In this document: piece by piece, positions 1-64,000 of the stretch | How positions within the stretch are numbered: position 1 is the first letter of the stretch | Layout of the letters: every line of letters begins with the position of its first letter | Assembly (NCBI RefSeq): GCF_009372255.1 | Contig: NZ_LXGN01000001.1 | Location: forward strand, 310,001 to 374,000 | Direction of reading: 5' to 3' | Length of the DNA stretch: 64,000 bases | From: Acinetobacter guerrae | Lineage (GTDB): Bacteria > Pseudomonadota > Gammaproteobacteria > Pseudomonadales > Moraxellaceae | Program-made: the position numbers and the translations under genes | Notes under the pieces: generated by a model | The model's input: the letters and a program-made list of their open reading frames with translations, nothing else | Databases searched by the model: none | Told to the model about the DNA's origin: nothing

Positions 1-130
1 TTTTTACAATGGGTGCAGGTGTTTGAGCTTTCATCGATATTTCAGCATGTACAGCAGATACACCCATACAACTGAGCATGCTAAACATACTCAGTCGAAT
101 TGGTGTTCGTTCAAAAGATTTGAACGACAT
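1..130 (-). CDS. Partial exported protein of unknown function (N-terminus only)
   Basis: Reading the minus strand from the ATG at 130 gives 43 residues beginning MSFKSFERTPIRL and then running off the window. A basic start, a hydrophobic stretch and a VHA-E site look like a Sec signal peptide, so the product is probably periplasmic or outer-membrane. The GGAGAACCTT in front of the ATG is a good ribosome binding site. It lies about 20 nt downstream of the M16C peptidase gene on the same strand, so the two may be co-transcribed. The function cannot be told from this fragment. Confidence 0.6.
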   Translation of the reverse strand, partial: MSFKSFERTPIRLSMFSMLSCMGVSAVHAEISMKAQTPAPIVK

Positions 131-151
131 AAGGTTCTCCAGTTTTTTGTT

Positions 152-3091
152 TTAATTGACTTGTTTAATCTGAAAACCAAGCTGCTCAAGTTCCTGACGT
201 TTTGCAAACGGTGCAACTACAGCTTTTGTCGGTTTCTGATTAATTAAATATTGTTTTGCCACACGTTCTAAATCATCCAAGGTGACATTTAACAAACGTG
301 TCCGCAAAGTTTTTCGAAATGCAGGTGTACGTGCATGTAAAAGCGCATAACATGCTGTAATCGCTTCTCCAGCAGGAGAACCTGGTTTATCCATACTTGA
401 GACTAAACCCAAAATTGCTTCTTCAAGTTGATGCGGCTGCTGTTCAGTATGCAAAAGCCATTCCACACTCGCGTCAAAATCTTTAAATGTTTCAGCCAGA
501 CGCGGATCACGATAACTGTAAAAACGGAATGAACACGCATTACCATCATAGCTTGCCCCACCGCCATAAGCCCCGCCTTTTTCGCGAATGGCACTATGTA
601 AATAGCCATTACGCAAATAAGCTGCTAACACCATTAAAGGTGCTGCATCAGGATGTGAAACATCAACAGCTGAATATGCAGATGCACAGAATTGGACGTT
701 AGCCTGAATCAGCCATGCTTCATCATGATCATTTTGTTGAGGATTAATTTGCTGAATATTAGCAATATTGCTATCGATTTCAACTGTATCCCAAACATTC
801 TGAATTTCTTCAATTAATTGTTCAGAAAGCTGTTCCTCACATACCAACAAAAATTGCTTAGGTGCCTGAAGCAGCTTTAAATGAATGCTTTTTAGTTCAT
901 TGATGAATGCGTCATAAGCTGCATCATCTTGCTCAATACCATCAACCAGATCATTAAGCCAATTTAAAGCACCCAAACCTGTATTATGATAATCACGTTG
1001 TGCCAATGCACTCATATTGCGTGATGCAATTTGCATCGCATAGCTATGACCAGAACCAGATAAACGAGATTTCCAGCGCGTTTTACGTTGTTGTAATAAC
1101 TCAATAATGCGTTCTTTTTCATCAAAACGAAGCTTTTCAAAGGCCAACTTTAATAGGCCAATCGCATCTAAACGTTCATTTAAAGATTTAGTGGTTAACG
1201 TCAACCATGCACTAATTTTGCCTTTATCATCGACTTTACTGCGTAATGAAGCGCCCATGCCCAAACCGCCACTTATCGCAGTTTGTAGTTGTTGCAAAGT
1301 TAAATAATCATATTCACCAGCACCAACTTCTCCCATCAAAATAGACAACAAACTAAAGTAAGGTGACTGAACAATTTCATTCGGGATTTCAATCAGAACT
1401 TGCTGATAATAAATACCATTTGTTCCAGCATGATATAAATTGAGCGGATAATCATGGCGATTTGAAATAATTTCTCTAAGTTGGCCCTGCACAATGTGCA
1501 AATCTGCTGGGACATCTTCAAGTCCGACTTTTGGCAATAAATCCAAATCATCAGGTGTATCCTGACGTTGTTTCAACGCTTCCGTATTTGCTTCAATTTC
1601 AGCACGATCAGCATCAGTTAAATGTTCACCAATTTTCGCCAAACGTGCTTTTTCATCCGCTTGCTCTTTCACAGATTTTTCAGCATCAGGAATAAGTGTC
1701 ATCTGTACGCGGTGTGGATTATCCAAAAGATACGTCTGAATCAGATTTGAAAGCCACATCGGATCTTTGAGTTCTTCTTTAACCTGATCAATTGCGGTGT
1801 CCACATCCCAGACATGAACGGGATCATTATGGTGAATCGCACTACTTAAACCATTTAAAATCAAACTCAAACCATAAGGCATACCATCGCCATTGATTTC
1901 GCGCTGATGCAATTCAATCTGGTGCAAAATCGCATCAACCAACGCCTGATCAATCGGTTTTGATGCAACATCCTGTAAAACCTTGAGAACACCTTGTTTA
2001 AATTCTTCGGCATATTCGGCATTTGAACCCTGAACGCCGCAATAAAATGTCATCTCAAAATTAGAATCATCTACACCCATTAATGGACCTGTAGACTGCG
2101 CATAGCCACATGTTTCCAGATAATGACGCAATGGAGAAGCAGAGTTTTCCAGTAAGATTCCTTCTACCAAACGCATACCCAAACGCAATTTAATATCACT
2201 TGCTTGAGGTAACAACCACGCCAAAACATGATACGTTTTATCAGTTAAATCTTCGCTATCTACCGCATAATTTTCAGTGACTTCAATTGGAGCGGTCAAA
2301 CGTTTTTCTGGCGTTGAATAAAGCGTAGTGCCTTTTTCAAATCTAGCCAACGCCAGTTTTTCAAATTGTTCTTGCAGTTCATAAGCACTTTGATTACCAA
2401 AGGTCATAAATACCGCATTACTTGGATGATAATGGGTCTTGTAAAAACGAACTAATTGTTGATAAGTCAGATCAGGAATATCTTTTGGATCACCACCAGA
2501 ATTATAGTGATACGTTGTTTGTGGGAATAAATGATGAGCCAATTGATGATAAAGTTGGTCTGAAGGTGCGCTCATTGCCCCTTTCATTTCATTAAAAACC
2601 ACACCCTTATAAACAGGCTCGCCATTTTCAAGCTCAATGCGAATCCCTTCCTGTGCAAAGTCTAAAGGGTTCAAATTGGCTGCAAAAGCTGCATCCAGAT
2701 AAACAGACAATAAGTTTTGAAAATCTTTTTTATTTTGTGTTGCAAACGGATAAGCCGTCCAGTCTGCCGCAGTAAAAGCATTCATGAAAGTATTCAATGA
2801 ACGGCGAATCATCAAGAAAAACGGATCACGTACAGGAAATTTCTCTGAGCCACACAATGCCGTATGTTCAAGAATATGCGCTGTGCCTTTCGAATCCATC
2901 GGCTGAGTACGAAATGCCACTAAAAAAACATTTTCATCATGCGAAGTGGCTAAGTGGTAGTGAATAGCGCCCGTCACTTTATGGGCGTATTCAGAAACTA
3001 GAATATCTAAAGCTTCAACATGGTGTTGACGTACCAACTGAAACGCAGGATGTACAGTTTGATTAATGGTTTCAGTGACATCTACCGTCAT
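152..3091 (-). CDS. PreP-like M16C zinc metallopeptidase
   Basis: This 979-residue protein has the inverted zinc motif HILEH at residues 72-76, followed by TALCGSEKFPVRDPF, typical of the presequence protease/insulinase M16C branch. The downstream NEMKG segment is expected to carry the third zinc ligand. The length of nearly 1000 residues fits the single-chain M16C form with two halves closing on a peptide chamber; such enzymes degrade free peptides in organelles and bacteria. No signal peptide is visible, so it should be cytoplasmic. AGGAGATCAC precedes the ATG and supports this start. The substrate is not evident. Confidence 0.9.
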   Translation of the reverse strand: MTVDVTETINQTVHPAFQLVRQHHVEALDILVSEYAHKVTGAIHYHLATSHDENVFLVAFRTQPMDSKGTAHILEHTALCGSEKFPVRDPFFLMIRRSLNTFMNAFTAADWTAYPFATQNKKDFQNLLSVYLDAAFAANLNPLDFAQEGIRIELENGEPVYKGVVFNEMKGAMSAPSDQLYHQLAHHLFPQTTYHYNSGGDPKDIPDLTYQQLVRFYKTHYHPSNAVFMTFGNQSAYELQEQFEKLALARFEKGTTLYSTPEKRLTAPIEVTENYAVDSEDLTDKTYHVLAWLLPQASDIKLRLGMRLVEGILLENSASPLRHYLETCGYAQSTGPLMGVDDSNFEMTFYCGVQGSNAEYAEEFKQGVLKVLQDVASKPIDQALVDAILHQIELHQREINGDGMPYGLSLILNGLSSAIHHNDPVHVWDVDTAIDQVKEELKDPMWLSNLIQTYLLDNPHRVQMTLIPDAEKSVKEQADEKARLAKIGEHLTDADRAEIEANTEALKQRQDTPDDLDLLPKVGLEDVPADLHIVQGQLREIISNRHDYPLNLYHAGTNGIYYQQVLIEIPNEIVQSPYFSLLSILMGEVGAGEYDYLTLQQLQTAISGGLGMGASLRSKVDDKGKISAWLTLTTKSLNERLDAIGLLKLAFEKLRFDEKERIIELLQQRKTRWKSRLSGSGHSYAMQIASRNMSALAQRDYHNTGLGALNWLNDLVDGIEQDDAAYDAFINELKSIHLKLLQAPKQFLLVCEEQLSEQLIEEIQNVWDTVEIDSNIANIQQINPQQNDHDEAWLIQANVQFCASAYSAVDVSHPDAAPLMVLAAYLRNGYLHSAIREKGGAYGGGASYDGNACSFRFYSYRDPRLAETFKDFDASVEWLLHTEQQPHQLEEAILGLVSSMDKPGSPAGEAITACYALLHARTPAFRKTLRTRLLNVTLDDLERVAKQYLINQKPTKAVVAPFAKRQELEQLGFQIKQVN

Positions 3092-3270
3092 GTGATCTCC
3101 TAAAATTTCGCTTTATAAATTGGCTTCCATTATAGCCTTACTCTCTAACCAATTTGGTAGTTTTAATCTGACACAATTTCTTTGTTTTGCTATATTTTTG
3201 TGCATGTTTTAAAAAGATCATTAAAATTCAAACTATATTTTTACTCCTCATCAAATAACTGAGCAAATTT

Positions 3271-3714
3271 TTAAAAATTCAAAAGATTCTTTTGATAATT
3301 ACTTTGCTCATCAACAAAAAAGCTATAGCCCATCTTTCTATAGAATTTAGCCGCATTTTCCGTATCTGTGTAAAGGTGTAAAACCTTAAAATAATTGTGG
3401 GCATAAGCTTCTACAGTCTCAAGCATCGCCTGACCAATACCTTGTTGGCGATATTCTGGATGTACATAAAAACGCCTTAAGCGACCAATCTGATCATCTT
3501 GCGAGAATGTATCTTGGTTTAAACCACATATTGCGACAAGTTGCTGATTCAAACGCGCTTCAAATAATGCTTCGCCAACACCTGAAAACTGATTTTTCCC
3601 CATTTCAAACTCATCATACAAACGCTTTAAGAAACGAAACTTCTCATGCACAGAATATTCAACTAATACATTGAAATCGCGGGGTAAATTTAAAATTTTA
3701 TTGATAGTTAGCAT
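3271..3714 (-). CDS. GNAT family N-acetyltransferase
   Basis: The C-terminal half has the GNAT signature: RRFYVHPEYRQQGIG is motif A with the acetyl-CoA pyrophosphate-binding RxxGxG/A loop, and AAKFYRKMGY is the usual motif B ending. The ORF track starts upstream at 3759, but the ATG at 3714 (MLTINKIL) is preferred because GATGGGGTAAAT, a good ribosome binding site, precedes it. The product is 147 residues. GNAT enzymes move an acetyl group from acetyl-CoA to an amine; the acceptor here is unknown. It stands alone, diverging from the kinase gene. Confidence 0.8.
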   Translation of the reverse strand: MLTINKILNLPRDFNVLVEYSVHEKFRFLKRLYDEFEMGKNQFSGVGEALFEARLNQQLVAICGLNQDTFSQDDQIGRLRRFYVHPEYRQQGIGQAMLETVEAYAHNYFKVLHLYTDTENAAKFYRKMGYSFFVDEQSNYQKNLLNF

Positions 3715-3870
3715 ATTTACCCCATCAATCTTAAATAAAAATTTAATGAAGTGGCTCAACTCAATCCATAACGGCTTATGTGCTGAACCAATGAAATTTA
3801 TTCATCAAACTACAGCAAAACTGAACAATCGTGTAAACTGTGTGCTTTGATTTTTTATGTGAATACAATC

Positions 3871-4875
3871 ATGGCAACTGTAGACCTTTTTGCAATTGGT
3901 AACGCGCTTATTGATCAAGAATTTAAAATCTCTGATGATTTTTTAGCCCAGCAAGGCTTGCAAAAAGGCACAATGCAGTTAACCGATGGTCCAACTCAAG
4001 CAGCATTATATCAAAATCTATTAGATTCTCAGGATTATAAAGGTCAAGCCAGTGGTGGATCTGCGGCAAACACCACGGTTGCTTTTAGTGCTTTAGGTAG
4101 TTCTGCATTTTATGCATGTCGTGTTGGCAATGATGAACTTGGGCAAATTTACCTTGATGGTTTAAATGATGCCGATATTCATACTTCAGAAAAATCAAAA
4201 ACTGAAGGTGTTACAGGTACTTGTATGGTACTGATTAGTCCAGATACAGAACGCACCATGCATACGTATCTTGGGATTACCACTGAGCTATCTTCCGATC
4301 AAATCGATTATGAGCCATTAAAAAATGCGAAGTGGCTTTACATCGAAGGTTATTTATCAACCAGTCCTTCGGCTCGTTTAGCAGTAAAACAAGCACGTCA
4401 AATTGCACGCGAACATGGTGTAAAAATTGCATTATCACTTTCTGATCCTGCAATGGTTCAATATGCACGAGAAGGTCTGGAAGAATTAATTGATGACGGT
4501 GTCGATTTGCTTTTCTGTAATGAACAAGAAGCGCTCATGTATACAGAAACGCACACGCTTGATGACGCCTTTGCAAAATTGAAATTAAAAAATCATACCA
4601 TTGTCATTACACAAAGTGCCCAAGGTGCTTCTGTATATTCTGCTAATACACATTTTCACTTGGGTGGACGTCGTGTCGAAGCAATTGATGCTAATGGTGC
4701 TGGCGACGCCTTTGCAGGTGCATTTTTATATGCGCTAAACCACAAAATGTCTCTTGAGGATGCAACGCAACTGGCAATTCTTATTTCCAGCGAAGTCGTA
4801 GCCCAATATGGCCCTCGTTTAGATATTGAAAAATATGCTAAACTTCTGAAAAATTTCCAAACTGAATGTGCATAA
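3871..4875 (+). CDS. PfkB-family carbohydrate/adenosine kinase
   Basis: This 334-residue protein is a ribokinase-fold kinase. The N-terminal region has the ASGGSAANTTVAFSALG motif (PfkB signature 1) and the C-terminal region has DANGAGDAFAGAF (signature 2), which supplies the catalytic aspartate and the anion hole. Proteins like this are usually annotated as adenosine kinase or PfkB sugar kinase; the real substrate cannot be decided from sequence. The ATG at 3871 (MATVDLFAIG) is used rather than the TTG at 3847, because the protein then begins at the first beta strand. The next gene overlaps or touches its stop codon. Confidence 0.85.
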   Translation: MATVDLFAIGNALIDQEFKISDDFLAQQGLQKGTMQLTDGPTQAALYQNLLDSQDYKGQASGGSAANTTVAFSALGSSAFYACRVGNDELGQIYLDGLNDADIHTSEKSKTEGVTGTCMVLISPDTERTMHTYLGITTELSSDQIDYEPLKNAKWLYIEGYLSTSPSARLAVKQARQIAREHGVKIALSLSDPAMVQYAREGLEELIDDGVDLLFCNEQEALMYTETHTLDDAFAKLKLKNHTIVITQSAQGASVYSANTHFHLGGRRVEAIDANGAGDAFAGAFLYALNHKMSLEDATQLAILISSEVVAQYGPRLDIEKYAKLLKNFQTECA

Positions 4876-4877
4876 TT

Positions 4878-5201
4878 ATGGAAAAAATTTGCATGACCGA
4901 GGATATCCCTGAGCGTGAAGCGCGTTCTTATGAGACATCTCAGGGAGATACTATTTTTATTACACAACGCGATGGTGGATTTTTTGCCTACCAAAATATC
5001 TGCCCCCACCTACAAGTGGAGCTTGAATTTCTGGAAAATCAATTTCTCGATCAAGATCAGGAATTTATCCAATGTTCAACACATGGCGCATTGTTTAATG
5101 TAGAAACTGGTGAATGTATTTCTGGGCCTTGTTTGGGTGATTTTTTAACCAAAATTGAAATTCAGGTACACTCAGATGGCGGAATTTACTTAACAGAATA
5201 A
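4878..5201 (+). CDS. Rieske [2Fe-2S] ferredoxin-like protein
   Basis: This 107-residue protein is a single Rieske domain. CPHL and CSTHG give the Cys-x-His and Cys-x-x-His ligands of a [2Fe-2S] cluster, separated by the usual spacer, and the end (GPCLGDFLTKIEIQV) matches the last strands of the fold. Small stand-alone Rieske proteins act as electron carriers for oxygenases or as nitrite-reductase-like small subunits, but no partner is encoded here. The ATG at 4878 lies just past the kinase stop codon; an alternative ATG at 4866 would overlap that gene by 10 nt. Either way the two genes look translationally coupled. Confidence 0.85.
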   Translation: MEKICMTEDIPEREARSYETSQGDTIFITQRDGGFFAYQNICPHLQVELEFLENQFLDQDQEFIQCSTHGALFNVETGECISGPCLGDFLTKIEIQVHSDGGIYLTE

Positions 5202-5218
5202 TATCTCGGGTTTTTGCC

Positions 5219-5830
5219 ATGTCAGAATTTTTTTTCAACTATGACTTGATGCCTTTTCATTTAAGTGTGGTTGCCTTAATTCTGTTAAGCATGGCAGAAA
5301 CGATTGGAATATATATCGGCATACGACCTAGTGCGATAATACGAAAAATTTCTCCAAACTGGTTAGTTTATTCGCCCTTGCTTAATGTCAAATTTTCAAA
5401 AGTTCTTATTTTAGTTTTTTTACTAATCAATTTTAGTTTTGCTGGTTATTTTTTACAGTTGGCTTTTTTTGCCAAGCAACATAGCTTTGTTTCTCCCTTT
5501 TATCTTATTCTGCCTGCTTTCATTATTGCTATATTTTTCACTGTGTTCATGATTCACTGTCTGGATCAAGTGATTAAACCACAGCTTGAACATCATAACA
5601 CTAGCCTGCTTGGAAGGCTTGCAACAATTTCTAGCGGCAATGCTCGCCCTGGTTTTTCGGCTCAAGCACGCATTCGTGACGAATTTGGTCAAATTCACTA
5701 TGTTCAAGTCGAACCAGAGTTTGGTGAATTAGAATTTCGTTCACAGGTGATTCTAATCCGATTTAAACAAACACACTACATCGCCAAAAAAATTGCGGTT
5801 TCAAATCACTTATTTACACCTCAACAATAA
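5219..5830 (+). CDS. YqiJ-like inner membrane protein with C-terminal OB-fold
   Basis: The first two thirds of this 203-residue protein hold about three hydrophobic segments. The soluble tail (LLGRLATISSGNARPGFSAQARIRDEFGQIHYVQVEP) resembles the OB-fold domain of YqiJ/DUF1449 and NfeD-like membrane proteins. In E. coli yqiJ is paired with the flotillin gene yqiK, but no flotillin gene follows here; the gene is the last of a run with the kinase and Rieske genes. A role in membrane organisation is inferred from the family only. No strong ribosome binding site is visible in front of the ATG. Confidence 0.7.
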   Translation: MSEFFFNYDLMPFHLSVVALILLSMAETIGIYIGIRPSAIIRKISPNWLVYSPLLNVKFSKVLILVFLLINFSFAGYFLQLAFFAKQHSFVSPFYLILPAFIIAIFFTVFMIHCLDQVIKPQLEHHNTSLLGRLATISSGNARPGFSAQARIRDEFGQIHYVQVEPEFGELEFRSQVILIRFKQTHYIAKKIAVSNHLFTPQQ

Positions 5831-6225
5831 TCATGTATATATTTTAATCAATTCAATAAAAAAACTCGCATAGGATAATTCAAACCCAAAGAGTAAATTA
5901 TAAAATTAATATTATATTGTGAAAAATGAAAAATCATTATAATCCGACGATATTAGTTGGTTATTTAATTTCGTCAAAAAATTAATTATTAGCATTTTAG
6001 TCGGATTTAAAACTTTAAATACAACCAATTTAGTCAGGTTTATTAAACCTTAAATACAAGTGTTTTAATATACTTTAATTTATTTTATATATTGAAATAA
6101 ATTTTCAACAAGACATTGATTTAAAACAATTTAATAATATATTTTTATTTTAAGTGTTTTTATTGTTTATTTTTTTATTTATGTCATTAATAATATACAT
6201 TATCCAACCATATAGGCTTATATAT
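5831..6225 (+). promoter_or_regulatory. AT-rich leader of the cyd operon
   Basis: This stretch of nearly 400 bases holds no convincing gene. It is very AT-rich and contains two imperfect direct repeats, at 5996-6024 and 6029-6059. TTGATTTAAAACAAT near 6117 is only a weak match to an FNR/Anr box (TTGATNNNNATCAA). The cyd promoter must lie here, but its exact position cannot be read. Confidence 0.45.
5996..6059 (+). repeat. Two imperfect direct repeats in the cyd leader
   Basis: TTTAGTCGGATTTAAAACTT followed by TAAATACAA is repeated, with a few changes and a 2-nt length difference, as TTTAGTCAGGTTTATTAAAC plus CTTAAATACAA. The units are offset by 33-35 nt, near three helical turns, so both copies could face the same side of the DNA. 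Confidence 0.6.
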
Positions 6226-6417
6226 ATGAGCTTAATGAAAAAAGATTTTAATCAACGTCTAGTCAAAGAAATTACCATCATATTAATAATTAAGATTGTA
6301 ATTTTACTGACGATTAAACATATCTGGTTTGATGCCCCAACCATCCCTAAAAATTTTGACAATCAAGTTGCCGAGCGTATCGCTGGCACAAATTCCCAAA
6401 TCAAGGAGACACGTTGA
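6226..6417 (+). CDS. cydP: CydP-like small subunit of cytochrome bd oxidase
   Basis: A small protein of about 63 residues with one transmembrane segment ([15 protein letters not shown]) and a short polar tail. Its place directly before cydA and its form match the small protein annotated as the putative cytochrome oxidase small subunit CydP in related bacteria. The ORF track begins far upstream at 6154, but that extension is AT-rich and lacks a ribosome binding site. The ATG at 6226 has AGG about 9 nt before it; the ATG at 6235 (MKKDFNQ) is an equally possible start. Its stop overlaps the cydA start as TGATG, which points to translational coupling. Confidence 0.7.
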
Positions 6418-8003
6418 TGATTTCTGAAAGCGTGGTCGATCTTTCGCGGTTCCAGTTCGCTATGACCGCAATGTATCACTTCATTTTTGTTCCACTGACT
6501 TTAGGATTGGCTTTTCTTCTTGCCATTATGGAAACGACATATGTCATTTCTGGTAAGGAAATTTATAAAGACATGACCAAATTCTGGGGAAAACTGTTCG
6601 GTATCAACTTCGCTTTAGGTGTAACCACAGGACTGACCATGGAATTCCAGTTTGGTACAAACTGGGCTTACTATTCTCATTATGTAGGTGACATTTTTGG
6701 TGCGCCATTGGCAATTGAAGGCTTAATGGCTTTCTTCCTAGAATCGACTTTTATTGGTTTATTCTTCTTTGGTTGGGATCGTCTATCCAAAGTACAGCAT
6801 CTCGGTGTCACATGGTTAGTTGCCATTGGCTCAAATATGTCAGCCCTTTGGATTTTGGTTGCAAATGGTTGGATGCAAAACCCTGTTGGTGCTGCATTTA
6901 ATTATGAAACCATGCGTATGGAACTCACAGATTTTGGCGCATTAATTTTTAATCCTGTTGCTCAGGTAAAATTTGTACATACTGTTTCTGCAGGTTATGT
7001 GACTGGTGCAATTTTTGTGTTGGCTATTTCCAGTTATTATTTATTAAAAAAACGTGATCTACCCTTTGCGCGTCGCTCTTTTGCGATTGCAGCAGTTTTC
7101 GGTTTAGCTTCTACATTATCTGTTATTTTACTTGGTGATGAATCAGGCTATGAGTTAGGTGATGTTCAAAAAGCAAAACTTGCCGCCATTGAGTCTGAAT
7201 GGGAAACTCAACCAGCTCCTGCGAGTTTTACACTATTTGGTATTCCAAATCAGCAAGAAATGCGAACTGACTATGCGATTAAAATCCCTTATGCACTGGG
7301 CTTAATTGCAACACGTTCAGTTGATAAGCAAGTAACTGGTATCACCGACTTGATGAAAGAGCATGAGCTACGTATTCGTAATGGTATGGTGGCTTATAGT
7401 GAACTTGAAAAACTTCGTGCTGGTGACAAATCTCCAGAACTGCTCAACTCATTTAAAGAAAACCAGAAAGATTTAGGCTACGGTTTATTATTGAAAAAAT
7501 ATACCGAAAATGTCACTGATGCGACTGAAGCAAATATTCAATCTGCTGTTAAAGACAGTATTCCTAATGTGACTGCGCTGTTCTTCACTTTCCGTATCAT
7601 GGTCGCTTGTGGTTTCCTTATGTTGTTGCTATTTATCTTAGCAGCATGGTCAGTAGCCAAACGTAATGCCGAAGAAAAACCATGGTTACTTAAATTTGCA
7701 TTATTTGCTTTACCCTTACCATGGATTGCAGCTCAAACTGGCTGGTATGTTGCCGAAGGTGGACGCCAACCGTGGACAATTGGTGAGGTTTTACCAACAC
7801 ACTTATCTGCTTCTAGCTTAAGTACAGGCGATGTCTGGGGTTCAATCATTGCACTTGCCGCGTTCTACACCGTACTGCTCATTATTGAAATGTACTTGAT
7901 GATCAAGTTTGCACGTTTGGGGCCAAGCTCACTTCATACTGGTAAATACCATTTTGAAAAACAAGAAAACTCAAATATGGTCGCTGGGGAGACTCAATCA
8001 TGA
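6417..8003 (+). CDS. cydA: Cytochrome bd ubiquinol oxidase subunit I
   Basis: This 528-residue membrane protein is CydA. The N-terminal [11 protein letters not shown] carries the distal haem histidine, [15 protein letters not shown] carries a second haem histidine, and the segment around [12 protein letters not shown] is the conserved C-terminal part near the quinol site. The length fits the long Q-loop class. With CydB it oxidises ubiquinol and reduces oxygen to water with high affinity in the inner membrane. The ATG at 6417 follows AAGGAGACACGT, a strong ribosome binding site; the TTG at 6414 in the ORF track is not needed. Its stop overlaps cydB as ATGA. Confidence 0.97.
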
Positions 8004-9145
8004 TCGAATATGAACTCTTAAAAATTATCTGGTGGATCTTGGTCGGGGTTCTTCTGATTGGACTTGCCCTAACTGATGGTTTTGACATGGGTGCTATGAT
8101 TCTCATGCCTTTCGTGGGTAAAACTGATAGCGAACGTCGTGTAGCAATCAATACCATCGCCCCCCACTGGGATGGTAACCAAGTCTGGTTAATTACTGCT
8201 GGTGGTGCCATTTTTGCCGCATGGCCAATGGTATATGCTGTTGCCTTCTCTGGTATGTATTGGGCCTTATTGCTCGTTCTATTTGGACTTTTTCTAAGAC
8301 CTGTTGGTTTTGACTATCGATCTAAACTTGAAAATACCAAATGGCGTAATTCATGGGACTGGGGCTTATGTATTGGTAGCTTTGTTCCTGCTTTAGTGTT
8401 CGGTGTAGCATTTGGTAATATGCTTGTAGGTGTGCCTTTTAGTCTGGATGAAACTGTGCGCTCTCATTATGAAGGTAGTTTCTTTGCATTACTGAATCCA
8501 TTCTCAGTTGTATGCGGATTAGTCAGCGTCACAATGCTTTGTGCGCATGGTGGAGCATGGCTAATGCTACGTACAGACGGAGATTTACATCGTCGTGCGG
8601 CTAAAGCAACTCAAATTATGGCGATTATATATCTGGTGTGCTTTATTGCAGCAGGTGCTTGGCTGTATTTTGGCAATATAGAAGGCTATTCGATTGTTCA
8701 ACCATTCGATACTAACGGCGTTGCCAATCCTTTGGCAAAAGAGGTCGTTACTAACAATAATCATGGCTGGTTAAATAACTATAGCTTATACCCAATTACC
8801 ATGATTGCACCTATTTTAGGTATTCTCGGTGGTTTGATTGCTGTATTTGCATCTAGCAAAAATAAAGCGGGTTTCAGCTTTATGGGTTCGGCTTTGGCTG
8901 TTGTAGGAACAATTCTAACCGCTGGTTTCGCATTATTTCCATTCTTAATGCCATCTAGCATCAATCCTGTTTCAAGCCTTACAATGTGGGATGCAGTTTC
9001 AAGCCATAAAACATTGGGGGTAATGACTGTGGCTGCATGCATTTTTGTTCCGATTGTATTAAGTTATACATGCTGGTGCTACTATAAAATGTGGGGTGTC
9101 ATTACCAATAAAGACATTCAAGCTAATTCACATAGTTTGTACTAA
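8000..9145 (+). CDS. cydB: Cytochrome bd ubiquinol oxidase subunit II
   Basis: This 381-residue polytopic protein begins with [21 protein letters not shown] and contains [20 protein letters not shown] and [17 protein letters not shown], the hallmark N-terminal blocks of CydB. It forms the oxidase heterodimer with CydA. The start overlaps the cydA stop by four bases (ATGA), ensuring paired synthesis. Nothing is missing: length and conserved blocks are normal for the family. Confidence 0.97.
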
Positions 9146-9163
9146 GGTAACGAGGAGAAATAT

Positions 9164-9265
9164 ATGTGGTATTTCGCATGGATTCTTGGAATATTGATGG
9201 CTTGTTTTGCAGGTGTTCTGAGTGCACTTTATATTGAGCATCATCAAAATTTAGATGAGGAATAA
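9164..9265 (+). CDS. cydX: CydX small subunit of cytochrome bd oxidase
   Basis: This 33-codon ORF, too short for the ORF track, starts MWYFAWILG and has one membrane segment followed by a charged tail ending in NLDEE. This is the standard form of CydX/CbdX, the single-span peptide that stabilises the haems of the bd oxidase. CGAGGAGAAATAT is a strong ribosome binding site in front of the ATG. It sits 18 nt after cydB and 4 nt before ybgE, the order seen in other proteobacterial cyd operons. Confidence 0.93.
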   Translation: MWYFAWILGILMACFAGVLSALYIEHHQNLDEE

Positions 9266-9269
9266 CATC

Positions 9270-9566
9270 ATGGTAGAAGCAGTGACAACAGTAAAAAGAA
9301 GTAAAACGCAGACAATTGCGATGGTCATTTCATTTTTGTTGGCATTGCCACTTGCAGCCGTTTTATTAGTTCATCCTGCTATGATGCTAGATGCAAATGG
9401 ACATTATAATCATAGTGTCCTTATGTTAGTTATGTTGGGGATTTCAGGCGGCTTTATTCATGGTGTTGGTTACATTCCCCAGTTCTGGTTATGGAAATGG
9501 TTATTTAGCCCTTATATCGCATGGCCACTGATGTTAATTGGCTATTATTTATGGTTTGTTAAATAG
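9270..9566 (+). CDS. ybgE: YbgE-like cyd operon membrane protein
   Basis: A 98-residue protein with about three hydrophobic segments, including LGISGGFIHGVGYIPQFWLWKWLFSPY, a block typical of the YbgE family found after cydX. The function is not established; association with the bd oxidase is inferred from conserved gene order. The ATG at 9270 (MVEAVTTV) follows GAGGAATAACATC; the upstream start in the ORF track lies inside cydX. A strong terminator follows, closing the operon. Confidence 0.85.
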   Translation: MVEAVTTVKRSKTQTIAMVISFLLALPLAAVLLVHPAMMLDANGHYNHSVLMLVMLGISGGFIHGVGYIPQFWLWKWLFSPYIAWPLMLIGYYLWFVK

Positions 9567-9577
9567 CTACCCTTATA

Positions 9578-9608
9578 AAAAACCTCCAAAATTTTGGAGG
9601 TTTTTTTA
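9578..9608 (+). terminator. Intrinsic terminator of the cyd operon
   Basis: AACCTCC-AAAATTTT-GGAGGTT followed by a T run. The A-rich 5' side means it could also serve the convergent DUF2057 gene. Confidence 0.9.
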
Positions 9609-9625
9609 TAATTATTTTTAAAGAA

Positions 9626-10309
9626 TTAATTCGACTGTCCAGCTAACCAAGTCATAAATTTTTGGCGTTCTGTTTTTGAAGATTTTTGCCATAATTCAAC
9701 CAATTGTTGATCATTAGTTTTCACTGTATTACTCGACGAAGCCACTACAACAGTAGCAGGAACACTTGCTGTTTCTTTAACTGTCACGGCTTGAGTTGTA
9801 TATACTGGCGCAGGCTGATTTGCAGATGCGGATTTAGTTTGAGTTAAATCATATGCCTTACCAAAAAGCCCTCTGTTAAACCATGGTTTAGCTTCTGTAT
9901 TTGCACCTGTTTGTTGAACGAGTAGTTGATGATTGGCATTATAAAGTGCAATTGTTGGTTGCTCTGCATATTTTTTTGCATCTTCAAAATTTGTGGGTGC
10001 GTTTACTACATCCAGTTTATAACTTGCACCGTCTTTTAAAGGCGGCGTTTTTAACGTTACTATTCCAGATTTTACAATATCGTGTTCACCATCTAAATGC
10101 TGAAAAAATTCTTGATAACGAACACTGATACTGATTTCACCTGCATCAACTTTATAATCATTTTCTTTTTGACGTAATAAACCTGAATTCACCTCTTGGT
10201 CATTGACCGCAAGTATCACGATTTCCTCTGGAGCAGTAATCGTGGCAGCAGCAAATACAGAGCTACTTAAACATAAACTTAATGCAGCTAGGGTGAATTT
10301 TAAAGTCAT
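9626..10309 (-). CDS. DUF2057 (YccT-like) exported protein
   Basis: This 227-residue protein has a clear signal peptide (MTLKFTLAALSLCLSSSVFAA) and a mature part that begins with TITAPEEIVILAVNDQEV. The pattern of TLKTPPLKDGASYKLDV and the QPTIALYNANHQLL block matches the DUF2057/UPF0319 family, which includes E. coli YccT, a periplasmic protein linked to curli secretion. A Ser/Thr/Val-rich linker and a C-terminal helix (LVELWQKSSKTERQKFMTWLAGQ) follow, as in DUF2057 members. It stands alone. The curli link should not be carried over, since no curli genes are visible. Confidence 0.75.
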   Translation of the reverse strand: MTLKFTLAALSLCLSSSVFAAATITAPEEIVILAVNDQEVNSGLLRQKENDYKVDAGEISISVRYQEFFQHLDGEHDIVKSGIVTLKTPPLKDGASYKLDVVNAPTNFEDAKKYAEQPTIALYNANHQLLVQQTGANTEAKPWFNRGLFGKAYDLTQTKSASANQPAPVYTTQAVTVKETASVPATVVVASSSNTVKTNDQQLVELWQKSSKTERQKFMTWLAGQSN

Positions 10310-10485
10310 TGTCGGATTTCTCTATTCGTTTTTTAAATCATGAGCACTATGCAGTGCAGTTATGACAATTTTATGACAAATATTTCAAGAATTTTACTAA
10401 GTTATTCAATTTTTTAATGATATTTAAATCAAGAAAAGAGAAATTATTTCATTTAATTATTTATTTCTCTACAAATATTGGCACA

Positions 10486-10513
10486 TAAAAAAAGAGCGCG
10501 TAAAACGCACTCT
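10486..10513 (-). terminator. Intrinsic terminator after the Frm2-like nitroreductase
   Basis: On the minus strand AGAGTGCG-TTTTA-CGCGCTCT is followed by a run of seven T. It lies 25 nt past the nitroreductase stop. Confidence 0.88.
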
Positions 10514-10538
10514 TGATTTTAAAGAAGATACTTCAAAC

Positions 10539-11135
10539 TTAATTGAAAATCTTAAAGCGCTCATCATCGCTCATAAAATCTTTATCGCCCGCTTCTGCTT
10601 CAATTGATCCAAATACCAACTGGGCACGAAGTTTCCAATTATGCGGAATATCAAAAGTTTCTGCGACTTCATCATCAACAATTGGGTTGTAGTGCTGAAG
10701 TGATGCACCAACATTATGCTCTGCTAACGCAGTCCATGCCGCAAATTGCGCAATTGCAGTTGAATGTTCAGACCAAACTGGGAAGTTATCAGCATAAAGT
10801 GCGAATTGCTCTTGTAAACCTTTGATAACAGCTTCATCTTCATAAAATAACGCCGTACCAAAACCTGCAGAAAAGCTATCAAGCTTGCCACTCGTTGCAG
10901 CAAAAGCAGCTTCAGGAACAATCTTTCTTAATGTTTCACGAACAATTTCCCAAAATTTATGATGAGAATCACCGAACAGAATGACAACACGTGAAGACTG
11001 TGAGTTAAATGAAGATGGGCTGTGTTTTACTGCATCTTTAATGATCTTCTCAATCTCACTTTGTTCTAATGCAACATTTTTCCCGATTGCATAGATACTG
11101 CGACGATTTTTAATTTTATCTAAAAACGATGTCAT
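10539..11135 (-). CDS. Nitroreductase family protein, Frm2/Hbn1-like
   Basis: This 198-residue protein has the short nitroreductase fold: FLDKIKNRRSIYAIGKNV carries the N-terminal FMN-phosphate-binding arginines, and KHSPSSFNSQSSRVVILFG matches the second FMN block. The wording resembles the yeast Frm2/Hbn1 subgroup rather than NfsB. Such enzymes are FMN-dependent and reduce nitro or quinone compounds; the natural substrate is unknown. It is monocistronic, with its own terminator. Confidence 0.85.
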   Translation of the reverse strand: MTSFLDKIKNRRSIYAIGKNVALEQSEIEKIIKDAVKHSPSSFNSQSSRVVILFGDSHHKFWEIVRETLRKIVPEAAFAATSGKLDSFSAGFGTALFYEDEAVIKGLQEQFALYADNFPVWSEHSTAIAQFAAWTALAEHNVGASLQHYNPIVDDEVAETFDIPHNWKLRAQLVFGSIEAEAGDKDFMSDDERFKIFN

Positions 11136-11282
11136 TTGTTATGTCCTGTGTGCATTTGACCCTAGAGGTCGTGATCTGGAATGAGTACAAGTCTATGCAA
11201 CTCTTATGGCGTATTCATTACTAATTTTATTACATACTGTTTTATTTTTAGAACAGTTAAATGATTTAATTCACAATCAGAA

Positions 11283-11309
11283 CAAAAAACTCCACTTGAT
11301 GTGGAGTTT
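11283..11309 (-). terminator. Intrinsic terminator of ftsY
   Basis: AAACTCCAC-TTGAT-GTGGAGTTT, with TTTTTGTT following on the minus strand. It lies just downstream of the ftsY stop. Confidence 0.88.
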
Positions 11310-11326
11310 GATAAACTTAAATTCAG

Positions 11327-12460
11327 TTATTTATCTGTTTCAAACAATGCAGCGACAAAAGATTTTGCAGAAAATGGACGCAAGTCATCAATTTTTTCAC
11401 CAACACCAATAAAACGAATAGGCACATGAGTCCGGCTTGCGATATTAAATAGTACACCGCCTTTAGCAGTACCATCCAGTTTGGTAATGGTAATACCTGT
11501 TAAGCCAACCGCCTGATCAAACTCTTGAACCTGATTAATAGCATTTTGCCCAGTTCCAGCATCGACAACGAGCATAATTTCATGCGGTGCAGTGGCATCA
11601 ATTTTCTGCATTACGCGCTTCACTTTCTTAAGTTCTTCCATTAGGTTACTTTTGTTATGCAAACGACCTGCGGTATCGGCAATCAGGACATCAATCCCTT
11701 TCGCGCGCGCACTTTCAAAAGCGTCAAAAATCACAGATGCACTGTCTGCGCCATGTCCTTGTGCCACTACTGAGATGTTATTGCGTTCGCCCCAGATTTG
11801 TAATTGTTCAGTTGCCGCCGCACGGAATGTATCTCCTGCTGCCAACATGACTTTCTTACCTTCGCCTTGTAAACGTTTTGCCAGTTTACCAATTGTGGTG
11901 GTTTTGCCCACACCATTTACGCCCACCATAAGGATCACATATGGTGTTTTATTAGGATCGATATGTAATGGTTTTACACGCGGTGCAAGCAAGGCAACCA
12001 GTTCTTCCTGTAGAGCCTTGTAAAGTGAATGTGAATAAATTAGATCGCCACGCGCTGTACGTTCAGTCAGATTGGTAATAATGGTTTTAGTCGCATCCAC
12101 CCCAATATCAGACACCAATAATTGCTCTTCGACTTCTTCTAAAAGCTCATCATCAATCTCTTTCCCCCCAATCAGGATATTCACCATCCCATCTGCCAAA
12201 TTACGGCGTGTCTTGGTTAATCCATCCTTCATACGGCTAAAGAAGCCACTTTGGGATTGGGATTCGCCAGAGTTTGGAGCAGTATCTTGAAGATCAGAAG
12301 TTTCAGATTCAACAGCAACAGGTAAAGCGGATTCTTGAGTCTTTACAGTTTCATCAATAATTGGAACATTGACGGCAGGTAAATTTGGTAATGTGACATC
12401 GTCGTCCCCAATGTCAGCATCAATCAAGAATTTATTTTGCATATTCGATTGCTGTTGCAT
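11327..12460 (-). CDS. ftsY: Signal recognition particle receptor FtsY
   Basis: This 377-residue protein has an acidic N-terminal region of about 80 residues, the short four-helix N domain, and the SRP GTPase G domain. GVNGVGKTTTIGKLA is the P-loop, DTAGRLHNKSNLM is the G3 region and TKLDGTAKGG is the specificity loop, all as in FtsY. It docks ribosome-nascent chain complexes carrying SRP at the inner membrane. The acidic domain is shorter than in E. coli, as in many other bacteria. ftsE and ftsX, which often follow ftsY, are absent; a terminator follows at once. Confidence 0.97.
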   Translation of the reverse strand: MQQQSNMQNKFLIDADIGDDDVTLPNLPAVNVPIIDETVKTQESALPVAVESETSDLQDTAPNSGESQSQSGFFSRMKDGLTKTRRNLADGMVNILIGGKEIDDELLEEVEEQLLVSDIGVDATKTIITNLTERTARGDLIYSHSLYKALQEELVALLAPRVKPLHIDPNKTPYVILMVGVNGVGKTTTIGKLAKRLQGEGKKVMLAAGDTFRAAATEQLQIWGERNNISVVAQGHGADSASVIFDAFESARAKGIDVLIADTAGRLHNKSNLMEELKKVKRVMQKIDATAPHEIMLVVDAGTGQNAINQVQEFDQAVGLTGITITKLDGTAKGGVLFNIASRTHVPIRFIGVGEKIDDLRPFSAKSFVAALFETDK

Positions 12461-12701
12461 ACCGATTCCCTTGAAAAGCAGCGGGTTAAAAAGAGAGATT
12501 TTAGCACAGATTCGCTGTATTACCTGACCTTATTCAGTCTGCTTTTGTACCACGCTTAAGCTTCAAGCCTAAAGTCCGATTCATCTTCTTGATCATGATG
12601 TATTTCAAAAAGATATTTATATTGGATATTAATCATCTTCACTAAAACACAACAGGATATTCTTGAGTTTAAACGCTATTTTTTTAAGAATAGATTGAAA
12701 T

Positions 12702-14099
12702 ATGAGAATCACCTATGGACGGCTTGTGCTCAAATCGTTGCTTCAACATTTTAAATTCGTCTTTTTATCTTGCTCTTTTTCTTTTCTCACTTTTACTGTG
12801 AGCCATGCAGAAACACAAAGCCAACTTGCGCGCACAACTTTTGAAACCACGCTGACCAATGGTTTAAAAGTCATTATTCGTGAAGATCATCGTGCTCCCA
12901 TTGCTCTTACTCAAATCTGGTATTCAGTCGGTAGTAGTGATGAATCAGGCAATATTTTAGGTGTGTCACATGCGCTTGAACATATGATGTTTAAAGGAAC
13001 TACAAAAGTTCCTGATAATGAATTCACTCGCCTAAGCCGTATCTATGGAGGTCGAGTCAATGCCGCGACCTCTAGCAATTATACAAATTATTATCAGCTT
13101 TATCCGAATGCTTATTTACCAATGGCTCTTGAGCTTGAGGCAGATCGTATGACCAATTTGGTATTACGTCAAAACGATTTTTTGACTGAAATGAATGTTG
13201 TGATGGATGAACGGCGACAACGTACCGATGATAATCCACGTGCGCTTGCGTTTGAACGGTTTAAATGGCTGGCTTACCCCAGCAGTCATGCACGACAACC
13301 TGTAATTGGTTATATGAAAAATCTGCAAAACATTCAGCTAGACGATCTGAAAAATTGGTACAAAACATGGTATAGCCCAAATCATGCTACCTTGGTGATT
13401 ATTGGTGATGTAGATGCAGAGACTACGCTAAAACACGTCCAAAAATATTTCGGACATATCCCCAAACAAATCTCAACAGAGCGTAATGACGTGCTTGAAT
13501 TTGATCGTGTCGGTTATCGACACATGGAGGTTGAATTGCCTGTGCATGTGCCTAATTTGTATATGGCATGGAATGTTCGCTCAATTAAAACCGCTAAAAA
13601 TCCACAAGATGCCTATGCTCTTACGATTATTCAAGCACTTTTGGATGGTCATATTTCTTCTCGTTTGCAACAGCGCCTAGTGCGTGACAAAAAAATTCTA
13701 AGTTCAATTAGTGTAAATTATGATCCATATAATCGTGGTGATAGTTTATTTACCATTACAGCTTTGCCTGCGGATGGTGTAAGCCTCGCTTCCGCTCAAG
13801 ATACCATTCAAAAAGAAATCGACATACTTAAAACAGAACTGATTGAACCCGTCGAACTAGAACGTGTCACCAATAATTTTGTCTCTAACCTGATCTACAG
13901 CCAAGACGATATTATTGGTCAGGCACAGATGATCGGTTTACTTGAAGTGAATGGTCTAAGCTATCGACTAGTAGATGATTTACCCGAACATTATCAAACC
14001 GTTACACCACAGGATATACAACGTGTTGCCAATGCTTACTTTGTAAAAAGCAATCTAACCACTTTATATTTAGAACCAGAACAAACTCAGGGAAAATAA
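12702..14099 (+). CDS. M16B zinc peptidase, catalytic subunit
   Basis: This 465-residue protein starts with a hydrophobic signal segment ending near VSHAETQ, so it is exported. HALEHMMFKGT is the inverted zinc motif HxxEH, and the later EADRMTNLVL and MNVVMDERRQRTDDNP blocks carry the third ligand region and the family's conserved E-R-R. It is therefore the active half of a two-subunit M16B (processing-peptidase-like) enzyme. The next gene encodes the inactive half 10 nt later. The pair diverges from ftsY. The substrate is unknown. Confidence 0.92.
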   Translation: MRITYGRLVLKSLLQHFKFVFLSCSFSFLTFTVSHAETQSQLARTTFETTLTNGLKVIIREDHRAPIALTQIWYSVGSSDESGNILGVSHALEHMMFKGTTKVPDNEFTRLSRIYGGRVNAATSSNYTNYYQLYPNAYLPMALELEADRMTNLVLRQNDFLTEMNVVMDERRQRTDDNPRALAFERFKWLAYPSSHARQPVIGYMKNLQNIQLDDLKNWYKTWYSPNHATLVIIGDVDAETTLKHVQKYFGHIPKQISTERNDVLEFDRVGYRHMEVELPVHVPNLYMAWNVRSIKTAKNPQDAYALTIIQALLDGHISSRLQQRLVRDKKILSSISVNYDPYNRGDSLFTITALPADGVSLASAQDTIQKEIDILKTELIEPVELERVTNNFVSNLIYSQDDIIGQAQMIGLLEVNGLSYRLVDDLPEHYQTVTPQDIQRVANAYFVKSNLTTLYLEPEQTQGK

Positions 14100-14109
14100 A
14101 GGAATCAGC

Positions 14110-15621
14110 ATGAAAAAGTCGCTTTTAATGATACTGAGCAGTTCCCTCATCACTTTTCCAGTTTTTGCAGATATTGTGGATCAAAATATCCTTGAGCAAA
14201 ATGATTCCTCACAATTAAAATCTGTTTCACAACTTAGCAGCTTAAAAAATATTTTAAAAAGACAGACCGAACAAGCTCCCTACGTGCATGACTTAAAAAA
14301 TGCATATCAAGTAAGAACATTATTTGTAGAATCACAAGCCCTTCCTATTGTCGATATACAACTTACATTTAATGCAGGATCTGCGCGTGATGAAAGTATA
14401 GGAAAAGGTTTGTTTGGCATTGCCAATATGGCTGCCAACCTCATGACTGAAGGTACGGAAAACTATAGTACTGCACAAATTGCCAATCAGTTTGAACAAC
14501 TCGGCGCACAGTTTAATGTCAAAGCGTATCGAGATATGTTCGTCGTTCGTCTACGAGTGATGTCAGATCCACAAAAACTTGAATCTGCAATCAATCTTAT
14601 GCTTGAAGTACTCAACCACGCAACATTTACGCCTTCTAGTTTGAATCTTGTCTTTAGTAATACACAAGTGGGACAACGCCAGTTACAGGAAAATCCAAAT
14701 CGTTTAATAGATATCAAACTTTACCGTACTTTATATGGAACACATCCATACGCGCAGCCCATTACTGGAACCAATGCCAGTATTCGCAAGATTACCCCAG
14801 CATTACTCAAACAGTTTCGTGAGCAATTCCTCGTTGCTCAAAACATGAATATCGCGATAACGGGGCAACTTAACACACAACAAGCGAGTGACCTGAGCAT
14901 AAAAATTATGCAATCGCTTCCACAAGGTCATCCTGCTCCAGCCCTTCCTCTACCAGAGCCACAACGTGGCTTTAACATCCAGCATATTCCTTATCAATCT
15001 ACCCAAGCCTATGTCACGATGGGGCATTTGGGAATAAGTCGAAATGATCCAGATCAGCTTGCACTTGAACTCGCCAATCAAATGCTAGGTGGTTCAGGGT
15101 TTAACTCACTACTCATGAAAGAACTTCGAGTCAAGCGTGGTTTTACTTATGGTGCATACAGCGCATTTAGCCTGACGCAAACTGATGGTATTTTCAGCTT
15201 GAATTACTCAACCAAACAAGATCAGCTTATGGAAAGTATTCAGGTTGCACATAAAACTTTAATTAATTTTGTAAAACAACCTATTGATAAAAAACAACTT
15301 GAAGAAACAAGAAGCGGTATGCTGCGTGCTTTTCCCATGAGTTTTAGCAGTAATGCCAATATTAATGCTCAACTCGGTTCCATTGGATTCTATGGATTAC
15401 CTGCGGATTATTTGTCTAAATACCCAGAACAACTGAGAAAACTTACCGCTCTGGATGTACAACAAGCGATCAGAAAACATATATATCCTGAAAATTTAAC
15501 GGTTATTGTTGCTAGTGAGAAATTAGAAAAAGAAAAATTATTGCAAAACCTTAAAGACAATCTGTCTCCTCCACAGCCTGTAGAGATTGATCCAGAAACT
15601 ATTCATCCTCTAACGCCATAG
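14110..15621 (+). CDS. M16B peptidase-like protein, non-catalytic subunit
   Basis: This 503-residue exported protein (signal peptide ending VFADI) has the M16 fold but lacks HxxEH: the matching segment reads LFGIANMAANLMTEG. It keeps the C-terminal Arg/Tyr substrate block (ELRVKRGFTYGAYSAF), as partner subunits of M16B heterodimers do. It should pair with the preceding gene product to form a periplasmic peptidase. AAAGGAATCAGC precedes the ATG. Its last 23 bases overlap the end of the convergent gene at 15599. Confidence 0.9.
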   Translation: MKKSLLMILSSSLITFPVFADIVDQNILEQNDSSQLKSVSQLSSLKNILKRQTEQAPYVHDLKNAYQVRTLFVESQALPIVDIQLTFNAGSARDESIGKGLFGIANMAANLMTEGTENYSTAQIANQFEQLGAQFNVKAYRDMFVVRLRVMSDPQKLESAINLMLEVLNHATFTPSSLNLVFSNTQVGQRQLQENPNRLIDIKLYRTLYGTHPYAQPITGTNASIRKITPALLKQFREQFLVAQNMNIAITGQLNTQQASDLSIKIMQSLPQGHPAPALPLPEPQRGFNIQHIPYQSTQAYVTMGHLGISRNDPDQLALELANQMLGGSGFNSLLMKELRVKRGFTYGAYSAFSLTQTDGIFSLNYSTKQDQLMESIQVAHKTLINFVKQPIDKKQLEETRSGMLRAFPMSFSSNANINAQLGSIGFYGLPADYLSKYPEQLRKLTALDVQQAIRKHIYPENLTVIVASEKLEKEKLLQNLKDNLSPPQPVEIDPETIHPLTP

Positions 15622-15922
15622 CAGGATAATGACGTGCTTTAGAGTTTTCAAACTGATACGCCCGCATCAACTTAAAATATTCAGCTCGATTAACCGACTG
15701 GTTATTTAACAACTGATGCGCCATTTTCTGCGTTTCAGGATTGTTGGCCATGTGAGATAAATTTACAATAATTTGATATTGGGGTGTAGAAATAGGACGC
15801 TGTAATGCAATAAAAGCCAATACCAACATCGCGATAATAATGACCGCGACTATAATATTGTAAATGCGCTCTAATTTGATTTGATTTCCTAATTTTAGAA
15901 AATTTTGTTTTGATATGAGCAT
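15599..15922 (-). CDS. Small single-span membrane protein of unknown function
   Basis: This 107-residue protein has a basic N-terminus, one strong membrane segment (IIVAVIIIAMLVLAFIAL) and a helical, soluble tail (PETQKMAHQLLNNQSVNRAEYFKLMRAY). It is not recognised. The start is supported by CGAGGTAAGGT in front of the ATG. Its 3' end overlaps the convergent M16 gene by 23 bp, which is tolerable for a real gene. It may share a transcript with the other small membrane protein upstream, though an inverted repeat lies between them. Confidence 0.7.
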   Translation of the reverse strand: MLISKQNFLKLGNQIKLERIYNIIVAVIIIAMLVLAFIALQRPISTPQYQIIVNLSHMANNPETQKMAHQLLNNQSVNRAEYFKLMRAYQFENSKARHYPAMALEDE

Positions 15923-15976
15923 ACCTTACCTCGAATGAACGTAGTGTATGGCTCATTTGCTTCGTACACAAGTCAA

Positions 15977-16014
15977 AGTGCCTAATTCTCCAGAAGAATA
16001 GAACATTAGGCACT
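15977..16014. repeat. Inverted repeat between two small membrane protein genes
   Basis: AGTGCCTAAT and ATTAGGCACT form perfect 10-bp arms about 18 nt apart. It lies 25 nt past the stop of the gene at 16040 and could be a terminator or a processing hairpin, but it lacks a clear T run. Confidence 0.6.
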
Positions 16015-16039
16015 CTAAAATCACCAAATTTGAAAAAAA

Positions 16040-16399
16040 TTAACTCATTAAGGCGCGAACAAATGCGAAATATAAGATGAAAGCAATAATTGCCAAAACA
16101 ATCAAAATGGCAAAATAACTTAAACCCGTTTCTGCATCTGCGGGATGCAAATCTTCCTCATCAGCAAGACGCAATAATTCGCCATCATACACTCGGTAAA
16201 ACCACGCCTTTAATTGTGGATCGAGTTGTCTGGTAAAATCATAAACACGTTTACGCTGTGCCAGACAATAATCCCCCAAGTGGATCTCTTGATGAAAAAT
16301 TGCTTCGTCCAATTGCTTACGGTGGTACTGCGCTAAAGCAATGATTTGAGATTCATCTGGCGGAACTTCAAAGTTGAAACCATCTATCGTTGTTAGCAT
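16040..16399 (-). CDS. Tail-anchored small protein of unknown function
   Basis: This 119-residue protein has a soluble, charged N-terminal domain (LAQYHRKQLDEAIFHQEIHLGDYCLAQRKRVYDF) and one C-terminal membrane segment (LSYFAILIVLAIIAFILYFAFV), leaving only a few residues after it. The layout implies a C-tail-anchored inner-membrane protein facing the cytoplasm. AAGGAGAAGAAC is an excellent ribosome binding site, so the gene is surely translated. The family is not recognised. Confidence 0.72.
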   Translation of the reverse strand: MLTTIDGFNFEVPPDESQIIALAQYHRKQLDEAIFHQEIHLGDYCLAQRKRVYDFTRQLDPQLKAWFYRVYDGELLRLADEEDLHPADAETGLSYFAILIVLAIIAFILYFAFVRALMS

Positions 16400-16630
16400 G
16401 TTCTTCTCCTTGTCATGTCATATTTAATTGTTATATTGATTTTACTAAAAAATATTTTTGTTTAATGTTTAATCATGTAAGCTTGCAATTCGGGAGTTAC
16501 ACCCCATCTAATACTTGACTTATCACGCTTATTGTAATATTAGTTTAACAATCAACTGCTAAAATTAGTTTTGCAAGGCAAGTAAGCCGAGTTGATGTGA
16601 TCATAATTACAACTATAAGGAGTTTTTAAT

Positions 16631-16864
16631 ATGATTCAACAAATTTCCCATCATGACTTAGAGCATGTGTACGCATCTGCGGTAAATACAATTCAATCAC
16701 AGATGAACTTTCAAGATGCAGTGAAACAACTTGAAGATGCAGCACGTGCAGGACACGGTAAAGCAGCAATGTTTCTGGCTGAACTTTACTATCAAGGCTT
16801 TCGTGTAGAACGAGATTCATTGAAAGCACAATACTGGCAACGAATGGCCACCATGCAAGCATAA
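16631..16864 (+). CDS. Sel1-like repeat protein
   Basis: This 77-residue protein consists of one helical pair and a Sel1-like repeat: AARAGHGKAAMFLAELYYQGFRVERDSLKAQYWQRMA closely follows the A..G...A...L...Y..G..V..D...A..W...A pattern. Such repeats mediate protein contacts. No signal peptide is present, so it is cytoplasmic. ATAAGGAGTTTTTAAT precedes the ATG. A single-repeat protein this small is unusual but complete, since a terminator follows directly. Confidence 0.8.
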   Translation: MIQQISHHDLEHVYASAVNTIQSQMNFQDAVKQLEDAARAGHGKAAMFLAELYYQGFRVERDSLKAQYWQRMATMQA

Positions 16865-16865
16865 T

Positions 16866-16892
16866 AAAACGTCACTTAGGTGGCGTTTTTTA
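16866..16892 (+). terminator. Intrinsic terminator of the Sel1-like gene
   Basis: AAAACGTCAC-TTAG-GTGGCGTTTTTT; one G-T pair in the stem, followed by a T run. Confidence 0.88.
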
Positions 16893-16991
16893 ATGCCCTT
16901 GAAAAACTTTATTACGATTTAAAGCAAAGTTGTAACTGAAATTTAGTATTCATTTTTTATAATCAATACGAGTTTAAATCGCAGCAAACCC

Positions 16992-17369
16992 ATGAAAACT
17001 TATACACAGCTACATCCTGTATCTAAAGACTTGATAATTAAAATTTCTATTTTAAAAACTATGATGTATTGCGGCACACTTTGGGGTTTATATCATCAAG
17101 GATGGGCAATTAAATCTGATCAAGATGATTTTATTTTCCCTTTTTGGCTAAATGGTGTACAGGCACATCGTTATGCCAAAAAACACTGGCCAAATTATGT
17201 TCCAAAGAAAATTACGCCTAAAGATTTTCAAGAATCTCTATTACCTACGCTAACGCGTCTCAATGTTACACCTGCCCTATTTAATTCGAATCATCGCAAA
17301 TTTAAACTTTCTACGCAGCAAATGCGCCATTTTTTCTTTGCGCCTGTATCGACTTTAAAAATTGCATAA
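16992..17369 (+). CDS. DUF2750 domain-containing protein
   Basis: A 125-residue soluble protein with the pattern WGLYHQGWAIKSDQDDFIFPFWLNGVQAHRYAKKHWPNY, which fits the DUF2750 family (a W-x-L, then P-x-W, A, then A...W arrangement). No catalytic residues can be assigned and the function is unknown. The gene stands alone and ends before an unusually perfect palindrome. Confidence 0.7.
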   Translation: MKTYTQLHPVSKDLIIKISILKTMMYCGTLWGLYHQGWAIKSDQDDFIFPFWLNGVQAHRYAKKHWPNYVPKKITPKDFQESLLPTLTRLNVTPALFNSNHRKFKLSTQQMRHFFFAPVSTLKIA

Positions 17370-17377
17370 TTTTCTTT

Positions 17378-17408
17378 GTATTGGGTCTTGAACAATAAGA
17401 CCCAATAC
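17378..17408. repeat. Perfect palindromic hairpin after the DUF2750 gene
   Basis: GTATTGGGTCTT and AAGACCCAATAC are perfect 12-bp arms with a 7-nt loop. No T run follows on either strand beyond a few bases, so it is a stabilising or terminating hairpin of uncertain kind. Confidence 0.75.
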
Positions 17409-17524
17409 ATAAGCCAATCTCTTTGGCAAAATATTATCCATTTATACTTTCAAAGGCTTTGCATTTTCATAAAATCGCGCTAAGTTAAATTAAAACGATA
17501 AAACTAGCCAGAGGGACATAAAAG

Positions 17525-17956
17525 ATGACAAACGTTGCTCAAGTTATACAAGATAAAGCTGAACAAGCTATTTATACTGTTTCACCAGACGCAACCGTAC
17601 TTGAAGCAATTTCGATCATGGCAGACAAAGGGATTGGGGCATTGGTTGTCACACAAAATGAAGAAGTGGTCGGAATTTTGTCTGAACGCGATTACACGCG
17701 TAAAGTTGCACTGATGGAACGTTCTTCTTATGACACCATTGTTCATGAAATCATGACACCAAAGGTCTTAACCATCACGCGTTCAAACACCGTTGAAGAA
17801 TGTTTACAGCTGATGACAGATCGACATTTACGTCATTTACCTGTGGTTGAAGATAATAAATTGGTCGGCCTCATTTCGATTGGCGACTTGGTAAAAGCAG
17901 CTATGCAAGATCAGAAGAATTTAATTGATCAATTACAGCAGTATATTTCAGGTTAA
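17525..17956 (+). CDS. CBS-domain pair protein
   Basis: This 143-residue protein is two tandem CBS domains and little else. The first runs through VSPDATVLEAISIMADKGIGALVV to GILSERDYTRKV, the second through VEECLQLMTDRHLRHLPVVEDNKLVGLISIGDLVKA. Such Bateman modules bind adenosine nucleotides or NAD(H) and regulate partner enzymes. The partner is not evident. ACCAGAGGGACATAAAAG precedes the ATG, and a strong terminator follows. Confidence 0.92.
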   Translation: MTNVAQVIQDKAEQAIYTVSPDATVLEAISIMADKGIGALVVTQNEEVVGILSERDYTRKVALMERSSYDTIVHEIMTPKVLTITRSNTVEECLQLMTDRHLRHLPVVEDNKLVGLISIGDLVKAAMQDQKNLIDQLQQYISG

Positions 17957-17958
17957 AT

Positions 17959-17990
17959 AAAAAAAGGCATCTTGATCAGATGCCTTTTTT
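17959..17990 (+). terminator. Intrinsic terminator of the CBS-domain gene
   Basis: AAAAAAGGCATCT-TGATC-AGATGCCTTTTTT, a perfect stem usable in both directions; it may also catch transcripts of the convergent VWA gene. Confidence 0.93.
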
Positions 17991-18045
17991 CAGTGTATTC
18001 GCAATACAGCTCTTAATTAATTAAACTGGTTTAACCAGTTAAGCA

Positions 18046-19233
18046 TTAACGCGAAAGATACCGCGTTAAATCTTCTATACCTTTTAAAGTCATTGGATAC
18101 ATGTGGTTATCAAAAATTTGCTTAATTAAGCTTATCGTCTGCGTATAGTGCCAATATCCTTCTTCTTCAGGATTAAGCCACGCTGTTTTATCAAAATGCT
18201 GACGTAATCGGCGCAACCAAATTTCCCCCGCTTCATCATTCATATATTCTACTGAACCTCCAACTGAACGAAGTTCATAAGGTGCCATACTGGCATCTCC
18301 AACAATGATCACACGATAATCACGTCCATATTTATGAAATAAATCCCATGTTTCCAGACGGCTTGCTTGTCTACGGTGATTATCTTTCCAGACATAATCA
18401 TATAAGCAATTGTGAAAGTAGAAATATTCAAGCGTTTTAAATTCAGTTTTGGCAGCACTAAATAGTTTTTCACACTGCGCGATATAAGAGTCCATCGATC
18501 CTCCCACATCAAACAGCATTAAAACTTTAATACGATTACGTCGTTCAGGAACTAACTGTACATCTAGTATGCCTTGTTTCGCTGTTTCACGAATCGTACC
18601 ATCTACATCAAGTTCTTCTGCTGCACCCTGACGCGCGAACTTGCGTAAGCGACGTAAAGCCAATTGCATTTGTCGCGTTCCCAAAATCTGATCATCATCC
18701 AGATTTTGATATTTACGTTGTTCCCAGACTTTTACTGCTGAACGCTTGCGTTCTGGCCCGCCAATCCGAACCCCTTCAGGATGATCTCCAAATGCGCCAA
18801 AGGGTGATGTTCCACCCGTGCCAATCATTCGATTGCCACCCTGATGTTTTTTATGCTGTTCCCGTAAACGTTCTTCCAGCATTTTCATCAACTCTTCAAG
18901 AGAGCCTGCTTTTTGTAAAGCCTCTCTTTGTTCAGGAGTCAGATGTTTTTCAAGCAGTTCTAAATCTAGCCAATCTTTTGGAATCTTCTGAACTTGTTTA
19001 AGCAACTCATCCAGATCAAAGGTTTCTATACCTTCAAAATAGTCCTTGATGGCACGATCAAATTTATCAAAAAAACGCTCATCTTTAACCAAAATAGTTT
19101 TGGCAAGCTGATAAAACTCGTCCTGATCTGCAAACACCAACCCTTCGGCAACGGCTTGATTTAAATCAATCAATTCACGCGTGGTAACTGGAACGCCATA
19201 TTTTCTTAAGGTATAAAATAGCCGCACAAACAT
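18046..19233 (-). CDS. VWA (CoxE-like) domain protein
   Basis: This 395-residue protein has a helical N-terminal half and a von Willebrand A domain in the C-terminal half. FDVGGSMDSYIAQC is the MIDAS DxGxS motif, and the later VGDASMAPYEL segment supplies further metal-site residues. The Gly-rich middle (GGNRMIGTGGTSPFG) is common in this family. It is encoded directly after a MoxR-type AAA ATPase gene on the same strand; such pairs form chaperone-like systems that help mature or insert metal cofactors. The client here is unknown. Confidence 0.88.
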   Translation of the reverse strand: MFVRLFYTLRKYGVPVTTRELIDLNQAVAEGLVFADQDEFYQLAKTILVKDERFFDKFDRAIKDYFEGIETFDLDELLKQVQKIPKDWLDLELLEKHLTPEQREALQKAGSLEELMKMLEERLREQHKKHQGGNRMIGTGGTSPFGAFGDHPEGVRIGGPERKRSAVKVWEQRKYQNLDDDQILGTRQMQLALRRLRKFARQGAAEELDVDGTIRETAKQGILDVQLVPERRNRIKVLMLFDVGGSMDSYIAQCEKLFSAAKTEFKTLEYFYFHNCLYDYVWKDNHRRQASRLETWDLFHKYGRDYRVIIVGDASMAPYELRSVGGSVEYMNDEAGEIWLRRLRQHFDKTAWLNPEEEGYWHYTQTISLIKQIFDNHMYPMTLKGIEDLTRYLSR

Positions 19234-19245
19234 AAGCGACCATCC

Positions 19246-20097
19246 TTAACGACGTGTCATAAAGGCAAGGCGTTCTAGTAATTGCACATCTTGTTCATTT
19301 TTAATCAGCGCTCCATACAACGGCGGAATGGCCTTCGATTTATCATGATTACGCAATACATCTTCTGGCATATCATCAGCCATAAGCAAACTTAACCAAT
19401 CGATCAATTCAGAAGTCGATGGTGGTTTTTTTAGGTTTGGCACCTGACGTAACTTAAAGAAAACTTGTAATGCTTCACTGACCAATGTTGTTGAAATATT
19501 CGGAAAATGTACCGCAATAATTTCACGCATTGTGGCTTCATCAGGAAATTCAATATAGTGAAAGAAGCAACGACGCAAGAATGCATCAGGTAATTCTTTT
19601 TCATTATTTGAAGTAATAATGACAATCGGGCGCTGAATAGCTGTAATGGTTTCCCCTGTTTCATAAACATAGAATGACATTTTATCCAGTTCATGTAACA
19701 AGTCATTTGGAAACTCAATATCTGCTTTATCAATTTCATCAATCAATAAAACGCAACGTTCCTCACTGGTAAATGCTTCCCACAACTTTCCAGGTTTAAT
19801 ATAATTTTTGATGTCATAAACCCGATCATCACCAAGCTGACTGTCACGTAGGCGCGATACAGCATCGTATTCGTACAAACCCTGCTGTGCTTTAGTGGTC
19901 GATTTAATATGCCAAGTAATCAGCTTTAGCCCCAGACTTTCAGCGACTTGCTCTGCAAGTAATGTTTTGCCTGTACCTGGTTCGCCTTTTACCAATAATG
20001 GCTTTTGTAAAGCTCTTGCTGCTTTTACAGCAAGTTTCAAGCTATCCGTTGCGATATATTGGTCTGTACCTGAGAAATGTTGTGAATCAACCGCCAT
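19246..20097 (-). CDS. MoxR-family AAA+ ATPase
   Basis: This 283-residue protein has Walker A (KGEPGTGKTLLAEQVAESLG), Walker B (RCVLLIDEIDKAD), sensor 1 (PIVIITSNNEKELPDAFLRRCFF) and an arginine finger in that last block, all as in MoxR ATPases. It is expected to form a hexamer and work with the VWA protein encoded 12 nt downstream. The start has TAAAGGTTAAAAC in front of the ATG. Confidence 0.93.
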   Translation of the reverse strand: MAVDSQHFSGTDQYIATDSLKLAVKAARALQKPLLVKGEPGTGKTLLAEQVAESLGLKLITWHIKSTTKAQQGLYEYDAVSRLRDSQLGDDRVYDIKNYIKPGKLWEAFTSEERCVLLIDEIDKADIEFPNDLLHELDKMSFYVYETGETITAIQRPIVIITSNNEKELPDAFLRRCFFHYIEFPDEATMREIIAVHFPNISTTLVSEALQVFFKLRQVPNLKKPPSTSELIDWLSLLMADDMPEDVLRNHDKSKAIPPLYGALIKNEQDVQLLERLAFMTRR

Positions 20098-20119
20098 GTT
20101 TTAACCTTTATTTTTTTAC

Positions 20120-20521
20120 TTAAATGGGTGCGCGACTTTCATTGGAAGTAAGCTTGTTCATGCGATATTTTGACCACAAATAACCAATCACCAGACCCAC
20201 CCCAATCACCAAAAGAATAAGCGATGTATTCGCCCACACCAAAGGTTGCTCTTTAGTTAAAATACCAAATAGCACCCCGAAAATGGCAGGTGCGATTTCA
20301 GCATTTGCACCATCGGAAACAGTTGGTGTAGCTAAAATTGCAAATAGAACAATCCAACTTATCCCACCAAGGAGATGAGGAAGCCGTTTCGCCACTCCAT
20401 ACCAACACCATAAGACAATAATAGTTCCCACGACATACACAGTCACGGCAATACTATCTTCTGGAACTGAATCAAGTGAGGATAATAGACTGTTCCAAAT
20501 TGCAGCTAGTTGCTCAAGCAC
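20120..20521 (-). CDS. Small polytopic membrane protein of unknown function
   Basis: This 133-residue protein has three hydrophobic segments ([34 protein letters not shown] and [18 protein letters not shown]) and a basic tail. It is not recognised beyond that. It overlaps the end of the YcgL-like gene by 8 bp and lies 22 nt before the MoxR gene on the same strand, so it probably belongs to the same transcript. Confidence 0.75.
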
Positions 20522-20819
20522 CTCTTAACCCCTCTGGTTCATCAGTTGGATTGATAAATCCTTCTGGTGGCATTTGAATAAAGAAACCAGTGGTCTGTAG
20601 TGAATCCATCACATGTAACACATTTACACGCGCAAGTTTACGTGACTGAGAAAGTTCAAGATGCATGACAAATGTTGGTCGACCAAAGGCCTGACAAATA
20701 CTTTCAGGAACATTTTCTAACGGATCTTTCCCTTCTGTATCATCATTTGGATAGTCTGGACGGGCAATATAAATGTACATTTCATCTTTTTTGCTCGATC
20801 TATAAATATCACAGTGCAT
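20514..20819 (-). CDS. YcgL domain-containing protein
   Basis: About 101 residues beginning [19 protein letters not shown], which matches the opening CxIYRSSK...YLY of the YcgL family (UPF0745), and ending with the [12 protein letters not shown] block equivalent to QGYYLQLPPP. The function is unknown. The ORF track starts at 20840, but MHCDIY at 20819 matches the family start. It lies downstream of the RNase D gene on the same strand; ycgL and rnd are also neighbours in some other gamma-proteobacteria. Confidence 0.85.
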
Positions 20820-20930
20820 ATTTAACTTAACTCTCATCACTTATTAAAAAGCATACATCAAAAAATTGGTTGGAACATTAGCGAATCGTAACCCATCAGT
20901 CGTCATGAAAAGTCACTTTGCTATCAGAGT

Positions 20931-22073
20931 TTATCGCTCTACCTGCATTTGGGTCATCAAAAAACTTTCATCTTCACGCAAAATTTGAATCAAAGGCTGA
21001 GTTAATCGTTCATAACGCCATCCCAGTAAATACTTTGGTAAATCCTGTTCATCACCATGAAAAACAACATGTTGATAAAGTGCATTCATCCATTTTTTAC
21101 GCAATAAGACTTCTTTGGGAATTTCAGTTGTATCAACAATATCTTGGATCAAATGTTGCATTTTTGCGCTGACATTTTCCGAACATTGTTTAATCGGTCG
21201 CGCCAAACGTAACGGCCACTCATTTTCTGGAGGAAGAAATTTCAATAAATCCAGAATAGTTTTGCCATGCTCACGGATCACATGAGGACGCATCTCTTTG
21301 ATCTGAGAAAGCTGAAAATTATTTTTAGGATTTTTTTCAACCAGATCAATCATGGTTGAGTTCCTTAAAATAAAACTTCTTGGCTGATTGAGCGCTTTAA
21401 TGAGTTGCTCACGCCAGACGCTTAATTGTTGTAGCTGCATTAGCTGTTTACGCGAATGACGATAATTTCCAATATCTGTATAAAGTAAATGTACAGGTGT
21501 TTCCTGCGCAATTTCTTTGGTCAAGCTTTGACAATCTTCAAGTACATAGTCGTACTGATTTTTCTGTTGTAATTGTTGCTTAAGCTGCTCTGAAAGCCTT
21601 AACAAATAAATGACATCATTGGCTGCATAATTCAGTTGCTCAGTCGTTAAAGGTCGAGCCAGCCAGTCTGAACGTGTCTGATCTTTGTCAATTTCAATAT
21701 CTAAAATTAATTTCAGGGCATTTTGATAGCTGACTTGCAAACCATGTCCTAAAAAGGACAAAGCAACCTGTGTATCAAACACATTGTTTAACGTATCCTG
21801 CTGTGCATAGTGATAAATTAGATCAATATCCTCACCACAGGCATGGAAAATATTTTGCTTGGCAAGATACAGCTTTTTCCAAAAGGGAGCTAAATCTAAC
21901 GCGGCCCCATCCAGCAAATAAATTTGCCCATTCACATTAATCTGAAATACACCCAACTTCGGCCAAAGCGTATCTACTTTAATAAATTCGGTGTCCAAAG
22001 CATAAACTGGATATTGATCCATTTGTTGGAGGACTTGAGCAAAATCATCTTGCTGCTGAATAAAATGAAACAT
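20931..22073 (-). CDS. rnd: Ribonuclease D
   Basis: This 380-residue protein has the DEDD exonuclease motifs: YALDTEFIKVDT (Exo I), HACGEDIDLIYHY (Exo II) and LNYAANDVIYLLRL (Exo III with the DEDDy tyrosine), followed by HRDC-like helices. It trims 3' ends of tRNA and other stable RNAs. The ATG at 22073 (MFHFIQQQ) with ATCGAGAAAAC in front is preferred over 22091. It precedes the YcgL gene. Confidence 0.93.
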   Translation of the reverse strand: MFHFIQQQDDFAQVLQQMDQYPVYALDTEFIKVDTLWPKLGVFQINVNGQIYLLDGAALDLAPFWKKLYLAKQNIFHACGEDIDLIYHYAQQDTLNNVFDTQVALSFLGHGLQVSYQNALKLILDIEIDKDQTRSDWLARPLTTEQLNYAANDVIYLLRLSEQLKQQLQQKNQYDYVLEDCQSLTKEIAQETPVHLLYTDIGNYRHSRKQLMQLQQLSVWREQLIKALNQPRSFILRNSTMIDLVEKNPKNNFQLSQIKEMRPHVIREHGKTILDLLKFLPPENEWPLRLARPIKQCSENVSAKMQHLIQDIVDTTEIPKEVLLRKKWMNALYQHVVFHGDEQDLPKYLLGWRYERLTQPLIQILREDESFLMTQMQVER

Positions 22074-22327
22074 GTTTTCTCGATTTAACAACTAGCGCAG
22101 TTAACTGCGTCTGTATATATAACACTACAATCTTGGAATTTTCTACCTAAAGCGCTATTAATGCTTTAATTTTTGAACAAAATCATCAGTATATTTTTTT
22201 ATTGCGCTACACTTCATTTTACTTCCCAAATAAAAATTTATTTTTTTCATAGGATTATAAAAAACGATTATTTTCAAAGTAGACATTGCTTCAGGTTTAA
22301 GTTGTTAACGTATGAAACAAGGATGCC

Positions 22328-22924
22328 TCATTTCATACGCATACGATTATGCACAGCTTGACTCAAAGTATGACTATCGACATATTCCAACTCACCACCT
22401 TGCGGCACGCCTTGTGCAATACGCGTCATATTGAGCGGTAAATGTTTGGTGGCTTCTACCAGATAATGCGCCGTTGCCTGCCCTTCTACTGTCGCATTGG
22501 TCGCCAAAATTACTTCTTCAATCTGCCCTTCACTTAGACGCTGAATCAGATAAGGAATGCCAATTTCTTCAGGACCAATGCCATCAAGGGGAGATAAATG
22601 TCCACCCAATACATGGTATTTCCCACGAAAACTACCGCTTTGCTCAATTGCCATGACATCGGCAGGAGATTCAACCACACACAACAATTGTTGATCACGA
22701 TCATTTGAAAGGCAAATATCGCAAATTTCATTTTCAGTCAGAGAATGACATATTTTACATTCATGAATATGTGAAGATGCCTCATGTAGTGCATGCGCTA
22801 GACCAAAAGCACCTTCACGATTTTTCATAAGTAAATGTAATGCCATACGTTGAGCCGATTTCGGCCCAACGCTTGGTAAAACTCGTAATGCTTGAACAAG
22901 TTGTTCAAATCGATCACTAAACAC
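22328..22924 (-). CDS. recR: Recombination mediator RecR
   Basis: This 198-residue protein has the helix-hairpin-helix start (LPSVGPKSAQRMALHLL), the zinc finger (CKICHSLTENEICDIC) and a Toprim domain (LLCVVESPADVMAIEQSGSFRGKYHVLGGHLSPLDGIGPE). It works with RecO and RecF to load RecA at gaps. It lies 24 nt after ybaB, the standard ybaB-recR pair; dnaX, often upstream, is not here. Confidence 0.97.
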   Translation of the reverse strand: MFSDRFEQLVQALRVLPSVGPKSAQRMALHLLMKNREGAFGLAHALHEASSHIHECKICHSLTENEICDICLSNDRDQQLLCVVESPADVMAIEQSGSFRGKYHVLGGHLSPLDGIGPEEIGIPYLIQRLSEGQIEEVILATNATVEGQATAHYLVEATKHLPLNMTRIAQGVPQGGELEYVDSHTLSQAVHNRMRMK

Positions 22925-22948
22925 AGATATTCCTCTGATAAAATTGGC

Positions 22949-23278
22949 TTAGAACATACCTGCTAAGCCAGGTGGTAGCCCCATACCTGAGTTTGCACTT
23001 TTCATTTTCTCATCCGCAACCAATTCTGCCTGACGTACTGCATCATTCACTGCCGCAGCAATTAAGTCTTCAATCATATCTGGTTCGTCTTGAAGTAAAT
23101 CGGGACTAATTTCAACGCGTTTAACCACAAAACGACCTGTCATGGTCACTTTAACCAAACCACCGCCTGCTTCTGCTTTAACCTCAGTATTAGCCAACTC
23201 TTCTTTTGCCTTTTTGGCATTGGCTTCCATGTCTTTTTGCATGCGTTGTGCTTGCTGCATGAGCATATTAATGTTCAT
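22949..23278 (-). CDS. ybaB: YbaB/EbfC nucleoid-associated protein
   Basis: This 109-residue protein starts [28 protein letters not shown] and contains [21 protein letters not shown], both typical of YbaB/EbfC. It forms a DNA-binding dimer of tweezer shape. It is cotranscribed with recR. The Gly/Met/Pro-rich C-terminus ([12 protein letters not shown]) is normal for the family. Confidence 0.95.
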
Positions 23279-23312
23279 AAATTTTTCTCCAAAAGATTTA
23301 AAACTAATAAGT

Positions 23313-24503
23313 TCAAATTAAAGCTAAACCACGTTCAATATCGCGAATAATATCTGAAATATCTTCAATTCCTACAGAAACTCGAATTAAGCCTTCCTGT
23401 ATGCCTGCTGCCTGCTTTGCTTCAGGTGACAATTTACCATGAGTCGTCGTGGCAGGATGGGTTATCGTCGATTTTACATCACCAAGATTACCCGTAATCG
23501 AGATAAACTGAGTATTATCGATGACTTTCCACGCACCTTCACGACCGCCTTTTACTATGAAAGAGACAATACCACCAAAGCCATTTTGTTGTTTGGCTGC
23601 ACGCTCATGACCAATATGTTCAGGCAAACCCGCATAATACACTTTTTCAACTTTGTCGTGCTGATTAAGCCATTCAGCAAGCTGTTGCGCATTTTCACAA
23701 TGTGCTTTCATTCTTAAACGTAAAGTTTCCAGACCTTTTAAGAACACCCAAGCATTAAATGGACTCATCGATGGACCCAGTGTACGCACCACACCAAATA
23801 CTTCTTCTAGTAACTTATGATTGCCTGTAACTGCACCACCTAAAGCTCGACCCTGTCCATCCAGATATTTAGTGGCCGAATATACAACTAAATCTGCACC
23901 GAGTTTTAGAGGTTGCTGTAAAACAGGCGTACAAAAACTGTTATCTACCACTAACATTGCATTTTGAGCATGTGCAATGTCGGCCAACACTGGAATGTCG
24001 GCAATTTCAGCCAAAGGGTTTGATGGTGATTCAATAAATAAAATTTTGGTTTCTGGGCGCATCGCATTTTTCCACGCATCCAGATCATTTAAATCGACAA
24101 AGGTGACATCAACACCAAACTTTGCGATATATTTTTCAAATAATGCAACGATTGAACCAAAAACAGCACGAGAACAAATGACATGATCACCTGCTTTTAA
24201 GAAAGCCATGCAAACAGACAAAATGGCCCCCATACCAGAACTCGTCGCAACTGCACGTTCAGCTCCATCCATTGCTGCAAGACGTTTTTCGAACATAGCA
24301 ACAGTTGGATTGGTAAAACGAGAATAGATATTTCCCGCGACTTCGCCAGAAAACTTTGCAGCTGCTTCTGCTGCATTTTCATATACGAAAGACGAGGTCA
24401 GAAAAATTGGCTCGGCATGTTCGCCTTCAAAGCTGCGAGTATGTCCTGTACGGATCGCCAGCGTATCTAACTGGTATTCTAATTCATCGTTTTGGCTATG
24501 CAT
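23313..24503 (-). CDS. metZ: O-succinylhomoserine sulfhydrylase
   Basis: This 396-residue protein is a Cys/Met metabolism PLP enzyme. Conserved blocks are [25 protein letters not shown], the lysine block [17 protein letters not shown] and the tail [14 protein letters not shown]. The wording is that of MetZ, which makes homocysteine directly from O-succinylhomoserine and sulfide. MetB or MetY cannot be strictly excluded. The ORF track starts at a TTG (24533); the ATG at 24503 ([10 protein letters not shown]) with GAGAACAAAGCA before it is preferred. Confidence 0.88.
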
Positions 24504-24637
24504 TGCTTTGTTCTCAGTCAAAAGACCGCTCAAGTGGAAAAACTGCCAACATTTTGAGCTTCTACGGTATTTAAGGTCAAGGTAAAAGATAAAATTATCG
24601 CTTAGACTTCATCCAAACTTTTTTGGATCTGAGAAAT

Positions 24638-25744
24638 ATGCAAAGAATGGAGTCGTTCAAATCACTTATCCATCATCAGCAAATCAAACTCAAACATCTT
24701 TCAGCACGTCTATTTAATGAAGAGTCTCTTGTTTTATCGCAAACTGCGCCTTATCAGGTTATTGCGGAATTTGATCAAACTCGGATTCGTTATTATGCAG
24801 CAGCCGATAAATCTTATAAAGAACCCTTAGTTTTTGTTGCACCTCTGGCAATTAATATGGCGATTTATGATCTTTATCCTTATCGCTCACTCATTCAATA
24901 CTTTCAAAATCACGGTTTCGATGTCTATCTGATTGATTGGGGACGTTTAACTTATGAGGATCGACATCTCAACTTTTTATCTTTTGTGAGTAAAGCACTG
25001 CCTGAATATATTCAAGTGATTCGTAAACATTCTCAAAGTGATGAAATTTCTCTACATGGCTGGAGTATGGCTGGCATTTTTGTGTTGTTATACAGTGCGC
25101 TCAATCAGCCAAATTACGTTAAAAATTTGATTGTTTTAGGAAGTCCGATTGATAGTTACGCGTCTGGTCGCATTGGTAAACTTTATCAGTTTATGCATAA
25201 AACCATTAATCGAAACAAAAAACTACAGTCCCGAATTTATAATGGACTACCAAAACGACTGATTCATACCCCCGGTATTTTAAATGCATTGGGTTTTAAA
25301 ATCCTTGATCCGAAAGGTTGGATTGATGGTCATATACAACTTTTAAAAAATCTTGAAAATAAAAAATTGGTGCAGGAACATGCCACACTTGGTAATTTCC
25401 TAAACAATATGATCGACTATCCGGGTGGAATTAATCAGGACATGCTCTTTAATGTCTGGTTACAGAACCCATTGAAAAAAGGGGCTATTCGCCTGAAGGA
25501 TCAAATTATTGATCTAAAAAACATTCAATCTTCTTTATTGATTGGCGCAGGTCGTAGTGATCAATTAGTAACAGCAGATGCAGTAAAACCGCTGACCCAA
25601 TTGACAAATAGTCCCGATGTCACGTTTACTCTAATTCCCGGCGGACACTTAGGGCTTATGTCCAGTCAGTCCAGTTCCGAAGAGTTTTGGCCAATGTTTA
25701 AAGATTGGCTCGCACAACGTTCAACACGGATAAAAAAAGAGTAG
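24638..25744 (+). CDS. Alpha/beta hydrolase related to PHA synthase/depolymerase
   Basis: A protein of about 368 residues with an alpha/beta hydrolase fold. LHGWSMAGIF holds the nucleophile serine (G-W-S-M-A-G), IGAGRSDQLV the likely acid and IPGGHLGLM the histidine. The opening (FVAPLAINMAIYDLYPYRSLIQYFQNHGFDVYLIDWG) is like that of class III PHA synthase subunits, but those carry cysteine as nucleophile, so this is more likely an esterase or lipase-type relative. ATGs at 24638 and 24647 are both possible starts. The dehydrogenase gene follows after 3 nt. Confidence 0.78.
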   Translation: MQRMESFKSLIHHQQIKLKHLSARLFNEESLVLSQTAPYQVIAEFDQTRIRYYAAADKSYKEPLVFVAPLAINMAIYDLYPYRSLIQYFQNHGFDVYLIDWGRLTYEDRHLNFLSFVSKALPEYIQVIRKHSQSDEISLHGWSMAGIFVLLYSALNQPNYVKNLIVLGSPIDSYASGRIGKLYQFMHKTINRNKKLQSRIYNGLPKRLIHTPGILNALGFKILDPKGWIDGHIQLLKNLENKKLVQEHATLGNFLNNMIDYPGGINQDMLFNVWLQNPLKKGAIRLKDQIIDLKNIQSSLLIGAGRSDQLVTADAVKPLTQLTNSPDVTFTLIPGGHLGLMSSQSSSEEFWPMFKDWLAQRSTRIKKE

Positions 25745-25747
25745 ATT

Positions 25748-26620
25748 ATGGTTCAATCAGTTGCATTTCTTGGTCTTGGCGCGATGGGTTATCGTATGGC
25801 ATCGCATTTACCTAAACATTTCGATACCGTTTATGTCTGGAATCGAAATATGGATAAAGCCAAACAACATGCAGCTACATATGGAACTCAAGCGATTGAT
25901 TTAGCTCAGGCTGTACAGGCAGATATCATTTTTTCATGTTTACCAACCAGTGCTGATGTCGAACATTTAATCAATAGTATCCAATTAAAATCAGGTAGCA
26001 TTTGGGTAGATTGTACCAGTGGTGTGCCTGATTCAGCTCGTAAATTATCGACTGAGCTTAAACAGCAGAATGTGGACTTTCTCGATGCGCCTGTAAGTGG
26101 ACAAACCATTGGCGCAGATAATGCAACATTGACGGTTATGGTGGGTGGAGATCAGGCTGCTTTTGAACGTGCTTATCCTGCTATTGAAGCTTTTGGTAAA
26201 CTTATTAAACATGTTGGCTCATCAGGTGCAGGTTTTGCAGTCAAAGCAGTAAATAACATGCTACTTGCAGTCAATTTATGGTCTGTTGCTGAAGGATTTA
26301 CCACCCTAAAAGCGCATGGCGTCAACCTAACAGAAGCATTAGACTGCATCAATGCTTCAAGTGGCAAAAGCGGCGTAACGGAAACTGTTTTACCACAACG
26401 TATTTTGAATCGTAGTTTTCCTGTGACTTTTGGATTGCCACTACTCGCTAAAGATACTGGTATTGCACTTGATCTGGTTCGTGATGCCAACTTACCAGCC
26501 CCTGTGATTGCTTTAGTCCAGAGTCTAATACAAGCTGCCAGCCTTACTGCTGAAGAAAACAGTGACTTTTCTGCTGCCATAAAAATGTATGAATCATGGA
26601 GTAAAATAACAATTGAGTAA
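25748..26620 (+). CDS. NAD(P)-dependent beta-hydroxyacid dehydrogenase
   Basis: This 290-residue protein has the Rossmann motif FLGLGAMGYRMASHL, the substrate block FLDAPVSGQTIGADNATLTVMVGG and the catalytic-lysine segment AVKAVNNMLLAVN. This is the 3-hydroxyisobutyrate dehydrogenase superfamily, which includes tartronate semialdehyde reductase and GLYR-type enzymes. The substrate is not clear. It is coupled to the hydrolase gene 3 nt upstream, so the two may act on related hydroxy-acid compounds. Confidence 0.88.
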   Translation: MVQSVAFLGLGAMGYRMASHLPKHFDTVYVWNRNMDKAKQHAATYGTQAIDLAQAVQADIIFSCLPTSADVEHLINSIQLKSGSIWVDCTSGVPDSARKLSTELKQQNVDFLDAPVSGQTIGADNATLTVMVGGDQAAFERAYPAIEAFGKLIKHVGSSGAGFAVKAVNNMLLAVNLWSVAEGFTTLKAHGVNLTEALDCINASSGKSGVTETVLPQRILNRSFPVTFGLPLLAKDTGIALDLVRDANLPAPVIALVQSLIQAASLTAEENSDFSAAIKMYESWSKITIE

Positions 26621-26705
26621 TGATTGATCATTGCTTTTTCCTGTAAAGCACCTATATTTAGACATAGGTCGTTACATTTACACCGATTATAAAGAGGACC
26701 CTCGC

Positions 26706-26975
26706 ATGAATAAGTTTGCTGTTGCACTTTTTACTGGAATGATTACCCTTGCAGGTGTCTCAGTGCATGCTGCAACACCTGAACAAGAGTGCAAAAAACT
26801 TCAGGATGACTCTAACCTCATTTATGCATCAAAAGGTTTTTGCTTTAAAGATCCAGAAGCTAAAGCTAAATATGGAAATGAAAACTGTCATACCACTAAG
26901 CCAAAGTTTTCGGATAAAGAACAGCAACGTCTTGACCAGATTGAACAGCGTCAAAAAGAACTGAACTGTAAGTAA
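26706..26975 (+). CDS. Small exported YARHG-like protein
   Basis: This 89-residue protein has a signal peptide (MNKFAVALFTGMITLAGVSVHAA) and a short cysteine-containing mature part: DDSNLIYASKGFCFKDPEAKAKYGNENC resembles the YARHG motif (IYARHGY.F). A charged helix follows. It is probably periplasmic. The ATG at 26706 has AAAGAGGACCCTCGC in front; the longer ORF in the track is not supported. It lies between the dehydrogenase and HIT genes, with gaps of 85 and 34 nt. Confidence 0.78.
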   Translation: MNKFAVALFTGMITLAGVSVHAATPEQECKKLQDDSNLIYASKGFCFKDPEAKAKYGNENCHTTKPKFSDKEQQRLDQIEQRQKELNCK

Positions 26976-27009
26976 TATCAATATATTCAGACGTTTGAAG
27001 GATACAAAT

Positions 27010-27423
27010 ATGGCTTACGATGAACAGAATATTTTTGCCAGAATCATTCGCGGTGAACTTCCAGCAATCAAGTTATATGAAGATGATCAAGTGATTGCGT
27101 TCATGGACATTATGCCTCAAGCAGATGGTCATGCCTTGGTCATTCCTAAAGTACCAGCGGTTACCCTGCTAGATTTACCACCTGAAGCAGCAGCTTATAC
27201 CATTCAAATTGTACAAAAAGTAGCTCAAGCAATTGAAAAAGCGCTTGATGCTAAAGGTATTGTTCTCATGCAATTGTCGGGTGAAGCTGCGGGTCAAACT
27301 GTGCCACATGTACACTTTCATCTAATCCCAAGTTCAATTCACCAACTGGGTCGCCATGCTGCGCAAATGGGTGATCAGGAAAAAATTAAAACGCTTGCGG
27401 AAAAAATTAAAGCTCAACTTTAA
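27010..27423 (+). CDS. HIT family nucleotide hydrolase/transferase
   Basis: This 137-residue protein has the histidine triad HVHFHLIP near its C-terminus, and NIFARIIRGELPAIKLYEDD with VIAFMDIMPQADGHALVIPK at the start, standard for the HIT (HinT/Hit) branch. These act on nucleoside phosphoramidates or related compounds. GAAGGATACAAAT precedes the ATG (MAYDEQNIF); the ORF track start upstream is not needed. A terminator follows. Confidence 0.93.
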   Translation: MAYDEQNIFARIIRGELPAIKLYEDDQVIAFMDIMPQADGHALVIPKVPAVTLLDLPPEAAAYTIQIVQKVAQAIEKALDAKGIVLMQLSGEAAGQTVPHVHFHLIPSSIHQLGRHAAQMGDQEKIKTLAEKIKAQL

Positions 27424-27444
27424 ATAAAAGTAACGTATATAAAA

Positions 27445-27469
27445 AATGGAGCTTATGCTCCTTTTTTTA
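27445..27469 (+). terminator. Intrinsic terminator after the HIT gene
   Basis: TGGAGC-TTAT-GCTCC followed by TTTTTTT. Confidence 0.85.
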
Positions 27470-27678
27470 TATAAAAATAATAAAATCAACTATTAAAGTA
27501 AATTTAATTCCATCACATGTCATCAAACTGTCACGTATTTTTCACCCATTTGTAACAAAGTTTAAAGATACTGCTTAGCAAGTTGGTGAGCTTCTGTAAT
27601 TTTTTGTACATAAGCAAACTTTAAAAAAATAGTGAACTTAGGCATACGCCACTGAACTTGTGTTTTGGAGAAATCTCA

Positions 27679-28770
27679 ATGAAAAAATTGCTTATCGCTG
27701 CCGCAGTATCAACGCTTAGCATAACCGCAGCGCAAGCAGCGCCAACTTTGTACGGTAAATTAAACGTTACCCTTGACCAAGTTGACAACAGTGATTTCGC
27801 AGGGAACGATGTCACTGCACTTAATTCAAATGCTTCACGTATTGGGGTAAAAGGTGAAGAAAAATTAACAGACAAAGTATCTGTTGTATATTTGGCTGAA
27901 TGGGCAATCTCTACAGATGGTTCAGGTTCAGATACTGATTTAAGTATGCGTAACCGCTTTTTAGGTTTAAAATTCAATAAAATAGGTACTTTGAAAGCTG
28001 GTCGTTACGATACTTATTTTAAAACGAATGCTGGTAACAATCAGGATATTTTCAACGACCACACGATTTTGGATATGACCTCTGTTCTTCATGGTGAAGA
28101 GCGCTCAAATAACGCGATTGGCTTTGAAACAGATAAAGAGTTAATTATCCCTGGTTTACAGTTCAATATCATGGCGCAGCAAGGCGAAGATACTAAAACT
28201 GATAATACTAGCCTTGGTAAAGAAGGTAAGCGTGATGGCTTTGGAGATGGTATCTCAACTTCTTTAACTTATGAAAATAAAGATTATGGCTTGGCTGCTG
28301 GTATTGCAGGTAATTTTGGATTAGCTGGTAAATATAACGCTTATAGCCTTTCTGGCATTTACTCAGATGCAATCCGCGTAACAGGTTCGATTGATTTAGC
28401 TAAAGCAGGTGTCGATGGGTTAGTATTCGGTGCTTTATGGCAAAATGCTCAACCTACTGACGATACCGTATCAACAACTAGTGGTACAACAATAACTTCT
28501 TATAAAGGCTTGGAAGAAGATGCATGGGGTTTGACCGCTGCTTATGCAATTGCCTCAACTCCTTGGAAAATCAAGGGTGAATATATTGAATCAAGTACCT
28601 CTGTAGATAATCGCTCTGACCGCAAAATTTCACAATATGGTTTAGGCGTAGATTACAACTTTAATAAACAAGCGCGTTTTTATGGTGTATTGGCGCAACA
28701 AAAACGTGACTGGTTATCAGATGATGACAAGAAAACTGTTGTTGGTGTAGGTATGGAATATAACTTCTAA
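27679..28770 (+). CDS. Outer membrane porin (Porin_4-type)
   Basis: This 363-residue protein has a signal peptide (MKKLLIAAAVSTLSITAAQAA) followed by APTLYGKLNVTLDQV, the usual first strand of trimeric porins, and ends in GVGMEYNF with a terminal phenylalanine recognised by the BAM machinery. SRIGVKGEEKL and RNRFLGLKF and GTLKAGRYDTYFK are typical Porin_4 blocks. It is expected to be a 16-stranded channel; the substrate cannot be deduced. GGAGAAATCTCA precedes the ATG. It is monocistronic. Confidence 0.9.
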   Translation: MKKLLIAAAVSTLSITAAQAAPTLYGKLNVTLDQVDNSDFAGNDVTALNSNASRIGVKGEEKLTDKVSVVYLAEWAISTDGSGSDTDLSMRNRFLGLKFNKIGTLKAGRYDTYFKTNAGNNQDIFNDHTILDMTSVLHGEERSNNAIGFETDKELIIPGLQFNIMAQQGEDTKTDNTSLGKEGKRDGFGDGISTSLTYENKDYGLAAGIAGNFGLAGKYNAYSLSGIYSDAIRVTGSIDLAKAGVDGLVFGALWQNAQPTDDTVSTTSGTTITSYKGLEEDAWGLTAAYAIASTPWKIKGEYIESSTSVDNRSDRKISQYGLGVDYNFNKQARFYGVLAQQKRDWLSDDDKKTVVGVGMEYNF

Positions 28771-28788
28771 TACCTCATTACAAAAAAT

Positions 28789-28820
28789 AAAAGGGTACAG
28801 TCCATAGATTGTGCCCTTTT
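28789..28820. terminator. Bidirectional terminator between the porin gene and tsaD
   Basis: AAAAGGGTACA and TGTGCCCTTTT are the arms (one mismatch) with a T run on the plus side and an A run before it. It can serve both convergent genes. Confidence 0.85.
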
Positions 28821-28855
28821 ATTTTTTTATTGATTTTTAAATGCTTTTTCTGTGC

Positions 28856-29872
28856 TTATACTACATTCGGATTTTTAAGCTCTGTCATTGGCCATCTTGG
28901 CGTTGTTGTCACTTCGAGTCCATCGTGTTGTCCAGCCTTTAAGCGCTGATATCCTGCAAATGCAATCATGGCACCATTATCAGTACATAAAGCAGGTTCT
29001 GCATAATAGACCTGAGCCTTGATCTTTTTCAGTGAAATTTCTAATTGTTCTCGCAAGCGAAGATTGGCACTCACCCCACCCGCAATAACCAAACGTTTTA
29101 AACCCGTTTGTTTTAAAGCTTTGACGGATTTTTTAACTAAAGTATCTACGATCGCTTCCTGAAAGGATGCAGCAATATCTGCATCACGATTTTCTTCGCC
29201 CAATTTTTTAAGTTGCACAGAAACTGCAGTTTTTAAACCGCTAAATGAGAAATCCAATCCCTGATGCAACATCGGCCTTGGGAATTCAAAAGCTCGAGCA
29301 TCACCCATTAAGGCTAATTTCGCGATATTGGGGCCACCAGGGTATGCTAAATTCATCATTTTGGCGACTTTATCAAACGCTTCACCTGCCGCATCATCAA
29401 TCGATTCACCTAGTAATTCATATTGACCAATGGCATAAGCCGCCATCAACTGAGTATGTCCACCTGAAACCAAAAGTGCCACAAATGGAAATTCAGGCGG
29501 CGTAATCGATAGCAATGGCGCAAGCATATGCCCTTCCATGTGGTGGATACCAATCGCTGGTTTATTCAATGCTAAAGCCAGCGTACGACCAAAGAGTGCT
29601 CCTGTCATAAGTGCGCCCATCAAACCTGGCCCACGCGTGTAGGCAACAGCATCGATATCTTTTTTATCGACTTGGCTTTGCAAAAGCAATTCGTTCAATA
29701 ACGGAATAAGTTTACGTACATGATCACGTGAAGCAAGTTCTGGTACAACACCGCCATATTCCGCATGGAGTTTGATTTGACTGTAAAGTACCTGTCCACG
29801 CAGTCCTTGCTCGCTATCATAAATCGCCAAGCCAGTTTCGTCACAAGAGGTTTCCAAGCCTAAAACAATCAT
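28856..29872 (-). CDS. tsaD: tRNA N6-adenosine threonylcarbamoyltransferase
   Basis: This 338-residue protein starts [17 protein letters not shown] and has [12 protein letters not shown], in which the two histidines bind the metal, plus [12 protein letters not shown] and [10 protein letters not shown]. These are the hallmarks of TsaD/Kae1, which with TsaB, TsaC and TsaE makes t6A37 in ANN-decoding tRNAs. It diverges from rpsU, the conserved arrangement in proteobacteria. Confidence 0.97.
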
Positions 29873-29922
29873 TAAAATGCCTATATTTTCGCGACTAAAA
29901 TTCTGTCAGCGCTATTATAGAC

Positions 29923-29951
29923 TTGTGATATCAGTTGTAAATGAGTAAAAT
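29923..29951 (+). promoter_or_regulatory. Predicted sigma-70 promoter of rpsU
   Basis: TTGTGA and TAAAAT are separated by 17 nt and lie about 70 nt upstream of the rpsU start. This is a sequence match only. Confidence 0.5.
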
Positions 29952-30018
29952 ACTGACCTTCACTTGTCATCGAGGCAATAATGCGCTCGGTGTTATCCAT
30001 AATCTATGAGGATTTTAC

Positions 30019-30234
30019 ATGCCACAAGTTAAGTTGAAAGAAGGCGAACCAGTTGACGTAGCAATCCGTCGTTTCAAACGTTCATGCGAAAAAGCTGGTG
30101 TTTTAGCTGACGTTCGTAAGCGCGAGTTCTACGAAAAACCGACTCAAGAACGTAAGCGTAAAAAAGCTGCTGCTGTTAAGCGTTACCAAAAGAAATTGGC
30201 ACGCGAATCTGTACGTACTACTCGCCTTTACTAA
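30019..30234 (+). CDS. rpsU: 30S ribosomal protein bS21
   Basis: This 71-residue basic protein ([27 protein letters not shown]) is a normal full-length bS21, which helps the 30S subunit pair with mRNA leaders. CTATGAGGATTTTAC precedes the ATG. In E. coli rpsU leads the rpsU-dnaG-rpoD operon; here it is followed by yqeY instead, and dnaG is not in the window. Confidence 0.98.
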
Positions 30235-30265
30235 TTAATTTGTGATTGACTGTCTGGAAAGCTAA

Positions 30266-30712
30266 ATGACTACTTTGAAAAGCCAAATAACTGAAGTTTT
30301 AAAAGCAACTATGCGTGCCAAAGAAATGGGTAAGTTAACGGTGATTCGTAGTTTACAGGCAGCAATTAAGCAAATCGAAGTCGATGAGCGCGTAGAGCTT
30401 GACGATTCGCAGGTTCTTGCGGTCATTGAAAAGCAAATTAAACAGCGTAAAGAATCGGTCAAAGCCTTTGAAGGCGCGGGCCGTGATGATTTAGCTAGTA
30501 AAGAACAAGCCGAAATTGAGGTGTTATCCCAATTTCTACCAGAAGCTATGACTGAGGAAGAGCTTGATTCTCTCATTGAGCAAACGATTGCTGCTCAAGG
30601 TGCTACTAGCATGAAAGATATGGGTAAGGTGATGAACTCTCTACGTCCGATCATAGCCGGACGTGCCGATCCTGCACAAGTTTCTGCCAAAATTAAAGCA
30701 AAACTAGGCTAA
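30266..30712 (+). CDS. yqeY: GatB/YqeY domain protein
   Basis: This 148-residue protein is a stand-alone YqeY domain: MTTLKSQITEVLKATMRAKEMGKLTVIRSLQAAIKQIEVDER and LSQFLPEAMTEEELDSLI are typical. The fold matches the tail domain of the amidotransferase subunit GatB that grips tRNA. Its own role is not established. It follows rpsU at 31 nt, as in many proteobacteria. Confidence 0.95.
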   Translation: MTTLKSQITEVLKATMRAKEMGKLTVIRSLQAAIKQIEVDERVELDDSQVLAVIEKQIKQRKESVKAFEGAGRDDLASKEQAEIEVLSQFLPEAMTEEELDSLIEQTIAAQGATSMKDMGKVMNSLRPIIAGRADPAQVSAKIKAKLG

Positions 30713-30833
30713 TAAGCTAATTGTCTTCGAGCTTCATTTGCCACTTCTCTAGTTCACATACAAGTTGTAAAATGGATTGATTAGATTCATATTAAATGAA
30801 TCGTCTATAAATTTTCTTTCTGATTGTATTTAT

Positions 30834-31193
30834 TTACTGCAAATGACATTGAATATTATATTTCTTTAATATTTGCATTTCTTTTGATGCCAAAACTTGA
30901 TTAATAAAATCTTGTTTAGTCATTTTTGCATATGAAAGCGGTAAGTCTGATCGATATTGATCATTAACCTGATATAAATCTTGTACATACTGATTCACAA
31001 TGCCACAAAACTGTGTTTGTTGAACTGGTGTAAATTGCGTTTGTTGTGGATTCAATGATCGTAAAAAATTACGCATATCGGTATTGTAAGTATTTGAAAT
31101 TTTTTCAACTGAACGGACATAGCGCTCAGGCGGCGCAGCAAAAATTGATTGCCCCAAAATCACTAAACTTAACAATAATGTGATCTTTTTCAT
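30834..31193 (-). CDS. Small exported protein of unknown function
   Basis: A protein of about 119 residues with a signal peptide (MKKITLLLSLVILGQSIFAAPPE) and a helical mature domain with two cysteines (QFCGIVNQYV and NIQCHLQ). It is not recognised. The ATG at 31193 gives the best signal peptide, but no clear ribosome binding site precedes it. It stands alone downstream of yqeY, convergent with it. Confidence 0.65.
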   Translation of the reverse strand: MKKITLLLSLVILGQSIFAAPPERYVRSVEKISNTYNTDMRNFLRSLNPQQTQFTPVQQTQFCGIVNQYVQDLYQVNDQYRSDLPLSYAKMTKQDFINQVLASKEMQILKKYNIQCHLQ

Positions 31194-31304
31194 AAATATA
31201 ATCAATATGATATCTCTATATGTAGCTTAATGTCTAAATTAATTTTTGCAAAGTAAATTTCATATACAAGCGATAATTTAAAAATAAATTAGCACAAGTT
31301 TAGA

Positions 31305-32768
31305 TTAAATTTTTAATAGACGCTCCGATTGCATTTCCTTCAATCTTGTATCAATTGTTGCACTCATGGCATTATTTCCTTTTGCCAGACGTTGTGCGTG
31401 TAGCATTGATTTAATTGCATTTTCTTCATAACCTGACCAATATTCAACCTCTGCCCGATAACGCAATACATTCACTGTTCTTAATGGTGACTGGGTATCT
31501 ACATTGGCTGACTGTTGCAAAAGTCGCCACCCCTCAATATCTTTATTATTGTTATTAATAAATCGTTGCACCAGTTTTTGCGCGTCACTACTTTTACCTT
31601 GCCGAATTAAAATTTCAGCCAATTTATAAGCCAAAGGACGATTTTCAGGCATTATTCGCTGTGTACTGATAATTGCTTGATAAGCATCGCTTAACTTATT
31701 TTGATTTAAAAAAATATCCGCCTGCAATATAGTTGTTAATGTATTGTCTGAAAATGTTGTTTTCACGCCATCAAGCATCCCCTGCGCTTTGGCGTAATCT
31801 CCCTGATTATTGTAAAAAGCACTCATCGCCAACTGAGCAGGTTTATTATTTTGATTAACTTGAGTTTGTAATAACTGTTCTGTGACCTGATTGGTTTCAA
31901 CCAAGGTGTACCATTTTAAAATCTGAAAATCAGGATCGTACAATTTAGACTTTACTTTAGGGAACTGATTCGCACGCAAACGCGATTCACTCATGCGCTC
32001 GGATGTTAATGGATGCGTCATCCAAAAATCAGGCAAATAGCTTAATCGACTTGTGGAACGATTCATGGTTTCAAAAAAATCTGCCATACTTTGTGGATTA
32101 TAGCCCGCTGCATACATATATTGCATGCCTATACGATCTGCCTCACGCTCCTGATTTCGACTGTAGGTCAATTGATTGTCCATCAAAGCGGCTTGTGTTC
32201 CCAACATTACCGCAGCACCTGCATCAGATTTGGTCTGTGCAGCAATTGCAGCACCAACCAGTATCCCTGCAAGCGCTAATAAGCCCTGCCCCTTAAATGC
32301 TTCTTGTGATCGACTATAATGACGTTGACTGACGTGCGCAATTTCATGCGCCATTACTCCTGCGACTTCATCAATATTGTGAGCAGACGCAATTAAACCC
32401 GAATTTAAAGCAAACAGCCCACCAGGCACAGCAAATGCATTAATTTGAGGATCATTCACCACCACCATTCCAATCGGCTGACCGAGTTGCGTCTGACTGA
32501 GTATTTGAGCGAACACTCGAAAAAATTGATCCTCAAGCCACGGATCATGCAAAACAGGTAATTGTCTTTGCACTTGGCGATAAACTTTCTCTCCAATCAT
32601 TTTTTCTTTTTGTTGATCAATCAGCCCGATACCGCTTCCAATTTCAGGCACTTCAACCTGTGTAATTGCAGATTGGTAACGATAGTCTGCATGTGCCTGC
32701 GCTACTCCAGTCACCATACTTAAAGCCAATATAGTCGCCACATATTTCAAATCTTGATCTCTCATCAA
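31305..32768 (-). CDS. BepA-like M48 metalloprotease with TPR tail
   Basis: This 487-residue protein has a signal peptide ending near AQAHA, an M48 protease domain with HEIAHVSQRHYSR (zinc motif HExxH) and NQEREADRIGMQYM (third ligand glutamate), and a C-terminal TPR region of helical repeats. This is the layout of BepA (YfgC), the periplasmic protease and chaperone that checks assembly of LptD at the BAM complex. Length (E. coli BepA 487 residues) is a match. FINAFAVPGGL, a usual M48 block, is seen as NAFAVPGGLFALNSGL. Confidence 0.92.
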   Translation of the reverse strand: MMRDQDLKYVATILALSMVTGVAQAHADYRYQSAITQVEVPEIGSGIGLIDQQKEKMIGEKVYRQVQRQLPVLHDPWLEDQFFRVFAQILSQTQLGQPIGMVVVNDPQINAFAVPGGLFALNSGLIASAHNIDEVAGVMAHEIAHVSQRHYSRSQEAFKGQGLLALAGILVGAAIAAQTKSDAGAAVMLGTQAALMDNQLTYSRNQEREADRIGMQYMYAAGYNPQSMADFFETMNRSTSRLSYLPDFWMTHPLTSERMSESRLRANQFPKVKSKLYDPDFQILKWYTLVETNQVTEQLLQTQVNQNNKPAQLAMSAFYNNQGDYAKAQGMLDGVKTTFSDNTLTTILQADIFLNQNKLSDAYQAIISTQRIMPENRPLAYKLAEILIRQGKSSDAQKLVQRFINNNNKDIEGWRLLQQSANVDTQSPLRTVNVLRYRAEVEYWSGYEENAIKSMLHAQRLAKGNNAMSATIDTRLKEMQSERLLKI

Positions 32769-32862
32769 AAAATAAGGGATAACCGATCAGAATAATTTGA
32801 TCAGTGATCCCCAATATAGCATTGGAAACTCAAAGAATTTGCAATAAAGTGTTATAGAAAAT

Positions 32863-33822
32863 TTAGCCATTTACCAGATATTGTGGCGTTTTCCCTTCCA
32901 GTGCATCGACTAAATTTTTATATGCGAGCTTTGCCATTTTTAAGCGTGTTTCTGCGGTTGCAGAACCGATATGCGGCAAAGTGACTACGTTAGATAAATT
33001 AAACAATTCAGAGGACTGCAATGGCTCTTTTTGATAAACATCAAGACCCGCTGCAAAGATTTGTTTTTGTTGCAAGGCATTCACCAATGCCTCTTCATCG
33101 ACCACGGAACCACGTGCAATATTTACAAACACGGCATGAGGCTGCATTTTTTCAAATTGAGCCTGACCCATGAGTGCTTTGGATTCAGGATTTAAATCAA
33201 CTGCAACCACGACAAAATCTGACTGGCTTAAAAGTTCATCCAAACCACAATAACGTGCATTTAAAGGCTGTGCCAATTCAAGTTTTTCACGACGATTGTG
33301 ATAAAGAATATTCATATTAAAACCGTAAAAACCACGTCGTGCGACTGCTGCACCAATATTTCCAAGTCCAATAATACCCAGTGTTTTACCAAAAACATCC
33401 TGTCCAAATTGTGCAGGACCGACTGTACGCTTCCATTCACCTTGCTTAGTCCAGCGGTCAAGTTCAGGGACTTTACGTGCAGCACTGACCAATAAAGTAA
33501 AAGCCAGATCCGCAGTTGTTTCTGTTAGCACATGGGGAGTATTGGCTAGCCAAATATTATTTTTTGTGAGGTAATCCACATCATAATTATCATAGCCCAC
33601 ACTTACAGTTGAAATGATTTTTAATTTTTGTGCAGGCGCAAGGTTATTTTCATTGAGTAAACGACCCGCTCCAATCATGGCATCTGCATCTACCACTTCA
33701 GTGCGAATTTGCTCATTAATATCACCCTGTTTTGGGTTTAATACGACTACTTGATAATCTTGCTCTAGCTGAGCCAATACGGTTGAATCAATTTGACTAA
33801 AAACGACGACTTTCTTTTTCAT
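32863..33822 (-). CDS. D-2-hydroxyacid dehydrogenase (glyoxylate/hydroxypyruvate or 2-ketogluconate reductase type)
   Basis: This 319-residue protein has the NAD(P) motif GLGNIGAAVARRG and the catalytic set: the arginine in VNIARGSVVDEEAL, the glutamate in DVYQKEPL and the histidine in TLPHIGSAT. The wording is close to GhrB/TkrA, which reduces glyoxylate, hydroxypyruvate and keto-gluconates. It has no obvious pathway partner next to it. Exact substrate is unproven. Confidence 0.88.
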   Translation of the reverse strand: MKKKVVVFSQIDSTVLAQLEQDYQVVVLNPKQGDINEQIRTEVVDADAMIGAGRLLNENNLAPAQKLKIISTVSVGYDNYDVDYLTKNNIWLANTPHVLTETTADLAFTLLVSAARKVPELDRWTKQGEWKRTVGPAQFGQDVFGKTLGIIGLGNIGAAVARRGFYGFNMNILYHNRREKLELAQPLNARYCGLDELLSQSDFVVVAVDLNPESKALMGQAQFEKMQPHAVFVNIARGSVVDEEALVNALQQKQIFAAGLDVYQKEPLQSSELFNLSNVVTLPHIGSATAETRLKMAKLAYKNLVDALEGKTPQYLVNG

Positions 33823-33895
33823 TACACATCCTTATTCAATAAACTAAATATTTAGTATGAGAGAGATACTGACTAAAATATCAAGAAATGCAGTT

Positions 33896-34552
33896 TTAAG
33901 GAGATATCATGAGTTGCCATAAACGACGTTTGAGTAAAGGTTGATCAATCATTTCCTGCAAACTGGCAAGTTGCATGCTATGAATATGAGAAATAAAGTC
34001 GAGTTTACCCAAAATCAAAATCTGCTTATCAATTGCAAGCGCATCCAAAAAACCCTGTACATATGCTTGTACACCACGCCCATCACGAAAGTTTTCGAGA
34101 GGTAATGGCCATTTTAATTCATGATAAAGACCCGACAAAGCAGACTGGATATTCATCCAAAGTTGTCGTTGTTGATTAGATAATTGTGAAGTTTCGACTA
34201 TTAAAATGACGCGATCAAGACAGTAAGCTTCCAATATAAATGCCTGTTGTATAACCGCAACTTGAGGCTGTTGCTTAGGCATAGAATTTGAAAGTGATAG
34301 ATCTGAATTTGATTGTACAACCTCAACAAAGCTATCTTTTACTGAAGGTTCAATCTCGATGCTTTTGGCAACGTCTGGTTCTGATGGAATAGCATCCACT
34401 TGCTGGTTTAGAACTAAAACTGTAGCTTCAGTTACAATGGGAGTTTGGTCACGCCAAAAACTGACAGGCTGCTTTTTTTGGCATGACAATGCTCGTGGAA
34501 TCCAGACATCCACCCCCATAGTCGCCAAAATATTCCGCTGCTGCCCTGTCAT
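33896..34552 (-). CDS. Hypothetical protein, possibly DNA polymerase III psi subunit (HolD-like)
   Basis: A protein of about 218 residues in three parts: an N-terminal peptide (TGQQRNILATMGVDVWIPR), a polar linker of about 70 residues, and a compact C-terminal domain (FILEAYCLDRVILIVETSQLSN to FLDALAIDKQILILGK). The start resembles the chi-binding N-terminus of psi (HolD), which is often poorly conserved and missed. This is a weak resemblance only. The ATG at 34552 is used; the GTG at 34558 is less likely. A pseudomonad-like rimI neighbour is absent, so confidence is low. Confidence 0.5.
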   Translation of the reverse strand: MTGQQRNILATMGVDVWIPRALSCQKKQPVSFWRDQTPIVTEATVLVLNQQVDAIPSEPDVAKSIEIEPSVKDSFVEVVQSNSDLSLSNSMPKQQPQVAVIQQAFILEAYCLDRVILIVETSQLSNQQRQLWMNIQSALSGLYHELKWPLPLENFRDGRGVQAYVQGFLDALAIDKQILILGKLDFISHIHSMQLASLQEMIDQPLLKRRLWQLMISP

Positions 34553-34643
34553 ACTCACACTATTAAACTTATTTCTGAACCCTATTCTACTCTGCTTTCC
34601 AGCCTTTTTCAGTGATTTGATTCAAAGAGGTATTAAATGCAGT

Positions 34644-36569
34644 TTAAATAATCATAAGGGTATTTTTCTTTTGCATTTGGTCGACAATATCACCTGTTTC
34701 AAAGCCAAATCTCCAATATAGTAATTCCAGAACATCCAACTCATCTTGTGTAATGATACGATCACTCCACAAACACATTTCTGCAATACCCAATATACTC
34801 AGTCGATCACGCAATAATAATCCCGCACAATCATTCAAGATTTCAGCCAGATCGATGGGCTCATCTGAAATTTCTTCGTACAACACCATTTCTTCCAAAG
34901 TCAAAATATGACTCAGAATACGATCACGCACTTCAAGCTGATTGGGACTATTAATTTGCTGGACATGCAATAAAGCATCAATTAAACGAACCATTTGTGG
35001 TTTAACTTCTTCAATTGATGTTGGCATATGTATTGGCATCAGATTGAGCTCAAACTTCACCCGCTCTAATAGTAAGGCATCAAGCAAACCAACCTCACCA
35101 TCTTCCTGAATAATTAAAGCCAAACGCGTTAAAAACTGCCGTGCAATACTGGCTGGAAGCGAACCAATATTACGGCATGCTTCATGAAAAATCTGTACGT
35201 GAACACGGCCATCCAGATACAGCAAGGCATCGACAATTGCTCGGCTTACTTGGGCATTTGGTGGAAGAAATTCACGATATTGACGAATCATTAAAATCGC
35301 AACCATGACTTCACGCGATCCCGTTGCTGTCTGTAAGGCTCTTTGAATTAGCTCTGGCCGCTTGATATTTTGGCGTATTTCAGCTTTTAGCGGTTTAATC
35401 GCATCATTTAAAGCAAAACTGATCGGAGACAATCTTAACAAAGGCAGCGGTTGTGGCGATACCCACGGCGTATAAACACTTCCATCCATTTCTTCAAGGG
35501 AACGAAATAAGCTAAATAATGGTCGATTTCTCAACTTTTTCAGGTTTTCAAGTTGTAATTCTTGCAAGATCGTAGGATTGAGTTCATATATACGATCTTC
35601 AATACTTGGATGGATATTTAACCAGCTTTGCGGACTTAATGAGTTAGCAAAACACATATGTGCAATCGATTCGGAAAATACGCTGTGAATTTGAGAACCC
35701 GCATGATGCACATAAATTCGAAGTAAAGTCTGAGTATTGGCATTATTCTGAATCAATTGCATGGTTTTATAATCGTTACGAAAAGTTCGCCCACTTAACG
35801 TTAAATATTTGATTAAACGAGTAATTAATACTCCCATGCTTCCGAGCAACCAAATAATTCCACCCACTGCGATAAAGAATGTTTCAAACTTACGCTGTTT
35901 ATTTTTTTGATAAGGCTTAAAACCACGCTTGGCAATTCTGCTCCCCAATTGACTAAAAGTAATTAGACCGCTGTATAGAATTTTGAGTTTTGTGTTCTCT
36001 ACTGCCTCACCTGATAATATCTGATTAAACTCATGACTGAGTAAACCATATAATTCAACATCATCCAGATTTTGCAAAGCTCCCCATGTCACGATGATCA
36101 CCACATTTTGCTGATCAAATCCTGCTGTTAGAGCATTAACTCCGACTTCATCAGGCAGCACATATAAGACAGGAGCTTCGATTCTAAAGCGTTCCGCCAA
36201 TTGTTGTGATATTTTAAGTGCGACACTTTCTTCAGGTGTACTTTCAAGTAGATCTAAACGACGACCTTTTAATTGCTTCGCTAAAGAATGACCGCCTTCA
36301 CGAAAAATATAAAATTCGTAAATTGCGGAACTAATCACAATAAAAAATAATAAAACAAGGAGATAAGGGCTTAGACTGTGCCACAAAATAGACTGGCTAT
36401 AATCAAAATAGTGAACCAAAAGTCCAAGTGTTGTATTTAAAATGAACATTGTCAGTAGCATTGCGACAACACACATGCTTGCTGACCACATCATATTTTT
36501 GTTTTCAACGAGATAATGACTAACTTCTTTCAATGTAAATATGTCCTGATTACATTGTTGCTCCATCAT
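34644..36569 (-). CDS. Membrane M48-like protein with degenerate zinc site
   Basis: This 641-residue protein has two N-terminal membrane segments, an M48 (HtpX-like) domain and a second hydrophobic hairpin (FFIAVGGIIWLLGSMGVLI), then a long helical C-terminal region. Where active members have HExxH, this one reads LLSHEFNQILSGE, with Gln for the second His. The expected third ligand block (REFLAD in relatives) reads RTFRNDYK, with no glutamate. It is therefore probably a pseudoprotease. The start codon lies only about 6 nt past the purF terminator; an internal ATG near 36494 is another possible start. Confidence 0.8.
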   Translation of the reverse strand: MMEQQCNQDIFTLKEVSHYLVENKNMMWSASMCVVAMLLTMFILNTTLGLLVHYFDYSQSILWHSLSPYLLVLLFFIVISSAIYEFYIFREGGHSLAKQLKGRRLDLLESTPEESVALKISQQLAERFRIEAPVLYVLPDEVGVNALTAGFDQQNVVIIVTWGALQNLDDVELYGLLSHEFNQILSGEAVENTKLKILYSGLITFSQLGSRIAKRGFKPYQKNKQRKFETFFIAVGGIIWLLGSMGVLITRLIKYLTLSGRTFRNDYKTMQLIQNNANTQTLLRIYVHHAGSQIHSVFSESIAHMCFANSLSPQSWLNIHPSIEDRIYELNPTILQELQLENLKKLRNRPLFSLFRSLEEMDGSVYTPWVSPQPLPLLRLSPISFALNDAIKPLKAEIRQNIKRPELIQRALQTATGSREVMVAILMIRQYREFLPPNAQVSRAIVDALLYLDGRVHVQIFHEACRNIGSLPASIARQFLTRLALIIQEDGEVGLLDALLLERVKFELNLMPIHMPTSIEEVKPQMVRLIDALLHVQQINSPNQLEVRDRILSHILTLEEMVLYEEISDEPIDLAEILNDCAGLLLRDRLSILGIAEMCLWSDRIITQDELDVLELLYWRFGFETGDIVDQMQKKNTLMII

Positions 36570-36574
36570 AAATG

Positions 36575-36600
36575 AAAAAAGCGGGAAAAACCCGCTTTTT
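36575..36600 (-). terminator. Intrinsic terminator of purF
   Basis: On the minus strand AAAAAGCGGG-TTTTT-CCCGCTTTTTT. It separates purF from the M48-like gene, whose start is only a few bases away. Confidence 0.9.
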
Positions 36601-36615
36601 CCTAGAGAATTTAGC

Positions 36616-38154
36616 TTATGATTCTTCTTTGATTCCTGTCAAATCAACAGAAGCAGCATCAATGTTGACATCAATATAACCATCTGTACCTTTAGCCATA
36701 TCGTTACGCTTACGTTCAAGGTTTTCAAGGTAAGTTTGATCAATACCACCTGTCACATAAATTCCATCAAAAACTGAACTATCAAATTCTCTCAAATCTG
36801 GAACTTTGCTCGTACGCACTGCATTTTTCAAATCTTCCAAATCTTGAAAGATCAAGCGATCAGCACCAATAATGTCTTGAATTTCTTCAACACTACGCTG
36901 TGAAGCAATCAATTCAGTTTTCGCTGGCATATCAATACCATACACATTTGGATATTTAACCATTGGTGCAGCCGAAGCGAAATAAACCTTTTTTGCACCC
37001 GAATCACGCGCCATCTGAATGATTTCATTACAAGTGGTACCGCGAACGATCGAATCATCTACAAGCAATACATTTTTGCCTTTAAACTCAAGTTCAACTG
37101 GGTTGAGTTTTTGACGTACTGATTTTTTACGTTGCTGTTGGCCTGGCATAATAAAGGTACGACCGATATAACGGTTTTTCATGAAACCTTCACGAAATTT
37201 GACCCCAAGAATATTTGCCAGTTCAAGTGCAGAAGTACGACTCGTATCTGGAATTGGAATGACCACATCAATATCATGCTCCTCACCCCATTCGCGCAAA
37301 ATTTTATGCGCCAGTTTTTCACCCATTTTTAAACGGGCTTTATAGACTGAGATTCCATCGATAATTGCATCTGGACGCGCAAAATACACATATTCAAAAA
37401 TACATGGACGATGCTGCGGTTCAGCAGCACATTGCTGAGTGAAAAGTTCACCTTTATCATTGATAAAAATTGCTTCACCCGGCTGAATATCACGCTCGAT
37501 CTTAAAGCCAAGCGCTGTAATTGCAACCGACTCAGAGGCAATAATGTATTCAAGACCTTGTTCAGTTTCACGCGAACCATAAATTAATGGACGAATACCA
37601 TTCGGATCACGAAAACCCACCAAACCGTGTCCAGTAATCATGGCAACTACGCCATACGCTCCTTTGCAGCGCTCATGCACGCGCTTCACAGCATGAAAAA
37701 CATCTTCAGCGGTTGGGTTTAAAGTTCCACTTTTTTGCAACTCATGCGCAAAAACATTTAAAAGAACTTCAGAATCAGAATCCGTATTCATATGCCGTAA
37801 ATCTGTTTTAAACAGATCTTCGTGAATTTCTTCAGCATTGGTCAAATTACCATTATGCGCCAGTGTGATTCCATAAGGTGAGTTCACATAAAATGGTTGC
37901 GCTTCTGCACTACTTGCTGAACCCGCAGTTGGATAACGTACATGACCAATACCATAATTACCAATTAAGGCGCGCATATGACGGGTATGGAACACATCTC
38001 GCACCATTCCGTTGTCTTTACGCAGAAAAAGACGACCATTATGGCAAGTTACTATCCCGGCTGCATCCTGTCCACGATGTTGCAACATCGTTAATGCATC
38101 AAACAACATTTGGTTAACGGGTGCTTTACCAGCTATACCAACTACTCCACACAT
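36616..38154 (-). CDS. purF: Amidophosphoribosyltransferase
   Basis: This 512-residue protein begins MCGVVGIAG, giving the catalytic Cys2 after removal of Met, and has the glutaminase blocks [10 protein letters not shown]-like ([11 protein letters not shown]) and [12 protein letters not shown], and the PRPP loop [14 protein letters not shown]. There is no propeptide, as in the E. coli-type enzyme. It makes 5-phosphoribosylamine, the first step of purine synthesis. It follows cvpA by 25 nt, the usual cvpA-purF pair. Confidence 0.97.
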
Positions 38155-38178
38155 AGCAACCTCGCAGACAAGCTAGGA

Positions 38179-38766
38179 TTAATAAAAAGGATTCTGGGTT
38201 GAATGACTGACCTGATCTTTGTCTAAATCAGACTCAGCCACTTCATGTGAAGGGCGATGAAATAAACTCCCCTCTGATGTCACATGCTGTAATGCTTCAC
38301 TGGCCGCATCTTTCGATAACTCTGTTGCTAAAGGTGCATAAGGCAATAAAACCTGAACAAATTTAGACTGTTTCCAGTGCGGAGAGCTTTCGACCCATGG
38401 ACCAAGACCTTGCATGGTCACCAGTACAATCAACAACCCTTTTAATGTACCAAAAGCACCACCAGCCAAACGATTTAACGGGCCAAGGCTCATACTTCTG
38501 AGTAGCAAATTGAGTAAACCCGTAACCAACCACGTAAGGACAATAATGATTAGGACAATAAAGGCAAATGCTGCAATCTTCTGAACAACTGGATCATGAC
38601 TCAACACCACCATGCTTGGCGCCAAAAAGTTGGCATATTTCGCACCTACAATCAGTGCTAATATCCAACCAATCAAGTTCGCAAAGGCTTTTACGAATCC
38701 TTGTCGCAAACCGTTTAGCCCTCCAATGAGCAGAAGTATCAGAATAATGATATCCAGTGTATTCAT
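38179..38766 (-). CDS. cvpA: CvpA family membrane protein
   Basis: A 195-residue protein with four hydrophobic segments; NTLDIIILILLLIGGLNGLRQGFVKAFANLIGWI is the standard CvpA opening and GPLNRLAGGAFGTLKGLLIVL a second signature block. The family is linked to colicin V production, envelope homeostasis and purine operons. The ATG at 38766 lies next to the pyrD stop; a GTG at 38769 is the other option. Confidence 0.93.
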   Translation of the reverse strand: MNTLDIIILILLLIGGLNGLRQGFVKAFANLIGWILALIVGAKYANFLAPSMVVLSHDPVVQKIAAFAFIVLIIIVLTWLVTGLLNLLLRSMSLGPLNRLAGGAFGTLKGLLIVLVTMQGLGPWVESSPHWKQSKFVQVLLPYAPLATELSKDAASEALQHVTSEGSLFHRPSHEVAESDLDKDQVSHSTQNPFY

Positions 38767-38769
38767 CAC

Positions 38770-39783
38770 TTAGTTGAAAGCACTCACGCAATCTTTAATT
38801 AGGCTCGGACCTGTATATATGAGGCCACTATAAATTTGTACAAGGCTAGCACCTGCATCTTTTTTTGCAAGCGCATGTTCACCTTGAGTGATTCCCCCAA
38901 CACCAATCAGAGGAATTTGACCATTTAAGCATTTTGCAAACTGGCGCAAACATTCAGTACTTTTTTCAAATACAGGCGCACCAGATAAACCACCTGCTTC
39001 ATTACCGTAAGGCAAGTCTTCTACGCCAACACGTGACAATGTGGTGTTGGTAACAATGAGACCATCAATTTTAAACTGCAACAACTGAGTTGAAATAAAT
39101 TCAATATCTTCTTCAGTTAAATCAGGTGCTACTTTAAGAACTAAAGGAACATAATGATGGTACTGCTCCGCCAAGTCTAACTGGCGTTGTTTTAATGTTT
39201 CCAGTAATTCTGTCAAAGCATCACCACTTTGTAAACTACGCAGATTTTTAGTGTTTGGTGAAGAAATATTGACTGTAATATAAGATGCGTATTGATAAAC
39301 TTTTTCTAAACAAATCAGATAATCATCTACTGCATTTTCAACGGGCGTGTCGGCATTCTTGCCAATATTGATCCCCAAAATGCCTTTAAATTTTGACGAT
39401 TTTACATTTTCAATGAGCTGATCCACACCATCATTATTAAAACCCATACGGTTAATAATGGCTTTTGCTTGAGGAATACGAAATAGTCTTGGTTGTGGGT
39501 TCCCAGCTTGCGGACGCGGAGTAATTGTTCCGATTTCAATAAAACCAAAACCCAAACCCGCCAATGCATCAATATAAGCACCATTTTTATCCAGACCTGC
39601 TGCAAGACCTACAGGATTTGGGAATTGTATGCCCATACATGTGACGGGTTTAGGTGCAATATGCTGACGCAATAAGCCAATTTTATGGGCAGACTTCAGA
39701 GCTGATAAGGTAAGTTCATGTGCACGCTCGGGTGACAAGGCGAATAACATAGGGCGAGCAAGCGAATATAACATATCAATCAA
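38770..39783 (-). CDS. pyrD: Dihydroorotate dehydrogenase (quinone), class 2
   Basis: This 337-residue protein has the class 2 N-terminal membrane-association helices ([23 protein letters not shown]), the FMN-binding block [13 protein letters not shown], the catalytic-serine block [17 protein letters not shown] and [31 protein letters not shown]. It oxidises dihydroorotate to orotate and passes electrons to ubiquinone. The stop touches cvpA, so pyrD-cvpA-purF may form one unit joining pyrimidine and purine genes. Confidence 0.97.
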
Positions 39784-39865
39784 AGTCTACTGCTTTTTCA
39801 GGTAGGCATATTATAGGCATAGCAAAACTAAAACGCCATGCTTGCAACCCTTTTATTTTGAGGAC

Positions 39866-40345
39866 TTATTGTACTGTAGCCGTTAATTTAATCTGATTGT
39901 TACCCGAAACCATCTCCATTTTTTCAATCGACACGCCCATTTTCGCTAGTTGGGTTATAAAATTTGCCAAAACTGCATAATTTTGATGTTCAGCAACAAT
40001 TTGCAACTGCTCTCCCATTTGCTGAGATGACACGGTTAACCCCTGCTGCTGAGAAACACGCTGGACTTTTTCAGCTATAGTTAACTGGCTTTCTGATGCA
40101 GGTTTCATTGTGGCTGCATTGCTTTGCATCCAGACCATTAAATCCTTGAGATCATTAACCCGCTTTTGTTGCTGATCAGCTAGACTATGCATTTTCCACA
40201 GTGAAAAACTTATAATTGATACCACAACTAAAACGCTCGCGAAAATCACCATGTAGCGTTCACGTACAGACATGCGCTGTAAGGCATCAACAATACGTTC
40301 AATTTTTTGATCCAAGCTGTGCTGAATTCGAGTCATTGTGTTCAT
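39866..40345 (-). CDS. gspM: Type II secretion system protein GspM
   Basis: This 159-residue protein has a short cytoplasmic start, one membrane segment (YMVIFASVLVVVSIISFSLW) and a periplasmic ferredoxin-like domain. RVSQQQGLTVSSQQMGEQLQIVAEHQNYAVLANFITQLAKMGVSIEKMEM is a typical GspM segment. It partners GspL in the inner-membrane platform of type II secretion. It starts at the gspL stop codon (1-nt overlap). Other gsp genes are not in this window, which fits the scattered gsp loci of Acinetobacter. Confidence 0.9.
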   Translation of the reverse strand: MNTMTRIQHSLDQKIERIVDALQRMSVRERYMVIFASVLVVVSIISFSLWKMHSLADQQQKRVNDLKDLMVWMQSNAATMKPASESQLTIAEKVQRVSQQQGLTVSSQQMGEQLQIVAEHQNYAVLANFITQLAKMGVSIEKMEMVSGNNQIKLTATVQ

Positions 40346-41484
40346 TATTGTACTTTTACCATCCCAATCGCGCCTGCACCATCTGCTTGAACATTACCCA
40401 GTTCCGCTTTAAAACCTTGCTGATTGAGTTGTTGCGTTAAACTTTGCAAGTCATTTGCAGATTTAGCTTTTAACGACAAGCTCAAAGAAGAATCAGTATA
40501 ACTTAGCTGTTGAGCGACAATTTGGCGTTGCATAAGAATTGGCCCTACTCTACTTAACAGATTTAGTGCCGTTGTATCGCCGCTTTGACTCATTCTAAGC
40601 TGACTTTCGAACATACTTTTTACATTCTGCTCGGTCACACGACTATTGGCACCAAACCAATATTTATATTGATCAACTGCTTGCATCGCTGTTTGGTTTG
40701 CAAGTTTTTTCAGTTTATACCAACGCAAAGCATCATAACTAAATTGAACAACCAATACCGCAATCAGAACAGCAATACATGCTTTCCAATAACCAGAAAC
40801 TTGAGTTTCTTTTTTTGTTTTCGGCAAAACATTAAATGGATGCTGCTTCGGTTTTAATATTTTTTGAAACTGATAATCAAAAGGTTGCCGAGTTTCTACG
40901 GTAGATACGTTAGCCAGACTATCAAGTTGCTGTGTGGTCAAATTAGTATAATGGTAAAAGGTCTGCGAAGGCTGGAACTCAAGATACACAGCCAAATCAT
41001 CTATTGACATACCTTTATACAAATTTTCACGAACTAAAGTCTGCCCATGCAAATGTGCGATATTCACTTGACCTTGTTCAGGTGCAGGTAATATCAGAAA
41101 ATCAGGGAGTAAAGCGATCAATTTAATCGGCAATAAATTAAGTGCATGTTGCCACGTTTCAACCAGACTCTGTGCAACTCCCAATATCGTCAATTGATCT
41201 GGGGATTCAAAATGGTGAACCACCCGCATATGATCGATTGGTAAGGTTACATATTCTTCCATGAGATATTTAACACCATCTGCTCCCAGTTGCTTCACAT
41301 GAGCTTTAGTCATGTGCTGTTGCAAAATCTGGATATGCCGACTGGAAAAGAAAACTACTGTCTCTTGTCCTTGATGGGATTGTAAATCATGAATAAGCTG
41401 TTCAAGGCTGGAAGCCTGCAACCAATTTTCACCTGTTGACCAAAACCAAGCCCCATTGGCTTCAGGCATCCATAAATACAGCAT
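40345..41484 (-). CDS. gspL: Type II secretion system protein GspL
   Basis: This 379-residue protein has a cytoplasmic actin-like domain (residues about 1-220), a membrane segment (YWKACIAVLIAVLVVQFSYDALRW) and a periplasmic domain ending in the QQGFKAELGNVQADGAGAIGMVKV block typical of GspL. The cytoplasmic part should bind the ATPase GspE. It is cotranscribed with gspM, which follows directly. sixA lies 23 nt upstream on the same strand. Confidence 0.92.
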   Translation of the reverse strand: MLYLWMPEANGAWFWSTGENWLQASSLEQLIHDLQSHQGQETVVFFSSRHIQILQQHMTKAHVKQLGADGVKYLMEEYVTLPIDHMRVVHHFESPDQLTILGVAQSLVETWQHALNLLPIKLIALLPDFLILPAPEQGQVNIAHLHGQTLVRENLYKGMSIDDLAVYLEFQPSQTFYHYTNLTTQQLDSLANVSTVETRQPFDYQFQKILKPKQHPFNVLPKTKKETQVSGYWKACIAVLIAVLVVQFSYDALRWYKLKKLANQTAMQAVDQYKYWFGANSRVTEQNVKSMFESQLRMSQSGDTTALNLLSRVGPILMQRQIVAQQLSYTDSSLSLSLKAKSANDLQSLTQQLNQQGFKAELGNVQADGAGAIGMVKVQ

Positions 41485-41507
41485 AAATTATAAGTACCGT
41501 GTTTTCG

Positions 41508-41963
41508 TTATAGCGTAGGTATAAAACTATGTCCTTGTGTTGACAATCCGTTGGCAATCACGCTTTGGCTATAAATACGCGCTTCAGCCAAAGCAAAAGG
41601 ATTAAAGTTCTCATGCGTGAGCTGTTCAGCAATATGCCCAACAACATTCATATGACAAACCACAACAACAGACTCGAATGGAAGTTGAGACAGCCAATCT
41701 ATCGCATCTTTTGCATCATCATCTGGTTTGATCTTATCACAAAGTAAAACAGGAACTTCAGGAAAATATGTCTGAATATGACCAAGTGTTTCTTGTGCAC
41801 GCAATAAAGGGCTTACCACAAAAACCTCGGGCTTGACCATCTCCTTAAGGTATTGTGAGGTTTGTTCAGCCTGAGCATGACCCAAAGCAGTGAGTGGTCG
41901 CTTGATATCATTACCATCCACTGGAGGCGCTGCTTCCCCGTGACGAACTAAAGTCAGTTGCAT
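41508..41963 (-). CDS. sixA: Phosphohistidine phosphatase SixA
   Basis: This 151-residue protein starts MQLTLVRHGEAAPP, the RHG catalytic motif of histidine phosphatases, with ALGHAQAEQTSQYL and VFVVSPLLRAQETL following; VVCHMNVVGH carries the second histidine. This is the short SixA form that removes phosphate from histidine in PTS or phosphorelay proteins. AAAAAAGGAATGGTT precedes the ATG at 41963, so the longer track start is not used. Confidence 0.88.
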   Translation of the reverse strand: MQLTLVRHGEAAPPVDGNDIKRPLTALGHAQAEQTSQYLKEMVKPEVFVVSPLLRAQETLGHIQTYFPEVPVLLCDKIKPDDDAKDAIDWLSQLPFESVVVVCHMNVVGHIAEQLTHENFNPFALAEARIYSQSVIANGLSTQGHSFIPTL

Positions 41964-42031
41964 AACCATTCCTTTTTTCAATCTTTCTTTATGATAACAA
42001 GTGTGTATGACAGTTTTTATTAAATGCCTTA

Positions 42032-43105
42032 TTACACTTCATGATGCGGCAGTACAAATTCTACATCACTACGGTGACCATTTTTCATTAGGGAGAGCGC
42101 AATATTTAAAGGTGGTGCCCCCTCAAAAATCACCTCATACAAGGCATTAGTAATTGGCATATAGACATCAAGCTCTTGTGCGCGTTTGCGCACTTGCACA
42201 ATCGTATTAATCCCTTCAGCCGTTTGCCCTAGCTCTTTAGTTGCCTGTTCTAGTGTCTTTCCTGAACCTAAAGCATATCCAATTTGATAATTTCGACTGA
42301 GTGGACTATTACAGGTCGCAAATAAATCCCCTACACCAGACAAACCAAGAAAAGTCAAAGGATTTGCGCCTAATTCAACCGCGAAACGACTCATTTCAGC
42401 CAAAGCACGAGTGATAATCATACTCTTGGTGTTTTCACCAATATTATAAGCAACCGCCATCCCCATCGCGACCGCATAAATATTTTTGAGTGCGCCTCCC
42501 AACTCTACACCATGCACATCATCGCTACCAAAAACACGAAATAAAGCACTATGTAAGGCATGCTGTACAGCATAACGCACCAATTCAGAATGACTGGCAA
42601 TCACCGTTCCAGATGGCATCCCCGCCATAATTTCTTTCGCTAAATTTGGGCCAGAAAGTACACCATATGGCACTTCTGGTAATTCTTCACGAATAATATC
42701 GCTCATAAAGCTAAAAGTATCTGCTTCGATACCTTTGGTAAGCGATACAACAGCCTGTGAGCTAATAAAAGGAGCAATTTGTTTGAGCACCTTACGGAAC
42801 GAATGGCTAGGTATTGCGACTAAAATAATATCCCGATCACAAACTGCTTCTTCTATATTACAGACTGCACGCAATCCAGTTTCTAAACTAAAATCAGGCA
42901 AATAACGCTTATTAACATGACTTTGATTGATATCATCCGCTGCATCCTGATCACGAATCCAGATCATGGTATCGCAACCATTTCGAACTGCTAGATTCGC
43001 CATTGCTGTACCAAAACTACCGCCACCCAATACTGTTATGCGAAGTGCTGTTTTCTTATCAACTTCAATGGGTTGTACTAGATCTGAAAAGTTTAGTTCC
43101 GTCAT
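42032..43105 (-). CDS. gpsA: Glycerol-3-phosphate dehydrogenase [NAD(P)+]
   Basis: This 357-residue protein has the Rossmann motif VLGGGSFGTAMANLAVRNG, the VSLTKGIEADT and VLSGPNLAKEI blocks with the catalytic lysine region (GALKNIYAVAMGMA) and GLSGVGDLFATCNSPLSRN. It makes glycerol-3-phosphate for phospholipids. The ATG at 43105 (MTELNFSDL) follows AGGAATGAACAGCGC at an acceptable distance and is preferred to 43156. Confidence 0.96.
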   Translation of the reverse strand: MTELNFSDLVQPIEVDKKTALRITVLGGGSFGTAMANLAVRNGCDTMIWIRDQDAADDINQSHVNKRYLPDFSLETGLRAVCNIEEAVCDRDIILVAIPSHSFRKVLKQIAPFISSQAVVSLTKGIEADTFSFMSDIIREELPEVPYGVLSGPNLAKEIMAGMPSGTVIASHSELVRYAVQHALHSALFRVFGSDDVHGVELGGALKNIYAVAMGMAVAYNIGENTKSMIITRALAEMSRFAVELGANPLTFLGLSGVGDLFATCNSPLSRNYQIGYALGSGKTLEQATKELGQTAEGINTIVQVRKRAQELDVYMPITNALYEVIFEGAPPLNIALSLMKNGHRSDVEFVLPHHEV

Positions 43106-43143
43106 GCGCTGTTCATTCCTGCCAAAACAATACCAATATTTTT

Positions 43144-43725
43144 TTAAGACTGCCAATTTTTAATAAAGTCAGTCACTGTTATTTCTGTACGAGGTGCAAT
43201 TGCTTTCGCAGCAGTGCCAATATAAATAATCCCCGAAATTAGATCACGTTCAGCCAAACCAAGATGTTGTTTTAACCACTTTGATTCAACAACTGCACCT
43301 GAGCGCCATATGCTTGCAAATCCCTGTACTTGTAAAGACAGAAGAAAATTTTGAATAGCAGCACCTGTACTTAATGTCTGCTCAAATAATGGAACTTTAG
43401 GATGATCTTGAAATTGCGTCACCGCAATCACCAATAACGGCGCACGAAAAGGATGCTGCTTAACACGATCGAGCTGAGTTGGATCAGTTTCACCAAGATC
43501 AGCCAAAGCCTGAGATAAACTTTCTCCAAAAGCTGCACGTTGCTCAGATTGAATCACAATAAAACGTGTTGGTTTTAATCGATGATGATCTGGCGCTGTC
43601 AGTGCAGCATCAAATGCTTTATTTAATTGTTCAGAAGATGGTGCAGGCTCAATGAGATGCCCAATTGATTGACGCTGATGAATATTTTGATGAACCGTAT
43701 TTACGTCTAAATCCGTCATGAACAT
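43144..43725 (-). CDS. Nitroreductase family protein, YdjA-like
   Basis: This 193-residue protein has the short nitroreductase form: IHQRQSIGHLIEPAPSSEQLNKAFDAALTAPDHHRLKPTRFIVI and STGAAIQNFLLSLQVQGFASIWRSG match the YdjA branch, which binds FMN and reduces nitro compounds weakly. A second start, ATG at 43719, is possible. It lies directly upstream of gpsA on the same strand. Confidence 0.88.
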   Translation of the reverse strand: MFMTDLDVNTVHQNIHQRQSIGHLIEPAPSSEQLNKAFDAALTAPDHHRLKPTRFIVIQSEQRAAFGESLSQALADLGETDPTQLDRVKQHPFRAPLLVIAVTQFQDHPKVPLFEQTLSTGAAIQNFLLSLQVQGFASIWRSGAVVESKWLKQHLGLAERDLISGIIYIGTAAKAIAPRTEITVTDFIKNWQS

Positions 43726-43925
43726 TGATCTAATTTAAAAAACCAAAAATAGATTAGCACATTCTTTTTTATTTCTGCCATGCTAATTCTTGGCATTTCT
43801 TTAGTTTTCCAAAATTTGACACGGTTACTGCATAAAACCATCAAAATCTATACAACATACTCAAAACAAATAGAAATTTTTATGTTCAACTTAAAAACTA
43901 ATTTTTAATTTTCAAGGACTGGTTT

Positions 43926-44303
43926 ATGAAAAAACAAATGACAGCCAGCATACTCACCGTATCTGCTATTTTACTCACAGCCTGTGCATCTAACCCCACT
44001 GCAACCACAGCAGTTCAAAAAGAAAATAATCAATTTGAAGTCACTGGTGTAGGTAAAACTAACCTTATTGCAAAAAACAATGCTGTCGATGCAGCCAATA
44101 AGACCTGTAAACGCAGCACAGCTGTGGTCGTGGATGAAAAAACCACTTATAACGGCGTACTTAAAGGTGTCGTAGACGAAGAAACTGGAAAAATGGTAGA
44201 GGCAGCGGCTGGAGTTATTGGCTCAATTACAGGTAAAAATGCCTCACTCGCCAAAGACGATGACTATCAAACTACGCTCACTTTTTATTGCAAAGCAGAT
44301 TAA
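43926..44303 (+). CDS. Small lipoprotein of unknown function
   Basis: This 125-residue protein has a lipoprotein signal (ILLTACASN, lipobox LTAC) and a small mature domain of about 105 residues with two further cysteines (NKTCKRSTAVVVDEKTTYNGVL and TFYCKAD). The family is not recognised; the charge and glycine pattern suggests a compact periplasmic domain. TTCAAGGACTGGTTT precedes the ATG. It stands alone with a strong terminator. Confidence 0.8.
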   Translation: MKKQMTASILTVSAILLTACASNPTATTAVQKENNQFEVTGVGKTNLIAKNNAVDAANKTCKRSTAVVVDEKTTYNGVLKGVVDEETGKMVEAAAGVIGSITGKNASLAKDDDYQTTLTFYCKAD

Positions 44304-44321
44304 ATCAAGTTTTAAGCCATA

Positions 44322-44358
44322 AAAAAATGCGCTCTAAGATGTTAAGAGCGCATTTTTT
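44322..44358. terminator. Bidirectional terminator between the lipoprotein gene and rhlB
   Basis: AAAAAATGCGCTCT and AGAGCGCATTTTTT form a perfect 14-bp stem. Confidence 0.93.
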
Positions 44359-44384
44359 ATTACCCAATATTGATTAGGTATCTT

Positions 44385-45536
44385 TTAACAATAGCCTTCC
44401 AAGCGAGTTAAAGGCAATTTCTTTCCAATCGCTTTTTCAATTTCAGGCAAATAAAAAGCATCGTCTTCAGATAAAAAGCTAATGCTGACCCCTTGTGAAC
44501 CTGCACGCCCAGTACGACCGATACGATGTACATAATCATCAGACTGTTCAGGTAAGGTGAAGTTCACAACATGAGATACACCATCGACATGAATACCACG
44601 ACCTGCAACATCTGTGGCAATCATAATATTATTTTTACCTTGCTTAAATTGGTCGAGCATTTTAAGACGTTTATCTTGTGCAATTTCACCCGACAACATC
44701 CCTACGCGATAACCATCTTTTTTAAGATGATCATATAAGCGACGAACCTGATCTCGACGGTTGGCAAAGATCATAACTTTATCAATCGGTTCATCACGTA
44801 AAATATCTTGTAGCAAACGATATTTATCTTTTTTCTCAACCACATAGACGCGTTGTTCTACATCATTATTGGTTTTTTGCTCAGGTTCAATTTCTACCGT
44901 AACAGGTTCAAACAACCATTGACGAGCCAGATTTAACACATCATAACTAAAGGTCGCCGAAAACATTAAAGTCTGACGTTCCTCTTTACGAGGAGAGTAA
45001 CGGACGATCCGCTTTACCGAAGGAATAAACCCCATATCCAGTAAACGGTCAGCTTCGTCTATCACCAAAAACTCAATTTGATCGAGCCAAATTTCTTTCT
45101 GTTCAACAAAATCAATTAAACGGCCTGGTGTTGCCACCAAAATATCAAGAAAATTGGCATTTAACGGTTTCTTTTGCTTATCGAAATCCACACCACCGAC
45201 CAATGTCAGTAATTTTAAATCTGTAAATTTGGTCAGTTCTTTAGCATCACTTTCGATCTGTAAGGCTAGTTCGCGAGTTGGCGCAAGAATCAAAGCGCGA
45301 GGTTCCCCCCGATAGCGTTGTTCCTGAATAGGATTATTTAGCAAGTCGTTGATAATGCTAATTAGAAACGCGGCTGTTTTACCTGTTCCTGTTTGCGCAC
45401 GACCAATTGCATCATGTCCTGCCAGTGTATATTTTAAAACCTTTTGCTGAATTGGGGTCATTTGCTTAAACCCTAATGCATCAATCGCTTTTTGCAGTTG
45501 CGGATGTAGATTCAAGGTTTCAAAACCAGATACCAT
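44385..45536 (-). CDS. rhlB: DEAD-box RNA helicase RhlB
   Basis: This 383-residue protein has all DEAD-box motifs: [14 protein letters not shown] with the Q motif, AQTGTGKT (I), PTRELALQ (Ia), [10 protein letters not shown] (Ib), [11 protein letters not shown] (II), FSATFSYDV (III) and [10 protein letters not shown] (VI). The wording fits RhlB, the helicase that joins the RNA degradosome, but it ends soon after the helicase core (LTRLEGYC) and lacks the long basic tail of E. coli RhlB. It lies 100 nt downstream of the cold-shock gene. Confidence 0.9.
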
Positions 45537-45582
45537 AAACTCGTGCTCTAACTGTTAATCACTCTGATAAGAGGGATAGTAT

Positions 45583-45618
45583 AAAACAAAAGCGCCCCAA
45601 TTTAAAAATTGAGGCGCT
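45583..45618 (-). terminator. Intrinsic terminator of the cold-shock gene
   Basis: On the minus strand AGCGCCTCAATTT and AAATTGGGGCGCT form a stem with one G-T pair, followed by TTTTGTTTT. Confidence 0.88.
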
Positions 45619-45637
45619 ATTCAACATAAAATGTTGA

Positions 45638-45850
45638 TTAGTCTAAAGGCTGTACATTCTCAGCCTGAAAACCTTTTTGTCCTTGCACAACGCTGAATTC
45701 AACACGCTGGCCGTCACGTAACGAACGATGTCCGTCACCCATAATTGCACGGAAATGTACAAATACGTCGTCGCCGCCATTACGTTGAATAAAGCCAAAA
45801 CCCTTAGTGTCGTTAAACCATTTAACAACGCCTTGTTCGCGAGCTGTCAT
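45638..45850 (-). CDS. CspA-family cold-shock protein
   Basis: This 70-residue protein is a single cold-shock domain: [30 protein letters not shown] holds RNP1 (KGFGFI) and RNP2 (VFVHF). It binds single-stranded nucleic acid. TGAGGATTGACTT precedes the ATG. The long stretch upstream is long enough for the extended 5' leader typical of cold-induced csp mRNAs. It may cooperate with RhlB, encoded downstream, in RNA unwinding. Confidence 0.95.
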
Positions 45851-46241
45851 AAGTCAATCCTCAGAAGTGAAAATAAAGGACCTTCCGGTGTTGCAAACAG
45901 CAGAGCAAACAAGTTTAAAATTCTTTATTATTTCAAAGCTTGTAATCATTCTGTAAAACTATCAACAATTTCCGGTTACATCCATTTGTCATAGGCCTAA
46001 CTAAAACAAGGTTTTTGTTCGTAGTAGCCACCCCTAAAACGCTTCGAGCTTAACACGGGTTTATCACAATTAATAGAAATTTTTTAGATAATTCTATATA
46101 AAATGTTGCTTAATTTTTAGACTCATCAATTTTTTTTACCATCAATAAAATATATACTTCTTAAAGCATTCGACTTTTTTCACAAATACGCATTTTTTTG
46201 ATAAAATAAATTTAAACCAACATCTTTGAATATTTTTACGG
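45851..46241. promoter_or_regulatory. Intergenic region: csp leader and tusA-like promoter region
   Basis: About 390 bases separate the divergent cold-shock and TusA-like genes, with no coding potential I trust. The csp side is expected to hold a long regulatory leader by analogy with cspA, but no defined cold box or riboswitch was recognised. Confidence 0.4.
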
Positions 46242-46481
46242 ATGAATGACTTAAACCCCGTTATTCCTACTGAAATAAATGCAATCGGTCAACCATGTCC
46301 TATGCCTCTTTTAATGTTAAAGCGCGGTTTAAAAAAAGCGACTATTGATCAAGCTTTTTTACTTAAATCTTCCGATCCTCATAGTGAAATAGATGTGCTA
46401 CGTTATTGTCAGCTTCATAAACTGGATTGTCATTTGACAAAAATATCTGAACACGAATTTCATTATTTGATCCAACCTTAG
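46242..46481 (+). CDS. TusA-like sulfurtransferase family protein
   Basis: This 79-residue protein contains NAIGQPCPMPLLMLKRGLKK, the CPxP motif of the TusA/SirA family with the active cysteine. TusA passes persulfide sulfur to tRNA thiolation and to molybdenum cofactor; family relatives have other roles. The second part (EIDVLRYCQLHKLDCHLTKI) fits the fold. There is no clear strong ribosome binding site (TTTTTACGG lies before ATG). Confidence 0.85.
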   Translation: MNDLNPVIPTEINAIGQPCPMPLLMLKRGLKKATIDQAFLLKSSDPHSEIDVLRYCQLHKLDCHLTKISEHEFHYLIQP

Positions 46482-46614
46482 ACATACAGCTTTGATATTC
46501 CAATCAACTCATGTATAAAATTTTACATTTCTCTACCCAATTTTCCTTAATTATGAACTTGCTTCGCATTAAGATGAAACTATTGGTTATACCACCATCC
46601 TATAAGGAGAACTC

Positions 46615-47481
46615 ATGAGTGACAGCAGCAATCAATTGATGCCCCTGTCCTTATCTGCGCCCGGTGTAAATCTCGGTGCTTATATCAGCACTGTTAATCA
46701 AATTCCAATTTTGACGGCTGAGCAAGAGAAAGAACTGGCTGAGCGTTATTATTATGATCAGGATCTGGATGCGGCAAAAATGCTCGTCATGTCGCATTTA
46801 CGTTTTGTTGTGCATATTGCAAGAAGTTATGCTGGCTATGGCTTGCCACAAGGTGACCTGATTCAAGAAGGTAATCTTGGTCTAATGAAAGCAGTGAAAC
46901 GGTTTGATCCAAATATGGGTGTGCGGTTAGTTTCCTTTGCCGTCCACTGGATCAAAGCCGAAATTCACGAATATGTAATTCGTAACTGGCGTATCGTCAA
47001 AATTGCCACGACTAAAGCACAACGCAAACTGTTTTTTAATTTGCGTAGTCTAAAAAAGTCGAGCAAAAAATTAACACTTGATGAAGCCAAAGCCATTGCA
47101 AGTGATTTAAATGTTACGCCAGAACAAGTGCTGGAAATGGAAGGTCGTTTGACTGCCTATGATGCTGCGTTTGAAGCTCAAGGTGATGATGACGATGATT
47201 CTACCCATGTTGCACCTGCATTATATCTGGAAGATAACCGTTATGATCCTGCTCGATTGGTAGAAAATGAAGACTATGAAGAACAAAGTAGCTCTGCATT
47301 ATATCAAGCGATGAACCAGCTTGATGATCGTTCACGGAATATTTTACAGCGTCGTTGGTTGGACGATGATAAATCGACCTTGCATGAACTTGCTGCTGAA
47401 TACAATGTTTCGGCTGAACGTATTCGCCAGCTTGAAAAAAATGCAATGGAAAAAATTAAAGTTGCCATGTCGGCAAGTTAG
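46615..47481 (+). CDS. rpoH: RNA polymerase heat-shock sigma factor RpoH (sigma-32)
   Basis: This 288-residue sigma factor has region 2 ([39 protein letters not shown]), the RpoH box (QRKLFFNLR) and a region 4 helix-turn-helix ([27 protein letters not shown]). It directs heat-shock gene transcription. CCTATAAGGAGAACTC precedes the ATG. ftsX/ftsE, which are upstream in many relatives, are absent; ftsY is elsewhere in this window. Confidence 0.97.
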
Positions 47482-47496
47482 TATTTCCCATGTTTT

Positions 47497-47522
47497 AAAA
47501 AGAGGCGTTTGCCTCTTTTTTA
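47497..47522 (+). terminator. Intrinsic terminator of rpoH
   Basis: AAAAAGAGGC-GTTT-GCCTCTTTTTT, perfect stem with T run. Confidence 0.93.
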
Positions 47523-47594
47523 TGAGCCTTAAGTATTTTTAGCTCACTGGATTTATGCTAAGGTGCTTGGGTCTTTTTTTAAGTGTTTTGGCTT

Positions 47595-47960
47595 ATGTGG
47601 ATCGCAATTGCAGCTGTTAATCTTGCTTTGGCTGTTATATTGGGGGCCTTTGGTGCTCATGGCCTAAAAGCTTTTGCTACACCAGAACAAATTGGCTGGT
47701 GGGGAACAGCAACACAATATTTCTTCTACCACGCACTAGGTCTACTTGCACTAGGTATTTTGTCTAAAGTAAGCCACCATTTTCCCATCAAAACATCTTT
47801 TATTCTGATTCAGATCGGTATTTTATTATTCTGTGGTTCTTTATATATCATGGCCTTGGGTTTACCACGTGGTCTTGGTGCGATTACCCCAATAGGAGGG
47901 GTATTTATGATTTTAGGTTGGTTCGTTCTAGCTTGGAATGCCATAAAATACGGAAAGTAA
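47595..47960 (+). CDS. DUF423 membrane protein
   Basis: About 121 residues with four hydrophobic segments; LGAFGAHGLKAF followed by QYFFYHALGLLALG and FCGSLYIMALGLPRGLGAITPIGGVFMILGW are the conserved blocks of DUF423 (YgdD-like) proteins. The function is unknown. The ATG at 47595 is used; the GTG at 47583 would add a short extension. It is followed by thiS after 11 nt. Confidence 0.88.
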   Translation: MWIAIAAVNLALAVILGAFGAHGLKAFATPEQIGWWGTATQYFFYHALGLLALGILSKVSHHFPIKTSFILIQIGILLFCGSLYIMALGLPRGLGAITPIGGVFMILGWFVLAWNAIKYGK

Positions 47961-47971
47961 CTGGAAACAAT

Positions 47972-48169
47972 ATGCAGATTTATTTGAATGGCGAGCTTAA
48001 ACAAACTGCTTGTCAGAATTTATTAGAACTTGTTCAGGAATTAGCACTTGAAGGTAAACGATTTGCCGTTGAACAAAATGAGCAAATCATTCCTAAAAGC
48101 AAACTCGAACAATCTCCCCTTTCAGACCATGATCGTATTGAAATTATTCACGCTGTTGGCGGCGGCTAA
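47972..48169 (+). CDS. thiS: Thiamine biosynthesis sulfur carrier protein ThiS
   Basis: This 65-residue protein starts MQIYLNGEL and ends HAVGGG; the C-terminal Gly-Gly is the site that is adenylated and thiocarboxylated. It carries the sulfur for the thiazole ring. The ORF track's longer N-terminus is an artefact; the ATG at 47972 gives the right ThiS length. It sits between DUF423 and thiG, with 13 nt to thiG. Confidence 0.95.
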   Translation: MQIYLNGELKQTACQNLLELVQELALEGKRFAVEQNEQIIPKSKLEQSPLSDHDRIEIIHAVGGG

Positions 48170-48182
48170 AATGGAGTAAACC

Positions 48183-48968
48183 ATGCAAGATTCACCTTTA
48201 ATTATCGGTTCACGTACATTTCAATCACGCCTTTTAGTCGGCACAGGCAAATACAAAGATCTCAATGAAACAGACTTAGCTATTCGGGCAAGTGGGGCAG
48301 AAATTGTGACGGTTGCGATTCGCCGTGTAAATATTGGACAGCATCCTGATCAACCAAATTTACTATCGGTCATTCCACCTGAAAAATATACCATTTTACC
48401 AAATACCGCAGGCTGTTTTGACGCCGATAGTGCGGTTCGTACTTGTATGTTGGCACGTGAGCTTCTAGATGGCCACAATCTGGTTAAACTTGAAGTTTTA
48501 GGTGATGAAAAAACACTTTATCCCAATATTACTGCCACGCTTAAAGCTGCCCGCACCTTAATTGATGATGGTTTCGAGATCATGGTATATACCTCGGACG
48601 ATCCTATTGTCGCTCAAGAACTTGAAAGTATGGGCTGTGTTGCGATTATGCCTTTAGGAAGTTTGATTGGTTCAGGTCTGGGAATTTTAAATCCGCATAC
48701 CATTTCGATTATTAAAGAAAATGCCAAAGTACCTGTTTTGGTCGATGCAGGTGTAGGAACTGCAAGTGATGCAGCAATTGCAATGGAATTGGGCTGTGAC
48801 GGCGTACTTATGAATACGGCAATTGCAGCGGCACAAAATCCAGTACTTATGGCATCTGCCATGAAAAAAGCAGTAGAATCTGGTCGAGAAGCTTATCTGG
48901 CTGGACGTATGCCACGTAAACGCATGGCAAATGCCAGTTCTCCAGAAACAGGTTATTTCTTTAAATAA
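48183..48968 (+). CDS. thiG: Thiazole synthase ThiG
   Basis: This 261-residue TIM-barrel protein starts [24 protein letters not shown] and contains [15 protein letters not shown] and [31 protein letters not shown], the standard ThiG signature. It uses DXP, dehydroglycine and ThiS-thiocarboxylate to form the thiazole of thiamine. ATGGAGTAAACC precedes the ATG. No TPP riboswitch was recognised upstream of thiS. Confidence 0.97.
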
Positions 48969-48995
48969 TTCCATGTTTTAATGAAGAAAATTTTT

Positions 48996-49024
48996 AAAGG
49001 ATTCTTTGGGATCCTTTTCTTTTA
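48996..49024 (+). terminator. Intrinsic terminator after thiG
   Basis: AAAGGAT and ATCCTTT arms with an 8-nt loop, then TCTTTT. It ends the thiS-thiG unit before the accessory block. Confidence 0.7.
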
Positions 49025-49051
49025 AAGAATAAATAATAAGAGTAAATTTAC

Positions 49052-49750
49052 ATGTTCAACGCAATAATGAGATTTTTTTGTTTAGGCTGTTTGGGTTTCA
49101 CAACTACTGTATTTGCAGATCCTGATCCATCACAATATCAACAATTTATCCCTAAACATTGGAAAATAATTGAAACAGTCCGAGGTGATTTAAACCGCGA
49201 TGGTAAAGAAGATATCGTTTTTGTGATTGAAAAAAATGACCCAAAAAATATTCTTTCCAATGATGGACTAGGAAGCCCTGAACTTAATACCAATCCCAGA
49301 ACTTTACTGGTTTTATTTAAAACAACTCATGGTTATCAATTGATCAGCACAAACCCATATTTGCCAAGTGAAAATGATGCAGAATCCACTTGCCTTGCAG
49401 ATCCATTAGAAGAAGGCAATATCAAAATTTCAAAAGGTATTTTAAAAATAAATCTAAATTATTGGCTAAGCTGTGGTTCATGGTATATCACCAACAATAC
49501 TTTTAGCTTTCGTTACCAAGATCTGGGTTTTAAATTAATTGGTTTTGATCAAATGAGTTTTCATCGTGCTTCTGGTGAAGAAAGCACATTGAGCATTAAC
49601 TTTTCGACAGGAAAGTTAAAAAAAATAACAGGTGAAAATGAATTTGAGAAGACTGAGCAACCCATAAAAACTCAGTGGCAAACGTTAAAACACCATTATA
49701 ATTTAAAATTAGAGCAAATTAATTTTAAAGAACCGCCAGAGTTTAAATAA
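49052..49750 (+). CDS. Exported protein of unknown function with a calcium-loop-like motif
   Basis: This 232-residue protein has a signal peptide (FFCLGCLGFTTTVFADPD) and a mature part with RGDLNRDGKEDIVFVIE, a DxNxDGxxD loop of the sort that binds calcium in FG-GAP/VCBS and EF-hand-like repeats. Only one copy is present, so it is not a beta-propeller. Two cysteines (STCLADP and LSCGSWYI) may pair. It is not recognised further. It opens the accessory block and ends with a strong terminator. Confidence 0.75.
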   Translation: MFNAIMRFFCLGCLGFTTTVFADPDPSQYQQFIPKHWKIIETVRGDLNRDGKEDIVFVIEKNDPKNILSNDGLGSPELNTNPRTLLVLFKTTHGYQLISTNPYLPSENDAESTCLADPLEEGNIKISKGILKINLNYWLSCGSWYITNNTFSFRYQDLGFKLIGFDQMSFHRASGEESTLSINFSTGKLKKITGENEFEKTEQPIKTQWQTLKHHYNLKLEQINFKEPPEFK

Positions 49751-49781
49751 AAAAAGCCTCAATTTTTTGAGGCATTTTTTT
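49749..49781. terminator. Terminator between the exported protein gene and gstA
   Basis: GCCTCAA-TTTT-TTGAGGC with an A run before and a T run after, so it can act on both convergent genes. Confidence 0.92.
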
Positions 49782-49794
49782 ATGCATGTGAGAT

Positions 49795-50406
49795 TTAAGG
49801 AATTAATCCTTCATCACGCATTGCGATATTCACAGATTGACGTTCAGCAACCTTATTACGAAGAGCAACAATATTTGTGTATGGCGTCAAATCATGTTCA
49901 ATGCCATTTGACCAATTTGTAAGCACAAATAAATAAGCATCAGCAGGGCCAAAACCATCATCTACAAGATATTCATGATCTGACTCACCAATGGCTTTAT
50001 CGATATAAGCCAACAATCGATCAATTTCAGCATAGGCTTTTTCTTTTGCTTCAGCATCCAAAGCACCACCAAAGAATACCGCATAGGCATCATGCAATTC
50101 TGAGTTTAGGTACCCTAACCATTCCAAAACTTTGGCACGACCTAAACCCGATGGTGGAATCAAGTTCTGAGCTGGATCATGCTGCGCAATAAAAGGAAGC
50201 ACTGCAACGTTTTCAGTGAGAACCAATCCTGGTGTAATTTCAAGTGCAGGGACATAACCCTTAGGATTAATTTCATAATAATCCGCACCTTTTTCAGTTT
50301 TATGTGTTTTTAGATCAACCCGTTCAAGATCAAAATCGACATTAATTTCGTTCAAAAGAATATGTGCAGCCAATGAACATGCACCAGGTGAATAATACAA
50401 CTTCAT
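49795..50406 (-). CDS. Glutathione S-transferase, GstA-like
   Basis: This 203-residue protein starts MKLYYSPGACSLAAHILLNE, the beta-class GST start with the active cysteine in GACS, and has NPKGYVPALE (cis-proline) and LTENVAVLPFIAQ as the glutathione gamma-glutamyl block. It should conjugate or reduce with glutathione; the substrate is unknown. It stands alone on the minus strand. Confidence 0.93.
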   Translation of the reverse strand: MKLYYSPGACSLAAHILLNEINVDFDLERVDLKTHKTEKGADYYEINPKGYVPALEITPGLVLTENVAVLPFIAQHDPAQNLIPPSGLGRAKVLEWLGYLNSELHDAYAVFFGGALDAEAKEKAYAEIDRLLAYIDKAIGESDHEYLVDDGFGPADAYLFVLTNWSNGIEHDLTPYTNIVALRNKVAERQSVNIAMRDEGLIP

Positions 50407-50623
50407 AGATAATCCTTGTTATAGCTCTCTTCACTGTTTTAGAACGCTTTACTCGAACTTTCAAGCTCTACCCGCTTTAAAATTTTTAAAAAACGTAACG
50501 ATCTGAAAATACTTACCATTAGACTATTGAGTAAAATGGCAACTTTTTCAAGTGAAAAACGTTGTCTTTTATAATTACCAATGTGTATGACGAAAAAATG
50601 AACTTTAGATAATTTATTTGAAC

Positions 50624-50663
50624 AAAAAAAGGAAAACCAGTCATATTGCTGTAATAGACTGGT
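50624..50663 (-). terminator. Intrinsic terminator of the mini unit
   Basis: On the minus strand ACCAGTC and GACTGGT arms with a 14-nt loop, followed by TTTTCCTTTTTTT. It directly abuts the stop codon of the 15-codon ORF and has the same stem as the adhesin terminator. Confidence 0.85.
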
Positions 50664-50711
50664 CTAAAATAACGCTGTTATTAGAATTTTATCATTATTA
50701 TAAAGTGACAT
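50664..50711 (-). CDS. 15-codon ORF of unknown status (small peptide or gene relic)
   Basis: The minus strand reads MSLYNNDKILITALF and stop. AAGGGAGAA stands right before the ATG; the Shine-Dalgarno core is closer than ideal. The ORF lies between a copy of the adhesin-promoter motif about 83 nt upstream and a terminator that starts at its stop. It could be a real leader peptide, the cover of a small RNA, or what remains of a deleted gene. It was too short for the ORF track. Confidence 0.35.
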   Translation of the reverse strand: MSLYNNDKILITALF

Positions 50712-50794
50712 TTCTCCCTTTAAACTTAAAGTGATAAGTTCTAATTAAAAACTAAAACTTAGATTCAATTTAAAGTGTTTTATATATGACGAAC

Positions 50795-50812
50795 ATCCCT
50801 GAAATTGGTGAT
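50795..50812 (-). promoter_or_regulatory. Copy of the adhesin-promoter motif upstream of the mini unit
   Basis: On the minus strand ATCACCAATTTCAGGGAT; the same 18-base site stands upstream of the adhesin gene with one change (ATCACTAATTTCAGGGAT). Confidence 0.65.
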
Positions 50813-50846
50813 TTTTACGAGATTTGAATTTTTTTTTGATCTTGTG

Positions 50847-50876
50847 ATAAAAAACCAGTCAATGTAGACTGGTTTT
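50847..50876 (-). terminator. Intrinsic terminator of the adhesin gene
   Basis: On the minus strand AAAACCAGTC and GACTGGTTTT arms with a 6-nt loop, then TT. It lies about 21 nt past the stop. Confidence 0.9.
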
Positions 50877-50897
50877 TTTCATATTTAAAAATTTGTA

Positions 50898-53800
50898 TTA
50901 CCAACTAAAACCTACACCGACACCACCCGAACTTTCCTCTTTACTTAGTGCTCCGCTGATACTCAAACTGGTATTTTCATTAATCATACGTTGATAGCCT
51001 ACAGCAACAGCTTGTTCCGCACCTTGCAGACCAGCCCCAACCCCAATGCGGTTCTGCCCACGCAATCCAGCCGTACTGGTCGCCATATTCATCATGGCTG
51101 CACTCATCGCGCCCTGACGGTCAAAACGTTTGTCAACCTCTTGAAAACGGCGTTCTGTTTGCAGACTATAGTCCTTAAATGTACTCTCCAAACCCGCAAA
51201 ACGAGTATCTGTATAGCTGTTTGCGCTTGAAAGGGTTTCTGAACTTGATGTATTCATTTGCGCAACATTAACGGCATCTGTGTCTGCCGTACCTGCTGCC
51301 ACATGAGTAATTTGACGTTGATTGGTCGCAGAGCCTACAGATACCGTATTGTCTCGATCTGAACTTGAATTATTGCCCAACACTACAGCATTTTTAGCAT
51401 CTGTATTGACGTTATTACCTAACACAAAGGTATTATCACCTTTCACTGTATTGTCATTGCCTACAACATAACTGCCGTTGCCACTGATCGTATTTGGATC
51501 TCCAAAGGCTCCTGATCCATTGCCAGAAACAGTATTACCAACACCCACAGCGGTTGAGTTATTCCCTGTAACCACAGTGTTTGGTCCTATTGCTGTTGAG
51601 TTTTTACCAGTTGCATTTGAACTTGTACTTGCACCAGCGCCATTTCCCCCAATACTGATATATTGTCCTGCATCTGCTACTTTTTGATCAGTATAGGATT
51701 TAGCCGTATTTAAGGTCGATGCGGTTTGTTGGTCGGTATAAGTTTTGGCATCATTCAATGCAGTTGTGGTTTGTTGATCGGTGTAGCTTTTTGAGTCATT
51801 TAAAGATTGTGAGGTTTGTTGATCTGTATAAGATTTTGCATCATTGAGATTTTTGGCATCTTGTTGGTCAATATAAGATTTTGCATTTGCCAGTGTGCCT
51901 GAGCTTTGTGTATCCGTGTAGGTATTTGCATCGGATAAAGTTTTAGCATCTTGCTGATCAACATAATTTTTTAGGTTGCTCACAGAACCTTTTAATGCGG
52001 TTAATTCATTATTCACAGCACCAAAGGTGGCACCAATATTAGAATAACTTGTGCCCTGAATCGTAAAGGTCGGTAATGTAAATACGCCATTATTGAATCC
52101 CGCTCCGCCACCTAATACAGAAGCTAATTGATTTGCGCTACTACTAAACTGCGTTGATAATGTGCTGATATTTTGATTGGTCGTATAAAGCTGCCCACCC
52201 GTAACTGCATCTTTAGAATTGCTTGAACTGATATCACCCGCTTGTAGATTGGTGAGTTTTGTTCCGCTCTGGCCCGTCAAAGTAATTGTTTCTTTTGATG
52301 AATTGTCATAAACAACAGCATTAGCCGAAATATTACCCAAACCTGTTTGTAAGGCTGAAATATTATTGGTATTTGTGGTGATTTTGCCATCTAAAACCAA
52401 ATCCTTTTGATCTGCATAACTTTTTGCATCATTTAATGTATTAGACAAACCTGTCGTTAATGCACTTGTCGATGCCTTCGTATCCAAACCTGTCGTTGCA
52501 TCATTAACTTTGCTATTTAATGCATCAAATGTAGTTTTATCAGTTTTTAAAGCTAGACCATCAGTTAAATCAGACTGTGACGCTTTTGTAGCCAAACCAG
52601 TATCTACATAGCCTTTATTAGCAGCATCTGTTGCTTGAGTTGGTGTTGCAACATTGGTAATGCGTTTTTCAGCACCACTACGACCAACGGAAATAGTATT
52701 CGCTTCATTGGCTACGGAATCATGACCTATCGCAGTTGAACCATAAGCTGTAGCCTGACTACTACTACCGAAAACACTACTATAAATAGCGGATGCCGTA
52801 TTATTTGAACCTACGGCAGTGGAAACACCACCTATTGACTTGTTTGAAACACCTAGACTTGTGCTATTTACGCCTAGCGCCTGATTGTCATAGCCCACCG
52901 CACTACTTTGAACACCTAATGCAATATTATGTGAACCAACCGCAGCACTACGATCACCAAATGCCACGGAACCACCATTGCGAAGCGTGGTTTCAAAATC
53001 TGCTACTTGTTGTGAATTTACAGATGTATCACCAATTTTGGTAATAGATGCGGTCGTTAAATTTGTTGCCTCGACTTTAATGCCATTAATAGCAGTGAGC
53101 TTTGTCCCATCATCTTCTGCATTATAGTTTTGTCCACTGGCTGCCCCCACAACGGTTGAACCACTACCTTTTGCCAAGTTTTGTGAACCTGCGGCGAAGC
53201 TCCCTGTGCCATTTGCTTTATTATAAGTACCAACCGCATTACTTCCTTTTCCAGAAACAGTATTGCTAATCCCTAAGCCAGCACTTTCATCTTGAGTAAC
53301 ATTGTTATTAAAACCGATACCAGTACTAAACACACCATTTACAGTATTTTGACTACCAATTGCGTTGGAGAACATACCGTTTGCAGTATTACTTGATCCT
53401 ATTGCATTGCTTGAGCTACCTAATGCAGTGTTTGAATTACCAAATGCGCTACTAGAATCCCCTGACGCTGTGTTACTTCTACCTACCGCACTACTAGAAT
53501 CAGCCAATGCAATATTATTAGAACCAATGGCGCTACTTAAACTAGCCATTGCCCGATTATAATCACCAATAGCACTGCTCGCCTCACCATTTGTAGTATT
53601 ATCAGAGCCGAATGCGCTACTTTGCTTTCCTTGCGCTCTGTTGGAATCACCTACAGCGCTAGCAGACTCGCCTGATGCAATGTTTGAATTACCCACAGCA
53701 TTACTCGATTCACCAGATGCAGTATTCCAATACCCTAAAGCACTACTTCCATTAGCTTCGGTTAAATTAAATCGTCCGATTGCATTACTTGCCTCACCTA

Positions 53801-54857
53801 TTGCCGTATTTCCGTCGCCCATAGCACTGCTATATTTTCCTGAAGCTTTGTTAGACGACCCTATGGCATTACTTAATAAACCAGAAGCGATATTAGAGGA
53901 TCCCATGGAGGAGCTATAAGCACCAATTGCAATATTAGCGCCTTTTTTGGCAGCATTTTTAAAAGCAGCTACTTGAGTTGGATTTGTTATAAAATTGCCA
54001 TCAGGTAATGTAATTGACGTGATATCATCGATATTGTTTGTTGTTGCGGTAACTGTAATACCCGCGACACTTGTCAGTTGCGTCCCATTACTTTCTGAAT
54101 TATAAGCTGTACCGGATGCAGCACCTAAAGCAGTATCCGTTGAACTACGGGCATAGTTATCACTTGCCACTGCTGTTGGAATGGCTGCAATTGCAGTATC
54201 AACATAGCCTTTATTAGCTGCATCTGTTGCTTGAGTTGGGGTTGCAACATTAATAATTTGACGTTGCGTAGTCGTACTTCCAACCGAAAAACTGTTATTT
54301 CTATCCGCGATAGAATTTGCGCCAATGGCGACACTATTAATTCCACTCGCTTTTGCTTGATTACCAATAGCAACATTACCAATTCTTTTTGCAACAGCAT
54401 CTGTTCCGATCGCCACTCCGCTTACCGCCGCCGCCGCACCACCAATTGCCACAGCATGATCTAATGCCAGAGTGAGATTTGTACAATCCCCCCCAATTGC
54501 TATAGCACCATCAACAGGGTTTGAAAATCCAACAATTGCAGACATAGAGCCTGCAGAAGTTAACCCTAACTGACCATCTATATCTTCTATAAAGTCAGCA
54601 GCAGTAACAGAAGTAGGACAACTCACACCTTGAACAATATTCCCTGCCCAAACATTAGCACCGATAATGGTTGCAATACTTAAAACCAGAGTTTGCAAAC
54701 CAAATATCCGACGTTTACTTATATCTATAGTTAAAACCTCAGAACTAGCCATTGCCCCAGTGATATGATCGGTTTTCCCTGCACTTTTAGCATTTTCCGA
54801 AACCACCACCATCTGCCCCAGTGATTTATTCCAGATCAGTTTAAAAATCTTGTTCAT
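50898..54857 (-). CDS. Trimeric autotransporter adhesin (YadA-like)
   Basis: This 1319-residue protein is a type Vc autotransporter. It begins with an extended signal peptide region (MNKIFKLIWNKSLGQMVVVSE, an ESPR) and a hydrophobic core ending near NVWAGN. A large head of YadA-type repeats (AIGSSNTASG-like units) follows, with necks (ATDAANKGYVDT), coiled-coil stalk repeats (NDAKSYTDQQ) and a smaller second head near the C-terminus. The last 70 or so residues (FQEVDKRFDRQGAMSAAMMN to GVGVGFSW) are the YadA anchor. Three chains should form one fibre at the cell surface that binds host or abiotic surfaces. GGGGATGGACAT precedes the ATG. It is divergent from a two-component pair. Confidence 0.96.
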   Translation of the reverse strand: MNKIFKLIWNKSLGQMVVVSENAKSAGKTDHITGAMASSEVLTIDISKRRIFGLQTLVLSIATIIGANVWAGNIVQGVSCPTSVTAADFIEDIDGQLGLTSAGSMSAIVGFSNPVDGAIAIGGDCTNLTLALDHAVAIGGAAAAVSGVAIGTDAVAKRIGNVAIGNQAKASGINSVAIGANSIADRNNSFSVGSTTTQRQIINVATPTQATDAANKGYVDTAIAAIPTAVASDNYARSSTDTALGAASGTAYNSESNGTQLTSVAGITVTATTNNIDDITSITLPDGNFITNPTQVAAFKNAAKKGANIAIGAYSSSMGSSNIASGLLSNAIGSSNKASGKYSSAMGDGNTAIGEASNAIGRFNLTEANGSSALGYWNTASGESSNAVGNSNIASGESASAVGDSNRAQGKQSSAFGSDNTTNGEASSAIGDYNRAMASLSSAIGSNNIALADSSSAVGRSNTASGDSSSAFGNSNTALGSSSNAIGSSNTANGMFSNAIGSQNTVNGVFSTGIGFNNNVTQDESAGLGISNTVSGKGSNAVGTYNKANGTGSFAAGSQNLAKGSGSTVVGAASGQNYNAEDDGTKLTAINGIKVEATNLTTASITKIGDTSVNSQQVADFETTLRNGGSVAFGDRSAAVGSHNIALGVQSSAVGYDNQALGVNSTSLGVSNKSIGGVSTAVGSNNTASAIYSSVFGSSSQATAYGSTAIGHDSVANEANTISVGRSGAEKRITNVATPTQATDAANKGYVDTGLATKASQSDLTDGLALKTDKTTFDALNSKVNDATTGLDTKASTSALTTGLSNTLNDAKSYADQKDLVLDGKITTNTNNISALQTGLGNISANAVVYDNSSKETITLTGQSGTKLTNLQAGDISSSNSKDAVTGGQLYTTNQNISTLSTQFSSSANQLASVLGGGAGFNNGVFTLPTFTIQGTSYSNIGATFGAVNNELTALKGSVSNLKNYVDQQDAKTLSDANTYTDTQSSGTLANAKSYIDQQDAKNLNDAKSYTDQQTSQSLNDSKSYTDQQTTTALNDAKTYTDQQTASTLNTAKSYTDQKVADAGQYISIGGNGAGASTSSNATGKNSTAIGPNTVVTGNNSTAVGVGNTVSGNGSGAFGDPNTISGNGSYVVGNDNTVKGDNTFVLGNNVNTDAKNAVVLGNNSSSDRDNTVSVGSATNQRQITHVAAGTADTDAVNVAQMNTSSSETLSSANSYTDTRFAGLESTFKDYSLQTERRFQEVDKRFDRQGAMSAAMMNMATSTAGLRGQNRIGVGAGLQGAEQAVAVGYQRMINENTSLSISGALSKEESSGGVGVGFSW

Positions 54858-54924
54858 ATGTCCATCCCCGCCGATTATTTTGTGATTTAAATTTATGCAC
54901 TTATTATTTGAACATGATCACAAG

Positions 54925-54973
54925 TTTTCCAATATCCCTGAAATTAGTGATATTTTTGTTGTCTATTGGAAAA
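54925..54973. repeat. Inverted repeat in the adhesin/regulator divergent promoter
   Basis: TTTTCCAATA and TATTGGAAAA are perfect 10-bp arms with 29 nt between them. They interleave with the two CAGGGAT motif copies. Confidence 0.75.
54934..54951 (-). promoter_or_regulatory. Adhesin-promoter motif (candidate regulator site)
   Basis: On the minus strand ATCACTAATTTCAGGGAT, about 76 nt upstream of the adhesin start. It matches the site at 50795-50812 at 17 of 18 bases. Confidence 0.65.
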
Positions 54974-54975
54974 TA

Positions 54976-54990
54976 CCCAATCTCAGGGAT
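54976..54990 (+). promoter_or_regulatory. Third motif copy, upstream of the response regulator gene
   Basis: On the plus strand CCCAATCTCAGGGAT, 38 nt before the response regulator start, in the same relative orientation as at the other two units. TATAAA follows at once and could be the -10 element. Confidence 0.6.
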
Positions 54991-55028
54991 ATAAAAAGTA
55001 AAAAAATATTGGCAAATTAGGGGAAGAA

Positions 55029-55736
55029 ATGAATCTTTTGAGTAATGTAATGCTGGATCCAGACTTGGTTTTACCTGTACCCGTCATTGTGGTTGAGGAT
55101 GAACCACTCATTCAAAAAAGGCTAAAAGAAATATTATTAGGTATTGGCTATTTACCAGAAAATCTTATTTTTGCACAAACTTTAGCTCAAGCTCATGAAC
55201 AACTGAAACAACATTCTGCATCTTTGGCGTTGGTTGATTTAGGCTTACCTGATGGCAACGGTATAGATTTTATCAAACAACTAAAAATATATGACCCAAC
55301 CATCGCGATTTTAGTCATCTCGGCATGGAGTACGGAGGATGCGATTTTAAATGCACTGATAGCAGGTGCAACGGGCTATGTACTTAAAGAACGTGATGAT
55401 ATTGAAGTCGCCCTATCTATCCGTAGTATTTTACGTGGTGGCGCGCCTATCGACCCTTTTATCGCTCGTCAAATCTTAAAACAACTTCCTTCATCTAATG
55501 AACACATTGAGAAAAAAAATATTGAAAATGAGATAGATGACGCTTTACTTTCCAAACGTGAACATGAAATATTATTACTGGTTGCGCAAGGTTTAAGTAA
55601 TAAAGAAATTGCCAGCCAGATCAATTTGTCACGTTATACGGTTGAGTCTCATATCAAGCACATTTATCGGAAACTTGCAGTATGTACACGCATCAAGGCA
55701 GTCGATACTGCAAGATCACTTGGTTTGCTCGATTAA
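55029..55736 (+). CDS. LuxR/NarL-type response regulator
   Basis: This 235-residue protein has a receiver domain (VIVVEDEPLIQKRL with the acidic pair; LALVDLGLPDGNG with the phosphoacceptor Asp; YVLKERDD with the conserved Lys) and a C-terminal helix-turn-helix (LSKREHEILLLVAQGLSNKEIASQINLSRYTVESHIKHIYRKL) of the NarL/LuxR class. AGGGGAAGAA precedes the ATG. The cognate kinase gene overlaps its 3' end. It probably controls the divergent adhesin gene. Confidence 0.95.
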   Translation: MNLLSNVMLDPDLVLPVPVIVVEDEPLIQKRLKEILLGIGYLPENLIFAQTLAQAHEQLKQHSASLALVDLGLPDGNGIDFIKQLKIYDPTIAILVISAWSTEDAILNALIAGATGYVLKERDDIEVALSIRSILRGGAPIDPFIARQILKQLPSSNEHIEKKNIENEIDDALLSKREHEILLLVAQGLSNKEIASQINLSRYTVESHIKHIYRKLAVCTRIKAVDTARSLGLLD

Positions 55737-57607
55737 AATCTTTTTTTTCTTGCTGCTTATTTATGTTAGTTGGCAGTATTGCTCAAATTCATGCCTCATC
55801 ATTGAATGAATTGGTATTGCTCCCCAAAGACCATAACTGCCATGTCAATATCATCAATATTCAATCTATTCAAACCTCTCCAGACACCCAGATTAGCGAT
55901 ATAAATAAACTTACTAATTGGCAAACGGTAAAATTACCTGATTTTTGGGAAAATCGTTGGAAAAATTATTCTGGTATAGTTTGGTATCGCATTTTATGGT
56001 CAAAAGCCTGTCAAACTTCTCAGACTGAACCACTTGCCTTAAATATTGACAGTATCAATATGGCAGGAGAAGTTTATTTAAATAAACAATTGATTTGGCG
56101 CGATAAAAATCTGACCGAACCTTTAAGTCGTAGTTGGAATATGCCGCGCTATTGGGTTTTACCCAATTCAGAGCTTAAACAAGGTGAAAACGAATTTTTG
56201 ATTCGGGTTGTAGGCATCTCTACACAAAGTCCTGGTTTAGGCAAAGTTTATATTGGTACTCCACATGCGATTATTGAACAAAATTCAAAATATGTATTTG
56301 AACATCGCACGCTGTATTTTATTAATTTAGTTATTTCCCTAACGCTTGGTGCTATTGCTTTTCTAGTGTGGCTGCTGCGTAGAAAAGACTCAACCTTTGG
56401 TTGGTTTGCTTTGGCTTCTTTGCTATGGGGACTTTTTATTAGCAATATTTTAGCCACCGAAACTTATCCATTTTTATATACGCTGCAACTTGCTAAGATT
56501 AATATGTTGTTTCTAGTGGGTTATGTGATTTCTTTTACAATTTACACGTGGCGTTTTGCAGGGAAAAAATATAAAAAGATCGAAAATTTGCTTTGGCTAA
56601 CTGGCTTCATCGGTGGTGTAGGACTATTTATAGCACCGTCTTCGTACATAGGGCTTATTCTTTTTCTTCTCTTTTTGTTTGTAACCATTGTATTTTTAGC
56701 CTGCTGTATTTTTTATCAATGGATTGCTTATAAAACACCTAAAGCAGATATCCGTTTCCTTGCCCTAATTTTACTTGGTTTTATTGGGATCAATATCCAT
56801 GACGTTTATCTGATTTTGACTCAAAATACTGAACATACTTATATTACCCCTTTTGCAGCACCATTAACTGCATTAGCTATTTCTATGATATTGGCTTGGC
56901 GGATTGCACAAAACGTTAATCATATTGAAGAATTTAATCAAACATTGACACAAAGCGTAGAGCGAGTTAGCGCCGATTTAAAAAATTCTTTAGATAAAAA
57001 GCATCAACTTGAAATCGAAAATATGCGTTTGCAGGAACGGCTCAGCCTTTCTCATGAACTACATGATGGCTTAGGCGGCTCTTTGGTACGTTCCATGATT
57101 TTAGTCGATAAAAGTGATGATATTGATAAACAACATTTTTTATCAATTTTAAAACTTTTACGTAATGATTTACGCCAAGTCATCGACAGTGGCTCTACAA
57201 TTGGCGCAAAAGTTCCAGAATCACCCATTGTTTGGGCATCCTCAATTCGTAGGAGGTTTGTACAGCTTTTTGAAGAACTTGAAATTGAATCAAAATGGCA
57301 ATTGCCCAATCATTGGCTCACACAACCAACAGCCTTGCAATGCCTAACGCTTGCACGTGTCGCCGAAGAAGCATTGACCAATATTATTAAACACAGTCAT
57401 GCAACATTGGTTAAAGTCAGTTTATCTCAGGAAGATCAACAATTAATCCTTGAAATTGAAGATAATGGCATTGGTTTTGATCCACTTACTGTTCAAGAAG
57501 GCTTACATGTTGGCTTGCAAAGTATGCAGATCAGGGTTCATCGTATTGGGGGAAATTTTGAAATTTATTCTAAAACAGGACAAACCCTGATTCGAGTCAA
57601 ATTATAA
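55682..57607 (+). CDS. Sensor histidine kinase, 7TM with DISM-like extracellular domain
   Basis: This 641-residue protein has a signal-anchor (FFSCCLFMLVGSIAQIHASS), an extracellular domain of about 170 residues with a jelly-roll pattern (GIVWYRILW, VYLNKQLIWRD, ENEFLIRVVG), about seven membrane segments, a coiled coil, the HisKA_3 box LSHELHDGLGGSLVRS with the phosphoacceptor His, and an HATPase domain (AEEALTNIIKHSHA, EIEDNGIGFDP). The extracellular form resembles 7TMR-DISM domains that sense small ligands, perhaps carbohydrate. The gene starts inside the regulator gene (55-nt overlap); no other in-frame start gives a full signal segment. Confidence 0.9.
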   Translation: MYTHQGSRYCKITWFARLKSFFSCCLFMLVGSIAQIHASSLNELVLLPKDHNCHVNIINIQSIQTSPDTQISDINKLTNWQTVKLPDFWENRWKNYSGIVWYRILWSKACQTSQTEPLALNIDSINMAGEVYLNKQLIWRDKNLTEPLSRSWNMPRYWVLPNSELKQGENEFLIRVVGISTQSPGLGKVYIGTPHAIIEQNSKYVFEHRTLYFINLVISLTLGAIAFLVWLLRRKDSTFGWFALASLLWGLFISNILATETYPFLYTLQLAKINMLFLVGYVISFTIYTWRFAGKKYKKIENLLWLTGFIGGVGLFIAPSSYIGLILFLLFLFVTIVFLACCIFYQWIAYKTPKADIRFLALILLGFIGINIHDVYLILTQNTEHTYITPFAAPLTALAISMILAWRIAQNVNHIEEFNQTLTQSVERVSADLKNSLDKKHQLEIENMRLQERLSLSHELHDGLGGSLVRSMILVDKSDDIDKQHFLSILKLLRNDLRQVIDSGSTIGAKVPESPIVWASSIRRRFVQLFEELEIESKWQLPNHWLTQPTALQCLTLARVAEEALTNIIKHSHATLVKVSLSQEDQQLILEIEDNGIGFDPLTVQEGLHVGLQSMQIRVHRIGGNFEIYSKTGQTLIRVKL

Positions 57608-57644
57608 AAGTTTTAATATGATAGGCACAATTGCCAGATTAGGT

Positions 57645-57672
57645 TTGACTTCATTTATTAAGCCTTTAAAAT
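57645..57672 (+). promoter_or_regulatory. Predicted sigma-70 promoter of trmB
   Basis: TTGACT and TAAAAT separated by 16 nt, about 34 nt before the trmB start. A sequence match only. Confidence 0.55.
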
Positions 57673-57705
57673 ACGGCATTCAGATTTTTGAGTCATACCA
57701 AAATT

Positions 57706-58422
57706 ATGTCGACTGATCAGTTAGAAACGCAAATTACTGAACTGGATAATTTGCCAGAACATCGTGAAATTGTGACATTTATGCGCCGCTCCGCGCCTTT
57801 AAATACGTCACAACGTACTGCTCTGGAACAATATCAGCATTTAATTTTGGAATACCCTGTCGGTGATTTACGTCAGCATTTTGAACATCCAGAGCGTCCT
57901 TTAACTGTTGAAATCGGTTTTGGAATGGGACGGTCTTTAGTGCTTATGGCAAAGGCCAATCCTGAACGCAACTTTATCGGAATTGAAGTTCATGTGCCTG
58001 GTATTGCACAATGTGTCTATGAAGCTGGAATGGCAGAACTGACTAACCTTCGTGTATTGGATGCAGATGCTATTCAAGTACTTCGTGAAATGCCCGATAA
58101 CAGTATTAATTGTGTTCAGCTTTATTTTCCAGATCCATGGCAAAAAAAACGTCACTTCAAGCGCCGTTTTGTCATCCACGAACGTATGCAATTGGTTGAG
58201 CAAAAACTTGAACTTGGTGGAACTTTCCATGCCGCAACCGACTGGGAACCTTATGCCGAGTGGATGCTGGATATATTGGATCAACGAGAAAATCTTGAAA
58301 ATCTGGCAGGTAAAGGCAATAGCTACCCGCGTCCAGATTGGCGACCTCAAACTAAGTTTGAACGTCGCGGTTTAGAATCAGGTCATAAAATTAATGACTT
58401 TATTTTCAAAAAAATAAATTAA
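57706..58422 (+). CDS. trmB: tRNA (guanine-N7)-methyltransferase
   Basis: This 238-residue protein has the SAM motif VEIGFGMGRSLVLMAKANPERNFIGIEVH and the catalytic block QLYFPDPWQKKRHFKRR, both standard for TrmB. It methylates G46 of tRNA. The ATG at 57706 (MSTDQLETQ) is preferred to the track start at 57688. In some relatives trmB directly follows thiG; here about 8.7 kb lies between them. Confidence 0.97.
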   Translation: MSTDQLETQITELDNLPEHREIVTFMRRSAPLNTSQRTALEQYQHLILEYPVGDLRQHFEHPERPLTVEIGFGMGRSLVLMAKANPERNFIGIEVHVPGIAQCVYEAGMAELTNLRVLDADAIQVLREMPDNSINCVQLYFPDPWQKKRHFKRRFVIHERMQLVEQKLELGGTFHAATDWEPYAEWMLDILDQRENLENLAGKGNSYPRPDWRPQTKFERRGLESGHKINDFIFKKIN

Positions 58423-58997
58423 AATACCGTTATATCAAGCACTTTTGCTGTTCTGAAAAGTGCTTGATATACAAAGAATAAAAACAAATTCTACCTCAAG
58501 CGTATCTTTATATTTCTGTTTTGGTGCAGTGATTGCTTGTACTAGATCTATGATCTGTTGAATCTCGATTCAAAAAAAAGTGTTTCTCATATTAAATTGA
58601 CCACTTAATTTTCAATAAATTTAAATCTTATATTAAAAGAAACTGGGCACAATGATTTGCCTGAACATAAGATATACATGCCAAATTGAGTTGAACATTG
58701 ATCAAAATCTATATTTGATTTTGAAAAATAGCGTTTTAAATTATTTCAATAACCTTTTGTGACAAATCAATAACCTAACTGTTATGCGAAAAGTTGAAAA
58801 AATACACTATTTATAAGAAGAACAAAAAATAACTTTTTAGCTTGATCAGTAAAATAGGGAAATTAAGCTATTCATTTTATAAAGATTTCTCTTATAAAGA
58901 CTTTGATACGTCATTGATTTAAGTAAAAAGTTACATCTTTTTCCATTATTTTTAACGCATTGATTTGATTTAAAATGCAACTACCCAAGGAGTAAGT
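58423..58997. other. Long intergenic region upstream of fadE
   Basis: About 575 bases with no credible ORF on either strand. The only clear structure is a perfect 16-bp hairpin at the start. The rest is AT-rich and must hold the fadE promoter, but no operator could be named. Confidence 0.5.
58431..58471. repeat. Perfect 16-bp hairpin downstream of trmB
   Basis: TATATCAAGCACTTTT and AAAAGTGCTTGATATA with a 9-nt loop. It lies 8 nt past the trmB stop. No T run follows, so it could be a terminator-like or RNA-stabilising hairpin. Confidence 0.8.
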
Positions 58998-61484
58998 ATG
59001 ACTTTTTTCCTGTTTATCGTTGCTATTTTGGTACAGCTATTTACCGTTTGGGCTGTTTTCTATTTTAGCCTGTCCAGAACTGTGGGCAGTATTGTGACCA
59101 TTGTTGTGGCAATTGTTTCAGCCTTTATTTTTACAGCTTGGTCATTATTATTAGGGCTTCCGCTTATTATTGTGAGCCTCATTCTGTTAATAGATCCATT
59201 ACGTTTTAATTTAATTACCAAACCCGCATTTAATAGTTTGGGTAATTCGATGCCAAGTATTAGTACTACAGAACAGGAAGCTCTTGAAGCTGGTACAAGT
59301 TGGTGGGAGAAAGAGCTATTTATGGGAGCCCCAAACTGGGAAACCTTTAATGCCTATCCATTTCCACAGTTATCCGAAGAAGAACAGGCTTTTATTGACA
59401 ATGAAGCCGAACAGTTATGTAGCATGTTAGATGAATGGGAAATTCACCATCAAACTAAAGACTTACCTGAACACGTCTGGCAATTTATTAAAGATAAAGG
59501 GTTTTTAAGCTTAATTATTCCAAAATCATACGGCGGTAAAGAGTTTAGTTCTTTTGCACAAAGCCGCATCATGAGTAAAATTGCCTCGCGCTCACTGACC
59601 ACAGCCGTGAGTTGTATGGTTCCCAATTCTTTGGGGCCGGGTGAATTACTCATGCATTATGGAACAGATGAACAGAAGCAACGTTATTTACCAGGTCTGG
59701 CAGCGGGTACAGAAATCCCTTGTTTTGGTCTTACTAGCCCAGAAGCAGGTTCTGATGCAGGTGCAATTCCAGATACTGGTGTAGTTTGCTACGGTGAGTT
59801 TGAAGGGCAAGAAGTTCTTGGTTTACGTATGAACTTTTCAAAACGTTGGATTACCCTTGCACCGATTGCCACTGTGGTAGGTTTAGCTTTTAAATTATAT
59901 GATCCCGATGGATTGCTTGGTGATAAATCCAAAACAGAATATGGTATTACCTGTGCTTTAATTCCTGCCAGTCATGATGGTGTAGAAGTCGGACCGCGAC
60001 ACTATCCAGGTTCACCGTTTATGAATGGTACGGTTGAAGGACGCGATGTATTCATTCCTATTGATTATATTATTGGCGGCCCTAAAAATGCGGGTAAAGG
60101 CTGGCGTATGTTGATGGAGTGTCTGGGTGTGGGGCGTGGTATTTCCTTACCAGCACTTTCTACCGCAGCAGGTGAAATGTCTTATTTAACTGTCGGCGCC
60201 TTTGCTAAAGTTCGCGAGCAGTTCAAACTTTCTGTAGGTAAGTTTGAAGGTGTGCAGGAGGCTACTAGTGACATCGCAAGTGATGCCTACATGTTGGAAT
60301 CCTTTCGCTATATGGTCACTTGTGGATTGAATCAAGGCGGCACCCCTGCTGTCATGACCGCTATGGCCAAATATTATGCCACTGAAACCATGCGCAAAGT
60401 GGTCAATCATGGTATGGATGTTGTTGGAGGACGGGCCATTCAGCTTGGACCTCGTAATTTTTTAGCACTTTCTTATCAAGCGATTCCTGTCGCGATCACG
60501 GTTGAAGGTGCAAATATTCTGACTCGATCATTAATGATTTTTGGTCAGGGTTCTATGCGCTGTCATCCATATTTATTTGAAGAATTGCAATTATTGCAGT
60601 CTGATGATAAACCAAGCGCACTAAAACAGTTTCATGAAATTTTATTTAAACACTTAGGTTATACCTTTAATCGTGGAGCACGTTCATTTGCCTTCGGTTT
60701 TACGGGTGGTTCAAATGACTCCCCTGTGATTTCAGATGATTTTACTCAGCCTTACTATAAAATTATCAATCGTTTAAGCGCTAATTTAGCGTTAACCGCA
60801 GATATGTCTTTAGGTCTACTTGCAGGTGATATCAAACGTAAAGAGATGTTATCTGGGCGTTTAGCTGATATTCATGCCTATCTATTTATTGCGACGTCTA
60901 TCTTAAAATTTTATGCCAATGGCACAAAATCTGAAGCAGAACAGTTACATGCTAAACTCGCCCTTGAAAAATCACTTTATAATGTGCAAGAAGCATTCTA
61001 CGGCTTGTTTGAAAATTTCCCGATCAAACTTGGTGCGGCACTGGTTAAATTTGTTTGTTTCCCTCTCGGACGACCAATCAATAAACCTAGTGACGAACTT
61101 AAACAGCAAGTCGCAGAATTAATCATGCAAGAAAACCCGTTCCGTGCTCAACTGAAAAAGCATGTGTACTATTCACAAGACGCAAATGATGTGACTGGTC
61201 GGATGGAATCAGCCTTTCAAATGCTATTACAAATTGAACCTCTGTGGCATAAATTCAAAAAAGCAGAATCTAAAGATCAGTTTAAAGGTCTAACTTTTGA
61301 AGAACATATCACGGATGCCGTTGCGACAGGCTTTATTACAGAAGCAGAAGCGCAAAGTCTGATTCTTTATAATGCTAAACGCTTTGATAGCATGTTAACC
61401 GATATCTTTGATATGGAACTCAATCATGATCTTGAACTCGAAAATCCACATATGCCTATTACAGGTGAAGCAACTTTGGACTAA
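58998..61484 (+). CDS. fadE: Acyl-CoA dehydrogenase FadE
   Basis: This 828-residue protein has two or three N-terminal membrane segments, an acyl-CoA dehydrogenase domain (GLTSPEAGSDAGAIPDTG is the FAD/substrate block; the tail has MDVVGGRAIQLGPRN and VEGANILTRSLMIFGQG) and a C-terminal DUF1974-type extension. This is the FadE form, which makes the first double bond in fatty acid beta-oxidation. E. coli FadE has 814 residues, so the length fits. CCAAGGAGTAAGT precedes the ATG. Confidence 0.96.
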   Translation: MTFFLFIVAILVQLFTVWAVFYFSLSRTVGSIVTIVVAIVSAFIFTAWSLLLGLPLIIVSLILLIDPLRFNLITKPAFNSLGNSMPSISTTEQEALEAGTSWWEKELFMGAPNWETFNAYPFPQLSEEEQAFIDNEAEQLCSMLDEWEIHHQTKDLPEHVWQFIKDKGFLSLIIPKSYGGKEFSSFAQSRIMSKIASRSLTTAVSCMVPNSLGPGELLMHYGTDEQKQRYLPGLAAGTEIPCFGLTSPEAGSDAGAIPDTGVVCYGEFEGQEVLGLRMNFSKRWITLAPIATVVGLAFKLYDPDGLLGDKSKTEYGITCALIPASHDGVEVGPRHYPGSPFMNGTVEGRDVFIPIDYIIGGPKNAGKGWRMLMECLGVGRGISLPALSTAAGEMSYLTVGAFAKVREQFKLSVGKFEGVQEATSDIASDAYMLESFRYMVTCGLNQGGTPAVMTAMAKYYATETMRKVVNHGMDVVGGRAIQLGPRNFLALSYQAIPVAITVEGANILTRSLMIFGQGSMRCHPYLFEELQLLQSDDKPSALKQFHEILFKHLGYTFNRGARSFAFGFTGGSNDSPVISDDFTQPYYKIINRLSANLALTADMSLGLLAGDIKRKEMLSGRLADIHAYLFIATSILKFYANGTKSEAEQLHAKLALEKSLYNVQEAFYGLFENFPIKLGAALVKFVCFPLGRPINKPSDELKQQVAELIMQENPFRAQLKKHVYYSQDANDVTGRMESAFQMLLQIEPLWHKFKKAESKDQFKGLTFEEHITDAVATGFITEAEAQSLILYNAKRFDSMLTDIFDMELNHDLELENPHMPITGEATLD

Positions 61485-61516
61485 ATGAGGCTTTTAAGCG
61501 TCCCCCATAATGTGAT

Positions 61517-61546
61517 AAAAGCGTCTACAGACGCTTTTATTTTTTT
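61517..61546 (+). terminator. Intrinsic terminator after fadE
   Basis: AAAAGCGTCT-AC-AGACGCTTTT followed by ATTTTTTT. Confidence 0.9.
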
Positions 61547-61563
61547 AATTTTCAGGAAAGATG

Positions 61564-61953
61564 ATGTCACAACAAGATTATGAAAATGGCTTAAAGGTTC
61601 GCACAGAAGTGATGGGTGAGTCTTTTGTCAAACGTGCGCAGGACAACACTGTACCATTTACAGAGCCACTTCAAAGCTGGATTAATGAACATGCATGGGG
61701 ATCGACGTGGCAACGTGAAGGTATATTACCACGTAAATACCGCTCACTTATTACGCTTGCTATGTTAACAGCATTAAAAGCCCCTACAGAACTTAAAGGT
61801 CATGTGCGCGGCGCCTTAAATAATGGCTGCACGGTTGAAGAAATACAGGAAACTTTGCTACATAGCTTGCCTTATTGCGGCGCACCTGCCGCGCAAGAAG
61901 CTTTTCGGGCAGCACTGGAAGTAATTGAGGAATATCAAAATAATCAGGCGTAA
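61564..61953 (+). CDS. Carboxymuconolactone decarboxylase family protein
   Basis: A protein of about 129 residues with AWGSTWQREGILPRKYRSLITLAMLTALKAPTELKGHVRGALNNGCTVEEIQETLLHSLPYCGAPAAQEAFRAA, which follows the PcaC pattern. No pca genes are near, so it may be a relative with another substrate rather than true PcaC. GGAAAGATG precedes; ATGs at 61561 and 61564 are both possible. It is downstream of fadE but behind a terminator. Confidence 0.87.
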   Translation: MSQQDYENGLKVRTEVMGESFVKRAQDNTVPFTEPLQSWINEHAWGSTWQREGILPRKYRSLITLAMLTALKAPTELKGHVRGALNNGCTVEEIQETLLHSLPYCGAPAAQEAFRAALEVIEEYQNNQA

Positions 61954-61986
61954 ATGAAAGTTATTTGAGATTAGATTTATTTATTA

Positions 61987-63039
61987 CTAATAGATCCTAA
62001 TTCCGTTTCGACCATTACGTTTGACATAATAAAGTGCTTTATCAGCCAAACCAAACCATTCAGAGACTGTTTTTGCAGTCTCTACGGAGGCAATCCCGAT
62101 ACTAATACTAGCAAAAAACTGGTCGTCACTTTGCAGTCTAATTTTCTTGATAGATTCTGAAATATTCGTGGCTAGTTTTAAGATCTGTTCGTTAGTTTGA
62201 TCTACTACAATGATCGCCAACTCATCGCCGCCAAATCGAGCAGGTGTATCTTTAGGTCCGATGATATGTCTTAGGATACTCGACATTTCTGCCAAAAAAT
62301 AATCACCAGCTTCATGTCCATAGGTATCATTAATGTACTTAAAATTATCAACATCCAATAACATCAAATGTGCATGTGTTCCATTTCTTTGAGTTTGCAC
62401 AAAAATTGAAGATAAGCGTTGTTCAAATAAACGTCTATTAGGAATATGCAAACGCGGATCCATCAAGGCAATTCTTTCAAACTCACGATTTTTATTGATT
62501 AATTGAACTGCTAGATTACGGGTTAACATACTTAAAGACATGATATAAACAGTCGCTAAGGGTAAAGAACACCAGACTATACTTGCACTAAAACTTAGGT
62601 TTAAAGGGAAACCCAAAACTGCCCAAACAATCACAAAAGTGACAAACATTGCAATTAAAGAGGGTTTAAGTACATTCCACCCACCTGCGGCATAACGATC
62701 CGAGATCAAAATCGCAATCATAATTAACGCTGGGAAAGGACTAACTGCCATCATTGCGACCCAAAAACCACCTAGAGCCGCATCAATCACCAAACTTAAA
62801 TTTGTTGTTTTAACAGCATCCATTGTTTTTTTTGCATAAAAAAATGCAATTGTTGGCCAACAAAATGCGTTAAACCCTAGCAAAACATACACAAAAGGAG
62901 AATAATTTAAGTAATGAAGTACAGAAGCAATGGACAAAAAGCACAGTACTGTTCCTGTTTGTCGCATCAAAAAAATACGATAAACATACCGCTTGCTTCG
63001 CTGTAATAGTATTTTTTCATCTGTTTTTATATATGACAT
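61987..63039 (-). CDS. Membrane-bound GGDEF diguanylate cyclase
   Basis: A protein of about 350 residues with about six N-terminal membrane segments and a C-terminal GGDEF domain. RFGGDELAIIV is the active site in the variant GGDEL, which keeps both metal-binding acidic residues. No RxxD inhibitory site is clear in front. It should make c-di-GMP in response to a membrane signal. The ATG at 63039 (MSYIKTDEK) is used in place of a TTG upstream. c-di-GMP often governs adhesion, which may matter for the adhesin block. Confidence 0.9.
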   Translation of the reverse strand: MSYIKTDEKILLQRSKRYVYRIFLMRQTGTVLCFLSIASVLHYLNYSPFVYVLLGFNAFCWPTIAFFYAKKTMDAVKTTNLSLVIDAALGGFWVAMMAVSPFPALIMIAILISDRYAAGGWNVLKPSLIAMFVTFVIVWAVLGFPLNLSFSASIVWCSLPLATVYIMSLSMLTRNLAVQLINKNREFERIALMDPRLHIPNRRLFEQRLSSIFVQTQRNGTHAHLMLLDVDNFKYINDTYGHEAGDYFLAEMSSILRHIIGPKDTPARFGGDELAIIVVDQTNEQILKLATNISESIKKIRLQSDDQFFASISIGIASVETAKTVSEWFGLADKALYYVKRNGRNGIRIY

Positions 63040-63063
63040 AACGACCAGCAGCTTTCTGAACAA

Positions 63064-63580
63064 TGATAAACCAATAGCTTATGACTAAGCTGCCCAATCC
63101 ATAATACGTTATCTTTAATCCAAAATTTTACCGATATTTTATTCGAAATATAATGTACTTATATACCAATTTTTTAAAATATAATCGATATAAATTGTCT
63201 ATATTTACAACTATATTTTTAATTGTCTTCGATGATTTTGATTCGGTTCTTTATATCATGTAAAAAAGAGAGAGCTATATAACTTAGCCAACCATAAATA
63301 TGGATATCGACTAAACTCCAGACATGTATTACATAAACACATCATAGTCACTACATTTTCTTCATGATCATGCAACACATAAAAAAGCAGTATCGTTCTA
63401 AAATTATAATCAACTGATATTTATCATTTTAAACAGATCATCTATTCATTGATATCCATTATTAGATGATCTAGACCCGTTAATTACAAAGATTAACTTC
63501 ATTATTTTTTAAACTAAACTTGTTTTTGTGTTGATTGCTAGTGCCTTAAACTTAATCTTTACTTGGGAAATAAGCCTCTT
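63064..63580. other. AT-rich intergenic region upstream of the ProP-like gene
   Basis: More than 500 bases without a credible ORF, between two divergent genes. It holds one clear inverted repeat at 63435-63472. Promoters for both genes must lie here, but none could be placed with confidence. Confidence 0.5.
63435..63472. repeat. Inverted repeat upstream of the ProP-like gene
   Basis: AGATCATCTA and TAGATGATCT are perfect 10-bp arms 18 nt apart, about 110 nt before the gene start. It could be an operator or a hairpin. Confidence 0.65.
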
Positions 63581-64000
63581 ATGTCCAAAAGAAAAATGAA
63601 ACCACTTGAAATAGATGATGTTGAAATTGTTGATTATGACAAAACCAAAAAAGCGATTAAAGCGGCTGCTTTAGGCAATGCAATCGAATGGTTTGATTTT
63701 GGTGTTTACGGATATGTTGCATATGTATTGGGGAAGGTATTTTTTCCCAATTCATCTCCTAGCGTACAAATGATTGCTGCTCTTGCAACATTTTCAATTC
63801 CCTTTATTTTTAGACCGTTAGGCGGCTTATTTTTTGGTCGTTTAGGCGATAAATATGGGCGGCAAAAGGTACTTGCTATTACAATTATCATCATGTCGGT
63901 CAGTACATTTGGGATTGGTTTAATCCCCTCTTATGACAGTATTGGTATTTGGGCTCCAATTTTATTATTAATCGTCAAAATTGCACAGGGCTTTTCTGTC
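63581..64000 (+). CDS. proP: ProP-like proline/betaine MFS transporter (partial)
   Basis: The first 140 codons run off the window. [48 protein letters not shown] and [20 protein letters not shown] match the opening of E. coli ProP closely, including the MFS motif between helices 2 and 3. ProP imports proline and glycine betaine with protons under osmotic stress. GGGAAATAAGCCTCTT precedes the ATG; MKPLEID at 63596 is a second possible start. The C-terminal coiled coil cannot be seen. Confidence 0.9.

Follow-up and report, generated by a model that had tools for sequence, protein, structure and literature searches.

A short stretch beside a large adhesin gene raises the question of what a transcription unit may be for when it holds little besides a promoter motif, a 15-codon open reading frame (ORF) and a terminator. 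The window (the whole 64,000-nt stretch of DNA analysed here) is from the genome of an Acinetobacter close to A. ursingii, and on its minus strand, next to the adhesin gene, this mini unit runs from the motif through a Shine-Dalgarno (SD)-like site and the ORF to an intrinsic terminator. An earlier note took it either for a small RNA or peptide gene that shares the control of the adhesin, or for the emptied shell of a deleted gene. The reading that we favor, and to which we give about even weight, is that it is a lineage-restricted small RNA gene in the regulon of a LuxR-type regulator, with an RNA of about 140 nt that would be under selection and would most likely act as a pairing regulator. 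Binding of the regulator, production of the RNA and its action by pairing are all three things that we infer. The parts of the unit are these:

50794..50816, minus strand: putative response-regulator binding site, AAAAATCACCAATTTCAGGGATG, invariant at 23 of 23 positions in three species; its only other exact copies in the genome are the two between the adhesin and regulator genes
50769..50774, minus strand: candidate -10 element, TTTAAA (TATACA in A. ursingii), placed by inference from the alignment
50735..50761, minus strand: predicted 5' hairpin of the transcript, 12 bp, from RNA folds of the window and A. ursingii, with a weaker counterpart in S54
50699..50721, minus strand: conserved SD-ATG block AAAGGGAGAAATGTCACTTTATA, containing the SD-like GGGAG and the ATG, 21 of 23 positions invariant in three species as against 46% in the preceding leader (permutation p 0.003)
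50664..50711, minus strand: 15-codon ORF MSLYNNDKILITALF, read from the sequence, with its stop TAG at 50666-50664
50676..50687, minus strand: second conserved block ATTCTAATAACA, 12 of 12 positions invariant in three species
50624..50663, minus strand: intrinsic terminator from the RNA fold, with the hairpin at 50663-50636 and a T-rich tail; the inner stem TATT/AATA is kept and the loop varies

The motif, the SD-like sequence with its ATG, the 15-codon ORF and the abutting terminator with its T run all lie, to the base, where the earlier note had read them. The ribosome-site-like sequence is AGGGAGAA, with AAGGGAGAA directly before the ATG at 50711, and the terminator hairpin ACCAGTC-TATT-ACAGC-AATA-T-GACTGGT abuts the stop of the ORF and is followed by TTTTCCTTTTTTT. 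If 50769..50774 is the -10 element, transcription could possibly start near 50763. The mini terminator was missed by a simple terminator scan because its loop is 14 nt long; it was recovered when loops of 3-16 were allowed, and it is visible in the RNA fold. As in a small RNA gene, the unit thus ends in a hairpin with a U tail, of which the stem is kept in three species. Judged by the rarity of the motif, the rarity of the terminator stem and the block-wise conserved recurrence in two other species, the features of the mini unit exceed what would be expected by chance.

The neighborhood contains the following features:

50898..54857, minus strand: trimeric autotransporter adhesin of 1319 aa (ESPR, YadA head, stalk and anchor; Pfam)
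50854..50873, minus strand: adhesin terminator with an ACCAGTC/GACTGGT stem, the partner in the Axc73 deletion described below (sequence comparison)
54934..54951, minus strand: copy of the motif, an exact match, 76 nt upstream of the adhesin ATG
54973..54990, minus strand (matched direction): copy of the motif before the response-regulator gene, in inverted orientation, an exact match to the degenerate motif
55029..55736, plus strand: LuxR/NarL-type response regulator, the putative regulator of the mini unit (Pfam Response_reg and GerE; motif beside orthologues at several other loci)
55682..57607, plus strand: sensor histidine kinase, partner of the response regulator (7TMR-DISM and HATPase_c; Pfam)
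49795-50406, minus strand: GST-like gene, 230 nt downstream of the mini unit

The 3.42-Mb genome contains just three exact matches to the 18-nt motif, every one of them at the adhesin locus (mini unit, adhesin and response regulator), and the sole match with one mismatch precedes by 77 nt a second adhesin gene (TpsA-like, with ESPR and TPS domain). This confinement to the mini unit, the regulator and the two adhesins means that the motif is no generic promoter element and is probably where the adjacent LuxR-type response regulator binds. Copies that differ at one position or none stand upstream of ESPR adhesins in Acinetobacter genomes G127 and G104, and related sites adjoin orthologues of the response regulator as far as Achromobacter. 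Measured from the end of GGGAT to the ATG, the distance is 83 nt at the mini unit and 76 nt at the adhesin, as the earlier note had counted, and the exact motif, invariant at 23 of 23 positions in three species, therefore has at the mini unit the promoter position of a regulon member. The second ESPR/TPS adhesin is a probable further member; it lies outside the window, at genome place G000:C1:274863 (locus L175, motif at 1864-1881 and gene at 2-1786).

Some further motif-like sites are recorded here as side observations. One copy in G127 is upstream of a secreted calcineurin-like phosphoesterase (L178, 7338-7406). A near-motif in two further Acinetobacter species (L148 and L164, around position 1501) precedes a conserved 29-codon ORF by about 57 nt (counted in L148, where the ORF reads MLIYFVLMLCGSLLAKVIAQYDNTVPYRP), near a TerC-like gene; this may be a further small gene, or the motif may have arisen by chance. 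The intergenic region beside a ThiE-like gene (L191, 1300-1760) holds a pair of motif-like sites separated by about 200 nt, with orthologous places in about ten species.

The terminator provides a second tie to the adhesin. Only three sites in the genome have a hairpin with the ACCAGTC/GACTGGT stem, and two of these lie here, 190 nt apart; the adhesin terminator (50873-50854) does carry the same 7-bp stem, an identity that the earlier note had pointed out. When the stem is counted together with a T tail, genomes of the genus have about 0-4 such places each, and a reversed-pattern control gives counts close to zero. The rarity of the stem and the closeness of its two copies suggest, short of proof, that the mini and adhesin terminators share an origin, and the mini unit, or its terminator, may have begun as a duplication of the ends of the adhesin gene. 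The third such terminator in the genome is behind a fimbrial subunit gene (L176, 699-1271).

The mini unit is present in three of 176 Acinetobacter species genomes (that of the window, A. ursingii DSM 16037 and Acinetobacter sp. S54), with agreement between BLAST and a covariance model, and neither found a homologue outside the A. ursingii group among the 176. The covariance search gave three hits with E below 1e-36, and the next best had 0.013. The earlier note had named absence of motif and terminator from related strains as evidence against its reading; the comparison finds both in two more species, one sister strain having lost them. In that sister, WU_MDCI_Axc73, the adhesin terminator passes straight into sequence that elsewhere lies downstream of the mini terminator, and the junction falls within the shared TGACTGGTTTT, so that a segment of about 220 nt between two short direct repeats has gone. 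Axc73 thus lost the mini unit by a clean deletion between two look-alike terminators. In a tree of neighboring genes Axc73 stands beside A. ursingii, with the window and S54 outside that pair; the common ancestor therefore had the unit and Axc73 lost it, and because of this loss it must be dispensable. The interval between the mini terminator and the GST-like gene (50410-50635 of the window) shows strong conservation, Axc73 included, and is probably the GST promoter or some other element.

Conservation within the unit is arranged in blocks. The columns invariant in the three species number 23 of 23 in the motif, 34 of 74 (46%) in the leader, 21 of 23 in the SD-ATG block, 4 of 10 in the middle, 12 of 12 in the second block and 21 of 28 in the hairpin, with 13 of 44 (30%) in the spacer before the motif. 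When the columns between motif and terminator are shuffled, the density of the SD-ATG block is reached with p 0.003 (densest 22-column stretch), although these statistics are thin because there are only three homologues.

This arrangement bears on the proposal that a duplicated copy of the adhesin, or of its control ends, lost its body and left a functionless promoter, start, stop and terminator. Both ends of the unit do resemble those of the adhesin gene and share a stem that is rare in the genome, the regulon includes several large ESPR adhesins, and Axc73 shows that recombination between these terminators occurs. However, the unit has the same small size in all three species, which span the deepest split of the group, its inner blocks are conserved where the adjacent leader and spacer fall to 46% and 30%, no adhesin coding remnant is seen between motif and terminator, and the two promoters are unlike each other beyond the motif. 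Neither a recognizable gene body nor neutral decay is found, and we regard such an origin without present function as quite unlikely. The earlier note's emptied shell is hard to sustain as a recent event, because A. ursingii and S54 already have the unit at this size, and two of its inner blocks are kept while the leader diverges.

The ORF itself fares differently from the blocks in which it is embedded. Its counterparts encode MSLYNYDNILITALF in A. ursingii and MTLYKNSDILITTYFEPVY in S54. In the first 12 codons S54 differs from either other species by seven substitutions, of which six or seven are in residue-changing codons and none or one is synonymous, and a 1-nt gap in S54 shifts the frame at the 3' end such that the ORF stops inside the terminator loop, with a different length and C-terminus. 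The mostly non-synonymous changes and the frame shift indicate that the peptide is not what is conserved, and purifying selection on amino acids is not seen. That the unit encodes a functional micropeptide of 15-19 residues, produced along with the adhesin, is thus very doubtful in our judgment, although the SD-like sequence and ATG are conserved in three species and the residues LY and ILIT are kept; the codons that are kept lack synonymous wobble changes, which suggests constraint on the RNA. Blocks like these would not be expected to survive in a decaying remnant, and a peptide under selection should show synonymous variation; selection at the RNA level fits the conservation of the mini unit best, in that three sequences display conserved blocks, non-synonymous changes and the S54 frame shift. 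Of the earlier proposal of a small RNA or peptide gene under shared control, the shared control is thus supported by motif conservation and regulon context and the small RNA by the block-wise conservation, whereas a conserved peptide finds no support.

Two other explanations need to be considered. That the unit is a DNA element only, an extra site for the regulator serving as a decoy or as a looping partner of the adhesin promoter and giving no meaningful transcript, is in keeping with the motif being its best conserved part, but this would leave the conserved SD-ATG block, the second block and the terminator unexplained, and we consider it highly improbable. A point against the RNA gene that we favor is that the most conserved block holds the SD and start codon, a hint of translation; the loss in Axc73, and the weak fold in S54, the missing Rfam match and the lack of a shared target described below, also count against it. 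It is conceivable, if unlikely, that translation of the short ORF matters and its peptide does not, as in a leader/attenuator or a dual-function RNA, where a finishing ribosome would cover the left arm of the terminator stem, or open it, and transcription would run on toward the GST-like gene. The SD and ATG within the most conserved block, the variable peptide, the ending of the ORF at or inside the terminator in all three species (inside the loop in S54) and the position of the GST-like gene 230 nt downstream on the same strand are all consistent with this model. Nonetheless, 230 nt is a long distance for a leader, the well conserved region upstream of the GST-like gene resembles a promoter of its own, and both that region and the gene are kept in Axc73, which is without the mini unit.

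The predicted transcript folds better than shuffled sequences in two of the three species (z -2.6 and -3.5) and little better in S54 (z -1.2). The 5' hairpin is predicted in all three when that part is folded alone, although the best fold of the whole S54 transcript is without it. No Rfam family matched at its gathering score in the window, the best local score being 21 bits against a cut-off near 50. A CsrB/RsmY-type RNA was rejected by inspection, there being a single GGA in the window's transcript.

In the small RNA model that we favor, the active LuxR-type response regulator (with its histidine kinase) would bind the motif and switch on the adhesin and the mini unit together. The RNA of about 140 nt would comprise the 5' hairpin, the conserved single-stranded AGGGAGAAAUGnCACUUUAUAA, a second short conserved stretch and the terminator hairpin with its U tail, and would itself be the product under selection; as a small regulatory RNA acting by base pairing, it would tune envelope or adhesion genes in step with the adhesin. 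The short ORF may be translated, with its peptide sequence not being the conserved thing.

A search of four genomes with the complements of both conserved blocks gave the unit itself or unrelated coding places that are not common as gene starts, and for the complement of the first block no genomic match other than the unit itself is common to all three genomes. In its own genome the conserved block has a predicted pairing of 13 contiguous bp, one of them G-U, with the motif-bearing TpsA-like adhesin, at codons 5-9 of its ESPR-coding region, and when pairing was compared with leaders of regulon and neighboring genes only this TpsA stood out (-23.0 kcal/mol, z -2.25), a weak result because it is the best of 12 tested. 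Neither A. ursingii nor S54 yielded a TpsA orthologue, though both keep the same block, and the other ESPR genes found pair with the block over 9 bp at most, so the TpsA pairing cannot explain the conservation and was rejected as its cause. The 13-bp pairing would be a lead at most. We would regard it as a very long shot that the RNA, co-produced with the adhesin, serves specifically to hold back competing ESPR adhesins after transcription, with one regulator starting several adhesins and the small RNA that decides between them.

Two-component systems controlling small RNAs for surface structures are well described, including those of OmrA/B, LhrC and RsmY/Z (PMC7602753). OmrA and OmrB of E. 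coli are under EnvZ-OmpR and belong to envelope and biofilm circuits (PMC7602753); like them, the mini unit is short, with its own predicted regulated promoter and intrinsic terminator in a two-component regulon for surface structures, but its regulator is of the LuxR/NarL and not the OmpR type, it is without an Rfam match to a known family, and it is a small RNA gene by prediction. In Listeria, LisK-LisR controls the LhrC small RNAs, by which the adhesin LapB is repressed (PMC7602753). The mini unit is similarly a predicted response-regulator-controlled small RNA linked to an adhesin, although LhrC is a multicopy family and the mini unit is single, and its link to the adhesin is through predicted shared control. 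GacA and UvrY are LuxR/NarL-type regulators, and RsmY, RsmZ and CsrB-type RNAs titrate CsrA via many GGA motifs. These RNAs are switched on by GacA/UvrY (PMC7602753), and the mini unit resembles them as a small RNA gene presumably under a LuxR/NarL-type response regulator, but its RNA has a single AGGGA. Within the same genus, sRNA 13573 of A. baumannii ATCC 17978 has a role in biofilm and attachment (PMC5538643); the mini unit is likewise a candidate small RNA linked to attachment, although in a different species, and the likeness is one of description.

A 15-codon ORF beside a terminator can pass for a peptide gene or a fossil, and here the species comparison points to an RNA. The natural deletion in Axc73 offers a ready comparison for the mini unit. 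If the RNA is made, a little-studied two-component system of the A. ursingii group would be tied to both surface adhesins and a small RNA, and the motif would give a handle on the whole regulon across the genus.

Follow-up and report, generated by a model that had tools for sequence, protein, structure and literature searches.

The 171-bp region between a trimeric autotransporter adhesin gene and a divergently transcribed response-regulator gene carries two inverted sequence pairs, and the question raised by this locus is what they do. The sequence-only reading took them as nested parts of one operator that is shared by both promoters and able to switch the two genes at once. Both pairs are real and lie at the positions given for them: the 10-bp arms TTTTCCAATA and TATTGGAAAA form a perfect inverted repeat with a gap of 29 nt, and ATCCCTG at 54934-54940 is matched by CAGGGAT at 54984-54990 and interleaves with the arms. 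From the window (the whole 64-kb stretch of DNA analysed here) and its relatives, we consider it highly probable that each of the two divergent promoters instead has its own, independent site for the adjacent NarL-family regulator, part of an autoregulated two-component system that activates a surface-attachment regulon. The genes concerned are the following.

50898-54857, minus strand: trimeric autotransporter adhesin, 1319 aa, with ESPR, YadA head, stalk and anchor
55029-55736, plus strand: LuxR/NarL-type response regulator, receiver and GerE helix-turn-helix; start possibly Met8 at 55050
55682-57607, plus strand: histidine kinase, 641 aa, with a 7TMR-DISM sensor region and a NarX/UhpB-like catalytic domain

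The domains of the regulator (PF00072, 1e-18; PF00196, 2.9e-18) and of the adjoining kinase (PF02518 and 7TMR-DISM) are those of a NarL/LuxR-type two-component system. The regulator's nearest solved relatives are DevR, NarL and VraR, its receiver residues appear intact by eye (EDE, DLGLPD, SAWS, LKE), and phosphorylation-dependent DNA binding is putative. Its homologues align from Met8, and the seven extra codons of the longer frame vary at non-synonymous positions among close relatives. A search of the intergenic region against plasmids gave no match. The locus belongs to an Acinetobacter genome near that of A. ursingii.

Each member of the CAGGGAT pair turns out to be the 3' end of a complete 18-bp operator, TACCYAATTTCAGGGATA; the two copies stand head to head, 41 bp apart centre to centre, and a third lies beyond the adhesin gene. 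We recovered the motif as a recurring element upstream of regulator genes (loci L002-L069) and refined it to AAAATACCYAATTTCAGGGATAT from 59 sites, the window's included. The three operators and the two arms are laid out as follows.

50794-50811, minus strand: operator 3, TCACCAATTTCAGGGATG, lying between the terminator of the adhesin gene and a GST-like gene
54925-54934, no strand: left arm, TTTTCCAATA, of the inverted repeat first noticed; the proposed model works without it
54933-54950, minus strand: operator 1, TCACTAATTTCAGGGATA, facing the adhesin gene, conserved in L002-L004 and joint best weight-matrix match of the window
54964-54973, no strand: right arm, TATTGGAAAA; its AAAA forms the conserved flank upstream of operator 2
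54974-54991, plus strand: operator 2, TACCCAATCTCAGGGATA, facing the response-regulator gene, within a block that the four ursingii-clade loci share without change

With a non-circular weight matrix, trained only on regulator promoters outside the ursingii clade (28 distinct sites), these are the three top-scoring sites of the window (operator 1, 22.8; operator 3, 22.8; operator 2, 22.7), and none of 100 random Markov sequences of 64 kb reaches them, the maximum being 18.8. Once recognised as the end of an 18-bp motif, the CAGGGAT pair is therefore far beyond chance. The motif stands upstream of most orthologues of the regulator in Acinetobacter, Achromobacter, Rhodanobacter and Alcaligenaceae; the regulators of the A. 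lwoffii group have no clear site at their own promoter. The GGCAAATT block of the regulator promoter is also present in L012 and L015. One record in this comparison, labelled A. baumannii ACIN00150 (L005), has a locus very like that of A. guillouiae (L006), and its species label is possibly wrong.

How such a site might act is suggested by its distance from the promoter. Among 80 non-redundant sites, a -10-like hexamer begins 21 bp after the operator in 55 and 22 bp after it in 19 (74/80 together), while other spacings mostly account for 3-13 of the 80, with 17 at 11 bp. Because the -10 starts 21 bp past the site, the operator centre falls near -43, and the fixed 21-22 bp spacing points to an operator that replaces the -35 box; judged by these predicted -10 hexamers, the site overlaps -35 at a fixed distance from -10, as in class II activation. 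All three operators of the window are followed by such a hexamer at 21 bp.

50767-50772, minus strand: putative -10, TAAATT, of the operator-3 promoter
54906-54911, minus strand: putative -10, TCAAAT, of the adhesin promoter, with C rather than A at its second position, one base off the hexamer rule used in counting
55013-55018, plus strand: putative -10, CAAATT, of the regulator promoter, placed by the spacing rule of the 80 sites

A sigma-70 scan also proposed TTGGAA-18-AATAAT as the adhesin promoter, which we do not favour because its TTGGAA is lost in relatives.

We suggest a conformable chain of events, in which the 7TMR-DISM histidine kinase would phosphorylate the regulator, and a dimer of the phosphorylated protein would bind TACCYAATTTCAGGGATA through two NarL-like half-sites, TACCCAA and TATCCCT. 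Standing in for the -35 box, the bound operator would recruit RNA polymerase, so that operator 2 would drive the regulator-kinase operon in positive autoregulation and operator 1 the adhesin gene; the same regulator would also act on two other targets, a two-partner secretion (TPS) adhesin encoded elsewhere in the genome and a short transcript predicted beyond the adhesin gene. That it is this regulator that binds, that it activates, and to which signal it responds, we infer from sequence. The earlier idea of coordinated switching thus survives in altered form, since one phosphorylated protein would probably act at both promoters, in each case through a separate operator.

The main rival keeps the same sites and lets the regulator repress its own promoter while activating the adhesin, which we regard as unlikely. 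In the window, operator 2 is overlapped by a TTGGAA-17-TATAAA pair, and in the ursingii clade it would sit between the -35 and -10 (54990-54995) of such a putative promoter; the ATG at 55029, with its good Shine-Dalgarno sequence, suits the transcript start near 55002 that this promoter would give, while it lies only about 4 nt past the start predicted from the operator-spaced -10. Should translation really begin at 55029, autorepression from this overlapping promoter would be the main alternative to reckon with. Yet each of the three relatives has TCGGAA in place of TTGGAA but an unchanged operator, and a -10 at 21 bp is common to the regulator promoters of many species. The true start, moreover, may be Met8 at 55050, which gives an operator-to-start distance of 58 bp, as in L143 and L148. 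We accordingly retain activation from operator 2 as the preferred reading.

A second rival assigns the sites to a paralogous NarL-type regulator, the adjacent regulator gene being one target among others. Genome-wide scans by sequence patterns bear on this. The strict motif has 76 matches in 149 Acinetobacter genomes, and far fewer are found for a reversed control pattern. The regulator, present in 79/149 of these genomes, is found in 45 of the 48 with an intergenic motif and in 34 of the 101 without one (Fisher p 6e-13, an optimistic value because genomes share ancestry). We discounted, as probable chance matches, intragenic ones with weak flanks (L121, L122, L124, L125, L149, L151, L157) and those in L142 and L170. 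Several genomes do encode paralogues, some with a site at their own promoters (L118, L167, L176), which could share the sites. Against their being the sole users stand the single regulator match at E <= 1e-45 in the window's genome (G000) and the retention of the operator at the promoter of this very orthologue across two proteobacterial classes. We find it very unlikely that the neighbouring regulator is no more than a target, and continue with it as the probable binding protein.

The arms bring us back to the original proposal, in which they and the CAGGGAT pair jointly form one composite operator. The arms are perfect in the window and 8/10 complementary in the three closest relatives (L002, A. 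ursingii; L003; L004) by ungapped alignment, with one position co-varying from A-T in the window to G-C in the relatives, which is mild evidence in their favour. Among dinucleotide shuffles of the intergenic region, however, 3.3% yield perfect inverted arms of 10 bp or more separated by up to 60 (p 0.033), which makes the arms marginal as evidence on their own, and perfect pairing is absent from relatives in which the two blocks containing CAGGGAT vary little or not at all. The arms are centred at about 54949 and the operators at about 54962, and with dyad centres that differ in this way the two pairs do not make up a single symmetric site. Finally, other Acinetobacter that share the adhesin/regulator pair have their operators about 91 bp (L067), 1.3 kb (L148) and 4 kb (L143) apart; with a separation that ranges among species from the 41 bp of the window up to about 4 kb, each site serves its own promoter, and their closeness in the window is not required. 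An operator region between the divergent promoters has thus been borne out, as two separate sites, one per promoter, whereas we give very little credence to a single nested operator and leave the arms out of the model. Chance origin of the repeats, the intergenic region being AT-rich, is a fairly good account of the arms and next to inconceivable for the operators, given their enrichment over the reversed control, co-occurrence with the regulator, fixed -10 spacing and matrix scores.

The genes found behind the motif elsewhere share a theme with the window. In the window's own genome, the motif recurs 76 bp upstream of a 1513-aa ESPR/TPS adhesin, after which comes its TpsB. In other Acinetobacter, it precedes trimeric adhesins (L143 and L164 by Pfam, L148 by N-terminal similarity), a TPS adhesin (L161), fimbrial genes (L147; L014) and the regulator gene. 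When ESPR adhesins were chosen regardless of the motif, the site was found at 11 of 62 in regulator-positive genomes and at 0 of 28 in regulator-negative ones (Fisher p 0.015), with scores close to bimodal; only some ESPR adhesins of regulator-positive genomes thus carry it. The target pattern in Achromobacter is similar, with a site upstream of a 3103-aa ESPR/PATR autotransporter in Achromobacter pestifer.

Two small proteins were also seen beside the operator. A conserved 27-aa single-span membrane peptide, MDIYLIAVLFLLLIALLLGISMYKSRF with variants, lies about 70-100 nt past it (L116, L119, L120, L155, L165, L180, L185); the peptide occurs in 8/149 genomes, every copy found in the genus has the promoter site, and a search of the window's genome did not find it. 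In relatives of Pusillimonas, Yanghanlia and Comamonas (L193, L195, L196), a 110-aa secreted-looking protein is encoded upstream of the regulator with the operator facing its gene, and the L193 copy has no Pfam match.

Within the window, operator 3 heads a compact unit on the minus strand (50633-50811), situated between the adhesin and GST-like genes and consisting of the operator, its -10 and two further elements.

50664-50711, minus strand: 15-codon putative ORF, MSLYNNDKILITALF, within the short transcript predicted from operator 3
50633-50665, minus strand: terminator-like hairpin, GACCAGTC...GACTGGT followed by a T-run, ending the predicted transcript

Operator 3 is kept in L002/G115, where the putative ORF differs at 3 of 48 nt, and is absent in L003. 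There, one of two near-identical ACCAGTC terminators is left, as if the operator had been lost through recombination between them. An Rfam search of the operator-3 region returned nothing credible.

Several other loci hold candidate small RNAs behind the operator. One is an sRNA-like element beside thiE, with operator, -10 and a long hairpin (L123:4640-4830, L145:4470-4640, L171:4140-4320, and relatives); thiE itself is found in the window's genome. Its 17-pair stem shows changes on both sides in 12/17 pairs, a level of covariation matched by 0/500 shuffles, for a stem that was defined by hand from the antidiagonal and counted on the same alignment, and with a signal that sliding the register weakens strongly. 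RNAalifold predicted no pairs on the full alignment, probably owing to register errors, and Rfam searches of 12 loci holding sRNA candidates gave nothing credible and no family for the thiE-side element. Two further groups consist of short terminator-ended stretches behind the operator (L118, at its minus-strand site, L128, L159 and L163; L139 and L150), one beside a LysR-type gene and one in another intergenic region. In Achromobacter (L216, L217, L218), a short stretch behind the operator leads to a GC-rich hairpin and T-run, and such intergenic terminator-ended stretches, seen in several members of the genus, may be sRNAs.

Our literature searches for the motif, the operator and its regulon, a 7TMR-DISM kinase paired with an adhesin, and an Achromobacter equivalent found none, in a literature that took in few subscription journals. 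On balance we favour the view that Acinetobacter and Achromobacter relatives share a NarL-family system, autoregulated and so far undescribed, in which a single 18-bp class II operator, present three times in the window, would govern a regulon for surface attachment; the predicted regulon takes in trimeric, two-partner and classical autotransporter adhesins, fimbrial genes, the 27-aa membrane peptide and structured sRNAs unmatched in Rfam. One two-component system would in this way connect pili and small RNAs with type V adhesins, and for adhesin control in Acinetobacter it supplies a regulator, a binding site and a list of targets that can be tested.

Among known systems, BvgAS of Bordetella is among the closest parallels. 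BvgS is a hybrid kinase with periplasmic Venus-flytrap, receiver and HPt domains, whereas the 641-aa kinase here is a 7TMR-DISM membrane protein that shows only 7TMR-DISM and HATPase and lacks hybrid receiver domains. In the B. bronchiseptica cluster, as here, a LuxR/NarL-type regulator locus adjoins, and is divergent from, a large type V adhesin gene (PMC2225982), although the adhesin here is YadA-type and not FhaB, and the BvgAS regulon takes in adhesins along with sRNAs and other regulators (PMC7253368). The B. pertussis fhaB promoter carries a heptad inverted repeat at -88.5 and weaker sites down to -35 (PMC2225982), a multi-site array that contrasts with the single 18-bp site near -43. 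The logic of the proposed circuit agrees with that of both BvgAS and BfmSR, but because kinase architecture and operator differ, we file it as neither. The BfmSR system of Burkholderia thailandensis is unrelated to the OmpR-type BfmR of A. baumannii. In BfmSR-csu, a NarL/FixJ-family regulator activates its own expression along with that of a surface pilus in biofilm (PMC12124856). Pilus and regulator are thought to form one operon there, driven by a single promoter (Pcsu), in contrast to the two divergent promoters with an operator each that we propose. GacA, likewise a NarL-family regulator, has its site at the promoters of small structured RNAs, and the likeness to GacA-rsm extends to an operator at sRNA promoters, with a different operator and with a candidate sRNA that matches no Rfam family. 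The classical NarL operator is a pair of inverted TACYNMT heptamers arranged 7-2-7, whereas the halves here stand 4 bp apart (7-4-7) and the targets are adhesins rather than nitrate genes. Each half-site nevertheless matches the NarL/NarP heptamer consensus TACYYMT (PMC4886647) at 6/7 positions. The proposed circuit would resemble Bordetella BvgAS in its logic, reached with a different kinase and a different operator.
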